From: Candidatus Peregrinibacteria bacterium
GTDB lineage: Bacteria; Patescibacteriota; Gracilibacteria; CAIRYL01
Reading direction: 5' to 3'
Assembly: GCA_016220175.1 (NCBI GenBank)
Contig: JACRHZ010000008.1
Coordinates: 1 to 47,146 of the forward strand
Length of the DNA stretch: 47,146 nucleotides
Below, in pieces: positions 1-47,146 of this stretch; positions within the stretch are counted from its first letter, which is position 1; the number at the start of each line of letters is the position of its first letter. The notes beneath the pieces were generated by a model. It made no database searches. It was not told the origin of the DNA and was given only the letters and a program-made list of their open reading frames with translations. The position numbers were made by a program, and so were the translations under genes.

Positions 1-2
1 CC

Positions 3-110
3 AAAGTATCAGAAGAAAAAATCTATGCAGTACAAGAAAAACTCAACGACAGACCAAGAAAATCACTTCGATATCGTACTCCAAATGAAGTCATTTCTGA
101 TCTCCTCTAG
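3..110 (+). pseudogene. IS30-family transposase, C-terminal fragment (runs off window start)
   Basis: The only open frame entering from the left edge reads KVSEEKIYAVQEKLNDRPRK and continues with SLRYRTPNEV before a TAG at 108-110. The NDRPRK-SL-RTPNEV ending is the signature C-terminus of IS30-family DDE transposases. The catalytic core lies outside the window. The bases just after the stop (about 111-140) probably hold the terminal inverted repeat, because the opposite-strand zinc-ribbon gene loses family similarity exactly there. Family assignment rests on the C-terminal motif only. The gene may be complete upstream of the window. Confidence 0.75.
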
Positions 111-552
111 GGGTGGTGCTTATAATCCTTGAATTTTCCATAAGATAGCAATTTTTGCAATATCCAGTTCCCGTCGTATACGGGCTGTTTTCATTCTGAA
201 GTTGTGTAAGGCTTGGTTTTGGAACAGCAAAGCTGAGTTCGCGATACTGTTCAAAAAATGATTTTGAAAAATCAAAATCCCGTCCATATTCCATGGGATC
301 CCATTTATCGCTAAACCAAGTTTCAACGGTGTATATTTTTACAGGAGAAGAAGGAGGATAGAGAGAAATGGTGTTTTTCTTCGTAAAATCACATTCCCGT
401 TTGTAGAATTTTTGTTCATTTCGAAATATGACTCGATGAATGAGTCGACAGTCTGGACAATGTTTCGGAGGAGGAACTCCAATCTTTTCATAAAATTCCT
501 TTTCAAATTGAGTGATTTGAAATGAGGCATTACATTCAGGGCATGATGGCAT
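91..552 (-). pseudogene. CPR-type cysteine-rich zinc-ribbon protein, truncated by the IS30 element
   Basis: The N-terminus has a zinc ribbon: CPEC at residues 4-7 and CPDC at about 32-35, followed by RNE..FYKRECD and the WFSDKWDPMEYGRDFDFSKSF block seen in a large cysteine-rich family common in CPR genomes (often mis-named Caib/baif). Family members usually run to 300 or more residues, with many CxxC and CYY motifs in the second half. This copy has only begun that part (YCKNCYL near residue 132) when it enters the bases next to the IS30 transposase stop and ends after a few unrelated residues (IISTTPRGDQK). It therefore looks like a gene cut by IS30 insertion at about 110-140. The function of the intact family is unknown; metal binding is inferred from the cysteines. 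Confidence 0.7.
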
Positions 553-609
553 AAGGAGATGAGAAAAGATTTAAAACACACAAATTGTCAAGTGCATTTT
601 TATACTCAC

Positions 610-644
610 TTGATAAACTGTAAATTGTTCTTCATAAAGAACAA
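610..644 (+). promoter_or_regulatory. Promoter with overlapping operator-like palindrome upstream of the first TrmB regulator
   Basis: TTGATA at 610-615 and CATAAA at 633-638 are 17 bp apart. Across the -10 lies a perfect dyad, TTGTTCTT at 625-632 and AAGAACAA at 637-644, around the spacer CATA. The gene starts at 665. Position and symmetry suggest autoregulation by the TrmB protein, which is an inference. Confidence 0.45.
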
Positions 645-664
645 CAGTATTTTTAGTTTTTAAT

Positions 665-1429
665 ATGCTTATTAAATATCTCAAGAAAATAGGATTTACA
701 GAAAAAGAACAAGAGCTTTATCTCGTTCTTGCAGAAATAGGAATTCAGCCTGCTTCAGTTGTCGCCAAAAAATGCAATATGGATCGTGTTACTGCATACA
801 AAAATTTAAAGCATCTTACGGAAAAAGGGTTTTTACGAATTTATTATCGGAGCGGAATTCAGTGTTTTGGAATACAGAGTTTTGACAGCATCCGAATGCA
901 TCTCAAAGAAAAATATGGTCTCTATGAAGACCTTCTCAAAGAATTTCCGCTTGTCGAAAAAATGATGAAATCTCTTCAGGGAGAAAGAGAGCTTATTCCA
1001 GAACTTGAGATATTCGAAGGGGAAGCAGGCATCAAGCGTTTTTTTCGAGACCTCCTCTTTGAAGTGAAAAGTGAAAAACTCCATCAAATCAAAATGCTTA
1101 CCTCGAATACATTTGAAGAACGGCTGGGAAATGTGCCACTTTCTCGCTTTATAGAGGAATTCTTTAACGAAATAAAAAGTCTCATGGTAGATTTTGAAAT
1201 TTTGGAAATGACGGGAACGCTCCTTCCCGAACGTCTTCACAGAATTGCGTTTTTAGAATTTAATCCGGAAAAAATACCAGCGGCAAAAGGGACAACGAGT
1301 ATTTTTATTGCTGGTCACGCTGTGTATCTTACGTGTTACAAAACCTCTCAAATTGGTCTTAAAATAAAGCAATCCGAAATTAGCCAAATGTTTCATTTCC
1401 TGTTTGATATGCTCAAAAAGAAAATATAG
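665..1429 (+). CDS. TrmB-family transcriptional regulator
   Basis: A 254-residue protein with an N-terminal winged helix-turn-helix of the TrmB type: FTEKEQELYLVL, then SVVAKKCNMDRVTAYKNLKHL as recognition region, then GFLRIYYRSG as wing (residues about 10-66). The remainder is the alpha/beta effector domain of TrmB proteins that are not clear sugar-binding types. No signal peptide or membrane segment. It stands upstream of a radical SAM gene in the same direction (235 bp apart), and a second TrmB protein is encoded beyond that gene on the other strand, so the trio may be one regulatory unit. A palindrome overlaps its promoter (625-644). Family is clear; ligand and targets are not. Confidence 0.8.
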   Translation: MLIKYLKKIGFTEKEQELYLVLAEIGIQPASVVAKKCNMDRVTAYKNLKHLTEKGFLRIYYRSGIQCFGIQSFDSIRMHLKEKYGLYEDLLKEFPLVEKMMKSLQGERELIPELEIFEGEAGIKRFFRDLLFEVKSEKLHQIKMLTSNTFEERLGNVPLSRFIEEFFNEIKSLMVDFEILEMTGTLLPERLHRIAFLEFNPEKIPAAKGTTSIFIAGHAVYLTCYKTSQIGLKIKQSEISQMFHFLFDMLKKKI

Positions 1430-1497
1430 CAGAGACAAGGCTACGAAGTGGAGTCTTCGGTCCATGTCTTATCTCTTCTTAAAAATCAGAAAAAAAT

Positions 1498-1520
1498 CTG
1501 TTGTCGAGGTCCGACAACAG
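1498..1520. repeat. Palindromic repeat, CGAGGTC-centre type, intergenic copy
   Basis: Nine-base arms CTGTTGTCG and CGACAACAG enclose AGGTC. Bases 1499-1526 are identical to 43468-43495 inside recJ (28 of 28), and a diverged relative lies at 5159-5179. There is no T-run, so it is not a standard terminator. Confidence 0.8.
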
Positions 1521-1579
1521 AAAATGTTTTCATGTAACGAGTTTTAAAGCCAGTATTTACGAATACCTCCATACGAAAC

Positions 1580-1635
1580 TTGCTTTCAGAATCTCCTTTA
1601 TCATAATGAAAGGAGAAAACGTTGTATATATACAA
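1580..1635 (+). promoter_or_regulatory. Promoter and two operator-like dyads upstream of the radical SAM gene
   Basis: TTGCTT at 1580-1585 and CATAAT at 1602-1607 are 16 bp apart. One dyad, TCTCCTTT (1592-1599) with AAAGGAGA (1609-1616), straddles the -10. A second, TTGTATATATACAA at 1622-1635, lies just past the expected transcription start. The start codon is at 1664. Repression by one or both neighbouring TrmB proteins is plausible but inferred. Confidence 0.45.
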
Positions 1636-1663
1636 GAAAGTATCATAATAAAAAATTATTTCT

Positions 1664-3034
1664 ATGGGGAAAATTGATCTCGTACAACTTCGGCATTCTT
1701 ATGCTTATCCCAAGGAAGAGCATCCAGAAGGACATATTTACCTCCCTGTTTCACTTCTTGCGGCTGCCGCCAGAATATTGCAAGCAGGAGGAGAGGTTTC
1801 TTCTTTGCAAGATGAGAATCTTCGACCTGCTCATATTACTTCGTCTCATATTGGTATAAATCTTTTGGGAGCGCCATATATCCCCGAGGCGCAAGAATTT
1901 CAAAGGAGAACTTCCGCAGAAACAAAAGAAAACCTTAGATTTCTTTTCGGGGGACAAGTAATATCTGGGCTTACAGAGGGTCAGTTTTGCCATCTTTTTG
2001 GTGAAAATTCAGGAAATGGAAATAATGATGCAATTCTTGCTGAGCATCTTGGAATTGACCAGAGAGCGCTTCCTCCCCAAGAACAAACTTCACTTATTCC
2101 TGCATATAAACTTATTTCAGATGAGGATATGCGAAAATATCTTTCTCGAGAATTCTCATTGTACATCTCTCAAGGATGCAATAAACAGTGTTCTTTTTGC
2201 GCAGCATTAAAGAAACGCCCAGAGACATATCGCTCACCAGAGATTATTCAGCAGGATGTGGAATATCTTATTCAACGCGCTCTTCAGTTCGGAATAAAAG
2301 AATTTGATATCTACATGTCAAATCTTGATGTTTTTCAAAATCCGAGAAAACTGAATGATGTTGCGGAGGTAATTTGTGAACTCAGAGAAAAATATAGTTT
2401 TCTCATTCGCCTGCGCGGTCTTTCGAGTGTTGATTCTTTTGGGGAAGCGCGAAAAAAATCTCCAGAAACAATAGAAAAAATTATTCGAGCAGGACTCCAC
2501 ACTGTAGGTTTTGGAGTAGATGGCTGGGGAGAAGATGTGTGGAAACACCTGAGGAAGTTTCAAAATACACCAGAAAGATGTATAGGAGCAATTCGCTCCG
2601 CACGGGAAGATTTTGGTCTTACTCCAGAAGTTCTTATGGTTTTTGGTCATAATAAAAAGGATAATGCCGAGTCTCTTGAGGCGGCGTATGCCATCACGAA
2701 TGAAATGGTTGAGAAATACTACGCAATTCCCAGACCGCATGTTTCCAAAATTTTCGTTCCTGGAAATGATGATTGGGGTGATCCTTATTACGAAAATGCT
2801 GTTCGTCAACTTCTTACTTTTCCAAAAACATTTCAATCTCTGGATTTTACTGCCCTTCCTTCAGCACTTACTCATCCTGACCCAGTCTTAAGAGAACTTA
2901 CTACGCAATATTATCTAAAAATTTGTTCTATTGCAGGAAATGTAACTCAGTTTGTACATCCCCTTCTTCCTGGGATGACAGATGAACAAATCAAGGGAAT
3001 ACAAAGATTCAATATGGGAAAATATGATATATAG
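1664..3034 (+). CDS. Radical SAM protein with B12-binding-like N-terminal region
   Basis: A 456-residue protein. The radical SAM [4Fe-4S] motif CNKQCSFC lies at about residues 172-179 after YISQG; downstream strand motifs include FDIYMSNLDVF and GLHTVGFGVDGWGEDVW. The first 130 residues resemble the Rossmann-like region of B12-binding radical SAM proteins (YLPVSLLAAAARILQAGGEV, LFGGQVISGL) but lack the DxHxxG cobalamin-ligand motif, so cobalamin binding is doubtful. The substrate is unknown. It is bracketed by two TrmB regulators and has two dyads at its promoter, so it looks like the regulated target of that pair. It converges on the second TrmB gene across a perfect 24-bp palindrome. Confidence 0.75.
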   Translation: MGKIDLVQLRHSYAYPKEEHPEGHIYLPVSLLAAAARILQAGGEVSSLQDENLRPAHITSSHIGINLLGAPYIPEAQEFQRRTSAETKENLRFLFGGQVISGLTEGQFCHLFGENSGNGNNDAILAEHLGIDQRALPPQEQTSLIPAYKLISDEDMRKYLSREFSLYISQGCNKQCSFCAALKKRPETYRSPEIIQQDVEYLIQRALQFGIKEFDIYMSNLDVFQNPRKLNDVAEVICELREKYSFLIRLRGLSSVDSFGEARKKSPETIEKIIRAGLHTVGFGVDGWGEDVWKHLRKFQNTPERCIGAIRSAREDFGLTPEVLMVFGHNKKDNAESLEAAYAITNEMVEKYYAIPRPHVSKIFVPGNDDWGDPYYENAVRQLLTFPKTFQSLDFTALPSALTHPDPVLRELTTQYYLKICSIAGNVTQFVHPLLPGMTDEQIKGIQRFNMGKYDI

Positions 3035-3035
3035 G

Positions 3036-3059
3036 AGGGGCGGCAGATCTGCCGCCCCT
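3036..3059. repeat. Perfect 24-bp GC-rich palindrome between convergent genes
   Basis: Twelve-base arms AGGGGCGGCAGA and TCTGCCGCCCCT meet without a loop. It lies 1 bp after the radical SAM stop and 8 bp from the end of the convergent TrmB gene. It belongs to the TAGGGGC...GCCCCTA class of dispersed palindromes. It could form a cruciform or act as a two-way transcript end, but it has no T-run. Confidence 0.8.
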
Positions 3060-3067
3060 ACAATGGT

Positions 3068-3805
3068 TTATGCGTTTTTCCATAATTCCGAAAAAACTGT
3101 TCTTTGCGATTCCGCAAGAGAAGAATTCCAAATCTCCGTTGCGGAAACTTGGTTCTCTCCATATGAAACCATATAGATTTTATCAGCACAAATAATGGTA
3201 TCCGATGCAAATTGAAGTGTTTTTGGTAAAATTTTGATCTGGTGATTTTTGGAAGCATATGTTTTTTGATAATATTTCGCTTCTTTTGAATCAATGAGCA
3301 GCTCCTGAATTTTGAGATGCTTTTCTCTCATAGTTTCCGCGACAAGATAATGATATTCCGGCATGAGTTTTTTTACGATTTCCGGATGAAAAATGGCACA
3401 AAATCCTTTTTCTTTCAGAACTTCTTCATACATCTGCATCACCTGATTTTTCCCTTCAAAGAAACGTATTTTTGGAGTAATGCTGAGTTTATTTTCCAGT
3501 TTTTCGAGTTCTTCGCGCTTTTCTTGGAACATTTCGAGCGTATGTTCAATTTGTTTTTGTTTTGAGGCGAGAAGATCGGGAATATTCTTTACGGGAATAC
3601 ATTTCGCATAGGTAATTCCTGCTTGTTCAAATTCATCAATGAGTCCGAGTTTTTTGAGTTTTCCGAGGACAAGATACATCGTAGGACGAGGAATTCCGAC
3701 TTGTCTTGCAATAATACTCACGGGCTGAGCCCCGAGTTCAAGAAGCCTGAGAAACGTCTGAATCTCTTTCTTTTTGAGTCCGAAAATATGAAAAAGTTCT
3801 TGCAT
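3068..3805 (-). CDS. TrmB-family transcriptional regulator (second copy)
   Basis: A 245-residue protein with a TrmB N-terminal HTH: FGLKKKEIQTFLRLLELGAQ, then PVSIIARQVGIPRPTMYLVL as recognition helix region, then a wing at residues 55-65. A charged, probably coiled segment follows (KQKQIEHTLEMFQEKREELEKLENKL, residues about 82-108; split here at EM). The C-terminal half is an alpha/beta effector domain containing FFEGKNQVMQMYEEVL, a motif common in this group. It shares the fold but little sequence with the regulator at 665-1429. A TTGTC/GACAA dyad and a TATAAT lie upstream at 3812-3841. It converges with the radical SAM gene. Family is confident; role is inferred from context. Confidence 0.8.
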   Translation of the reverse strand: MQELFHIFGLKKKEIQTFLRLLELGAQPVSIIARQVGIPRPTMYLVLGKLKKLGLIDEFEQAGITYAKCIPVKNIPDLLASKQKQIEHTLEMFQEKREELEKLENKLSITPKIRFFEGKNQVMQMYEEVLKEKGFCAIFHPEIVKKLMPEYHYLVAETMREKHLKIQELLIDSKEAKYYQKTYASKNHQIKILPKTLQFASDTIICADKIYMVSYGENQVSATEIWNSSLAESQRTVFSELWKNA

Positions 3806-3811
3806 AATCTG

Positions 3812-3841
3812 TTGTCAGAAAATATCGACAAGTAAATTATA
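3812..3841 (-). promoter_or_regulatory. Promoter -10 and dyad upstream of the second TrmB gene
   Basis: On the minus strand TATAAT is at 3841-3836. Between it and the start codon at 3805 lies the interrupted dyad TTGTC (3812-3816) and GACAA (3827-3831). I see no good -35. Autoregulation is inferred. Confidence 0.35.
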
Positions 3842-3887
3842 GCTGAATATAAAGATAAAATCTATATATTTTTACTTATTGTTCTTG

Positions 3888-3920
3888 AATATTGACAATA
3901 TTTAACGGGCCATGTAAAAT
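3888..3920 (+). promoter_or_regulatory. Strong promoter with palindrome over the -35, upstream of the tandem-repeat protein
   Basis: TTGACA at 3892-3897 and TAAAAT at 3915-3920 are exactly 17 bp apart, the best consensus promoter in the window. The palindrome AATATTG-A-CAATATT at 3888-3902 covers the -35. TTGTTCTT just upstream (3879-3886) matches the arm of the operator at 625-632. The gene starts at 3947. Confidence 0.6.
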
Positions 3921-3946
3921 CATGTTCTATTTTTCTTTAATTCCAT

Positions 3947-4420
3947 ATGACAAATAGAGAAACAGGAAATATCGGCAGTTCTGATTTTGATGCTCAAGAA
4001 ACAGCTACTCCTCCATCATCACAAGAAGATGGAGAAATTTCTTGCAACAAAGAGGTACTTGAGGAAATTTTCCAAGCTTTACAAGAGGGAGTAGCTCCTG
4101 AGAAGATAGAGATGTTTTTGGCAGTCTTCCAAGCTTTTCAAGAACAAAGAATGATACCGCAGAGGCAACTCAAGAAGGTACTTATGGAAATTTTCCAAGC
4201 TTTACGAGAAGAAGAAGCTCCTGAGAAGAGAGAGATGCTTGCGGAAGTCTTCCAAGCTTTTCAAGAACAAGGAATGATACCGCAGAGCCAAAGCTCGTTT
4301 AATCTCGCAATGCTGGACGTCGCAATGCGGGACTCCACAAGTGATCCCTTAGAAGAAACAGCAGAAGAAGGAATACAACTTAATAAATGGATGGAGTGGT
4401 TTTTCTTAGATAAACGATGA
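3947..4420 (+). CDS. Hypothetical protein with two tandem 41-residue repeats
   Basis: A 157-residue, acidic, glutamine- and glutamate-rich protein that I cannot assign to a family. Residues about 35-116 are two copies of a 41-residue unit, each with IFQAL, then APEK, then VFQAFQEQ and MIPQ. The repeat is also clear in DNA with a 123-bp period (4063 and 4186 both start GGAAATTTTCCAAGC), so the duplication is recent. The repeats look helical and amphipathic. No signal peptide or transmembrane segment. The tail (residues 120-157) is unique and ends in WMEWFFLDKR. It has its own consensus promoter and is followed directly by the RAYT/REP region. It is probably real because of the promoter and the in-frame repeat; function unknown. 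Confidence 0.6.
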   Translation: MTNRETGNIGSSDFDAQETATPPSSQEDGEISCNKEVLEEIFQALQEGVAPEKIEMFLAVFQAFQEQRMIPQRQLKKVLMEIFQALREEEAPEKREMLAEVFQAFQEQGMIPQSQSSFNLAMLDVAMRDSTSDPLEETAEEGIQLNKWMEWFFLDKR

Positions 4421-4428
4421 AGATGGTG

Positions 4429-4449
4429 TTCCCGCATTTCATTCGCAAA
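4429..4449 (+). repeat. Left direct repeat flanking the RAYT region
   Basis: TTCCCGCATTTcATTCGCAA plus one A recurs at 5359-5379 with a single mismatch (20 of 21). The two copies stand outside the inverted REP pair and about 930 bp apart, in the same orientation. Confidence 0.6.
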
Positions 4450-4450
4450 T

Positions 4451-4479
4451 CCGTGCGAGGCACCCGTCCACGGGTGCCC
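4451..4479. repeat. REP palindrome, left of RAYT gene
   Basis: A hairpin GGCACCCGT-CC-ACGGGTGCC (4459-4478) with the flank CCGTGCGA on its left. The whole 29-bp unit is repeated in inverted orientation at 5190-5218 with one mismatch, which places the RAYT gene between a head-to-head REP pair. Confidence 0.8.
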
Positions 4480-4487
4480 GGGAAGAA

Positions 4488-5066
4488 TCATTCGTCCATA
4501 TACGAAATCGGTATTACTGTTTCCTCTCCTAAAAAATAAAACTTCGCACTCGAGAGAGGATATTCTTCAGGAGTCGCTGCAAGTTTCCAGTGCTCTTGAA
4601 GTGGATTCCCATGAATGTAGTCCATCTTTATATTGAAGGTATTATCGTTATCAATAATAAGATCGTCAAACCTTCTCTGCCACACCTGATATTCATGCCT
4701 CGTTATATATTTCTTCGCAGATTTTTGAAAAATATGGAGAAGATCGTCTCTTCTATTATTTTGACACCATTTCACAATTTCTTTTGCACTGTACTCCTTT
4801 ACCCTTCCCATGAGCTCCGAAACAGTCCTGATGTTCCCCATTGTCAGGAGAAGGTGTATATGATTTGGCATGATGACAAAAGCGTGCATTTTTACACAAA
4901 ATTTTTCCCGGTAGAAATTGATAGTACGAATGAGAATTTCTGCAAGATCGGGAATATCAAAAATTTTTGTGAATTCTGTGATAGTTGTCGTTAAAAAATA
5001 TGTTGCATTCTGCCGGAAGAAGAATGATCTATTTCTTTTCACTTTTCCTGAGGGATACGTGTCCAT
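4488..5066 (-). CDS. REP-associated tyrosine transposase (RAYT, IS200/IS605 Y1 superfamily)
   Basis: A 192-residue protein. The HUH metal-binding motif is HIH at residues 69-71 in VIMPNHIHLLL. The candidate catalytic tyrosine is Tyr92 in KEYSAKEIVKW, followed by the RAYT-typical C-terminal block VWQRRFDDLIIDND and YIHGNPLQEHW. Length and the WQRRFDD and HGNP motifs separate RAYTs from IS200 TnpA. RAYTs bind and nick single-stranded REP hairpins, and this one sits between two inverted REP palindromes (4451-4479 and 5190-5218), the usual arrangement of a RAYT with its cognate REPs. No TnpB is present. It looks intact. It may be the protein that handles other palindromes in the window, but that is inference. 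Confidence 0.9.
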   Translation of the reverse strand: MDTYPSGKVKRNRSFFFRQNATYFLTTTITEFTKIFDIPDLAEILIRTINFYREKFCVKMHAFVIMPNHIHLLLTMGNIRTVSELMGRVKEYSAKEIVKWCQNNRRDDLLHIFQKSAKKYITRHEYQVWQRRFDDLIIDNDNTFNIKMDYIHGNPLQEHWKLAATPEEYPLSSAKFYFLGEETVIPISYMDE

Positions 5067-5158
5067 ATTTTCTCATTCCTGTTCGTTTTCCCAATGTAAA
5101 CATTTTTGGAGATATTCTAAAAACCTCGTTCTTAAGATGCTTTTAAAAGATTTTATTC

Positions 5159-5179
5159 TGTCGACGAGGTTCGACGACA
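5159..5179. repeat. Diverged CGAGGT-centre palindrome
   Basis: TGTCG at 5159-5163 and CGACA at 5175-5179 surround ACGAGGTTCGA. The core CGAGGTTCGAC resembles CGAGGTCCGAC in the repeats at 1498 and in recJ at 43468, so this is probably an older copy of the same family. Confidence 0.5.
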
Positions 5180-5189
5180 ATTTCTTACA

Positions 5190-5218
5190 GGGCACCCGTG
5201 GACGGATGCCTCGCACGG
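5190..5218. repeat. REP palindrome, right of RAYT gene (inverted copy)
   Basis: GGCACCCGT-GG-ACGGATGCC followed by TCGCACGG. It is the reverse complement of 4451-4479 in 28 of 29 positions; the mismatch weakens one stem pair. Confidence 0.8.
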
Positions 5219-5296
5219 GATATTCTGATCGTTCAGAGCAATATTCGGATTAGAAAATATGCATCATTGCGAACGTGCTCCTGCCGCGATATCTCA

Positions 5297-5324
5297 GAAG
5301 GCGACACGGCGCCGTGTCGCCTTC
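5297..5324. repeat. Perfect 28-bp palindrome, GGCGCC centre, intergenic copy
   Basis: Arms GAAGGCGACACGGC and GCCGTGTCGCCTTC meet with no loop. The central 20 bp (GCGACACGGC GCCGTGTCGC) recurs exactly at 45651-45670 between dgt and the riboflavin kinase. Confidence 0.8.
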
Positions 5325-5358
5325 ATGGTACAAAATAAATCTCATGTTTCCTCACTCC

Positions 5359-5379
5359 TTCCCGCATTTTATTCGCAAA
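5359..5379 (+). repeat. Right direct repeat flanking the RAYT region
   Basis: TTCCCGCATTTtATTCGCAA plus one A, one mismatch from 4429-4449. It lies 65 bp before the ruvA start. Confidence 0.6.
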
Positions 5380-5444
5380 AATCGAGAAATTCAATTATGC
5401 TGAGTGCGGTCTTCTTCACTGAGTTTTGAATTTTTTATTTCCGT

Positions 5445-6005
5445 ATGATTGCCTTTCTCTCCGGAACTCTCTACAAAAAAGAACCCCGTGCGATTCTCAT
5501 CGATGTCCAAGGCGTTGGATATCGGGTATTCACGACACTTTCTGCGATGTCACATCTGCATGAAAAACAACCAGTTTTTCTTTTTACTCACCATCATATT
5601 CGAGAAGATGATCAGACTTTGTATGGATTTTTGAAAGAAAGCGATTTGAAGTTTTTTGAAAAACTCATTTCTGTTTCTGGAATCGGACCAAAAAGTGCGC
5701 TCGAAATTATGGAAGTTTCTCCATCTCTTGTTCATGAGGCAATTGTAAAAGGAGATGTAGATTTCCTCAAAACCCTCAAGGGAATCGGGAAAAAGACAGC
5801 AGAGCGGATGGTGCTGGAACTCAGAGGAAATCTTCCTGAAATCGGCATTGGACAGGAGGAAAGTTTACCTCCCGAAGTCGTTCAAGCGCTTAAAGATTTG
5901 GGATTTGAGAGAAATCAGATTCAGAAAACATTTTTGGAACTGAAGAAGCCGCTTCCTTCACCCGAAGAAATGGTGCGTTGGTTTTTGCAAAAGAGTGCAC
6001 TTTGA
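5445..6005 (+). CDS. ruvA: Holliday junction branch migration protein RuvA
   Basis: A 186-residue protein of normal RuvA length. The N-terminal OB fold reads MIAFLSGTLYKKEPRAILID then VQGVGYRVF; the acidic-pin region follows (IREDDQTLYGF). Two helix-hairpin-helix motifs in the centre, VSGIGPKSALEIM and LKGIGKKTAERMVLEL, bind DNA. The C-terminal domain III (residues about 140-186, VVQALKDLGF...) contacts RuvB. RuvA tetramers hold the four-way junction while RuvB drives branch migration. ruvB and ruvC are not adjacent. Its 3' end contains the promoter of the pseudopilin genes. Confidence 0.97.
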   Translation: MIAFLSGTLYKKEPRAILIDVQGVGYRVFTTLSAMSHLHEKQPVFLFTHHHIREDDQTLYGFLKESDLKFFEKLISVSGIGPKSALEIMEVSPSLVHEAIVKGDVDFLKTLKGIGKKTAERMVLELRGNLPEIGIGQEESLPPEVVQALKDLGFERNQIQKTFLELKKPLPSPEEMVRWFLQKSAL

Positions 6006-6013
6006 TGTATAAT
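5985..6013 (+). promoter_or_regulatory. Promoter of the pseudopilin operon, inside the ruvA 3' end
   Basis: TTGCAA at 5985-5990 and TATAAT at 6008-6013 are 17 bp apart. The -35 lies in the last ruvA codons and the -10 just after its stop (6003-6005). The first pseudopilin starts at 6037. Confidence 0.65.
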
Positions 6014-6036
6014 GGGAAGATACATTATGCCTTGGA

Positions 6037-6675
6037 GTGAATACTTTCTCTTTTCGAAAAAATACTGCCGGCTTTACGCTTATTGAAATACTCACAGTTG
6101 TGATCATTCTTGGAATTCTCACCGCAGCAGGACTCAGTCGATATGCTGTACCTGATAGAGCCAGAATAGCAGAAGTAGAAAGCTCCACCAGAGATCTCGT
6201 GACACTCATGAGATCTGCAAGAGCCTCTGCTATGGCAGGAGAGGTACACGAATTCCCAAGTGGCACAGTAAAGGTTCCGGTTGGTGGTTTTGGATTTTTG
6301 TTTAATCCGACTGAGAAACGTGGATACGTCTTCGCGGATATGGATGGTGATAAGCTTTATGATGTGAATAATGATGGAGGCTATCTCGATCAAAGTGAAA
6401 TTATTCCAGATTATATCAATATAAGTGCAACAGATACTGATCCATTAGGAACAGGCCTTATTTTTGATACTTCTCCGACAGCTCCAGTCACGGATAATTT
6501 TTGGATACTCTTTGCACCGAATTCCGCTGAGGTGACTTTTGGGAACTCAGACACTTCTCAAGATCTTGGTGCCACTAAAAATATTTCTCTAAAACTCAAC
6601 TATAAAGACATGCGAGAATATGAAATAAAAATAAACAAAATTTCTCGATTTTTTGAAGTTTCACTTACGAAATGA
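6037..6675 (+). CDS. Type II secretion/type IV pilus pseudopilin (GspH/FimT-like)
   Basis: A 212-residue protein starting at a GTG. The short leader ends in the prepilin peptidase site TAG-FTLIE, with cleavage after Gly, followed by the hydrophobic helix ILTVVIILGILTAAGL and a C-terminal beta domain (YVFADMDGDKLYDVNNDGG suggests a calcium-binding loop). The GspH/FimT assignment rests on length and on the extended soluble domain. It is the first gene of a three-pseudopilin operon with its own promoter at 5985-6013, and its stop overlaps the next start (ATGA at 6672-6675). Cleavage by PilD, membrane insertion and pilus-tip or secretion roles follow from the family. Confidence 0.85.
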   Translation: MNTFSFRKNTAGFTLIEILTVVIILGILTAAGLSRYAVPDRARIAEVESSTRDLVTLMRSARASAMAGEVHEFPSGTVKVPVGGFGFLFNPTEKRGYVFADMDGDKLYDVNNDGGYLDQSEIIPDYINISATDTDPLGTGLIFDTSPTAPVTDNFWILFAPNSAEVTFGNSDTSQDLGATKNISLKLNYKDMREYEIKINKISRFFEVSLTK

Positions 6676-7529
6676 AGCAATTTTTGAAAAAACTCCGGGG
6701 GAAAAATGGAGCCATTCTCATAGAGGTGCTTATTTCTCTCATCGTTTTTACCATTGGTGCAGTAGCGTCTCTTTCTCTCCTTATGGCGTCTTCTCGAGCA
6801 AATGTGATTAGCAAAAATCGAATTATTGCCATAAATTTGGCGGAGGAAGCGCTTGAAGTGGTGCGAAATATTCGAGATACAAATTGGATGGTGTATTCTT
6901 CAAATTTGCGAGAATGTTGGAATTTCTCTCCGGATGTAAATGAAGATGGAATAGTAGGAGCTAATGAAAATTGTGTCATCGCAAATGGACAAAATAATCA
7001 TCCTCTGGGCGTCGGATTAAACGCCCCAGGGGGAGGGTCTTTTCGAATGAGATCATTTATTGTCGATTTTGATTCCACGACTTCGCGCTGGATAATCCTC
7101 CCTGCATCGGATTATCTTAATGCAAATACGACGTTTATTCCTTACGGTGGCGTCGGATATCAAAATGGAGAGTATCCCGAGGCGGATCCTATTGATACTG
7201 CTGGCAGTCGAACATCCAGACTTTACATCAACGGAGATGGTCGATATACCCATCTTCCTGCGGCAAATCCGAGTCTTTTCTATCGTACTCTTGATATTTG
7301 TTACATCGATAACATCACTGCTCCTACAGATAATGGAGATGACACTTTTACAAATCATGATTGTAACGATTCAGGATTCTTTCCCACGGATGACACAGGA
7401 AAAGATAATCGCATTCTCGTAACAGCTAAAGTGTTTTGGAAAGATGGAGCGGCTGACGCGGAATACAAAACTCTCACTTTGGAAACACTTCTTACGGATT
7501 ATTTTGAACGAGAAAGCTGGAATGATTAA
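6672..7529 (+). CDS. Pseudopilin, PilV/GspI-like minor subunit
   Basis: A 285-residue protein. The leader KQFLKKLRGKNG is followed by AILIEVLISLIVFTIGAVAS, a prepilin N-terminus with Ala instead of the usual Phe at +1 and the conserved Glu at +5. Features of PilV-type proteins include LAEEALEVVRNIRDTNW just after the helix. The rest is a large beta-rich soluble domain with several cysteines. Translationally coupled to the preceding pseudopilin by a 4-bp overlap, and 11 bp from the next. Probably a minor tip or assembly subunit. The exact class is inferred. Confidence 0.8.
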   Translation: MKQFLKKLRGKNGAILIEVLISLIVFTIGAVASLSLLMASSRANVISKNRIIAINLAEEALEVVRNIRDTNWMVYSSNLRECWNFSPDVNEDGIVGANENCVIANGQNNHPLGVGLNAPGGGSFRMRSFIVDFDSTTSRWIILPASDYLNANTTFIPYGGVGYQNGEYPEADPIDTAGSRTSRLYINGDGRYTHLPAANPSLFYRTLDICYIDNITAPTDNGDDTFTNHDCNDSGFFPTDDTGKDNRILVTAKVFWKDGAADAEYKTLTLETLLTDYFERESWND

Positions 7530-7540
7530 TATATTATTCT

Positions 7541-8560
7541 ATGAGAAAAAAAATGAAAAAATTATCGGGGTTTACGCTTATTGAACTTCTTATAGCAATA
7601 GTTATCGTCGTTATTGCTGTGGGAACAATTAGCGCCACAAGTGTGAATCTTTTTCGCGGATCAAAAAGAGAAATCGCGAGTAATACATTATTTGAGGAAA
7701 CGCGTGTGCTTCTTGATAGGATTTCGAGGGAAATTCGTATGAATACCGTGGATTATGATGAGTATTTTAATCATAAGCACAATATGATCATTGGCGAATC
7801 TCTTCCTGTGGCAAATGAAAATCAATACGGCTTATATTATCGCGAGTATTTTAAACGATTTTTCTACATAAGCCCCGTAGCGGGTGGTAGCTGTGCTCCT
7901 GTGTATGATTTTAATGATCCTCAACGCTACACTATGAACAAAGAAGATCCATGTTATCCGCAAGATAGTAATGAAGGATATTTTTCCACCATAGGCGAGA
8001 ATACTGTTGCAAATGATGACTGGGACGCTGTAGCTCTTGGACGAGATGCGGAAAACAACATTCAATTTGGACAAGATGAACTGTATCTTATGTCATCTGA
8101 TGGAAAACAGAAGACCGTCATTAAAAAAATCGACACTACAAGAGTCGGATTGCTTGTTCTTGATCTCAGCGATCGTTGTAATAATAATGACTTTTCTAAT
8201 AATTTTCCTAACAATTGTTCGCCGCAACCACAAGCTGACGCTGTCGATGATTCACATTACGACAGTTGGTGGTCAAATCCTGACTTTTTAAGTGGCTTTA
8301 TTCCGATCTCTCCTCTCGATATTGAAATCACTGGTCTTAAGTTTTTCATAAGTCCAGCAGATGATCCGCGAAAAGAATACAATACTGATGATCCTGCGGA
8401 GAGAGTGCATCCAAATGTTACGATTCTCCTCTCTTCAAAAGTTTCACCGTCTGTTGCAAAACAATTTGAGGGTGAAGGCGATGAACCTTCGATTACGCTT
8501 GAAACTACAATTTCTTCAAGAATTTATAATGATGTCCTCATTCCTTTTGAAAAGGAATAA
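7541..8560 (+). CDS. Pseudopilin, PilW/GspJ-like minor subunit
   Basis: A 339-residue protein. The leader MRKKMKKLSG is followed by FTLIELLIAIVIVVIAVGTI, a canonical class III prepilin signal and helix with Glu5. LLDRISREIRMNTVDYDEYF after the helix is typical of PilW/GspJ proteins (DRISREIR). It is larger than most of that class because of a long soluble region with acidic, Asn-rich loops. Last gene of the three-gene set; the next gene is convergent. No pilus ATPase or prepilin peptidase is present in the window. Confidence 0.8.
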   Translation: MRKKMKKLSGFTLIELLIAIVIVVIAVGTISATSVNLFRGSKREIASNTLFEETRVLLDRISREIRMNTVDYDEYFNHKHNMIIGESLPVANENQYGLYYREYFKRFFYISPVAGGSCAPVYDFNDPQRYTMNKEDPCYPQDSNEGYFSTIGENTVANDDWDAVALGRDAENNIQFGQDELYLMSSDGKQKTVIKKIDTTRVGLLVLDLSDRCNNNDFSNNFPNNCSPQPQADAVDDSHYDSWWSNPDFLSGFIPISPLDIEITGLKFFISPADDPRKEYNTDDPAERVHPNVTILLSSKVSPSVAKQFEGEGDEPSITLETTISSRIYNDVLIPFEKE

Positions 8561-8565
8561 AAATA

Positions 8566-8931
8566 TTATGAACTTTGAGATTCATCTTTTCCTTTTCGTG
8601 AAATTCCCTTCTCCGATATTCCGGAAAGGAGTTTTTTGAGAATTTTTGCAGCTTCTATCGGATTTACGTCTACAAATTGGCTTACTTCGCCAGTTTCTTC
8701 ATCCACTACTTGAATGTTGGGCGAATATTTACAGTTCCCCTGACATCCGCTGGGTTCCACGCTCAGGTTTCCCATCGATATTTTTTCAGAATTCGGATCT
8801 ATCTCGAGTTCATTACAAATTCGTTCCCAGATATATTTTGCTCTATTTCTTTCGCAACTTTTTTGCGATCGACACACGCGAATTTTTTTCTTCTTCAGCA
8901 TGTGCGGAAACGGATTTTGCTCATTTTCCAT
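8566..8931 (-). CDS. Thioredoxin-like [2Fe-2S] ferredoxin
   Basis: About 121 residues. Four cysteines in the order VCRSQKSC ... SGCQGNCKYSP fit the thioredoxin-fold [2Fe-2S] ferredoxins related to the NuoE C-terminus (COG3411 type), with VEPSGCQGNC as the hallmark loop. I chose the ATG at 8931 over 8955 because a TATGAT -10 (8960-8955) overlaps the earlier start codon; the earlier start would add MYFFEKKS. The C-terminal 20 residues are basic and low in complexity (KGISRKGKDESQSS). Likely a small electron carrier. Divergent from the P-type ATPase gene; convergent with the pseudopilins. Confidence 0.75.
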   Translation of the reverse strand: MENEQNPFPHMLKKKKIRVCRSQKSCERNRAKYIWERICNELEIDPNSEKISMGNLSVEPSGCQGNCKYSPNIQVVDEETGEVSQFVDVNPIEAAKILKKLLSGISEKGISRKGKDESQSS

Positions 8932-9000
8932 GGATTTTTTTTCAAAAAAATACAATCATATCCGAGTAAGATTTTTACACATTTTTAGAAAAATAACAAA

Positions 9001-11685
9001 ATGAGCAGTGCTCTAATTTCCTTGAGAGGTCTTTCATCTTTGGAAGCGGAAAAACTTCAGAAGGAGTATGGGCTTAATGTTCTTCCTCATAAAAAATCAG
9101 ACACTTGGTGGAAAAAAATTCTCCGGCAATTCAGTGATCTTATGGTGATTATTCTTATGATTTCTGCGTTGGTAGCTTTCGTTTTAGGAGAAAGAATTGA
9201 TGGAAGTATTATTGCTGCTATCGTTATTTTAAATGCTTGTATTGGGATTTTTCAAGAGTGGAAAAGTGAAAAAACACTTGAAGCACTTCAAAAAATCGTA
9301 TCCCCCGAAGCAATTGTATTTCGCGATGGAAGAGAACAAAAAGTTCATGCCAAATTTCTTGTTCCGGGCGACATTGTGATGCTCCGTGAGGGCGATAAAA
9401 TTCCAGCAGATGGAAAAATTCTTGAAGATTCAGAAATTAAAGTGGAAGAATCCGCTCTCACGGGGGAATCGTACCCCATTGAAAAAGGTGAAGGAAATGA
9501 GGTTTTTCTCGGAACTGCTGTCGTATATGGATCCGGAAAAATGCAGGTCCTGAAAACGGGAGGCGCGACTCAATTCGGAAATATTGCTCATCTTACACTT
9601 TCAACTCAAAGTGAAAAAAGCCCACTTGAGAAGGAATTAGGGCACATTGGAATATTTGTTGGAAAAATTGCGATAGTTTTGATTCTTGTTGTATTTGGTC
9701 TTGATTTTATTTTTAAGAAATCCAATTTTTTGGAATCACTCTTGTTTTCTATAAGTGTTGCTGTCGCGGCTGTTCCCGAAGGACTTCCCGCAACCATTAC
9801 AATAGCGCTTGCTCTTGGAGTTCAAAGACTTGCGAAAAAGAAAGCCGTTGTAAAGCAACTTTCTTCGGTGGAAACACTCGGAGCAACTACTGTTATTTGT
9901 TCGGATAAAACAGGAACGCTCACCAAAAACGAAATGACCGTACGAGAAGGATTTCTTTCGAGTAGCACTCCCGTTGTTTTTCAGGGAGAAGGGTGGCATC
10001 TCGACGGAAATATCGTGTTTGAAAGGGGAAATCCAGTGAAGTGTATTTCCCATCTCCAAGAAATTTTAGAAATTGCACAGAACTGTAATGACGCAAAAAT
10101 AGAAATATCGAAATCAGATGGCAAGGTAGAACTTTTTGGTGATCCAACGGAAGGGGCTCTTCTTGTTACTGCTGAAAAATTTCTGAAAAATTTTCCCGAA
10201 AAGAAAATTCTTCCACTTCCTATTTTAAAAAAATTCCCATTTGATGCAGAGAGAAAAATGATGAGCAGTGTCCATCGTCAAAATGAATCTGAGAAAACAA
10301 TTTTTGTGAAGGGCGCCGCCGAGATGGTGCTTGAAGTCTGTACTTCATATTGGAGTGGAGAAAAAGAGGAACGTCTCACTCCTCAAAAACGAACAGAATT
10401 TCTACAGGCAGTTTCTTTTTTGAGCGTAAAAGCGCTTCGCGTTCTGGCTTTTGCTAAAAAATCATTCGAAGGAAAAGATATTCCTCTCCAAGCAAAAGAT
10501 GCAGAAAATGGACTCGTGTTCTATGGACTTCTGGGGATGATTGATCCTCCTCGAAAAGAGGTGCATGCGGCAGTAAGAGCCGCTCATATGGCGGGAATTC
10601 GAACCATTATTATTACCGGAGATAACGCCGAAACTGCCGTAGCTGTTGCTCGTGAAATAGGAATTCTTTCTGAGAAAGATGCCATAATTTTGACGAGTTC
10701 TGATCTCCAAAAATTATCAGACGCAGAACTTTCTGCAAAATTATTTGAAAAAATTCCCAAGAAAAATATTCCCCGTGAGATTCTCTTTGCACGAAGTACT
10801 CCGGCCGATAAAATGCGCATTGTTTCTCTGCTCCAGGAGAAGGGAGAAATTGTCGCGGTGACGGGAGATGGCGTGAATGACGCGCCGGCGTTAAAGAAGG
10901 CGAATATTGGTGTTGCAATGGGAATTACGGGGACTGAAGTTTCAAAAGAAACGGCGAACATGGTGCTTCTCGATGATTCTTTTGCAACGATCGTGTCGGC
11001 GATTCGTGAAGGGCGAACTATTTTTGAGAATCTCAAAAAATTCATCTGGTTTTTGTTTGCGAGTAACATCAGCGAACTCATTATTGTCATGACTTCTCTT
11101 ATTCTCTCCATTCCAAATCCTCTCACGGCAGTGCTCATTCTTATGGTGAATCTCGGAACAGATGCACTTCCGGCGATTGCACTGAGCTTTGAAAAAACGG
11201 AAGAAGGAATTATGCATGTTCCTCCACGAAATTCAAATGCACGTATTCTCCAAAAATATTTTGTGCTCCATTTATTTTGGATTGGACTTGTTCTTTCCGC
11301 ATCTGCTTTCCTTGTGCTTTTCTGGATTCTTTTTACAAATGAATGGACATGGGGAGCGGAAGTTTCGCCTCACCTTTCTGAAAAAATTCGAAGTATGGTG
11401 TTCTCAACAATCGTCATCGGACAGCTCTTTACTGCCTTTTCTGCACGACATATTCTCCACTCAGCTTTCCAAAAACCATTTGAAAATAAGTTCCTTCTTA
11501 TCGCACTTTTCATATCACTCCTCATGGTTGCAGCAATGCTCTATATCCCGCCTCTTCATCCTTTCTTTAAAACAACATCTCTCACTCTCGAGGAGGGAAT
11601 TCTCGTTCTTTTCGCGTCATCCCTTGTGCTTTGGGTCGAAGAAATCCGGAAAAAATTTATGTCGAGAGAGCATCCTGAATTTTAA
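9001..11685 (+). CDS. Ca2+-type P-type ATPase (P2A/P2B-like cation pump)
   Basis: An 894-residue, full-length P2 ATPase. An N-terminal cation-transporter domain (residues 1-60) leads into the first two membrane helices, then the actuator with LTGESYPIEKG (about 153-163). VAAVPEGLPATITIALALG provides the M4 ion site. The phosphorylated Asp is about residue 302 in CSDKTGTLTK. The nucleotide domain contains FVKGAAE; the hinge reads GDGVNDAPALKKANIGVAMG (about 622-641). NLGTDALPAIALSFE in M6 supplies Asn and Asp ligands, and M7-M10 complete the C-terminus. These residues fit the SERCA/PMCA group, so calcium export is likely, although P2-type Mn2+ pumps look similar. Starts without a visible Shine-Dalgarno. 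Intact. Confidence 0.92.
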   Translation: MSSALISLRGLSSLEAEKLQKEYGLNVLPHKKSDTWWKKILRQFSDLMVIILMISALVAFVLGERIDGSIIAAIVILNACIGIFQEWKSEKTLEALQKIVSPEAIVFRDGREQKVHAKFLVPGDIVMLREGDKIPADGKILEDSEIKVEESALTGESYPIEKGEGNEVFLGTAVVYGSGKMQVLKTGGATQFGNIAHLTLSTQSEKSPLEKELGHIGIFVGKIAIVLILVVFGLDFIFKKSNFLESLLFSISVAVAAVPEGLPATITIALALGVQRLAKKKAVVKQLSSVETLGATTVICSDKTGTLTKNEMTVREGFLSSSTPVVFQGEGWHLDGNIVFERGNPVKCISHLQEILEIAQNCNDAKIEISKSDGKVELFGDPTEGALLVTAEKFLKNFPEKKILPLPILKKFPFDAERKMMSSVHRQNESEKTIFVKGAAEMVLEVCTSYWSGEKEERLTPQKRTEFLQAVSFLSVKALRVLAFAKKSFEGKDIPLQAKDAENGLVFYGLLGMIDPPRKEVHAAVRAAHMAGIRTIIITGDNAETAVAVAREIGILSEKDAIILTSSDLQKLSDAELSAKLFEKIPKKNIPREILFARSTPADKMRIVSLLQEKGEIVAVTGDGVNDAPALKKANIGVAMGITGTEVSKETANMVLLDDSFATIVSAIREGRTIFENLKKFIWFLFASNISELIIVMTSLILSIPNPLTAVLILMVNLGTDALPAIALSFEKTEEGIMHVPPRNSNARILQKYFVLHLFWIGLVLSASAFLVLFWILFTNEWTWGAEVSPHLSEKIRSMVFSTIVIGQLFTAFSARHILHSAFQKPFENKFLLIALFISLLMVAAMLYIPPLHPFFKTTSLTLEEGILVLFASSLVLWVEEIRKKFMSREHPEF

Positions 11686-11691
11686 TGTCGT

Positions 11692-11722
11692 GGAAACTTA
11701 TCCCGCATTTTTCAAAGTTTCC
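11692..11722. terminator. Possible bidirectional hairpin between convergent genes
   Basis: Arms GGAAACTT (11692-11699) and AAGTTTCC (11715-11722) enclose a 15-base loop, directly between the P-ATPase stop and the end of the convergent ferredoxin gene. The stem is AT-rich and the T-run poor, so termination strength is uncertain. Confidence 0.4.
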
Positions 11723-11724
11723 CT

Positions 11725-12033
11725 TTACATAAGTACTTCGACTTCCAGAATATGTTCTTCGTCATCCATCACAAATGATTCTTTCACTCCGGCAATGCAC
11801 GTGAGAGCAACATCAGCATCAGTATCGACATATTTGGTTCCATCTTTTTGAAGATCAAGAAGCTCCATGCCCTGAATTACGCGCGTAGCGCAGCTCATAC
11901 ATGCTCCCGCATGGCAAGAAAATGGCATCTCAATACCTTCATCCGCGGCTTCATCGAGAAGATTCTTTTTTCCTTTTGGGTGAAATGTTCCCATTATTTC
12001 GCCAGAAGAAGATTTTACAGTGCAGATAATCAT
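11725..12033 (-). CDS. Plant-type [2Fe-2S] ferredoxin
   Basis: About 102 residues from the start chosen at 12033 (MIICTVKSSSGE). The cluster loop is FSCHAGACMSCATRV (Cys-x4-Cys-x2-Cys), with the fourth ligand in LTCIAGV near the C-terminus. This is the beta-grasp ferredoxin fold and is unrelated to the thioredoxin-like ferredoxin at 8566. An in-frame upstream extension to 12108 would add a hydrophobic FFRLFINFLF segment; I think it is not translated. It follows carB on the same strand after 97 bp. The partner is unknown. The short acidic C-terminus (MDDEEHILEVEV) is typical of electron-carrier ferredoxins. Confidence 0.85.
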   Translation of the reverse strand: MIICTVKSSSGEIMGTFHPKGKKNLLDEAADEGIEMPFSCHAGACMSCATRVIQGMELLDLQKDGTKYVDTDADVALTCIAGVKESFVMDDEEHILEVEVLM

Positions 12034-12130
12034 GATACGAAAGAGAAAGTTTATAAAAAGTCTAAAAAAATTGTGGAAATTTGGAAGGATTTGTTCTGTA
12101 ACGTACATAAAACTTATTGCTGCTTACCGC

Positions 12131-15100
12131 TTATTTCTGAAAAACTCCCCAATCCGTAATCGGAAGTTCTTTGTTTCGCCATTTTTCGAGAGCCTGAACG
12201 AGGAGTTTTGCGACCTGAAAATTCGTAATAAGTGGAATGTTGTTGTCAATTGCTGCTCGACGCATTTTGTAGCCATCAGTTTTTTCTTCGTGCGCGTATG
12301 ACCTCGGAAGATTGATCACCAAATCAATTTTTCGATCACACAAATACGAAAGAATATTCGGGGACTTGTTTTCTGACACTTTTGCGAGAAGTTTTACAGG
12401 AATATGGTGATGCTGAAGCGCTTGAAATGTCCCTTCGGTCGCGAAAAGCGTGAACTTCATTTCTACAAGTTTTTCCGCCCATTCTAAAAACCCGAGTTTT
12501 TCCTCTGTTTTTCCGATAGAAAGAAAAATATTTTTTTGAGGAATACTGAATCCAGTTGAGATCATTGCCTTTAGGAACGCTTCTTCCAAATTATTCCCAA
12601 AACATCCCACCTCTCCCGTGGATGCCATTTCCACAGAAAGCACCGGATCTGCTCCTCTGAGGCGTGCGAATGAAAATTGTGAGGCCTTGACGCCAACGAA
12701 GTCAAGATCGACCGTATTGTATTTTCTCCTTCGTTCCGCCTTTGATTCAATTTTTCCAAGAGTCGCTCTTGTGGCGATTTCTATAAAATTATGCCCTGTA
12801 ACTTTGGAAACAAAGGGAAATGATCTCGATGCTCTTAAGTTGAGTTCAATAACTTTTATTTGATTATTTTTCGCCAGAAATTGAATATTAAACGGTCCGG
12901 TAATATTTAGTTTTTTTGCGAGAAGTTTTGCAATTTCTTTTACGCGTCTGATGGTCTCAAGATAGGTCTTTTGCGGGGGAAGTACCATCGTCGCGTCTCC
13001 CGAATGCACACCAGCATTCTCCACATGTTCAGAAATGGCATAGAGGAGAAGTTCTCCTTTTCCGGCAACTGCATCTATTTCAATTTCTCTCGCTCCTACT
13101 TCAAATTTGGAAACTACGACCGGCGCTTCTGAAGTAACTTTTACTGCTTTTGAAAGATAATTCTCGAGTTCGGTTTCCGAAAGCGCAACAGCCATAGCTG
13201 CTCCAGAAAGCACATAACTCGGACGAATAAGAACCGGATAGCTTACTTTTTTCGCGAAAGATTTTGCTCCTTCTATCGTGGAAAATTCTTTCCATTCCGG
13301 CTGATCAACTTTCAGGGTATCAAGAAGTTCTGAAAAAATTTGCCGTGATTCTGCTCTGTGGATTTCTTTTGGTGATGTTCCGAGGATGCGCACTCCAGCT
13401 TCTCCGAGTTTTTTCGCGAGATTGTTGGGAATTTGACCGCCTGAGAAAAGGATAATTCCCTGCGGATTTTCTATTTCGTAAATATCGAGGACTCTTTCCA
13501 GGGAAAGTTCATCAAAGTAGAGCGTGTCACAGGTGTCATAATCGGTCGACACTGTTTCTGGATTATAGTTTACCATAACGGTTTCGTACTTTTCTTTTTT
13601 GAGCGTATTCACGGCACTTACCGCACTCCAGTCAAATTCCACAGATGATCCGATACAATATGGTCCTGATCCGAGGACAATGGCTTTTTTCTTCATTTTT
13701 TGTGAAACAGGAACATCGTTTTTGATTCCATGATACGTGAGATACAAATAATTGGTTTTTGCTGGAAATTCAGCAGCAAGGGTGTCTATCTGTTTTACCA
13801 CCGGAAGAATTCCGAGTTTTTTTCGTTTCGCGCGGACATCTGATTCCGAAATGCGTTCTTCTCCCAAAATCTTTGAAATTTGCGCATCAGAAAATCCTTC
13901 TTTTTTTGCATGGGAAAAAAGTCCAGGATCGGAAAAAAGGTCCATTCCTTTTTCCTGAATTTTCCGTTCCGTACTCAGAATTCTTTTCAGCTTTCCGAGA
14001 AACCATTCGTCAATTTTGGTGATGTTTGCAATTTCTTGAACCGTCATGCCTTTTTTAAGAGCTTCGTATACGGCAAATATTCGAGTGGGAGTCGGATTTT
14101 CAAGAGCCTTCCGAATGTCTCCTACTTGAAATGGGTGGTGAGTAATACCGTGCGCACCGATTTGAAGCATTCGAAGTCCTTTTTGGAGTGCTTCCTCAAA
14201 ATTTCTCCCGAGCGCCATAATCTCTCCTACGCTTTTCATTTCGGAAGAAATGGAATGGGATACTTTTCGGAATTTATTGAGATCCCATCTCGGAATTTTG
14301 AGGGCAACGTAATCGAGGGAAGGTTCAAAAAAAGCCTTGGTCACTTTTGTAACTGAATTTTTGAGGTCGTCTAATCGATATCCAAGTGCTAATTTTGCGG
14401 CAACATATGCAAGCGGATATCCGGTAGCTTTTGAAGCAAGAGCAGATGAACGGGAAAGTCTCGCATTTACTTCGATCACTCGATACTCTGCAGATTTCGG
14501 ATCAAGCGCATATTGAATATTACATTCTCCGACAATTCCGAGATGACGAATAACCTTGAGGGCGATACTCCTCAGCATATAATACTCAGAATTATTGAGA
14601 GTTTGTGATGGCGCAATGACGATTGATTCTCCGGTATGAATTCCGAGAGGATCGAGGTTTTCCATATTACAGACCGTAATACAATTATCTGCCGAATCTC
14701 GAACAACTTCATATTCCACTTCTTTCCATCCCTTGAGGCTTTCTTCTACAAGAATTTGCGGGGAATAAGCGAATGCATTTTTTACCAAAGTTCCAAATTC
14801 CTCCATATTCATAGCAAAGCCTGAGCCTCCACCTCCGAGAGTAAATCCGGCCCGAATAATGACGGGGAATCCAATTTTTTTGAGAGCTGTCTCAGCCTGC
14901 TTTTCTGAAGTACAACTCATGGAAGTAGGAAATCGTATTCCCATTTTTGAAAGCTCATCATTAAAAAGCTGGCGATCTTCTGTTTTTTGTATCGCTTCAA
15001 TCGGAGTTCCATAGACTTTTACTTTATACTTTTTGAGAACGCCCTTTGTATGAAGTTCAATGCCACAATTCAGCGCGGTTTGTCCGCCCCATGCGAGCAG

Positions 15101-15370
15101 AATTCCTTCCGGTTTTTCTTTCGCGATAATTCGTTCAACAAAATCGACCGTGATTGGCAAAAAATATACTTTATCGGCAATCCCTTCCGATGTCTGCACT
15201 GTGGCAATATTCGGATTGACGAGCACCACCTTAATACCTTCTTCTCGGAGAGCTTTTATGGCTTGTGATCCAGAGTAATCGAACTCACCCGCCTGTCCGA
15301 TTTTGAGAGCTCCAGATCCTAAAAGTATAACTTTTTTTGGATAAGAGCGTCTGGGAAATCGAGATGGCAT
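12131..15370 (-). CDS. carB: Carbamoyl-phosphate synthase, large subunit
   Basis: About 1079 residues from the ATG at 15370 (MPSRFPRRSYPKKV); a 23-residue upstream extension to 15439 is unlikely because homologues begin close to KKVILLGSGALKIGQAGEFD. Two ATP-grasp halves are present: the N-terminal carboxyphosphate domain (NPNIATVQTSEG, RAGFTLGGGGSGFA, EVNARLSRSSALASKATGYP) and the C-terminal carbamoyl-phosphate domain (IGSSVEFDWSAVSA, RPSYVLSGAAMAVA, ELNLRASRSFPFVSKVTG). The allosteric MGS-like domain closes the protein (FATEGTFQALQHH). It makes carbamoyl phosphate from bicarbonate, ammonia and ATP for pyrimidine or arginine synthesis; CarA, needed for glutamine use, is not in the window. 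A pyrK-like gene 23 kb away suggests a pyrimidine role. Confidence 0.97.
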   Translation of the reverse strand: MPSRFPRRSYPKKVILLGSGALKIGQAGEFDYSGSQAIKALREEGIKVVLVNPNIATVQTSEGIADKVYFLPITVDFVERIIAKEKPEGILLAWGGQTALNCGIELHTKGVLKKYKVKVYGTPIEAIQKTEDRQLFNDELSKMGIRFPTSMSCTSEKQAETALKKIGFPVIIRAGFTLGGGGSGFAMNMEEFGTLVKNAFAYSPQILVEESLKGWKEVEYEVVRDSADNCITVCNMENLDPLGIHTGESIVIAPSQTLNNSEYYMLRSIALKVIRHLGIVGECNIQYALDPKSAEYRVIEVNARLSRSSALASKATGYPLAYVAAKLALGYRLDDLKNSVTKVTKAFFEPSLDYVALKIPRWDLNKFRKVSHSISSEMKSVGEIMALGRNFEEALQKGLRMLQIGAHGITHHPFQVGDIRKALENPTPTRIFAVYEALKKGMTVQEIANITKIDEWFLGKLKRILSTERKIQEKGMDLFSDPGLFSHAKKEGFSDAQISKILGEERISESDVRAKRKKLGILPVVKQIDTLAAEFPAKTNYLYLTYHGIKNDVPVSQKMKKKAIVLGSGPYCIGSSVEFDWSAVSAVNTLKKEKYETVMVNYNPETVSTDYDTCDTLYFDELSLERVLDIYEIENPQGIILFSGGQIPNNLAKKLGEAGVRILGTSPKEIHRAESRQIFSELLDTLKVDQPEWKEFSTIEGAKSFAKKVSYPVLIRPSYVLSGAAMAVALSETELENYLSKAVKVTSEAPVVVSKFEVGAREIEIDAVAGKGELLLYAISEHVENAGVHSGDATMVLPPQKTYLETIRRVKEIAKLLAKKLNITGPFNIQFLAKNNQIKVIELNLRASRSFPFVSKVTGHNFIEIATRATLGKIESKAERRRKYNTVDLDFVGVKASQFSFARLRGADPVLSVEMASTGEVGCFGNNLEEAFLKAMISTGFSIPQKNIFLSIGKTEEKLGFLEWAEKLVEMKFTLFATEGTFQALQHHHIPVKLLAKVSENKSPNILSYLCDRKIDLVINLPRSYAHEEKTDGYKMRRAAIDNNIPLITNFQVAKLLVQALEKWRNKELPITDWGVFQK

Positions 15371-15458
15371 TCTTAAGAGGAGAGGGGAAACTATCGAAAC
15401 TTTCTTAAGAATTTTTACGTTTTTTTTACATTTTTGCAATAGGTTTGCGAGAAGAGGC

Positions 15459-16475
15459 TTAATTTGAATGTGGTGTCACTCCCTCTAAGAGAAGTGAATC
15501 TTCAAATTTTTTCTCATCCGATTCAATCACAAATCGTGTTTGAAGTCGCAATTTCCCAGTGACGGTAAATCCTGAAGCCTTTTTATGTCCTCCGCCGCCG
15601 AATTTCCCAGCAATTTCTGTGAGATCAACATCTTCTCGAAGTGTTCGGAGAGATCCTTTTACTTTTCCTTCTGTTTCCGTGAGGAGAAGCGAAAATCTTG
15701 CATCAGGAACGGCATTGAGATAATCCACAACACCGGAAAGATCTGATTTTTTCGCCTCTGTTTCGGAAAAATCTTCTTCTGAAACATACGAAAGCGTAAT
15801 GTGATCTGAAGTTTGGGTAATACGTTTCATCACTCTTCCCCAAAGACGCAAAGTACTCACCTTTGTTGTTCTGAAGATATACTTCACAATGTCTTTGAGA
15901 CGCGCGCCACTTCGGAGAAGCTCTCCAGCAATGCGATGCACTTCCGCGTCAGCGTTGGAATGTTTGAGTGAACCAGTATCCGTGTAAAGTCCTGTCATGA
16001 GACAGGTGGCGATTTTTGGAGTGATTTTCCATCCGAGAAAATTAAAAAGATGCGTGAGAACAATGGTTGTAGAGGCTGATTCTGAATCGACTAAATTCCA
16101 TTTTCCATACCCTTCGTTAGACATGTGGTGATCAATATTCACGAGGGGATATTTTCCGAAAAAAAGATCTGGATGTGATTCGAAAATTCCGGACATGTAG
16201 TGGGCTGCAGCATCCATCATAATAGCGAGATCATATGCATTTTGATCAAGTTTATGGAGAACAAACTCGCTATTCGGAAGAAAATGAAAATCTTCGGGAA
16301 GTGGATCAACACAAAAAAATGTAGGTTCCTTTCCTCTGGTAAGAAGCATTTCATACATCGCAAGTGCTGCACCAATCGTGTCTCCATCAGGATTCCTGTG
16401 CGATATGAGCACGATTTTCTGCGCGCTATCAATTACTTTTGCGAACTCTCTCCCTGTGTTTTCTGAAAGTCTCAT
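15459..16475 (-). CDS. nrnA: DHH-family phosphoesterase, NrnA-like oligoribonuclease/pAp phosphatase
   Basis: A 338-residue protein. The DHH domain carries SHRNPDGDTIGAALA (residues 25-39), MMDAAAH (about 86-92) and NIDHHMSN (113-120), the metal-binding aspartates and histidines of the family. The DHHA1 domain ends with GKFGGGGHKKASGFTV. Length and the GGGGH motif match NrnA, which degrades nano-RNA of 2-5 nt and dephosphorylates pAp. The pAp activity is a family property and not certain here. It lies between carB and dnaJ on the same strand. Confidence 0.85.
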   Translation of the reverse strand: MRLSENTGREFAKVIDSAQKIVLISHRNPDGDTIGAALAMYEMLLTRGKEPTFFCVDPLPEDFHFLPNSEFVLHKLDQNAYDLAIMMDAAAHYMSGIFESHPDLFFGKYPLVNIDHHMSNEGYGKWNLVDSESASTTIVLTHLFNFLGWKITPKIATCLMTGLYTDTGSLKHSNADAEVHRIAGELLRSGARLKDIVKYIFRTTKVSTLRLWGRVMKRITQTSDHITLSYVSEEDFSETEAKKSDLSGVVDYLNAVPDARFSLLLTETEGKVKGSLRTLREDVDLTEIAGKFGGGGHKKASGFTVTGKLRLQTRFVIESDEKKFEDSLLLEGVTPHSN

Positions 16476-16658
16476 AAAAATATGTTGAAAATTTTTGATT
16501 ACTCTTTGATTAAGGTGAAGGGGAGGATTGTCTCATGTTTTTCTGTGTGAGAGTAGCGACTGGAATTGCGCTAATTTATAAATATTGTAAAATAATAAAA
16601 TACCCCGGCTGATTATTCCGTCGCGGGAAATCCTAAAAAAATGCTTATTTCCGCTTTC

Positions 16659-17768
16659 CTAAAATAACTTTTCAAAAAAGCCCTTTTCTCGAAGATGCAA
16701 TTTCGCTTCTTTTGCGAGAGCTTCATAATGGCCTCTTTCTTGTGAATTAAGTTTTTGCGGAATCTCTACAGTAATCGTAACAATATGATCTCCATGTGCA
16801 TTTGTTCCAAGGCGAGGAGCTCCTTTCCCGCGAATGCGGAGCTCTTTTCCACTCTGAGTCCCTGCTGGAATTTTTATTTTTTCCTCTCCATATACAGTTT
16901 TTATAGAAACTTCATCTCCTAAAATCGCCTGAAGTACGTGAATGGAGACAGTACTTAAAATATTATCTCCTTCTCTCACAAAATCACGCGATTCTGCGAC
17001 TGAGACAGCCACGAGAAGATCTCCATCATGAGCTCCCCTCTCCCCCGCTTCTCCCTTTTGAGAGAGCCTTAAAAGGGCTCCATCATATACTCCTCTAGGA
17101 ATATTGACTTTCAGCGTTCTTTTTTCCCAAATTCTTCCCGCCCCACTACATTTGGAACATGGTTTTTCAGGGATGCGCCCTTCTCCATTACACTCTTGAC
17201 ACATCGCCGTTGTACGAATATTTCCGAAGGGAGTTTGTTGTGCCCTTGTCACCTTTCCAGCTCCACCACAGGTACGGCATGTGGTAAATCGCGACCCTTT
17301 TTCTATTCCTGCGCCACGGCAGGAGCTGCACTCAGTGTAGCCATCTATATGAATGTCACGCTGCACTCCGGATATACTTTCCGCAAAAGTGAGATTTACG
17401 CTTACTTTGAGATCTCTTCCTTGTTTTGGTCCTGATTTTTTCTGAAATCCCCCACCGAAAAAATTCTCAAAAATATCACTAAAGTCTTCAAAACCAAATC
17501 CGTTAGAAAACCCTTCAAATCCATGTCCGCCCCCTCCACCGCTGCCACCGAATGGACTTCCCGCCACTCCAAATTGATCGTATTGAGATTTCTTTGTGGG
17601 ATCAGAGAGAATTTCATATGCCGCTTGAATCTCTTTAAATTTCTCGGCAGCATTTTTTTCTTTATTTACATCCGGATGATGCTTAGCCGCCAAACGGCGA
17701 TACGCTTTTTTTATCTCCTCTGGAGATGATTCTTTCTTGAGTCCTAATACTTCGTAGAGATCCTTCAT
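16659..17768 (-). CDS. dnaJ: Chaperone protein DnaJ (type I Hsp40)
   Basis: A 369-residue protein. The J domain includes HPD at residues 31-33 ([11 protein letters not shown]). A Gly/Phe-rich linker ([20 protein letters not shown]) follows, and then four zinc-finger repeats: [24 protein letters not shown] and CSKCSGAG. The C-terminal substrate-binding and dimer domains contain [21 protein letters not shown] and [19 protein letters not shown]. It stimulates DnaK ATPase and delivers unfolded clients. dnaK and grpE are not adjacent. It lies 74 bp downstream of guaB on the same strand, so the two may be co-transcribed. Confidence 0.97.
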
Positions 17769-17842
17769 GAACTTTTTAGACAGCTCTTCCTATTCTATCT
17801 TTTTTGATATTTTTTGTCAAAGGAGGGGTGAGAGTGCTAATT

Positions 17843-19483
17843 TTATTCATAATTCCCCCGATAATTCGGTGCTTCCCGGGAAATAGTAATATCGTGAGGA
17901 TGGCTTTCTTTAACTGCTGCACTTGTAACACGAATAAATTTCGCTTTTTGGTGAAGCTCTTCGAGGGAAGCACACCCCTGATACCCCAATGCAGATTTAA
18001 GACCTCCAACCATTTGATAGATTTCGTTCCGCACTGATCCCTTAAAGAGAATTCGTCCCTCAATTCCTTCGGGAACAAACTTTTCTTCAGACTCAACATC
18101 TCCTTGAGCATAACGTTCTTTTCCGCCTTCTTTCATCGCTGAGAGTGATCCCATTCCCCGATAGCTTTTATATGTTTTTCCATTTGCATAGATAAGTTCT
18201 CCCGGACTTTCTTCTGTCCCAGCAAAGATCGAACCAATCATGACTGCATCCGCTCCTGCAGCAAGGGCTTTTACCGCATCTCCCGAATATTTTATTCCGC
18301 CATCTGCTATGAGAGAAATCTGGAGTTTTTTTGCCTCAGCAGCGGTATCGAGTATAGCTGAAAATTGCGGCATTCCCACTCCTGAAATTATTCGCGTCGT
18401 ACAAATAGACCCTGGTCCTATCCCGACTTTTACTCCATCAGCTCCTGCATCTTTTAAAAACTGTACTGCTTCTTTTGAGGCAATATTTCCTCCAATAACG
18501 ACTATTTTTGGGTATTTCTTTTTGATATACCGCACTGTATCAGCAACTCCTTTTGAGTGTCCGTGCGCAGTATCAACGACAAAAAGGTCGACTTCTGCCT
18601 CTGCAAGTTTTTGTACACGTTCTTCCATATTTTTTGCTGGTCCCACTGCTGCCCCACAAAGGAGGCGTCCATCTTTATCAAGAGAAGCATCTGGAAAATC
18701 TTGTTTCCGTTCCAAGTCTCTCCGAGTAACCAAGGCTACTAAATTCCCTGATGCGGAGACAATGAGCAATTTTGAATGCTTTGATTCTTCCAGAATTTCA
18801 TGAGCCCTTTCAAGTGACGTCCCTTCAGGCGCAGTAAGTAATTTCTCGGAAGGAGTCATTCTCTCTGAAACGAGAAGTTCCCCGTGACGATTAATAAAAT
18901 AATCATTGGAAGTCAAGATCCCCAAGAGTTTTCCATGAAGTCTTCCGTTTTCGGTAATGGGAATTGCCTTATATCCGACATCTCTTCGAATAATATAGGC
19001 ATCAGAGATTTTTGCGGTCGGAGGAAGTACCACTGGATTTTTTATGAATCCATTTTCAAATCGCTTTACGATTTTCACTTCTGCAGCCTGCTCATCGGGA
19101 GCGAGGTTTTTATGAATAATCCCAATTCCTCCAGCGAGTGCCATTTCTACAGCCATCCTTGATTCCGTAACTGTATCCATTGCCGCAGAAATGAAGGGAA
19201 TTTTGAGGATGATATTCTTTGAGATACGTGTATGTACTCTCGTGTCTCGCGGAAGAACTTCAGAGTACTCAGGAATAAGAAGAACATCGTCAAACGTGAG
19301 TTTTTCCGGAAACAAAAGATGTCCTTCAGGAGAAAGAAAATTTACCTGGTTATAGAGATCCTCGCTCATAACAACGCTGTTCGATTTTTTCCCCTTGATA
19401 ACAACAGTTTGCGCTCTTGCATTCTCGAGAAGATCCGCAAGGTTCCTTCGAAAATTCGATGTAGTAACAATTTTTGGAAGCAT
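17843..19483 (-). CDS. guaB: IMP dehydrogenase with an N-terminal Phd/YefM antitoxin-like DNA-binding domain
   Basis: A 546-residue protein, about 50 longer than a typical bacterial IMPDH. Residues 1-46 match the Phd/YefM fold: IVTTSNFRRNLADLLENA, then TVVIKGKKSNSVVMSEDLYN (the usual pattern is a strand, RxNLxxLLxxA, a VVIxxxGK hairpin, then AVLMSxEEYN). Canonical IMPDH begins at about residue 57 (LLFPEKLTFDDVLLIPEYSE). The barrel is complete: AAMDTVTE, GIGPGSICTTRI with the catalytic Cys361, DGGIKYSGD, and the flap KERYAQG; two CBS domains are inserted at about 148-270. IMPDH oxidises IMP to XMP, the committed step to GMP. A TGTACA-containing palindrome covers the promoter, so self-repression is plausible. 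An internal ATG at codon 39 could give a shorter form. Confidence 0.95.
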   Translation of the reverse strand: MLPKIVTTSNFRRNLADLLENARAQTVVIKGKKSNSVVMSEDLYNQVNFLSPEGHLLFPEKLTFDDVLLIPEYSEVLPRDTRVHTRISKNIILKIPFISAAMDTVTESRMAVEMALAGGIGIIHKNLAPDEQAAEVKIVKRFENGFIKNPVVLPPTAKISDAYIIRRDVGYKAIPITENGRLHGKLLGILTSNDYFINRHGELLVSERMTPSEKLLTAPEGTSLERAHEILEESKHSKLLIVSASGNLVALVTRRDLERKQDFPDASLDKDGRLLCGAAVGPAKNMEERVQKLAEAEVDLFVVDTAHGHSKGVADTVRYIKKKYPKIVVIGGNIASKEAVQFLKDAGADGVKVGIGPGSICTTRIISGVGMPQFSAILDTAAEAKKLQISLIADGGIKYSGDAVKALAAGADAVMIGSIFAGTEESPGELIYANGKTYKSYRGMGSLSAMKEGGKERYAQGDVESEEKFVPEGIEGRILFKGSVRNEIYQMVGGLKSALGYQGCASLEELHQKAKFIRVTSAAVKESHPHDITISREAPNYRGNYE

Positions 19484-19504
19484 ATTATTATAAAAAAGTA
19501 CGAT

Positions 19505-19542
19505 ATTTTGTACATTGTATAGTACAAAATTGTTATTTGCAA
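19505..19542 (-). promoter_or_regulatory. guaB promoter with operator palindrome across the -10
   Basis: On the minus strand TTGCAA (19542-19537) and TACAAT (19519-19514) are 17 bp apart, with the start codon at 19483. The dyad ATTTTGTAC (19505-19513) and GTACAAAAT (19522-19530) brackets the -10. It contains TGTACA (19509-19514), the core of known YefM operators; another TGTACA lies upstream at 19570-19575. The leader is about 24 nt with no Shine-Dalgarno. Confidence 0.65.
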
Positions 19543-19668
19543 TAGTATTTTGTAATTTTTATTGCATTTTGTACATAAATTAAAAAAATCGTTCAAAATG
19601 GTATACGCGAAAAAAGTGCTTTTTCTTTCAAAAAACACCAAAAAAATTCACGAATTACTTTTCCAATT

Positions 19669-22600
19669 CTACTCTTGAAAAAGTTCTTCTATCTTCTTTT
19701 TTAAAGTGGTACCAACTGATACTCTTTCGGGAAAAAGGAGCGTGTGATTTTGAAAAAGCAATTCTACTTCTTGATCTCCTTTATACTCAGACAAGAGTTG
19801 ATTCAACTTCTTCATTTTTTCCCGTGAAAATGCATCGGGAAGTGGAATTCGAAACGGCAACTCTGAAGGAGAATTCTCTTCCGTTTGTTGCCATTTTTCC
19901 TCAATTTTAATATTTTCATCAGGACTTTCTTCCTCTGGAAATGAGACTGTTTCTTCGCTTCCCGGCTCAGATTCAGACAAAAACATTTCAGGAATATTCT
20001 CCACTGATTTTGTGGAAAAGAACTCTTCATTTTCATCAAGGAATCCTTCCTTTTCCGCTTCATTTCGGACTTTTTCGAGTTCTTTTGAGGTCAGTGAATC
20101 GACGACTATTTGCCATTCTCCGTTCCTTTTCTCCGCTTTTCCCGTAAGAAACATGAACGAATCCTCTTCAAGAAATATTTGAAATCCAGCGTATGATTTT
20201 GGAAAAAGAACTGCCTCAACTTTTCCCGTCAAATCTTCAATGGTAACAATTGCCATGACCTCATTTTTTTTCGTAATGAGTTTGCGAATATTTGTACAAA
20301 GACCATGAAGAGTTATTTTATTTTTCCCATATCGAACAGAATTTGGAATGGTGGAAATTGGAACTCCTTTCGTTTCAAAAAATCGGCGCATTCCCTGGAG
20401 CGGATGACTCGAAACATAGATCCCGAGAACTTCTTTTTCCCATTTGAGCCTTTCTGAAAACTTCGCATGTGCTGTTCTTGGAAGTCGGAGTTCTTTTTTT
20501 TCAAGTGATTCTCCTGAAAAAAGAGTGTGTTGATTCTCATCACGAGGCTGAGATTCTTGTTTCGCAAACCGGAGAATTTCTTCTAAGTTTTCGATGATCT
20601 CTTTTGGATCTAAAAACTGAGAAAAAGCTCCCGCTTTTGCAAGAGATTCAATCGATTTTTTATTTATTGCTTTTGGAGAAACCCTCGAAAGAAAATCAGC
20701 GAAATTTGCAAATGGTTCACTTTCTCGTGCCTTGATAATCTCTTCTACTACACCTTGTCCCACTCCTTTTACCGCCATGAGTCCAAAACGAATCTCTTTT
20801 GATTTTGTAACGGTAAAATCTGCATTTGATTCCGTAATATCCGGAGGAAGTACCGTAATTCCAAAATGCCTCGCTTCTTCGATGTCGAGGATAACACGAT
20901 CGGTATTTTCTTTATCACAGGAGAGAAGCGCAGCAAAAAATTCAGTCGGATAATGAGCTTTAAGATATGCCGTTTGATAGGTAATAAGCGCATATCCAGC
21001 CGCATGAGATCGATTAAATCCATATCCGGCAAATGGTTCAACGACTTCATCAAATATCTTCATAGCGAGTTTTTCATCATGTCCTAATTTTTTGGCGCCA
21101 TCAATAAACTTTTGTCTTTGAGAAGCGAGTTCTTCTGGAATTTTTTTCCCGATAGCTCTTCTCAAAATATCTGCTTGTCCGAGAGAAAATCCAGCAAAAA
21201 CTTGTGCTATTTGGAGAATTTGTTCTTGGTAAATGGCAATTCCATACGTGGGTTTTAGAATTTTTTCAAGGCTTATATGCGGATACCTGATATCTGCTTT
21301 TCCGTGTTTTCCTTTGATATAGTCGGGAATAAATTGCATTGGTCCTGGTCTGTAGAGAGAGCCCATGGCGATAATGTCTTCAAAATGTGTGGGCTTTAGC
21401 TCTTTCAAATATCTCGTCATTCCCGCTGATTCCATTTGAAAAACACCAGTTGTGGAGCCATCCGACAAGAGCTTAAAGGTCTCTTTGTCATCCATGGGAA
21501 TTTGAGAAAGACTCAGATCAAGTTTTTTTGTTTTGAAGAGAATAAATTTTGCGCGTTCCAAAATCGTCAAATTTCGAAGTCCTAAAAAATCCATTTTGAG
21601 AAGTCCAAGGGCGTCGAGCGGTTTTGCAGAATATTGAGTAATAATTGTATTATCATCTTTTGGCGGATGTTGCACCGCTGTGAATTTTAAAATCGGTTCT
21701 GGAGCAATCACGACGGCACATGCGTGGACAGAAATATGTCTGACATTCCCTTCAAATTTTTTTGCATTTTCATACACCTGCCGTGCAATTTCATCATTTT
21801 GGAGCTTTAAAGCAAGCTCCGGTGATTTTTTTTCCGCTTCTTCAAGTGTTGTTCCTGGTCTTTCCGGAATCAGTTTTCCGAATTCATTCATTTCTTGAAA
21901 TGGAAGTCCCATCACCCTTCCAACATCTTTTACAGCTGCTCTCGCTGCCATGGTTCCGAATGTACAAATTTGGGCAACGTGATCGCGCCCGTATTTTTCA
22001 CGAACATATTCAATAACTTCATCGCGCCGATCGTCAGCAAAATCGAGATCAATATCTGGAAGAGAAATTCGCTCTGGGTTTAAAAATCTTTCAAAAAGAA
22101 GGTCGTACGTGAGCGGATCGAGATCGGTAATTTCCAAGAGATATGCCACGATCGAACCCGCCGCAGATCCTCTTCCCGGACCAACGGCAATTCCATGACT
22201 TTTCGCCCATCCCACAAAATCATGCACGATAAGAAAGTATGAATCAAATCCCATCGTTCCAATGATGTCGAGCTCGAAATTCATGCGTTTTAGCACTTCA
22301 TCTTGAGATATTTGAGATGCTTTTTTTTCCGCTTCCTTTTCAAAATGATATCTTCTGGAAATTCCTTTTTCACACAAAAATCTCAGGTATTCTTTTGGAG
22401 AGGAATATCCTTCTGGAATTGGGAAATTCGGAAGCCTGTGAACTCCAAATTCAAATTCTATAGAACATTCTTCTGCAATTTTTTTGGTATTTATAAGAGC
22501 TTCTGGAAATTCAGAAAACCATTTTTCCATTTCTTCGCCGGTCACAAAAGAGAGATTGTGCTCGGTAAGACGAAATCTGTTCGGATCATTTTTAATTTGG

Positions 22601-23280
22601 TTGTATTGGAGACAAAGAAGCGTGTCATGCGCTTCGGCATCATCTTCCTCGACATAATAGACATCATTTGTCGCCACGAGTGGAACTCCTGTTTTTTGAG
22701 AAAGTTCATGAATTCCTTTTGTGAGAAGTTCATCCGACTCATATTTGGGGCGAAAGAGCATTTCGAGATATACATCTTTCCCAAAAATGCTCTGATACTT
22801 TTGAAGCGCTTTTTCCGCTTCTTTTTCATTTCCATTCACGAGATGAAAAGAAACTTCGCTATTCACTCTTGGAAGAATCGCAAGAATCCCCTCCGAATAT
22901 TCTCGGAGAAGTTCCATGTCGACTCGAGGTCTATAATACATTCCTGTCAAAAATCCTTCGGAAGAAAGTTTGAGGAGATTCTCATATCCCGTCATATTTT
23001 TGGCGAGAAGAATGAGCTGAAATCGCTGATTATCAATTCCTGGCTCTTTATCGAATCGACTGCGAAAAGCCATAAAGACTTCACACCCGAGAATCGGTTT
23101 TATTCCATTTTCTTTACACGCTTTATAGTGATCAATGAGTCCATACACATTTCCCTTATCTGTGAGCGCAATGGCTTTCATTCCCAATTTTTTTGCCTTC
23201 TTTACATAATCCTCCACCTTCCCGAGTCCATCGAGAAGGGAATAGTGCGAATGAACATGAAGATGAACAAAATCTGACAA
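19669..23280 (-). CDS. dnaE: DNA polymerase III subunit alpha (DnaE)
   Basis: A 1203-residue replicative polymerase. The N-terminal PHP domain starts FVHLHVHSHYSLLDGLGKVE. The polymerase core contains GPGRGSAAGSIVAYLL and the catalytic aspartates in PDIDLDFADDRRDEVIEY; further conserved blocks are MDFLGLRNLTIL, MGSLYRPGPM, QEQILQIAQVFAGFSLGQAD and GYGFNRSHAAGYALI. A helix-hairpin-helix follows (LMAVKGVGQGVVEEII), then an OB fold (ITLHGLCTNIRKLITKK). A low-complexity acidic segment (residues about 1085-1145) separates it from the C-terminal end. It is complete and has DnaE rather than PolC order. It lies upstream of guaB on the same strand with 185 bp between. Confidence 0.97.
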   Translation of the reverse strand: MSDFVHLHVHSHYSLLDGLGKVEDYVKKAKKLGMKAIALTDKGNVYGLIDHYKACKENGIKPILGCEVFMAFRSRFDKEPGIDNQRFQLILLAKNMTGYENLLKLSSEGFLTGMYYRPRVDMELLREYSEGILAILPRVNSEVSFHLVNGNEKEAEKALQKYQSIFGKDVYLEMLFRPKYESDELLTKGIHELSQKTGVPLVATNDVYYVEEDDAEAHDTLLCLQYNQIKNDPNRFRLTEHNLSFVTGEEMEKWFSEFPEALINTKKIAEECSIEFEFGVHRLPNFPIPEGYSSPKEYLRFLCEKGISRRYHFEKEAEKKASQISQDEVLKRMNFELDIIGTMGFDSYFLIVHDFVGWAKSHGIAVGPGRGSAAGSIVAYLLEITDLDPLTYDLLFERFLNPERISLPDIDLDFADDRRDEVIEYVREKYGRDHVAQICTFGTMAARAAVKDVGRVMGLPFQEMNEFGKLIPERPGTTLEEAEKKSPELALKLQNDEIARQVYENAKKFEGNVRHISVHACAVVIAPEPILKFTAVQHPPKDDNTIITQYSAKPLDALGLLKMDFLGLRNLTILERAKFILFKTKKLDLSLSQIPMDDKETFKLLSDGSTTGVFQMESAGMTRYLKELKPTHFEDIIAMGSLYRPGPMQFIPDYIKGKHGKADIRYPHISLEKILKPTYGIAIYQEQILQIAQVFAGFSLGQADILRRAIGKKIPEELASQRQKFIDGAKKLGHDEKLAMKIFDEVVEPFAGYGFNRSHAAGYALITYQTAYLKAHYPTEFFAALLSCDKENTDRVILDIEEARHFGITVLPPDITESNADFTVTKSKEIRFGLMAVKGVGQGVVEEIIKARESEPFANFADFLSRVSPKAINKKSIESLAKAGAFSQFLDPKEIIENLEEILRFAKQESQPRDENQHTLFSGESLEKKELRLPRTAHAKFSERLKWEKEVLGIYVSSHPLQGMRRFFETKGVPISTIPNSVRYGKNKITLHGLCTNIRKLITKKNEVMAIVTIEDLTGKVEAVLFPKSYAGFQIFLEEDSFMFLTGKAEKRNGEWQIVVDSLTSKELEKVRNEAEKEGFLDENEEFFSTKSVENIPEMFLSESEPGSEETVSFPEEESPDENIKIEEKWQQTEENSPSELPFRIPLPDAFSREKMKKLNQLLSEYKGDQEVELLFQNHTLLFPERVSVGTTLKKKIEELFQE

Positions 23281-23622
23281 TCTTTGGGAGGAGGAAAGGG
23301 CGCGGAGATTGTAGCAAAATCTCCTCGGAATGAAAAATTGACAAAATTTCCTTCCCCGTCATGCCGACTGCAGACATGAAATCTTTTTAACGAATTCAGC
23401 AAAAAAGTGGGTACGTCTTTTTGGAGGCATCTCTTTTCGCCAATCTCGAACACTTTATGCAGTGTCCATTTTTCGTGATAAGAGATCCCTCCTCTTGGTA
23501 TCGCACACTGATATGTCGTTATCCTCACGCTTCACGAGGTGATCGGGATGACGAAGAGTAAAGATACACTTGAGATTCTCCCCCTGACAAGGGGGAGTTA
23601 GAGGGGGTTGCTTCTTGCAGCC
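23281..23622. other. Gene-free interval with repeat-like sequence between dnaE and the surface-protein cluster
   Basis: No gene is supported in these 342 bp. The right part holds a hairpin with a GGGGGAGTTAGAGGGGGTT tail (23578-23610). A segment at about 23480-23552 (GATCCC...CTCACGCTTCACGAGGTGAT and following) has the look of dispersed intergenic repeats found in many genomes. The dnaE promoter should lie near 23300-23350, but I see no clear match. Confidence 0.6.
23578..23610. repeat. CTCCCCC...GGGGGAG hairpin repeat with TTAGAGGGGGTT tail
   Basis: Arms CTCCCCC (23578-23584) and GGGGGAG (23591-23597) enclose TGACAA, and TTAGAGGGGGTT follows. It lies 13 bp beyond the end of the SLH/TSP3 gene, so it could also form the end of that transcript. 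I see no second copy in the window. Confidence 0.55.
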
Positions 23623-25359
23623 TCACCGATTCTTCAAATATTGAAATATCGCCGTTGCGAACTCATCTCTGGTAAGATCATGCCCCGGATCAAGCGTATT
23701 TATGCGATCTGGAAAAAGTTCATATCTTGTTGCAATTCCAACATATTTTGCAAACCATGCATCTGCGGGAATGTCGGAGTAGTCATAATCAAGATCGAGT
23801 TCAAGTTCAAACGTGAGCGCCATCATTTTGAGGAATTCTGCAGCGTTAATAGTTCCTTCAGGACGGAATGTTCCATTTGGGTAACCGTTAATAATCCCCT
23901 TTTCCGCAGCAGCGGCAATAAATTCTGTGTACCATTCGCCTTCTAAAACGTCTGAAAATCTTCCATCATAGGAAACCTCATCTATGGTCTCATATCGAGC
24001 AAGAAGGAGCATTTTTGCAGCCTCAGCACGGTTTACCGGAAGATCTCCGCGGAACTTTCCACTATCTCCTTGTCCTTTTATGACTCCACGTCGAAAAAGC
24101 TCCGCCGCTGCCTCTCCGGTGAGCTTTGTAAGAATCGTATCTTTGAAAGGATTAATATAATCGGCAAAATTGACAAGAACTGCATCAGCAAATGTTGCTT
24201 TTGGAAGTTCCATCGGTTCTTTTATTTTTTTCTGGCAATCGTCTGTAGCTCCATCATTATTCGTATCAATTGGTGTTTCCCCTTCTCCGCATACTTTTCC
24301 CTGAGGAACTATTTTTTCACACGTATCATTAATTCCGTCAGCATCGGTATCTTTTGCCGTCTCTCCTTCAGCGCACACAATTGGTCTTTTCTTGCAGGTA
24401 TCAGGAACTCCATCGCTCCCTGTATCAACCGCATCTTCCGTTTCCAAACATGTTACTGGCTTTTTTTGGCAAGTATCAGGAATAGTGTCATTATTCGTAT
24501 CAATTCCAATTTCATTTTCTGGACATACGACTGGGGTAGGAGGTGGCGGAACGTAGGCGGTGACGGTGATATTGAGAGGGCCAACAAGGTCGCTCGCATT
24601 TCTCCCATCATTTGCCTCTATACTATATTCAAGAACATCCCCGATGATAACGTCCGTATCGATAAATTGTTGGATTCCTGGCTGAACTACCTGAAATACA
24701 GTTGCTGATGCGGGCAAGTTTTTCCCACGATAAATATTTATTCGACTCAAATCAAGATCCCATGGATCATTCCACTTGAGAATTATTCCTCCGCTTTTAT
24801 CAATTTCCGCTGTAAAACTTGTTGGGATGTCAGGTCTATTTCTGTCATCTGTATTAATTTTATACCCAATCAAACGGTCGGATCCACGAACAGTTCCTGT
24901 AACACTATAGGCGAGCATTGGATATTCCATCGCCCCTGTTTTTGTTTCTACATAGATATCTTTCAGGTAAAGGCCGTTAAGAATCACCTGCTCTCCTTTT
25001 ATAAAATCGTTAAGAATCGCAATCTTAATCGCCCTTCCTTTATCTTCAAATTGTAATTGTACATTCGTTGCAACGCGCCCATTTGTTACAGCTGTTCCAC
25101 TTACCGAGAACTGTTCTTTAGAGAGTTTTGTATCAAATATTGATGATAATCCTTCTGGGAGCGAAATTTTTATCCCAAAATCTTTGGTAATCTCTCCGCC
25201 AATAACATCTGTGACTGTAAATGGGCGAAGACTCGTCACTCCCTGGTAGAGATTAAACGATTGGTCAGAGCTAGAAGAAAGAGTTGGGGCAGCAAGAGAG
25301 AGTGGTGGAAAATACAAAAAGCCGATGAGAATAATCAATGGAAAAAATATTTTTTTCAT
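23623..25359 (-). CDS. Secreted protein with TSP3-type calcium repeats and C-terminal SLH domains
   Basis: A 578-residue protein. The signal peptide is MKKIFFPLIILIGFLYFPP with cleavage near SLAA. A beta-rich region (residues 30-180) precedes a fibronectin-like domain (about 185-275: IPTSFTAEIDKSGGIILKW). Four thrombospondin-3-like calcium repeats follow, each Cys-x-EGE...D-T-N-x-D-G-x-x-D-x-C (about 280-385). Three SLH domains close the protein, the second containing FSDVLEGEWYTEFIAAAAEK and GYPNGTFRPEG. SLH domains anchor proteins to cell-wall polymer or S-layer. Start 2 bp after the TPR lipoprotein stop, so the two are one operon. It shares TSP3 and SLH modules with the main S-layer protein, but at the opposite end. 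Confidence 0.85.
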   Translation of the reverse strand: MKKIFFPLIILIGFLYFPPLSLAAPTLSSSSDQSFNLYQGVTSLRPFTVTDVIGGEITKDFGIKISLPEGLSSIFDTKLSKEQFSVSGTAVTNGRVATNVQLQFEDKGRAIKIAILNDFIKGEQVILNGLYLKDIYVETKTGAMEYPMLAYSVTGTVRGSDRLIGYKINTDDRNRPDIPTSFTAEIDKSGGIILKWNDPWDLDLSRINIYRGKNLPASATVFQVVQPGIQQFIDTDVIIGDVLEYSIEANDGRNASDLVGPLNITVTAYVPPPPTPVVCPENEIGIDTNNDTIPDTCQKKPVTCLETEDAVDTGSDGVPDTCKKRPIVCAEGETAKDTDADGINDTCEKIVPQGKVCGEGETPIDTNNDGATDDCQKKIKEPMELPKATFADAVLVNFADYINPFKDTILTKLTGEAAAELFRRGVIKGQGDSGKFRGDLPVNRAEAAKMLLLARYETIDEVSYDGRFSDVLEGEWYTEFIAAAAEKGIINGYPNGTFRPEGTINAAEFLKMMALTFELELDLDYDYSDIPADAWFAKYVGIATRYELFPDRINTLDPGHDLTRDEFATAIFQYLKNR

Positions 25360-25361
25360 AA

Positions 25362-25901
25362 TTATTTTTCATTAAGAGAAATAAACATGTCCGAAACAAA
25401 CTTGAGGAAAGCATCGTTTTTCTTCTCCTGAGGGAAGTTCTTTATAAAATTTTCTAACGTTTTTCTTCCATCTTGCACACGTCCAGTTTTTTTGAAAAGT
25501 CGAACAAGATCGTTCATTGCCTCATAGCTCGTTGGAGCGGCATCAATGAGCCTGCCATAAAGGAGCAGCGCCTCCTCGTCTTTCCCCTGCTCTTCTTTTA
25601 CCACCGCAAGATTGTTGAGGGCGAGGTTGTTCGTGGGGACAACCTCGAGAACAGCATTATATGCATCTTCTGCTGCGGCATAATCTTGTAAAATCTGTGA
25701 ATAGAGCCCCATGTCCAAATATGCCTGCGTTGGAAAAGCATCTTTTGTTTCTTTTATTGTTTGGCGTGTGCTTTTAATGAGTTCAATATATTTTTCATAT
25801 TGCACATCAGGCATGTCTTCAGGCTTTTGAGGAAGTTTTTCAGAAACACAACCGGAAAAAAGTAAACCAAGAATAAGGAGTGAGACGGAATATTTTTTCA
25901 T
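25362..25901 (-). CDS. TPR-repeat lipoprotein
   Basis: A 179-residue protein. The lipoprotein signal peptide ends in the lipobox LLFSGC (lipidated Cys18). Tetratricopeptide repeats start near residue 63: AYLDMGLYSQILQDYAAAED, AYNAVLEVVPTNNLALNNLA, then EEALLLYGRLIDAAPTSYEA. TPRs mediate protein-protein contacts, and the lipid anchor puts it on the outer face of the membrane. It is the first gene of a two-gene operon with the SLH/TSP3 protein, so it may help assemble or tether surface-layer components. This role is inferred. Confidence 0.85.
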   Translation of the reverse strand: MKKYSVSLLILGLLFSGCVSEKLPQKPEDMPDVQYEKYIELIKSTRQTIKETKDAFPTQAYLDMGLYSQILQDYAAAEDAYNAVLEVVPTNNLALNNLAVVKEEQGKDEEALLLYGRLIDAAPTSYEAMNDLVRLFKKTGRVQDGRKTLENFIKNFPQEKKNDAFLKFVSDMFISLNEK

Positions 25902-26000
25902 AAAAAACGATAGATAAATTTTTCAATGCCCAGTAATTGTAATTGATATCGTGCACAAAATTCAACCTTTCATTTATAGCCTTGAAAAACATTCACACAA

Positions 26001-26031
26001 AAAAGCCCCTCCAGCATTTGGAGGGGCTTTT
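26001..26031 (-). terminator. Rho-independent terminator of the S-layer gene
   Basis: A perfect stem with arms AAAAGCCCCTCC (26001-26012) and GGAGGGGCTTTT (26020-26031) and the 7-base loop AGCATTT. On the minus strand it is followed by six T and lies 58 bp after the S-layer stop. The plus strand also has a T-run, so it can work both ways. Confidence 0.9.
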
Positions 26032-26088
26032 TGAATATACAAATCTTACGAAGATACAAAAGTGTAAAGCAAATAACAAAATAATATA

Positions 26089-29000
26089 TTAGTACTCGAT
26101 GTTTGGTCCTGTTACAGAACTTGCTGTGACGTTACCAAGCCAGGTTACAGTCGTATTGGTGTCGTTCCAATAGAGAGTCCCTGCACTAGATGAAGTTCCA
26201 GGTGAGAATTCGAACCTCAAGTTATCAGCGCCACTCTCAAGTGTTATGAGGTTTGCAGAGTTTATCTGAACTGTATACGTCTTGGTGTCGCCTGCTCCAA
26301 TCTCAAGATTTCGAGTAATTGGAACGAATTGAAGCACAGCAGCTGAGGTGTTGGTAGTAATATCAACATATCCAGTAGCAACTACAGTCGATCCCTCCTT
26401 GAGTACTGCCTCAGATCCATCAGCACCCGAAACTCCGGTATTCTTCAGAGAATCAGAGGAAATAGCAAGTTGAAGCTTTTCGTTGTACAAGGTTATTTGA
26501 TCTATGTAGATATAATCCGTAGCCTCGGTAGCTCCAGTTGCTCCGGTAAAGAGGAGTCCAATGAACTCACTCGAAGCATTTGGTGCAAACGCTCCATCAA
26601 CAAAGACCCATTGAGATTCTAAAAGAGTCGTTGTACTAAGTGCCAAAGTAGCTGTTTCAGCAGCATCTGCGGCATTATTCGCTGCCAAGCTGATATTTGC
26701 ACCAGCAATGGTGTCATCTGTCACACTATCCGTAACATAGTACCAGAAGCTAGCGCGTGTATAGCTCGACATCTCAACATTATTGTCAAAATACCATGCA
26801 TCATCAGCATCGCCATTCAATTTGATTCGCATAGAGTTTGGCGAACTTACGAACTGAGTGACTGACACATCAGATTCATTGGCAGCAGCACCGTCCACAA
26901 CAGCATCCCATTCATCTGAAGTGGATGGATTAACTCCCATTCTAAATTGCACCTGATCTTGCCCTTGAGCAGTGATGGTGAAAATGAACGCATCATCAAC
27001 TGAAGATGTCGAATGTGATCCTTTTGGACTACTTGCAGAAATAGCAACTACTGGTTTGTTTTCATAAATATAAATTCGTTTTGTAGATGTAAAGAATTGC
27101 GTTCCCGGAACTGCATAATCCACATCAGTATCTGCAGCATAACTTGCATCTCCTGCATCATTAATAAGAATTCCTGTTACAAGATCATGTGCTACTGCCG
27201 TGTCTGTCCACGCTGTTACCACATAAATATCATCGGTCGCAGCGCTGCAAGAAACGTCAGCATTATGAGCGTCATCAGTAGGACATATAAATGTACCGAT
27301 TGGAAGAGGATTTGGATCGGCATTACCCACATTGACATGGAAGGAAGCCGAGCCACCCAGCGTATCCGTACCTGTAAGATCTGCATCTGCCACAGCACTC
27401 ATTTCATAATCAACTGTGTTTATAAAACGGGAATCATCGAAAGTAATACTGCCATCTAAGATTCTGAGCTCTTCGTCCGCAATAGAGCCCGCTCCTCCAG
27501 TGTTATCATCCATTGTCCATGGGCGATATACGCTATTTGAGCCTTTTGCAAGAGCATCTATCTCAGTTAACACTGGGTAAAGGTCAACTCCTTCTCCAGC
27601 AGTAGCACCGCTATTCACTCCATTCAGGGTAGCAGAAAGCGTAACGATGGCATTTCCATCTTTTGGAACATAGATTCCTCCATCGACAGTAGAAAAGGAG
27701 AATGTATACACGCTGTCCGCAGCAGGATTAAACGAACCAACTTTTGTCTTGGTTTCACCCTTCTCATTCTTATACGTAACCTTTATTGAAGCGATATTAT
27801 TATTCCAATCTGAAGGGGTCGCACCATACCCATTTGCCACGGTAAACTTTCGTACTTCAAATGGCTCACTTGTCCCTGTAAATTTTACCTTAGAAATTTC
27901 AACATCAGCTTTTCCAGCATATACGATATCCTCTTCAGGCGTGGAAGAGTCTATTGAAAGCGTGAGTGTTCCTCCGTTGATAATCGTAGCAACAACATCA
28001 GGTGTTGTGTTTGCTGTTCCTGTTTGCGATACAGGATTATCGGATTTATCTTTTGCGGTAATCGCACTTGCAGCTATTCCGAAAGCAATACGATCATTTG
28101 TGTTATTCACAAATGCACTTGTAGAAACATCGCCACATACCTTTACAATCCTTGTAGTTCCTGCCTCAATAACATATTTCAGGTTGTTAAAGGTTGCAGT
28201 TCCCGCAAGAACAACGCTTTCCTTTTCCCCAACCTGTGTGTCCCCCTCATATAAACTCAAACTTTGAACAAGAGAGTTGAGACGAACATTGTTATCAAGA
28301 CCTGCCTCAGCAGTAGCACCATTTCCATCGTTATATGTATCACCATCCTCATCAAGGTATCCCGTAAATACAAGATCCGTTAGAGTAACATCTGACGCAT
28401 CTCCAGCCTCAAGCGTATACGCACCAAAGCAGAGATTTCTTGTTCCCTTTACATATTGTTGGCTTACGACTACTGACGCAGGCGCAACTGTAAGAGTAGG
28501 AGTTTTAATTTCCATCGTTCTTCCTTCTACTGCTGTAGTCGGAACAAGAGAATTTGCATTGGTGAGAACTTTGCTATTTACATCCTTGAGTTCTGGTCTA
28601 GTCCCAGAAAGCTCAAGATATGCCAAAATTGTTTCACCGTTGAGCTCATCCTCATTCGCAATGTCAACCGTAAGCTGAAAGTCAATAGATTCTCCTGCTT
28701 TCATAGAGAACTCATCCGTAAATGAGTAATATCCTGTAGTATCGTTAGCCTCTGTAACAACGGTTGTATAGTCGACAGGATTGGCGAAAGTGAGAGAAAG
28801 ACCAGTAATAGGTCCAAGAGTGATGGCCTTTCCTGCTGTTGTCGAGGTAATTTTGATATCGGTAAAATTACTATTCGAAGTATCATCAGAATTTATAAAT
28901 CCTCGAGTAGTATCAGCACCTGTTTCAGTTGTAACGAGACGTATTGGGAAGTTTTTGAAAGTAACGTCTGTTCCTGAAGCAATGGTGAAGTTCATAAGGA

Positions 29001-30915
29001 CAAGATCCTTTCCATTTACAGACACTCTGCCTGCAGCAGGACCAGATGTAGAGATCGTCACGTCACCTCCAACAAGAGTCGTTCGAGATGAATCTGTTCC
29101 ATCATTGGCACCGTTGTCATATCCTCCCATGGCCACATTCACCCCTTCAGTATAAGTGCCTCCCTTTGCTTTCAAGTCTGTTGCTTCATCAAGATATACC
29201 CAAAGGGTATCATTCGCACGTCCGGTCACTAAATCTGCCTTTACCGTATAGTTTCGAACATTTCCTTTTTCAATCACTTTTGGTGTAGCGAGATTAAACA
29301 CCAGGAGGTCCTGAGAGTTTACAGCATCCACCTTTGCAACTTCCGTATCTCCTTCGTAGAGAACTGCATTCTGCACATCTCCAGCAGTAATGGATCCCGC
29401 AACTAAGAGCGATATTGACTGGAGAAGAGCATCCTCACCGCTTGCAGTAAGACTGAACTGTGCAATAGAGACCTTCTTTTCGCCCACTTTTGGGTTCGTA
29501 AGAGTTCCTCTTAACGCAATAGTTAACTGTCCAGCCTGAACTGTGCTGAGAGTTTTGACTGTATTTCCAGAAACAGGGAAATTTCCAGAAACGCCTGCTC
29601 CCTCAATAACCACATCTTCCTTAGCAACGATGGCAAACGAACTCTCTCCTCCTGCATTTGCCTGTGTTGCAGTAACGTCACCCTTCAACGTAAGAGTTTC
29701 TGTAGTCCCTTTCTTCACGGTAATATTTACCGAATTGAATTGAGCAGCATGATTTGATGAGTTGATTGACTTACCTGCGGTAAGACGATTTTCCCCCTTG
29801 TACAAGTAAAGATTCGCCCACTCGTTATCATTTCCAATACCATTTCGTGTAACTATGACATTCTTGACAATAACATCGTCGCTTGCAGCGGTGAAATCAA
29901 ACTTTGCAAGGTCAATGCCAGATGCACGATATGGAACAGATCTCGCAGCTGGAGACCCTGCATTGAGTGAAACTTCAAGTGTTCCGGTTGCTGGCGGTGT
30001 TACCACTTTCACCTCACACTTATCGAGTACGCCATCTTTGTCTGAATCAACAGCAACCTCATCTGTCTTACATGTAAGGTCTTTTTTCTGACATGCGTCA
30101 GCTACTGTATCTTTATCAGTATCAACAGCAGTCTCGCCTTCTTTACAAGTTACTGGTGTCTTACATTTATCAGCAATCTTATCGGCGTCAGTATCTACGG
30201 CAACTGCAGGTGCAGTACAAGTTACTGGTTTCTTTTCCTCTGGAGGAGGAGGGGGAGTGGTTCCTTCCTCACAAGCAGTTCCGTTTTCCTTTGCCTTGAA
30301 TACTTGTGAAACCAATTTTGCAGTTTCAACTCGGCTGATATTCTTTTTTGGCTCAAAGTTCTTTTTCCCCTCAGTAGAAATGATACAAAGGTCTCCTGCA
30401 GCCTTTACGTACTTATATTCCCAATCATTCTTTTCACTGACATCATCGAACTTTGTAGTTCCATCGGTGTCAGTAGCAATGGGAGCAGCCTCCATAAGGA
30501 CTTTAAGTGCCTCTCCTCGTGTTGCTGGATCAGTAGGTCTGAAATATTCAGCCTTTTTGATAATATCATACGAGAGGGCCATTTCTGCCCACCCGAATAC
30601 CCAGTTGTCTTTTGTGTTCGGCACATCCTTGAAGGATGCAACATCTCCCACTACCTCAGAATCAATCTCCCCGACAAAGGCAGAAACGGCCATTTTGACG
30701 AGCTCTGAACGAGCAACTTTGTCATCTGGTCGGAATGTCTTGTTGTCCTTTGACAAAACCCCTTTTTCAACAAGGTCCTCAATAAAATCGATTCCCCAGT
30801 GGTCTGATGGAACATCGCTGTATGTCCCTGCTGCTACTGCAAGAGGAACAACGAGAATATTCGCCATGACCGCTAATGAGGCAAGGCTCGCGAGGAGTCT
30901 TTTTAGCGTTTTCAT
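26089..30915 (-). CDS. Giant S-layer protein with N-terminal SLH and TSP3 repeats
   Basis: A 1608-residue protein. The signal peptide is MKTLKRLLASLASLAVMANI and following, cleaved near AVAA. Three SLH domains (about 32-208: YSDVPSDHWGIDFIEDLVEK, then FKDVPNTKDNWVFGWAEMAL, then FDDVSEKNDWEYKYVKAAGD) anchor it. A proline linker (PPPPPEEKK) and three to four TSP3-like DTDxDxxxDxC repeats (233-300) follow. About 1300 residues of Thr/Ser/Asp-rich beta-sandwich repeats then make the extended body, with recurring TLKGDVT and LSLYEGDTQVGE-type strands. It ends in a beta strand without an LPXTG or PEP-CTERM signal. A strong terminator follows. Size, composition and a dedicated transcript suggest the main S-layer subunit. 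Confidence 0.9.
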   Translation of the reverse strand: MKTLKRLLASLASLAVMANILVVPLAVAAGTYSDVPSDHWGIDFIEDLVEKGVLSKDNKTFRPDDKVARSELVKMAVSAFVGEIDSEVVGDVASFKDVPNTKDNWVFGWAEMALSYDIIKKAEYFRPTDPATRGEALKVLMEAAPIATDTDGTTKFDDVSEKNDWEYKYVKAAGDLCIISTEGKKNFEPKKNISRVETAKLVSQVFKAKENGTACEEGTTPPPPPEEKKPVTCTAPAVAVDTDADKIADKCKTPVTCKEGETAVDTDKDTVADACQKKDLTCKTDEVAVDSDKDGVLDKCEVKVVTPPATGTLEVSLNAGSPAARSVPYRASGIDLAKFDFTAASDDVIVKNVIVTRNGIGNDNEWANLYLYKGENRLTAGKSINSSNHAAQFNSVNITVKKGTTETLTLKGDVTATQANAGGESSFAIVAKEDVVIEGAGVSGNFPVSGNTVKTLSTVQAGQLTIALRGTLTNPKVGEKKVSIAQFSLTASGEDALLQSISLLVAGSITAGDVQNAVLYEGDTEVAKVDAVNSQDLLVFNLATPKVIEKGNVRNYTVKADLVTGRANDTLWVYLDEATDLKAKGGTYTEGVNVAMGGYDNGANDGTDSSRTTLVGGDVTISTSGPAAGRVSVNGKDLVLMNFTIASGTDVTFKNFPIRLVTTETGADTTRGFINSDDTSNSNFTDIKITSTTAGKAITLGPITGLSLTFANPVDYTTVVTEANDTTGYYSFTDEFSMKAGESIDFQLTVDIANEDELNGETILAYLELSGTRPELKDVNSKVLTNANSLVPTTAVEGRTMEIKTPTLTVAPASVVVSQQYVKGTRNLCFGAYTLEAGDASDVTLTDLVFTGYLDEDGDTYNDGNGATAEAGLDNNVRLNSLVQSLSLYEGDTQVGEKESVVLAGTATFNNLKYVIEAGTTRIVKVCGDVSTSAFVNNTNDRIAFGIAASAITAKDKSDNPVSQTGTANTTPDVVATIINGGTLTLSIDSSTPEEDIVYAGKADVEISKVKFTGTSEPFEVRKFTVANGYGATPSDWNNNIASIKVTYKNEKGETKTKVGSFNPAADSVYTFSFSTVDGGIYVPKDGNAIVTLSATLNGVNSGATAGEGVDLYPVLTEIDALAKGSNSVYRPWTMDDNTGGAGSIADEELRILDGSITFDDSRFINTVDYEMSAVADADLTGTDTLGGSASFHVNVGNADPNPLPIGTFICPTDDAHNADVSCSAATDDIYVVTAWTDTAVAHDLVTGILINDAGDASYAADTDVDYAVPGTQFFTSTKRIYIYENKPVVAISASSPKGSHSTSSVDDAFIFTITAQGQDQVQFRMGVNPSTSDEWDAVVDGAAANESDVSVTQFVSSPNSMRIKLNGDADDAWYFDNNVEMSSYTRASFWYYVTDSVTDDTIAGANISLAANNAADAAETATLALSTTTLLESQWVFVDGAFAPNASSEFIGLLFTGATGATEATDYIYIDQITLYNEKLQLAISSDSLKNTGVSGADGSEAVLKEGSTVVATGYVDITTNTSAAVLQFVPITRNLEIGAGDTKTYTVQINSANLITLESGADNLRFEFSPGTSSSAGTLYWNDTNTTVTWLGNVTASSVTGPNIEY

Positions 30916-31507
30916 AAAATATATGGATAAAAAAATGAAATAAAAAATTGAATTTTTTGCAAAAGCAAGAATTCAAAAATTAACGGAGTGAAAAAAATAT
31001 CCACTCACGAAAACAACGTTTTTCAAAAGTCAGTAGGTATGTATTTTCTTTGAATGCATGCATCTTCCAAAAACCAGGTGGTGAAGAATGTACGCAGTTT
31101 GTAGGGAGATTCGAACTTAATTTAATCTAAAATTTAAAATCTAACTCCGCTGAAGCGGAGTAAAAATTTTGCTTTCCGTTTGTCATTTTGCCGATATTTT
31201 AAAGACCTCTCTCTCCTGACTTGGCCACTCGGCCACAAGCATCAATTTAGTAAAAAATCCCTCGCCACGCGTTTTGCCCCGAAATATATCGCAGGAATAT
31301 TACGGGTTTGCAGGGAGGGTGTCAATAAAAATATGTGCTTTTTCCTCTCAAAAGTGAAACACTTTTTTTTGCCAGAAGAGAAACATACAAAAACCATGAA
31401 ACACAAGGTGCAGACTGTGTTTTCATGTTTCACTGTATACATTTTTTATAAAAGAATTTTTACAAGTGTTTCAGTGTTTTTGAATCAAAAATTTGACCAA
31501 AGAAGAA
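30916..31507. other. Gene-free interval upstream of the S-layer gene
   Basis: I see no convincing gene in these 592 bp, although weak open frames exist. It should contain the S-layer promoter. It holds a small palindrome (31144-31161), a tRNA-like minus-strand stretch (31240-31097) whose arms do not pair properly, and a cluster of TGAAACAC motifs: 31355-31362 inside the dyad AAAGTG-AAA-CACTTT, 31397-31404, and inverted at 31427-31433 (partial) and 31466-31473. Confidence 0.6.
31144..31161. repeat. Short palindrome ACTCCGCT-GA-AGCGGAGT
   Basis: Perfect 8-bp arms with a 2-base loop in an otherwise AT-rich stretch. It resembles the other compact REP-like palindromes in size and GC content, but I see no second copy of this sequence. 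Confidence 0.55.
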
Positions 31508-32437
31508 TTAATTTTTTTCAAAAATAATACTATTCCATATGTTGTTTTCTTTGTAAATAAGCTGTTTTTGATCCGAAAGAAAAAATGTTTCTGTGATACT
31601 GAGACCCGAAAGAAATACTCGAGATGTTTTCATTACATCATTCCAAAAAAGTATTTGTGATGGCGTTACAATAAGGATATCATCGCTTTTACTCAGCCAT
31701 GAGGCTTCTAAAATTTGTTCTGACAGAGCAAATGCTTTTGTGATTTTTTTGGTTTTTACATCCTTCAAAAAGAGTTCATTTTTTTCGAAAGAAAGAAGTT
31801 TTTGCCTTTGAAGTGAGAAAAAATTTTCAATATTCCTCACTTTTTCAGAAGAAAAAATTCCCTGTGAAAAAACATCTTGCGCCTCTATGGCGCCATTTTC
31901 GAGCGTTGCCATGAGCTTTCCTTCTTTGGTAAGAGTAATGCTTCGCGGAGGCGCTGTAAGTTCAATAATTGATTTTTCAGAAGTCACGAAATTCACCACG
32001 TCAATAATGCTGAGATCATGAAAGAGCCGTACATATCCTCTTTTTTCAGAATCCCAGACGACCTCCTCAGCGCTTCCAATCGGAGTAATAAAAGTTCGAG
32101 GATTTTTGGGAAGAAGGTGGATATGCGCAAGTTCTGTTACAAAATCTTCCCGAACCACGAGATCTGTTTCAAGAGGAATTGAATTACTCGCTTCAAGCCG
32201 AACATGTACTTTTCCGAGAGGAAATCCGCGAAAAACTTGCGGGGACTTTCCGACAAATTTGTCATCTAAAAAAATAAGTGTCGCTTCTTCTGGAATTGTA
32301 GAAATGCTAAGAACTCCAGTTTTCATGACTTCACCAGTGGCGAATTCAAACCTCCATCCCTGCACATAAAAAAGTGAAAGGAGTGATCCGGAAATGAAGA
32401 AACAGAGCCAAATGAGGAGCGCGAAGAGCTTTTTCAA
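31508..32437 (-). CDS. Membrane-anchored PEGA-domain protein
   Basis: A 309-residue protein. An uncleaved N-terminal signal anchor (LFALLIWLCFFISGSLLSLF) is followed by a PEGA domain at about residues 40-100: GVLSISTIPEEATLIFLDD, KFVGKSPQVF, then LGKVHVRLEA. PEGA domains are found in cell-surface proteins and are thought to bind other proteins or carbohydrates. The C-terminal two-thirds has short repeated beta strands (TLTKEGKLMATLENGAIEAQ and ILIVTPSQILFWND), which suggests a beta-propeller-like fold. It follows the HicB-like gene by 48 bp on the same strand. Function unknown. Confidence 0.8.
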   Translation of the reverse strand: MKKLFALLIWLCFFISGSLLSLFYVQGWRFEFATGEVMKTGVLSISTIPEEATLIFLDDKFVGKSPQVFRGFPLGKVHVRLEASNSIPLETDLVVREDFVTELAHIHLLPKNPRTFITPIGSAEEVVWDSEKRGYVRLFHDLSIIDVVNFVTSEKSIIELTAPPRSITLTKEGKLMATLENGAIEAQDVFSQGIFSSEKVRNIENFFSLQRQKLLSFEKNELFLKDVKTKKITKAFALSEQILEASWLSKSDDILIVTPSQILFWNDVMKTSRVFLSGLSITETFFLSDQKQLIYKENNIWNSIIFEKN

Positions 32438-32485
32438 AGGGAATATTAAAACTTTTTCTTTTTTCCTATATGCTGAACAAAGTAA

Positions 32486-32647
32486 TCAATTGTTTTCAAT
32501 AGCCTTAGTATAGAGTTCTATTGCCTCCGTAATGTTTTTGAGGACTGCGGCGTAGGTTTTTCCTTGTGAAAAACACCCTGGTAAACTCGGGACATTCGCT
32601 ATAAAAAACCCATCTTCGCCTTTAGAAATAATTATATTGCGAGCCAT
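32486..32647 (-). CDS. HicB-like antitoxin-family protein, orphan
   Basis: A 53-residue gene between cysS and the PEGA gene. The sequence begins MARNIIISKGEDGFFIANVP and continues SLPGCFSQGKTYAAVLKNIT then EAIELYTKAI. This is the HicB RNase-H-like fold core (GxFxAxVPxLPGCxSQGxTxxEAxxNIxEAIELY). The C-terminal DNA-binding domain of full HicB proteins is missing, and no HicA toxin is adjacent. It could be a solitary HicB-like domain. Spacing to cysS is 30 bp, so it is probably co-transcribed with it. Confidence 0.75.
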   Translation of the reverse strand: MARNIIISKGEDGFFIANVPSLPGCFSQGKTYAAVLKNITEAIELYTKAIENN

Positions 32648-32677
32648 GCTTAAGCAATAAATTCTGAAGTATTCTCT

Positions 32678-34078
32678 CTATTTTTGTTGTAAAAAATCAA
32701 TGCCTTCTTTCTCATCCCTCACCTCATATCCTCGTGATTCTATTTCCTTTCTGAGTTCATCCGCCATTTTCCAATCTTTCCTTTTCCTTGCGTCTTGCCT
32801 TTTCTTGGCGAGAGAGAGAATTTTTTCTGGAACCTCAATGTTCTTTGGGGAAAAATTAACGCCAAAAATTTGTTCGGCAAAGCGGAGAAACTCTTCGAGC
32901 TCCTCAAGGTGAGGCGACTCAGCGTCGAGCGCTTCAAAGAGAGTCGCAGCTGCCTGAGGAGTATTCAAATCATCACACAGAGCGTCTTCAAAAGATTGTC
33001 GGTATTTTTTTAAGCTTTTCCCCTGTTTTGCCGGATTTTTCTGAATTTCTCTCACCTTATTGTGAATGCGATCTAACGAATTTTTTGCCGCAAAAATTGA
33101 CTCGTCAGAAAGATTGAGCTTTGTTTGATAATGATTCGTGACGAGAAAAAAGCGAATTGCCGCAGGAGAAAATCCCTTTTTCATAAGGTCATGGAGAGTA
33201 TAAAAATTCCCCAGTGACTTCGACATTTTTTTGCCTTGAACGAGGAGATGTTCATTGTGTACCCAAAACCTGGCAGTATCTTCAGCGTAACCAGCAGTGC
33301 TCTGAGCAATCTCATCTTCGTGATGCGGAAACTTGAGATCTACTCCGCCAGAATGAATATCAAAAGGAAATTTTTTAAATGCTGCTTTCGACATTGCACT
33401 GCACTCAATATGCCACCCCGGTCTTCCGGGAAAGTTTTTCCCATTCAGAGAAAAGGCCCAAGATGGCTCCCCTTCTTTGTGCGCTTTCCAAAGGACAAAA
33501 TCTTGCACATTTTCTTTTTCAATTTCATCGGCAAGCGTTCGAGAGCCTGTTTTCATGGCATCAAGGTTAAGATGAACAAGTCTTCCGTATGTGCTTTTTT
33601 CGGTGTATTTCTCCAAAGAAAAGTAAATGGAACCATCTTTTTCATAGCCAATTCCACTTTCCATGATGCTCCGAATGAGTTCCTGCATTTCAGGAATAGA
33701 CTCAGTCGCTCTTGGGTTTTTATAAAAAGAATCTCGATGAATACTCAGGATTTCGAGATCTCGAAAGAAAAACTCTTCGTATTTTCTCGTAAACTTGAGT
33801 AAAGCCTCCATCGGATTCATCTCTGGAAATTCTTTCTGAGAGTCTCGAATGGTTTTATCGTCAACATCGGTAATGTTCATCACCCAGCGAACATCGTATT
33901 TCATGCCATATTTCATCCAGCGATAAAGAGTGTCTGCGTTGAGGAACGCTCGTAAGTTGCCAATGTGGACAACATTGTAGACAGTCGGACCGCAAGAGTA
34001 GTAATCAACTTGATTCCCGTGCTTTGGCGAAAATGTCTCTTTTTGTCCACTGAGGGTGTTTTGGAGGAGGAATTGCAT
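32678..34078 (-). CDS. cysS: Cysteinyl-tRNA synthetase
   Basis: About 466 residues from the ATG at 34078 (MQFLLQNTLSGQKETFSP), which is the usual CysRS N-terminus; an in-frame start at 34156 would add 26 unrelated residues. Class I signatures are SCGPTVYNVVHIGNLR (zinc Cys29 and HIGN at 38-41) and KKMSKSLGNF. Other zinc ligands are in WHIECSAM and FPHHEDEIAQS. The C-terminal anticodon-binding region is shorter than in E. coli and ends with a basic DALR-like helix (KKRQDARKRKDWKMADELRK). It charges tRNA-Cys. It heads a minus-strand set with the HicB-like and PEGA genes. Confidence 0.97.
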   Translation of the reverse strand: MQFLLQNTLSGQKETFSPKHGNQVDYYSCGPTVYNVVHIGNLRAFLNADTLYRWMKYGMKYDVRWVMNITDVDDKTIRDSQKEFPEMNPMEALLKFTRKYEEFFFRDLEILSIHRDSFYKNPRATESIPEMQELIRSIMESGIGYEKDGSIYFSLEKYTEKSTYGRLVHLNLDAMKTGSRTLADEIEKENVQDFVLWKAHKEGEPSWAFSLNGKNFPGRPGWHIECSAMSKAAFKKFPFDIHSGGVDLKFPHHEDEIAQSTAGYAEDTARFWVHNEHLLVQGKKMSKSLGNFYTLHDLMKKGFSPAAIRFFLVTNHYQTKLNLSDESIFAAKNSLDRIHNKVREIQKNPAKQGKSLKKYRQSFEDALCDDLNTPQAAATLFEALDAESPHLEELEEFLRFAEQIFGVNFSPKNIEVPEKILSLAKKRQDARKRKDWKMADELRKEIESRGYEVRDEKEGIDFLQQK

Positions 34079-34210
34079 AGAAGGAAGATCAAAACTCAAA
34101 GATATTGTGTGTATGTCTGAATTCTTACAAAAAGAATATGGAGTTGCAAGCGGCAATTTGAAGTGCGAAATTTAAAATGCTTTGTTTTGATCTTTGAGTT
34201 TTGCACTTCC

Positions 34211-34239
34211 TTGACTTTCGCTTGGCTTCCGAGTACAAA
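34211..34239 (+). promoter_or_regulatory. Promoter of the GT4 glycosyltransferase gene
   Basis: TTGACT at 34211-34216 and TACAAA at 34234-34239 are 17 bp apart, with the gene starting at 34260. GTCAA at 34242-34246 mirrors TTGAC of the -35. Confidence 0.5.
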
Positions 34240-34259
34240 TCGTCAAGAAAAACATCTTT

Positions 34260-35597
34260 ATGAAACACATTCTCCTTTTTGGAGCGGGCCCACTTCCAGA
34301 CTCAGAACATCCGATGTGTAATGCCGGAGGTCTCAGAACATACCAGTTTCTTCGTGCTCTTCAAAATTCTCATCGCGTAAAAGTTATCCTCATTGGAGAT
34401 GAGTATGACCACGGAATTTGGAAGAATGATCGCACTTTTGAAATTTCCAGAAGAAGTCCTCATCTCTTTATAAAAATCGCTGAAATTTATGCGAAACAAA
34501 AATTTGATGCTGTTATTGCGGTGAATACATTCCCTGCGTATGTTGCCTCAGAAGTAATTGATTCGTCAGTTCCTTTTTGGGCGGATCTCAATGGATGGAT
34601 TATGGCGGAAATACAAGCGCAAAGCAGTGAGCTTCAGCACAATGCATTTATTGCTCAGGCATGGGAGCAAGAGAAAGCAATTCTCCTCAGAGCAGACGGC
34701 ATTTCAACTGTTTCACGCGCACAGCGATTTGCAACGCTAGGAGAACTCGCATCTTTGGGACGACTTACGAAGGAAGTATTTCTGGAAAATTTTGTTCATG
34801 CCATTCCAAATGTTCCACAAAATCTTCTCTCTCAAAGGAACCACGATGAAAAGAAGTATTTTCGAGGGACAAGAGTCCCAGAAAATGCGTTTGTTCTCCT
34901 TCAAGTTGGCGGATTTAATAATTGGCTTGATGCCACAACGATGTTTCATGGAACTGAAGAAGCCATGAAAGAAAATGACCATATTTATTTTGTGACAACT
35001 GGAGGAAGTATTCCGAATATCGCTGAGAATACTTTTTCTCGATTTAAAAAAATGGTAAAGGCATCTCCTTATCAAGATCGATTTATTTTTCTCGGATGGA
35101 TCGAGCCGGAGTATATTCCCAAAGTATATGAAGAAAGTAATGTGGGAATAATGGCTGATATTTTGTGCATTGAAACAGAAACAGGCGCGAGAAATCGGCT
35201 TACAGAAATGCTCCAATTCGGTCTCCCCTTGATCACCACAGAAGGAAGTGAAATAGCACATGATATTCGAAAATGGCAGTGTGGACAGGTTGTCGAAAGT
35301 GGCAACTTTGTCGAAATCAAAAATTCAATTTTAGAGCTTGAGAAAAACAAAGAACTTCTTTTGACATATTCAAAAAATGCTGGCGAAGTTTGTCGAAACA
35401 TCCTGGTAAATGAACTCGTATGTACTCCAATCAGGTTGTGGCTCGAAAAAGACATCCCTCTCAGCGCTCATTCGTGGAGAGTCCTTTTAGATTCTGCCCG
35501 TATGTTTTCAAAAATGAAGGCCGGAATTCAATACTTGCGAGCAAAAGGTCCTTTGCAATTTTCTCGGAAGCTCATCCAGAAGCTCAAGAAACATTGA
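34260..35597 (+). CDS. GT4-like (GT-B) glycosyltransferase
   Basis: A 445-residue protein with the two-Rossmann GT-B layout. The N-terminal acceptor domain contains AGGLRTYQFLRALQ; the C-terminal nucleotide-sugar domain contains LLQVGGFNNW, IYFVTTGG, FIFLGWIEPEYIPKVYEES, and the donor-binding loop ETETGARNRLTEMLQFGLPL followed by ITTEGSEIA, which resembles the E-x7-E region of GT4 enzymes. No membrane segment, so it is cytoplasmic or peripheral. Sugar and acceptor are unknown. It begins a plus-strand set of envelope genes, and an imperfect 123-bp hairpin separates it from the next. Confidence 0.8.
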   Translation: MKHILLFGAGPLPDSEHPMCNAGGLRTYQFLRALQNSHRVKVILIGDEYDHGIWKNDRTFEISRRSPHLFIKIAEIYAKQKFDAVIAVNTFPAYVASEVIDSSVPFWADLNGWIMAEIQAQSSELQHNAFIAQAWEQEKAILLRADGISTVSRAQRFATLGELASLGRLTKEVFLENFVHAIPNVPQNLLSQRNHDEKKYFRGTRVPENAFVLLQVGGFNNWLDATTMFHGTEEAMKENDHIYFVTTGGSIPNIAENTFSRFKKMVKASPYQDRFIFLGWIEPEYIPKVYEESNVGIMADILCIETETGARNRLTEMLQFGLPLITTEGSEIAHDIRKWQCGQVVESGNFVEIKNSILELEKNKELLLTYSKNAGEVCRNILVNELVCTPIRLWLEKDIPLSAHSWRVLLDSARMFSKMKAGIQYLRAKGPLQFSRKLIQKLKKH

Positions 35598-35615
35598 GGT
35601 ATATTTATTTGAACT

Positions 35616-35738
35616 AAAAACGATCAAAAATGCTGCAATGCAAGGAAACAAGCCAAAATTCCAGCGAGTCGTGCTTTTAGGTACGGCGAGCGAATTTTGG
35701 CGCAGTTGACGCAGCAGTGCACATTTTTCATCGTTTTT
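35616..35738. repeat. Long imperfect hairpin element, about 123 bp
   Basis: The outer arms (35616-35636 and 35711-35738) pair as AAAACGAT with ATCGTTTT, AAAAATG with CATTTTT and GCTGC with GCAGC. An inner stem pairs CCAAAATTC (35653-35661) with GAATTTTGG (35692-35700), and a terminal stem pairs CGTGC with GTACG. The whole interval folds on itself in either strand. It may be a structured RNA, a terminator-like insulator, or a small non-coding mobile element. Confidence 0.6.
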
Positions 35739-35828
35739 ATGGAGAAAATAATTTGCTCTTCATAAGGAAAAAAGAGAAAATGTTCGTGAGCGAAAAACTT
35801 GCGCTCAGCTTTTCTTCAGAAAGAAAAA

Positions 35829-37271
35829 ATGAAAAGAATTCTTCCCATCCTTCTTCTTATTCTCATTCTTGCCTTTTCTGGGTGTACCAAAAGAGAGGAT
35901 CCTGGGGCCCCTGATCCAAAAGCGGGAACGACTCAGACGGAAAAAAAGACTCTTGTATTTTATAACCTTTTTGATCCAGAAGATGCATTCCGAGGTCAAA
36001 TTCAAGCATACGAAAGTGAACATCGCGATATAGATATTACCTATAAAAAATTCCAAAATGTGGAAGAGTATGAAAACCTCGTTTTGAATGAGCTTGCGGA
36101 AGGGCGAGGTCCAGATATTTTCGCTATCAGGAATGACTCAGTTCAAAGCTATCTTAAGAAAATACTTCCGTCTCCAAAAGATACGTTTATTCCTGAAACA
36201 TTTGCTGAGACATTCCTCGGCGTTGCAAACGACGATTTGGTGCTTCCCGATGCCGATGGATTTGATCAGGTTTGGGGAGTCTCTCTCTTTATTGATACGC
36301 TTGCTATTTATTATAACAAGGAGCTTTTTCGCGATAACCTTCCTTCTACGAATAAGCCTGCTGAAACGTGGAAAGACCTTGAGGAACAAGCGTTTGCTCT
36401 CTCAAAAGCCGACACGAGTATTGAAAGATTTTCTCTTTCTGGTATCGCTTTGGGGCAAGCTGTGAACATTTCGCATTTTCCCGATATTCTTTCGCTTCTT
36501 CTTCTTGAGGAGGGCGCAGAGCTTTTTGAGCCTTTGGGGGCAAAGGCGCAATTTTCGAGAGCTCAAGGGGTGAGTCCGGGAACGGGGAATCCGTTTTTCC
36601 CGGTAAAAGAAGCAGTGAAGCTCTATACAAGTTTTGCTCTTCCGAGTTCTCAACATGCGTCTTGGAATTTGAATATTACCAGTCTTTATCCGGAACAAAA
36701 GGAAATCGGTGTATTTGCCCGCGGAAAGACTGCTATGATCTTTGGTTTTTCCAATATGTATAATGAGATTAAAATTGCGATAGATGGACTTGCCCGCGCC
36801 AACGAACAAACTATTCAGATGGAAAATGTAGGAGTCGCTCCATCTCCTCAGTTCTCCACTTCCACTGAAAATGGAAAAAATGATGCTTTTGCAAAATATT
36901 ATCCGTTTGTCGTCTCACGAACGAGTGAAAATTCCGAAGTGGCTTGGGATTTTTTGAAATTTCTCTCAACGCGTGAGAGTCTTGTTGAATATCACAAAAA
37001 AACGAATAAACCTACGTCTCGACAAGATATGATCGAAGAACAATCGACAGAAAAATTCTGGGGGACATTTGCGAGACAGGCTCCGTATGCAAAGAGCCTT
37101 CTTACCCGCCAGCCAAAAGCATTTTTTGAGATTTTCGGAAAAGTGGTTGATGAAATTGTAAAAAACAAAACTTCGGTCGATGCCGGTATTCAGACCGCTG
37201 AAAAGCAGATGAACTGCATTCTCAAAAAAATGGAAAAACCTGAGTCTGAAGAAAATTGCTTTGCATCATAG
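35829..37271 (+). CDS. Extracellular solute-binding lipoprotein (family 1, sugar ABC type)
   Basis: A 480-residue protein from the ATG at 35829. The lipoprotein signal MKRILPILLLILILAFSGC places Cys at residue 19; the in-frame start at 35799 would only lengthen the leader. The mature protein has the maltose-binding-protein-like pattern: KTLVFYNLFDPE, ELAEGRGPDIFAIRND, VWGVSLFIDTLAIYYNKELF, KTAMIFGFSNMY and the late helix VAWDFLKFLST. It captures a solute outside the membrane for an ABC importer. No permease or ATPase gene is adjacent, so the partner is elsewhere or the protein has another role. The next gene starts 22 bp after its stop. Confidence 0.85.
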   Translation: MKRILPILLLILILAFSGCTKREDPGAPDPKAGTTQTEKKTLVFYNLFDPEDAFRGQIQAYESEHRDIDITYKKFQNVEEYENLVLNELAEGRGPDIFAIRNDSVQSYLKKILPSPKDTFIPETFAETFLGVANDDLVLPDADGFDQVWGVSLFIDTLAIYYNKELFRDNLPSTNKPAETWKDLEEQAFALSKADTSIERFSLSGIALGQAVNISHFPDILSLLLLEEGAELFEPLGAKAQFSRAQGVSPGTGNPFFPVKEAVKLYTSFALPSSQHASWNLNITSLYPEQKEIGVFARGKTAMIFGFSNMYNEIKIAIDGLARANEQTIQMENVGVAPSPQFSTSTENGKNDAFAKYYPFVVSRTSENSEVAWDFLKFLSTRESLVEYHKKTNKPTSRQDMIEEQSTEKFWGTFARQAPYAKSLLTRQPKAFFEIFGKVVDEIVKNKTSVDAGIQTAEKQMNCILKKMEKPESEENCFAS

Positions 37272-37293
37272 TCTCTTTTGGAACCACCGAGAA

Positions 37294-38523
37294 ATGGTCT
37301 CCTCTTCCCCTCATCGCAGCAGCGGCAAGATGTTCACTGCGATTCAGATTTGCTGGGGAGCGTTTCTCATTTCTCTTTTTCTTCCGATGAAATTTCACGT
37401 GGAGGAAAGTGGGAGTTTTTGGAGTGGGATTTTTTCTCCATTTTCTACAGTTTTTTGGCCTCCGAGTTTCTTCATTTTTGGATTTCTCCTCATTATTCTG
37501 GGAATATGGAACCTCGGCTCCATCCATGATGCAAAACACAAAGAAAAGATTCCTCACTCACTCATTTTCTCTTGGAGCTTTTTTCTCGTCGTAGGAAGTA
37601 TCTCTCTTTGGGGGGGGAATGTCTCTGGAGCGGCGCTCAATTTTCTTTTGAAGTGGTGTATGGTTGGTGGAATTTTTTATGGAATTATCCATCATTTTTT
37701 TCGTGAAACATCTTTTGTTTCCGTGTTGGCATATATCGGACTTTTTGAAGCACTTCTCGGAATTTCTCAAACACTCTTTAGTTTTTTTTCTCCGGAAATT
37801 TTCCCTATTGGAGATCCTGTCCTTCGAACGCCATTTGGAGAAATCTGGAGGGCAACAGGTACTCTTGAGCATCCAAACATTCTTGGATTTTTTTTAGTTT
37901 TTGTATTTTTTCTCCTCCTCGAAAATATACAAAAATGGAGAGTGCTTCGAATTCTTCTTGTTCTCGGAATTTTTTGCACATTTTCCAAAGCAACCCTCAT
38001 TGCTCTTATCATTGGAAGTATTGCCAGCTTCGACACTTTAGACAAAATCGACAAGCGCATTGTCTCCTTTATTATTCTTAGTGTTCTGAGTGTTTTTGTA
38101 ATATTCTTTCGCCATACTTTTGACAATATGTCTGTTTCAGAATCTGAAAGAATTTTACAAATTTTTGTGAGTTTTCAGATTTTTTTGAAACATCCTATTT
38201 TTGGGCTTGGGCTTGGAAATTCTCTTTCAGAAGCCGTAAAAATAGTCCCCATTTTTCCCTGGCAACTTCAGCCAGTGCATAATGTATTTCTTCTTATTTT
38301 AAGTGAAACAGGAATTGTCGGATTTTTGATATTCGCATTTCTCTCAGGAAGTATCATTAGAAAAATATTCGCAAATGCCGATCCTAAACGCAGAAAGTTG
38401 TTTTTTGGTATAAGTGCTGCAGTCTGTACTTTTGCACTTTTTGATCATCTTCTCATTACAAGTACTCTTGGGATGATTCTTTTTGGAATTTATGCAGGAC
38501 TTGTTTTTCAGAATGAAGATTGA
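37294..38523 (+). CDS. O-antigen ligase/polymerase-like membrane protein
   Basis: A 409-residue polytopic membrane protein with about ten predicted hydrophobic segments. The Wzy/WaaL-type signature lies in the large late loop: SERILQIFVSFQIFLKHPIF, then GLGLGNS, then QPVHNVFLLILSETGIVGFL. These match the R..hP..GvG and HN..L...E.G pattern. Such proteins polymerise or transfer surface glycans. I chose the ATG at 37294 because earlier in-frame starts overlap the upstream gene. It lies among two glycosyltransferases and a solute-binding lipoprotein, consistent with surface glycan or S-layer glycosylation. Acceptor unknown. Confidence 0.8.
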   Translation: MVSSSPHRSSGKMFTAIQICWGAFLISLFLPMKFHVEESGSFWSGIFSPFSTVFWPPSFFIFGFLLIILGIWNLGSIHDAKHKEKIPHSLIFSWSFFLVVGSISLWGGNVSGAALNFLLKWCMVGGIFYGIIHHFFRETSFVSVLAYIGLFEALLGISQTLFSFFSPEIFPIGDPVLRTPFGEIWRATGTLEHPNILGFFLVFVFFLLLENIQKWRVLRILLVLGIFCTFSKATLIALIIGSIASFDTLDKIDKRIVSFIILSVLSVFVIFFRHTFDNMSVSESERILQIFVSFQIFLKHPIFGLGLGNSLSEAVKIVPIFPWQLQPVHNVFLLILSETGIVGFLIFAFLSGSIIRKIFANADPKRRKLFFGISAAVCTFALFDHLLITSTLGMILFGIYAGLVFQNED

Positions 38524-38611
38524 AAAGACTGGATTTTTGCTTGATCTCTCCATCTTGCATTTTCTCTTCATTTTTGAGACTCTTTTTTTGAGATATTCTT
38601 ACTTTCCCATA

Positions 38612-39412
38612 ATGAGAAATAACAGTCCTCTCGCGATTCCAATTCAGAGAATTTTTGACTCAGCTAAGGGGGTAAAAACTTTTGTTTTTCACGTCTCAAT
38701 GGAATCTTTTCCCGGACAGTTTGTCATGGTGTGGATTCCGGGAAAAGATGAAAAACCCTTTTCTATTTCTCGGGATAAAAATGGAGAGTTTTGGCTTATG
38801 GTTGCTGATGTTGGACCATTTTCACATGCGCTTTGTTCATTTCGTCCCGGCGACACAATTGGGATTCGAGGTCCATTTGGGAAAGGATATTCTCTTCCCA
38901 AAAAGAAAAATATTGTTCTTGTGGGCGGTGGATATGGAATGGCTCCGCTTCATAATTGTGGAGTATGGCATCTTGAGAATGGGAATACTGTTACCGCAAT
39001 TACCGGTGCACGGTCAGGACAAAATGTTCTTTTTGAAAAAGAGTGTTCTGAGTCTGGATTCCGAACTTTTGTTACTACAGACGATGGCTCAAAAGGAGAA
39101 CGTGGATTTGTGACTCATATTCTTGAACGTCTCCTTATGAAGGAAAAAATTGACCTTGTTCAGACGTGTGGACCGGAAAAAATGATGAAGGTGATTGCAG
39201 AAATGTGCGTCGCAAAATCCGTTCCCTGTGAAGTCTCTCTCGAAAGATATATGAAATGTGGATTTGGCGTATGCGGACAATGTACTGTAGATGGAACAGG
39301 GGAGCGAATGTGCCGAGAAGGTCCAGTTCAAGATGGAGCTTATGCTCTTCAAAATTTCTCTGATTTTGGGAAATATCATCGCGGAGCAGAGGGACAGAAG
39401 ATACTGTGGTGA
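38612..39412 (+). CDS. pyrK: PyrK-like dihydroorotate dehydrogenase electron-transfer subunit
   Basis: About 266 residues from the ATG at 38612 (MRNNSPLAIPIQRIFDSAKG); an in-frame extension to 38483 overlaps the previous gene and encodes an unrelated hydrophobic leader. Ferredoxin-reductase architecture: FAD site KPFSISRDKNGEF and GDTIGIRGPFGKGY; NAD site NIVLVGGGYGMAPL; C-terminal [2Fe-2S] site MKCGFGVCGQCTVDGTGERM then CREGP with four Cys. This is the PyrK pattern. PyrK passes electrons from PyrD to NAD. pyrD is not adjacent, so another partner is possible. It is embedded in envelope genes, in the same direction. Confidence 0.8.
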   Translation: MRNNSPLAIPIQRIFDSAKGVKTFVFHVSMESFPGQFVMVWIPGKDEKPFSISRDKNGEFWLMVADVGPFSHALCSFRPGDTIGIRGPFGKGYSLPKKKNIVLVGGGYGMAPLHNCGVWHLENGNTVTAITGARSGQNVLFEKECSESGFRTFVTTDDGSKGERGFVTHILERLLMKEKIDLVQTCGPEKMMKVIAEMCVAKSVPCEVSLERYMKCGFGVCGQCTVDGTGERMCREGPVQDGAYALQNFSDFGKYHRGAEGQKILW

Positions 39413-39461
39413 TCAAGACAGGAACAAAGTATGATGAGAAAAAATCTTCTTTTTCGCTCTT

Positions 39462-41042
39462 ATGACCATGAAGATTTCATGCGAATATCTCTATCGGCGT
39501 TTTTGGGAGATTTTTCCTGCCACTTTGTCGTTTTCTCTTCTTCTCGTTCCGATTTTTCTCTCGTTTTCGTATCCAAAAGCAGTCGCTGTTTCTGTGGTGA
39601 TATATGCATTTTTGTGGTTTATGCGAACCGTGGAATATTCTGTTTTCCTCATATTTTCGTTCTGGAAATTTAAGAAATCAGCAGCAGAGAATTGGGCAAA
39701 AAAAATAATCAGTCTCGAAACTGGTGAATGCTTAACAAGAGAGGAAAAAAATATTCGTGATGTACTCATTCAGAAAAAAGATTGGATTTCTCCAAGAGAA
39801 GTAAAACATCTCGTCATCATTGCAATGTACGATGAGGATATTGAAATTTTACGAGAAACCTTTTTTTCTCTTCAAAATTCGGATTTTGATCTTCAAAAAT
39901 TATTTGTATGTCTTGCGACAGAAGAACGAAAATCCGTTTTGGGGAGAAAAAATTCAGAAATTCTCAAACACGAATTTTCTGGTATATTCGGAAATCTTTT
40001 TTTTGTTGAACATCCAGGTGGCATTTCGGGAGAAGTTCAGGGGAAGGGCTCAAACATTAGTTTTGCGGTTCGAGAAGTCTCTGCACAGATTGCTCTTCAT
40101 GAAGATCTCCGAAATATTCTCGTGACTACTCTCGATTCTGACAACAAGGTGGATGTGCAATATTTTTCATGTCTTACGTATCATTTTTGCCTTCAAAACA
40201 ATCGACAAAAACAGAGCTATCAGCCCCTTCCTCTTTTTTATAACAATATTTGGGATGTTCCTCTCCTCAACAGAATTCTCGCCATTTCCAGTGGATTCTG
40301 GCATATGATTGAAAGTGGTCGCCCTGATCGACTTCGGAACTTTTCTTCTCATGCTCAGCCGCTTCTTGCTCTTCAAGAAATGAACTATTGGGCAGTGGAC
40401 ACTATTGTGGAAGACGGACATCAGTTCTGGAGGTCTTTTCTTCATTTCAAGGGAGAATATGAAGTTGTTCCTCTCTTTATCCCGATTTATCAGGATGCCG
40501 TGCTCAATGCGAATTATTACAGGTCAGTTTTGGGACAATACAAACAAATGCGAAGATGGGCGTGGGGATGTAGTGATATTCCTTTTTGCGCTGTGAATTT
40601 TTGGAAAAAACGTCGTGAGCTTCCCTTGGGAAAAACGATTCTTCAATTTGTGAGACTCGTAGAAGGGCATATTATGTGGGCAACTACAGCAATTTTTGTG
40701 ACATTTACGATTCGAATGCCTCAAATAGTGAGTTCTGAATTTAGTGAAACAAATATTTCGGTAAATTTGGCGTATCTTCTCCAAAACTTTTTTGGAGTTG
40801 CGATCATTGGAATTGTTTTATCCATGACCGTTTCTCTTATTACCTTGCCAAAAGCTCCAACGAGAAAGAAGTTCTTCTCCCTCTTCTGGCAATGGATTTT
40901 TCTCCCCATAGTCATTATTATCTTTGGATCTTTTCCGGCTCTTGATGCGCAAATACGTCTTTTTCTCAAAAAACCATTGGAATTTAATGTTACTGAAAAA
41001 AAGAGAATTTCAAAGGAGGTATATGGTCATGTTCCGATATAA
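39462..41042 (+). CDS. Membrane GT2-family glycosyltransferase
   Basis: A 526-residue protein. Two N-terminal transmembrane helices (PATLSFSLLLVPIFLSF, VSVVIYAFLWFM) precede a cytosolic GT-A domain with HLVIIAMYDEDIEILRETF, the DxD motif TTLDSDNKVD, the ED motif TIVEDGHQF and QYKQMRRWAWG (QxxRW). Two to three more TM helices close the protein (residues 420-500). The D,D,D,QxxRW set is that of processive GT2 enzymes such as cellulose or hyaluronan synthases, although single-transfer enzymes share it. A second ATG (39468) lies two codons in. It lies with the GT4 and O-antigen-ligase-like genes and may act in the same glycan pathway. Confidence 0.8.
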   Translation: MTMKISCEYLYRRFWEIFPATLSFSLLLVPIFLSFSYPKAVAVSVVIYAFLWFMRTVEYSVFLIFSFWKFKKSAAENWAKKIISLETGECLTREEKNIRDVLIQKKDWISPREVKHLVIIAMYDEDIEILRETFFSLQNSDFDLQKLFVCLATEERKSVLGRKNSEILKHEFSGIFGNLFFVEHPGGISGEVQGKGSNISFAVREVSAQIALHEDLRNILVTTLDSDNKVDVQYFSCLTYHFCLQNNRQKQSYQPLPLFYNNIWDVPLLNRILAISSGFWHMIESGRPDRLRNFSSHAQPLLALQEMNYWAVDTIVEDGHQFWRSFLHFKGEYEVVPLFIPIYQDAVLNANYYRSVLGQYKQMRRWAWGCSDIPFCAVNFWKKRRELPLGKTILQFVRLVEGHIMWATTAIFVTFTIRMPQIVSSEFSETNISVNLAYLLQNFFGVAIIGIVLSMTVSLITLPKAPTRKKFFSLFWQWIFLPIVIIIFGSFPALDAQIRLFLKKPLEFNVTEKKRISKEVYGHVPI

Positions 41043-41084
41043 AAACTAAGGAAATAAAGCGGTACCATTTCTCGTAATTTCACC

Positions 41085-41090
41085 TATACT
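41085..41090 (+). promoter_or_regulatory. -10 element next to the 41097 start codon
   Basis: TATACT ends 6 bp before the ATG at 41097, so the transcript would begin at or next to the start codon, giving a leaderless mRNA. No good -35 is visible. Confidence 0.4.
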
Positions 41091-41096
41091 AGATCC

Positions 41097-41558
41097 ATGA
41101 GTCTTCCTCTCTCACGTCTCTGCGCTATCCCTATTGAGATGCCAAACGGAACCTTTGAAATTCCTACAGGAATTTATGTGGATTCTCAAACGGGAAAAGT
41201 AACGGGAATTCTTACTCTCCACGGAGTGCTTTCTCCCGATGCGGTTATCGAGAAGAAACATGGATGGAAGACTTCTGGAGATTTTCTTCATGATACACCA
41301 GGGGAAAATTGGAAAGAATTTTCCGTGTGTTCGAAAACAGGGACTTTTTATGGGAACGTTCAGGAGATTTGGATTGATCCACTCCTTTTTGTTGTTACGA
41401 AAATTGAATGTCAAAAATCAATTCTTCTCATTCCCATCTCGAAGAGAATTTTTAGTTTTCAGGATATTCAGGAGGTAATTCCAGAGAAAAAAATGATTCT
41501 TGTTCAAGATGATAACCGAGTATTTATACCAAAAGAAGAACTTTCTCCGTATGTGTAG
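41097..41558 (+). CDS. Hypothetical protein, possibly PRC-barrel-like
   Basis: A 153-residue soluble protein. It appears to contain two similar beta-rich halves, each with a strand-turn pattern like PRC-barrel domains: YVDSQTGKVTGILTLHG (residues 28-44) and EIWIDPLLFVVTKIECQ (about 90-106), followed by ISKRIFSFQDIQEVIPEKKM. PRC barrels occur in ribosome-maturation and photosynthetic reaction-centre proteins and in stand-alone bacterial proteins. The match is by eye only. No signal peptide. Probably monocistronic with a -10 directly before its start codon. Confidence 0.6.
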   Translation: MSLPLSRLCAIPIEMPNGTFEIPTGIYVDSQTGKVTGILTLHGVLSPDAVIEKKHGWKTSGDFLHDTPGENWKEFSVCSKTGTFYGNVQEIWIDPLLFVVTKIECQKSILLIPISKRIFSFQDIQEVIPEKKMILVQDDNRVFIPKEELSPYV

Positions 41559-41569
41559 GAGATGTTCTT

Positions 41570-41692
41570 ATACCACTTCGCTTTAAAAATAGCACTTTTC
41601 AATACTGCGAAGCTTTTGAAACAATAATGGAGCAGAGAAAGCTTCGTGGCATAATACTAAAATTGAGTATCCTTTTAAAAGCGAAGCAGTAT
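41570..41692. repeat. Nested inverted-repeat element, about 123 bp
   Basis: Two nested pairs of related arms. The outer pair (41570-41588 and 41673-41692) shares ATAC..CTTCGCTTT. The inner pair (AATACTGCGAAGCTTTT starting at 41601, with AAAGCTTCGTGGCAT starting at 41638) shares CGAAGCTTT. The element folds as a long interrupted hairpin and lies between two convergent genes. It could be a terminator cluster or a miniature mobile element. Confidence 0.5.
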
Positions 41693-41802
41693 TAAATGAC
41701 GGTTTCGCGAAAAGAAAGGATGAACCGAAATTCATCCCTTCTCTCTCTTCGATATAAAGATATCAACGTTTTTTCATTTTCCCAGAAAACAAATCTTTTT
41801 TC

Positions 41803-42180
41803 CTATGCTATCGTCTCTCCGGCTCGAACCACGAGTTGTACAATCGCATATGAAAGCATGATGATAATGATTCCGACTCCAGACCACAGCAAGATTTTCT
41901 TTGCTTTTCCAGTCGATTCATCCTCGCCTTGCGAAGTCACCATGAGGACACCTGCGTAGATAACAAACGCTACCGCAACGAGTCCGAGGAAGCCGAGGAA
42001 ATAATTAATGAATCCAATGACGGCTGTTTTGAGATCAGACGAAGGGGCAATATCCACGCGAGGTACATCTATGGCTGCGAGTGCTTTTGTAGCAGGAAGA
42101 AGTCCCGCATGTGCCACGACTGCAAGGAGCAAAGCTGTTCCTACGAGAAGTACATTGCGAGAAAAGAATCGTGTATTCAT
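41803..42180 (-). CDS. Small TrbC/VirB2-like pilin
   Basis: A 125-residue protein. A signal peptide (LLVGTALLLAVVAHAGLLPA, cleaved near ALAA) is followed by about 35 polar residues and two hydrophobic helices (FINYFLGFLGLVAVAFVIYA and ILLWSGVGIIIIMLSYAIVQ) separated by GVLMVTSQGEDESTGKAKK. This layout (signal, two TM segments, short basic loop) is that of VirB2/TrbC-type pilins, which are very common as single genes in CPR genomes. No other type IV secretion genes are adjacent. It is preceded by AT-rich sequence and is probably monocistronic. Confidence 0.75.
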   Translation of the reverse strand: MNTRFFSRNVLLVGTALLLAVVAHAGLLPATKALAAIDVPRVDIAPSSDLKTAVIGFINYFLGFLGLVAVAFVIYAGVLMVTSQGEDESTGKAKKILLWSGVGIIIIMLSYAIVQLVVRAGETIA

Positions 42181-42341
42181 ATAAAAAAATGAAAGAAAAT
42201 GGAAAAATGAAAGAAGATTTTCAGCTTATTATATCAAAAATCCCTCTTTTTCACAAGTGCTTTCCCCCATATTTTTCTCCATTATACCGTGTCTCTCAGG
42301 AAAGGAAAGTTTTTTTTCAAGAAAATAAATTCTTCCCATTT

Positions 42342-42368
42342 TTGCATTTGGCATTTTCCACTTATAAT
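42342..42368 (+). promoter_or_regulatory. recJ promoter, close to leaderless
   Basis: TATAAT at 42363-42368 lies 8 bp before the ATG at 42377, with TTGCAT at 42342-42347 as a -35 at a short 15-bp spacing. Transcription would begin at or just before the start codon. Confidence 0.45.
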
Positions 42369-42376
42369 TGCTTCTG

Positions 42377-44047
42377 ATGATTTCATTTCTTGGAAAAATT
42401 TGGCGCGAGCGAGGAAAATTTTCTTCAGAGAAATCGCTTTTTAAAAACCTTCTGGATGTTCGAAATCGTTCCGAAGCGGATTTTACTGATGCAACATTTG
42501 AAAAACTCTTCGATCCTTTTCTTTTTTGTGATATGGAAAGAAGCGTTTCTCGCATACAAAATGCTCTTGAAAAAGGTGAAAAGATCCTTATTTTTGGTGA
42601 TTATGATGTTGATGGCATGAGTGGAGTTGCTCAACTATTTTTGACAATGAAGATGCTGGGCGCAAATGTTTCGTACAGGCTTCCGAGAAGAGAGGAAGGA
42701 TATGGCCTTTCTTCCCACATTGCTGAAGAAATAAAAAACTCCGGAACTTCACTTGTTCTCACAACGGACTGTGGAATTTCAAATAGACGCGAAATTGAAG
42801 CTCTTCAAAAAGAAAATATTGATGTCATTATTACGGATCATCATTCTCTTAAAGAAGAGCTTCCGCCTGCATATGCTATCCTGCACCCACTTCTTGAGAG
42901 CGAACTTTTTCCCGACAAACACATTACGGGTTCTGGTGTGGCGTTTTTCTTGTGTTATGGTCTTCTTCTCCGTGTGTATGGAAAAGAAAAAAGCAGGCGA
43001 TCTTTGGAGCAGCTCCTCGAGCTTGCAGTGCTCGGGACCATTGCCGATTGTGGTATTTTACAGGGACAAAATAGAATAATTACACTGCTCGGTCTTGAGC
43101 ACCTAAAAAATACGAAAAATCCTGGACTTCGAAGTCTCCTCGATATGTCGAAAAGCGCTGCTGATTCTTTGAATGCGGAGCAAATTGCGTTTTATCTCGC
43201 CCCCAGACTCAATGCGGCAGGACGTCTTTCTGATCCGCATATTTCTTTAGAACTTCTCCTCGGAAATCATACTCGTGCACTTGAGCTCGAAACTCTTAAT
43301 CACAGGAGACAAGATCTTGTGGAAATTTTTTTAGAAAAAGCGGAGAAGATGATTGATGGAAGAGGACAAAATCTTCCGGCATTTCTCCTCAAAAGCGAAG
43401 AATGGCCATCTGGAATTCTTGGACTTCTCGCCGGAAAAATCTGTGAAAAATATGGAAAACCAACTGTTGTTGTCGAGGTCCGACAACAGAAAATGATTGG
43501 CTCATGTCGTGGACCTGATGATTTTCATTTTTCAAAAGCACTGAAGAATGTTGCTGAAGAAAATCCAGATCTTTTTTTGGGATTTGGCGGACATGCTATT
43601 GCTGCAGGATTCTCGATATCTTCGGAAAAATACTCGCTCTTTGAATCCGCTTTTCTTCGGTATGTAGAAAAATCTCGTGGCACGGAAGAGATTCTGCAGC
43701 ATATTGATTTTGATTTTTCTCACCATGAAAAAATTCATGCAGAAGAAATTTTGGAGCTCGAGAATTGCGCTCCTTTTGGTACAGGAAACCCGAATCCGTT
43801 GTTTCATTTTCCAAAAATGAAGATCAAAAATTCGAAAGCTTGTGGGAATGGGAATAAGCATCTTTCGCTTTTTCTCGAAAATCAGCACGGGCAAAGATTT
43901 TCCGGAATATTCTTTGGGCAGGGCGCTCTTCTTGATAGGCTTTCTCAAGACAAAGAAATTGATATACTGGCATCGCCGGAAGTGAGAGAATGGAATGGAG
44001 AGAGGCGGGTGCAGATGAAAATTGTAGATATACGAGGGAATTTTTAA
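42377..44047 (+). CDS. recJ: Single-stranded-DNA exonuclease RecJ
   Basis: About 556 residues. DHH-domain motifs are FGDYDVDGMSGVAQ (about 73-86), TTDCGISN, ITDHHSLKEELP and GTIADCGIL; the DHHA1 domain has FGGHAIAAGFSI; the C-terminal OB domain contains ENCAPFGTGNPNPLF. It is a 5'-3' ssDNA exonuclease used in recombination and repair. Start at the ATG 42377 because earlier in-frame TTG codons overlap the promoter. Oddity: bases 43468-43495 (encoding VVEVRQQKM) are a palindromic repeat identical to an intergenic copy at 1499-1526, and they lie in a variable loop between PTVVV and the GSCRG motif. The last codons lie in the inverted repeat of the following element. Confidence 0.95.
   Translation: MISFLGKIWRERGKFSSEKSLFKNLLDVRNRSEADFTDATFEKLFDPFLFCDMERSVSRIQNALEKGEKILIFGDYDVDGMSGVAQLFLTMKMLGANVSYRLPRREEGYGLSSHIAEEIKNSGTSLVLTTDCGISNRREIEALQKENIDVIITDHHSLKEELPPAYAILHPLLESELFPDKHITGSGVAFFLCYGLLLRVYGKEKSRRSLEQLLELAVLGTIADCGILQGQNRIITLLGLEHLKNTKNPGLRSLLDMSKSAADSLNAEQIAFYLAPRLNAAGRLSDPHISLELLLGNHTRALELETLNHRRQDLVEIFLEKAEKMIDGRGQNLPAFLLKSEEWPSGILGLLAGKICEKYGKPTVVVEVRQQKMIGSCRGPDDFHFSKALKNVAEENPDLFLGFGGHAIAAGFSISSEKYSLFESAFLRYVEKSRGTEEILQHIDFDFSHHEKIHAEEILELENCAPFGTGNPNPLFHFPKMKIKNSKACGNGNKHLSLFLENQHGQRFSGIFFGQGALLDRLSQDKEIDILASPEVREWNGERRVQMKIVDIRGNF
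43468..43495. repeat. Palindromic repeat inside recJ, identical to 1499-1526
   Basis: Arms TTGTTGTCG (43467-43475) and CGACAACAG (43481-43489) around AGGTC. The 28 bp match the intergenic copy exactly. Within recJ it encodes part of the loop VEVRQQKM without shifting the frame. Confidence 0.8.
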
Positions 44048-44511
44048 TTTTGAAATTTTAAATTTCTAAATAAATCTTAATTTCTAATTTTTAAATACTA
44101 TGAATTATGACTTGGAAGAGCGTTCGGCAAAATTTGGAGAAAATGTTATTGAGTTTATAAAATCAATTCAAACGAATGATATATTGAAGCCATTATTCCA
44201 TCAGCTGATCAGATCTTCAACAAGTATTGGCGCAAACTATATGGAGGCAAATTACGCCAGTTCCAAGAGAGATTTTCGAAATAAAATAGCTATTTCTACA
44301 AAGGAGTCGAATGAAACAAAATATTGGCTTAGAATGATCGCAAAAGCTTCTCCCGAAAAAGCTGATATTTGTAGAAAACTCTGGAAAGAAGCTCATGAAT
44401 TAACCCTTATCTTCGCAAAAATCAAAAGAAATTCTTTATAAAATCATTTAAAAATTAAATTTTAGAAATTAAGATTTATTTAGAAATTTAAAATTTCAAA
44501 ATTAAAAATTC
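44038..44511 (+). mobile_element. IVS-like element: four-helix-bundle gene within long inverted repeats
   Basis: The left inverted repeat (44038-44096, 59 bp) and right inverted repeat (44446-44511, 66 bp) are reverse complements apart from a 7-bp insertion (AAATTTT) in the right copy. They are AT-rich and enclose only the four-helix-bundle gene. The left repeat supplies the last recJ codons (Asn, Phe, stop) and the right repeat ends 6 bp before the dgt start. The layout is that of 23S rRNA intervening sequences, but between protein genes. Confidence 0.75.
44100..44441 (+). CDS. Four-helix-bundle protein (23S rRNA intervening-sequence protein family)
   Basis: A 113-residue protein matching the S23/IVP four-helix-bundle family: RSAKFGENVIEFIKSI, then LFHQLIRSSTSIGANYMEA, then KRDFRNKIAISTKESNETKY, then ELTLIFAKIKRNSL. 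The family is encoded in intervening sequences of 23S rRNA genes in many bacteria and also as single genes; its biochemical role is not settled. Here the gene fills an inverted-repeat cassette between recJ and dgt. It is intact, with no frameshift. Spacing to the inverted repeats is 3 bp on the left and 4 bp on the right, so nothing else is carried. Confidence 0.9.
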   Translation: MNYDLEERSAKFGENVIEFIKSIQTNDILKPLFHQLIRSSTSIGANYMEANYASSKRDFRNKIAISTKESNETKYWLRMIAKASPEKADICRKLWKEAHELTLIFAKIKRNSL

Positions 44512-44517
44512 TTTCTT

Positions 44518-45648
44518 ATGACTTTTCTCCTCACTCGCCAAGATCTCGAAAACCGTGAACTTCACATGCTTCCTCCGTATGCGATTCGGAATGTCGAAAG
44601 CAAGGGAAGAGATCATGAAGAATTGAAGTCTCCAACACGGCTTGAATTTCAACGCGATCGAGATCGTGTGCTTCATTCCAAAGCATTCAGACGTCTCAAA
44701 GGAAAAACCCAGGTATTTGTGGCGCATTATGGCGACCATTTCAGATCTCGTCTTACACACACTCTTGAAGTTGCTCAAATTGCGAGGTCGCTTGCTCGAA
44801 TTCTTCAGGGAAATGAAGATCTCTCAGAAACAATCGCTCTTGCGCATGATCTCGGACATACTCCTTTTGGACACGCCGGTGAAGAAGCAATGCGAGAACT
44901 CATGCATCGATTTGGGCTTGATTTTGAACATAACGCTCAGAGCCGAAGAATTGTCGAAATTCTCGAAAAACGAAATCCAAATTACGATGGACTGAATCTC
45001 ACGAAAGAAAGCCGAGAGGGACTTTTTAAACACGTGTCTCCGCATGATCGACAAAAACATAAACTCGCTGAAAATGCTTTTTTAGAAGCACAAATTGTGG
45101 ATTCTGCAGATCAAATCGCGTACCAAAACCATGATATTGATGATGGGCTCCGGAGCGGAATCTTGTCTCTCGATGATCTTTCAAAACTAGATATTTGGCA
45201 AAAAGTTATGGCAAAAATTCCGAGTGGCGGGTCAGAAGAGGTTTGGATTTCACGTCTTGTTTCTGGGCTTATTAATGAAATGGTCGAAAATCTTTCAAAA
45301 GAAAGCGCTCGTAAAATCGCTGAACTGAAGCCGAAAACACCAGATGATATTCGTAATTCAAAAGAAAAAATAGTCGGATTTTCTCAGGAAATGGAAGATA
45401 TGAATACGCAGCTTCGGCATTTTCTCTTTTCATGTTTTTATAAAAGTTCACAAGTAATTGCGCAGAGTACAAATGGAAAAGAAACGATTAAAAAGCTTTT
45501 CTTTTATTTATATGATCATCCCGAAAGTCTTCCAGAGAATTATTACCAGCTTGTCCAATTTGGCGAAAGAAAAGAGGTCGTTCTCAAGGATTTTATTGCA
45601 GGGATGACGGATGATTTTGCGCTGAATTTGGCAGATTCTTTATCCTGA
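44518..45648 (+). CDS. dgt: dGTP triphosphohydrolase (HD-domain dNTPase)
   Basis: A 376-residue protein. The HD phosphohydrolase domain has RSRLTHTLEVAQIARSLAR (first His about 82) and LAHDLGHTPFGHAGEEAM (HD pair about 110-111), with the third metal Asp in QIVDSADQIAYQNHDIDDG. RDRDRVLHSKAFRRLKGKTQ near the N-terminus is typical of the Dgt family. It hydrolyses dNTPs to nucleoside and tripolyphosphate; substrate preference (dGTP or general) is not readable. Its start follows directly after the IVS-like element, so its original upstream region has been replaced or separated. Its TGA stop is shared with a 28-bp palindrome. Confidence 0.93.
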   Translation: MTFLLTRQDLENRELHMLPPYAIRNVESKGRDHEELKSPTRLEFQRDRDRVLHSKAFRRLKGKTQVFVAHYGDHFRSRLTHTLEVAQIARSLARILQGNEDLSETIALAHDLGHTPFGHAGEEAMRELMHRFGLDFEHNAQSRRIVEILEKRNPNYDGLNLTKESREGLFKHVSPHDRQKHKLAENAFLEAQIVDSADQIAYQNHDIDDGLRSGILSLDDLSKLDIWQKVMAKIPSGGSEEVWISRLVSGLINEMVENLSKESARKIAELKPKTPDDIRNSKEKIVGFSQEMEDMNTQLRHFLFSCFYKSSQVIAQSTNGKETIKKLFFYLYDHPESLPENYYQLVQFGERKEVVLKDFIAGMTDDFALNLADSLS

Positions 45649-45674
45649 AAGCGACACGGCGCCGTGTCGCTTTC
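45647..45674. repeat. Perfect 28-bp palindrome, GGCGCC centre, between dgt and the riboflavin kinase
   Basis: Arms GAAAGCGACACGGC and GCCGTGTCGCTTTC with no loop. It includes the last two bases of the dgt stop codon, and its 20-bp core is identical to that of 5297-5324. A GTG inside its right arm (45664) is in frame with the downstream gene. Confidence 0.8.
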
Positions 45675-45684
45675 CAGAAATATC

Positions 45685-46128
45685 ATGCAATTTTCCGGCC
45701 ATACCATCACAGGCGAAGGACGCGGGAGAAAAATCGGATTTCCGACGGTAAATGTTGAATTGCACGTAGGGGACGCATACATGCGTCCCTCGCAAAATCA
45801 TGAAGGTGTATTCGCTGTCCGTGGAAAAATCTTCACAAGTGAGGGTCACCCGCCTACGGGTGACCCTTTTGAAGGCATTGTCCACATCGGTCCTCGCCCA
45901 ACTTTTGACAGTTTCGACATGAGTGTCGAAATTCATATTTTTTCTAGTAGAGACGCGATTCATCGCGTCTCATTTTCAGATATTCCAGAAAATTCGCCAA
46001 TTGAATTTGACATCATTGGCGAAAAGATTCGTGATGTAAAAAAGTTTGATTCTGAGGAAGAATTGAAGAAGCAAATTACGAAGGATTGCGAAGGAGCGAA
46101 GGAGATTTTGAAAAAATCACATAATTGA
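45685..46128 (+). CDS. Free-standing riboflavin kinase with three palindromes in its reading frame
   Basis: About 147 residues from the ATG at 45685 (MQFSGHTITGEGRGRKIGFP). It matches the C-terminal flavokinase domain of RibF: GEGRGRKIGFPTVNVEL, EGVFAVRGKIF, FEGIVHIGPRPTF, EIHIF and the terminal KKFDSEEELKKQITKDCEGA. The FAD-synthetase N-domain is absent, so it would make FMN only. Three different GC-rich palindromes lie inside the frame and encode GDAYMRPS, EGHPPTGDP and SRDAIHRVS. Each falls in a loop between conserved strands, and the frame is kept. An in-frame GTG at 45664 within an upstream palindrome could give seven more residues. It probably makes a working enzyme, but this is inferred from the intact motifs. 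Confidence 0.85.
   Translation: MQFSGHTITGEGRGRKIGFPTVNVELHVGDAYMRPSQNHEGVFAVRGKIFTSEGHPPTGDPFEGIVHIGPRPTFDSFDMSVEIHIFSSRDAIHRVSFSDIPENSPIEFDIIGEKIRDVKKFDSEEELKKQITKDCEGAKEILKKSHN
45770..45789. repeat. Palindrome GGGACGCAT-AC-ATGCGTCCC inside the riboflavin kinase gene
   Basis: Nine-base arms with a 2-base loop, flanked by GTAG on the left and TCGC on the right, a TAGGGG...CCCTCGC pattern shared with the REP flank TCGCAC. Encodes GDAYMRPS in frame. Confidence 0.8.
45842..45867. repeat. Palindrome AGGGTCACCCG...CGGGTGACCCT inside the riboflavin kinase gene
   Basis: Eleven-base arms around CCTA. Encodes EGHPPTGDP in frame, at a predicted hairpin turn between two conserved strands. Confidence 0.8.
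45950..45971. repeat. Palindrome GAGACGCGAT-TC-ATCGCGTCTC inside the riboflavin kinase gene
   Basis: Ten-base arms with a 2-base loop, preceded by GTA. Encodes SRDAIHRVS in frame, after the conserved EIHIF strand. Confidence 0.8.
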
Positions 46129-46135
46129 AGTTTCA

Positions 46136-46426
46136 TTATTCGAATTTTATTCGTACAATTGATATTTGATACACATCTTGTCGATGATGTATAGCCAATA
46201 TCTTGACGATATTTTTTTCAATACGAAAAACTATTCGATATTTCCCCACTCTGAGTTTGCGATATCCTTTCAATGATTTCCTGAGTGGTTTTCCAAATTT
46301 CTCAGGTTCGAGAACGAGTTTTTGTTCAATAGTTTTTTTAATTTGTTCTTTTTCAGCAGAACCTAAAGAAGGAATATCTTTTTTCTGCACTTCCGAATGG
46401 TATTGAAGTATATATTTTATCCCCAT
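46136..46426 (-). CDS. RelE/ParE-family toxin
   Basis: A 96-residue protein with the RelE fold pattern: N-terminal YILQYHSEVQKKDIPSLG, a helix EKEQIKKTIEQKL, then FGKPLRKSLKGYRKLRVGKY, RIVFRIEKNIVKILAIHHR and QDVY at the end. LKGYRKLRVGKYRIVF with the late HHRQDVY is standard for ribosome-dependent RNase toxins of this family. It overlaps the upstream antitoxin gene by 10 bp, which implies coupling. It converges with the riboflavin kinase gene, 7 bp between stops. Confidence 0.85.
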   Translation of the reverse strand: MGIKYILQYHSEVQKKDIPSLGSAEKEQIKKTIEQKLVLEPEKFGKPLRKSLKGYRKLRVGKYRIVFRIEKNIVKILAIHHRQDVYQISIVRIKFE

Positions 46427-46638
46427 GCTTCTTCATGAGAGACAAATTTCGCATTTTTTGTATCTCTCTCTTCTGCAATTTGAATTAAAATATCATCTTC
46501 ATCAATCTCAATTGCGGTTTTTAAGAGTTCTGTTGCTTTTGTCGCGAGAGGAACATGATCTCTTTTTGCCAAAAGAGCGATCGTATATTCTAATTCTGGG
46601 GAAAGTGTGATGTTAAGACGCTTTTTTGTTGTAGGCAT
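46417..46638 (-). CDS. Ribbon-helix-helix antitoxin of the RelE-like pair
   Basis: A 73-residue protein. The N-terminal ribbon-helix-helix reads KKRLNITLSPELEYTIALLA then KATELLKTAIEI. The acidic C-terminal tail (DEDDILIQIAEERDTKN...HEEAW) is the toxin-binding part. First gene of the operon; the promoter upstream contains a dyad over the -10, so autorepression by the RHH protein, alone or with toxin, is likely from the family. Confidence 0.85.
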   Translation of the reverse strand: MPTTKKRLNITLSPELEYTIALLAKRDHVPLATKATELLKTAIEIDEDDILIQIAEERDTKNAKFVSHEEAWG

Positions 46639-46665
46639 ATTGTGATGAAAGAATTCTCAAACATG

Positions 46666-46697
46666 AAAAGTGTATCACTTTTACATCAGAAGTGCAA
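46666..46697 (-). promoter_or_regulatory. Promoter and operator of the toxin-antitoxin pair
   Basis: On the minus strand TTGCAC (46697-46692) and TACACT (46674-46669) are 17 bp apart. The palindrome AAAAGTG-TAT-CACTTTT (46666-46682) covers the -10. The antitoxin starts at 46638. Confidence 0.6.
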
Positions 46698-46765
46698 CGC
46701 TTATGCACACCATCAATAGAACTTCAAAAAAGAATTTCTGTATGTTTTTCCTCAATGAAAATTAT

Positions 46766-46984
46766 TTATTTGTTCGCGCCTTCTCGAAATTGGTTTGTTA
46801 TATTCTGCCTTGTTGCTTCTATTTGCGCAGAAATAGCGTGTTCAGGTTTCTCTGGATTCAGAATCTTGGGGGCTAGACAACTCCCAATTAATGCTAGTAC
46901 TATCACTATAATTTCAGCACAGCCTGGTGCTATTCCTGAATATTCAAACTCAATTTCACGATAATTTTTATGACCTTCCCCCAT
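46766..46984 (-). CDS. Hypothetical small membrane protein
   Basis: A possible 72-residue protein. A polar N-terminus (MGEGHKNYREIEFEYSG) is followed by one hydrophobic segment, CAEIIVIVLALIGSCLA (residues 22-38), and a hydrophilic C-terminus. I do not recognise the family. A competing plus-strand frame covers the same bases with poorer composition. Located between the toxin-antitoxin operon and the IS630 remnant. Moderately uncertain that it is translated. Confidence 0.4.
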   Translation of the reverse strand: MGEGHKNYREIEFEYSGIAPGCAEIIVIVLALIGSCLAPKILNPEKPEHAISAQIEATRQNITNQFREGANK

Positions 46985-47032
46985 GCTTTACAAAGACAAA
47001 AGTATCACTAGTATAATTTCCAATAAATAATT

Positions 47033-47146
47033 TCATGTATAGTGTCTCTGTAGTTTTTGGTCAGCATCTTGCTTTGTGAATTTCCATTGAATTGTTGATA
47101 GACTTTGATTGCGTTGTTTTTGCCAGGCAGATAACTCCTTTTTGAG
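47033..47146 (-). pseudogene. IS630-family transposase, C-terminal fragment (runs off window end)
   Basis: The minus-strand frame entering from the right edge reads LKKELSAWQKQRNQSLSTIQ, then WKFTKQDADQKLQRHYT and stop (47035-47033). The pattern W..xRN....I.W.FT..DA..KL.R.Y is the conserved C-terminus of IS630/Tc1-mariner-type bacterial transposases. The catalytic DDE region lies outside the window, so intactness cannot be judged. Bases between this stop and 46984 may hold the IS end, but the terminal inverted repeat is not identifiable from one side. Confidence 0.7.

Follow-up and report, generated by a model that had tools for sequence, protein, structure and literature searches.

Three different hairpins, two of them GTAG REPs, lie in frame within a riboflavin kinase gene of a Candidatus Peregrinibacteria bacterium

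A stand-alone riboflavin kinase gene in a Candidatus Peregrinibacteria genome contains three different palindromes, each read in frame as part of the enzyme. We propose, with a probability of roughly 0.88, that REP-type palindromic elements entered this gene at three separate places, that a REP-associated tyrosine transposase (RAYT) is the most likely mover, and that copies lying in frame in loops are those that survive. The window referred to throughout is the whole stretch of DNA that was analyzed, 47,146 nucleotides of contig JACRHZ010000008.1 from assembly GCA_016220175.1.

Palindromes of the kinase gene

The kinase locus holds the following features.

45647..45674, no strand assigned: upstream palindrome GAAAGCGACACGGC/GCCGTGTCGCTTTC, which shares bases with the preceding gene's stop codon; 11 family copies
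45685..46128, plus strand: stand-alone riboflavin kinase (flavokinase domain) gene, 147 aa; PF01687, 6.1e-24
45766..45789, plus strand: GTAG REP 1, GTAG followed by GGGACGCAT-AC-ATGCGTCCC, 24 nt, encoding VGDAYMRP; 3 genome copies
45842..45867, no strand assigned: untagged hairpin AGGGTCACCCG-CCTA-CGGGTGACCCT, encoding EGHPPTGDP; core CACCCGNNNNCGGGTG at 9 places
45947..45970, plus strand: GTAG REP 2, GTAG followed by AGACGCGAT-TC-ATCGCGTCT, 24 nt, encoding SRDAIHRV; 13 family copies

The open reading frame of 444 bp is intact, and a profile search matched its whole length to the Flavokinase family; it is the single riboflavin kinase match in its own genome. Within it lie perfect-armed palindromes at 45770-45789 (arms of 9, loop of 2), 45842-45867 (arms of 11, loop of 4), and 45950-45971 (arms of 10, loop of 2), and a fourth, with arms of 14 and no loop, stands directly upstream of the gene. 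The first-pass annotation had described just this arrangement, and its coordinates, perfect arms, and intact flavokinase gene agree with ours. It had also assigned a short peptide to each palindrome, which is borne out with a small shift of limits: with the tag included, elements 1 and 3 are exactly 24 nt each, and the peptides become VGDAYMRP, (E)GHPPTGD(P), and SRDAIHRV(S). Approximately 24 of the 147 residues are repeat-encoded, and the enzyme is, as had been suggested, partly made of repeat sequence.

Palindromes are in excess in this DNA. Thirteen with arms of at least 9 nt occur in the window compared with 3.2 in shuffles, and five with arms of at least 11 nt compared with 0.3; 4 of the 13 cluster within 325 bp at the kinase locus. 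One could regard the palindromes as chance products of codon choice in loops that vary naturally, given that the lengths of the three loops differ among relatives. Nevertheless, this idea is almost certainly wrong, as evidenced by the excess over shuffles, by exact matches in other phyla, and by a simulated chance of about 5e-5 that one gene of at most 470 nt would receive three of 20 intragenic palindromes. Moreover, the same 20- to 28-nt sequences recur in the genome with zero control matches, and this recurrence already contradicts the coincidence.

Comparison with relatives favors insertion. We compared the kinase gene with those of 29 relatives drawn from its family, order, and class; a congeneric genome was not among them, and so an empty site was not observed directly. 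GC-rich palindromes with arms of at least 8 nt are absent from all 29 genes, and none of the 29 relatives carries the element peptides at these loops, as the idea of insertion had predicted. The region from PTVN to EKIR measures 94 aa here and 70 aa after the removal of 8 residues (24 nt) per element; the median among relatives is 72 aa (range, 66 to 95). Two relatives are equally long in this region without palindromes, and the kinase loops are therefore naturally permissive. Absence from the relatives and recurrence in the genome uphold the earlier claim that palindromes repeatedly entered this gene, and we infer that the hairpins are selfish.

A single-sequence structure model of the kinase, of low confidence (pLDDT 56.5), finds its best fold matches among riboflavin kinases. 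In this weak model, the three peptides fall between predicted strands 19-27 and 41-50, 41-50 and 62-70, and 79-85 and 105-116. The location in surface loops claimed at first is consistent with these positions between strands, although a model of such low confidence tests it weakly.

REP class of the elements and the RAYT genes

Membership in the GTAG REPs was judged by the presence of GTAG or GTGG 0 to 2 nt 5' of a fully paired stem of 7 to 20 nt with a loop of 2 to 5 nt (PMC6006769). The elements at 45766-45789 and 45947-45970 have the tag, a 9-bp stem, and a 2-nt loop, which together with the second arm make 24 nt, or eight codons, and they represent two different stem families of GTAG REPs. 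Neither base of the hairpins at 45842-45867 and 45647-45674 has GTAG or GTGG, which places both outside this definition, and we file them only as recurrent hairpins that are tied to RAYT genes by position.

All four palindrome families were counted genome-wide by pattern, and backwards-control patterns gave zero matches for each. The sequence of GTAG REP 1 has three genome copies (at most three mismatches), the core CACCCGNNNNCGGGTG of the middle hairpin occurs at nine places (at most one mismatch), two of which flank the RAYT gene of the window, and GTAG REP 2 has 13 family copies. The family of the upstream palindrome occupies 11 places, with some members beside and inside a RAYT gene on contig C15. 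These per-family copy numbers are modest (3 to 13), and they confirm the expectation that the kinase palindromes would recur elsewhere in the genome.

The 1.49-Mb genome has nine Y1_Tnp (PF01797) or RAYT-type transposase genes, of which one lies in the window. Its surroundings are as follows.

3038..3061, minus strand: intergenic GTAG REP GTAGGGGCGGCAGATCTGCCGCCC
4459..4478, no strand assigned: hairpin GGCACCCGTCCACGGGTGCC on the 3' side of the RAYT gene
4488..5066, minus strand: RAYT gene with HUH motif; NF047646, 101.4 bits against a cut-off of 80; PF01797
5191..5210, no strand assigned: hairpin matching GGCACCCGTCCACGGGTGCC in inverted orientation, on the 5' side of the RAYT gene
5297..5324, no strand assigned: intergenic copy of the upstream palindrome's family (GAAGGCGACACGGC)

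Three of the six Y1_Tnp genes tested (those of the window, C28, and C6) exceed the NCBI RAYT cut-off (NF047646), while those on C11, C55, and C72 score below it and have GTAG hairpins within the open reading frame. A sequence identical to GTAGGGGCGGCAGATCTGCCGCCC also lies inside the RAYT gene on C11 and inside QueE on C57.

The kinase hairpins are a striking case of a known repeat class, the REPs, and not a new class, because two of the three elements fit the GTAG REP definition, the genome has RAYT genes, and intragenic GTAG REPs were published in 2013 (PMC3733652). As in that definition, the elements are repeated in the genome (13 and 3 family copies; 35 GTAG hairpins in 665 kb) and RAYT genes are present in it (nine PF01797 matches). 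The initial description of an analogous but unrelated class of palindromes was correct in separating them from the Rickettsia palindromic elements (RPEs), from which they differ in tag and size, and incorrect in setting them apart from the known REP superfamily, for which intragenic copies are on record (PMC3733652). The elements bear GTAG and measure 24 nt, and so they have neither the CGTC tag of RPE-4 and RPE-6 nor the length of an RPE; insertion in frame into unrelated functional genes is nonetheless a trait that they share with RPEs.

Several RAYT genes (L006, L007, L008, L009, and L011) themselves contain in-frame palindromes, downstream of the part that encodes the HUH region, and the L009 gene has two GTAG hairpins that face outwards around a repetitive stretch. 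Elsewhere in the window, a recurrent palindrome, GTTGTCGAGGTCCGACAAC, is intergenic at 1497-1521 and lies at 43468-43488 within a 559-aa RecJ-like open reading frame (42368-44047).

GTAG hairpins in other genes

The hairpin survey covered 41 stretches amounting to 665 kb, or about 45% of the genome, which are approximately 86% coding by simple gene calls. REPs are named for being extragenic, and 17 of the 35 GTAG/GTGG hairpins in this sample lie inside gene calls. All 17 are read through in open frames, with about three in doubtful calls (5' ends or a short open reading frame). The genes concerned include PheT, TrpCF, and PriA, with two hairpins each, and RadA, QueE, IleRS, RsmF, and two RAYT genes; the names RadA, IleRS, and RsmF were assigned from domain content and, for RadA and IleRS, also from general features of these families. 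The kinase is one instance of a genome-wide pattern in which transposase-linked repeats supply approximately eight residues each to housekeeping proteins. Four genes have at least two GTAG copies, against 0.29 expected if 14 strict intragenic copies are assumed. The GAGACGCGAT family has 13 copies in the whole genome, and 7 of these lie inside unambiguous genes. Intragenic copies are also seen in a 25-nt family, GTAGAGACAAGGCAATGCCTTGTCT, and therefore 24 nt is not a strict rule.

PheT provides the clearest comparison. Both of its REP peptides, VETRFIAS and VETRYSAS, are absent from relatives up to 52% identical, and the two REPs, 12 nt apart, could stem from a single dimer insertion. The REP peptides of PriA (KTRFIAS and RDKAMPCL) and RadA fall within stretches that vary among relatives, with alignments less clear than those of PheT. 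In TrpCF (VETRLIAS and VETRYSAS), judging from sequence comparison, the first REP appears to have taken the place of host residues more than to have lengthened the protein, and so pure insertion is not general.

These other genes bear on whether the kinase gene is decaying, with the insertions marking loss of function. Three insertions clustered in one small gene would fit such decay; however, all 147 codons form an unbroken frame, the match spans the entire PF01687 profile, no second riboflavin kinase match was found in the genome, and it is unlikely that PheT, PriA, IleRS, and RadA, with similar insertions, are all dead. We therefore hold decay to be very improbable, and we consider it likely that the decorated enzymes are functional and tolerate their insertions.

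A somewhat less remote idea, though still an improbable one, is that the hairpins persist because they have a role in mRNA or DNA, such as RNA stability, translation pausing, or protein binding, with the added peptides as a side effect. REPs are known as RNA elements (PMC3733652), and the untagged AAGCGACACGGC family is mostly intergenic, with many copies at most about 26 nt from a stop codon. Nevertheless, the same hairpins occur in many unrelated genes at varied positions, as wandering elements would, they are absent from the kinase and PheT genes of relatives, and no common regulatory context was seen.

The reading that we prefer, entry by REP-type elements, has a simple mechanistic form. 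By analogy with published work on RAYTs and REP hairpins (PMC2817692 and PMC3733652), a RAYT, as an HUH/Y1 transposase of the IS200/IS605 type, would most likely move the hairpins as single-stranded DNA, and intragenic copies would survive only where the frame is kept and the loop is permissive. Translation from the G of GTAG gives VETRxIAS or VGDAYMRP, and another frame gives xRDAxxRV. Two of the three frames are usually open because the remaining one runs into the TAG of the tag. In-frame survival would explain the pattern, and an assumption of targeting is therefore unnecessary.

Two further genes deserve mention in their own right. A class I tRNA synthetase of 1,289 aa, probably IleRS (L028:598-4467, plus strand, contig C11), carries a histidine phosphatase domain (PF00300, 7.2e-36) that occupies residues 544-710, with a part of the synthetase domain on either side; a GTAG REP, read as RRDKAMPCL, lies in the same gene. 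In a gyrase B-type gene (L217:13490-15655, minus strand, contig C30), a copy of the AAGCGACACGGC palindrome seems to lie in frame near residue 31, and this copy may precede the true start.

Distribution and comparison with known systems

The 24-mer GTAGAGACGCGATNNATCGCGTCT has a patchy distribution: none of the eight genomes that share the family and order of this one has it, yet it occurs in 12 others of the 192 searched in the class. Exact copies of a 25-mer version occur, among the matches listed, in Nostoc, Calothrix, Bacteroidales, Methylococcales, several candidate-phylum genomes, and others; 22 of 125 examined copies lie inside stop-free frames of at least 200 codons, as defined by frame length alone. 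The palindrome GTAGAGACGCGATNNATCGCGTCTC (L062-L178) has exact counterparts, among the matches listed, in Cyanobacteria, Bacteroidota, Gammaproteobacteria, Spirochaetia, and candidate-phylum genomes; so perfect an agreement between phyla suggests that REP/RAYT pairs were transferred or converged. Literature searches on the kinase palindrome, and on REPs or RAYTs in Patescibacteria/CPR, found nothing relevant in the collection of papers searched.

A bolder idea, which we offer only tentatively and think doubtful, is that GTAG REPs in this lineage act as a protein-extending cassette. Such a cassette would have 24 nt and two open frames, would be about as often genic as intergenic, and would repeatedly hit tolerant genes (the kinase, PheT, TrpCF, and PriA), so that essential enzymes would gain peptides from it, and one and the same 24-mer would circulate between phyla. 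In any case, the genome lends itself well to the questions of whether such insertions do harm, bring a benefit, or have no effect and whether RAYTs have an insertion preference. There is also a warning for annotation: where VETRxIAS or RDAxxRVS turns up in proteins that are unrelated, the source can be repeat DNA and not common descent.

Among known systems, RPEs are similar in that palindromic repeats lie in frame within functional genes and the protein tolerates them. They are longer (approximately 150 bp by the account in PMC10969869), and the CGTC type bears a CGTC tag (PMC3733652), unlike the 24-nt GTAG elements here. REPtrons and their RAYTs (Nunvar et al. 2010, PMC2817692) resemble the RAYT gene of the window, which has an HUH motif and inverted hairpins on both sides (4459-5210); unlike in REPtrons, these flanking hairpins lack GTAG, and several other RAYT genes here have GTAG hairpins inside their coding sequence. 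Closest are the GTAG REPs of Di Nocera et al. 2013 (PMC3733652), whose intragenic copies hit some genes twice and which share with those described here GTAG beside a short perfect hairpin, several families per genome, RAYTs, and intragenic copies. Classical REP genomes often have hundreds of copies per family, whereas families here have 3 to 13. What is unusual compared with the published GTAG REPs is how densely the elements are packed: one enzyme of 147 aa contains three hairpin families, two with GTAG and one untagged, and takes about one-sixth of its length from them, and roughly every second GTAG REP of the sample falls inside a gene call.
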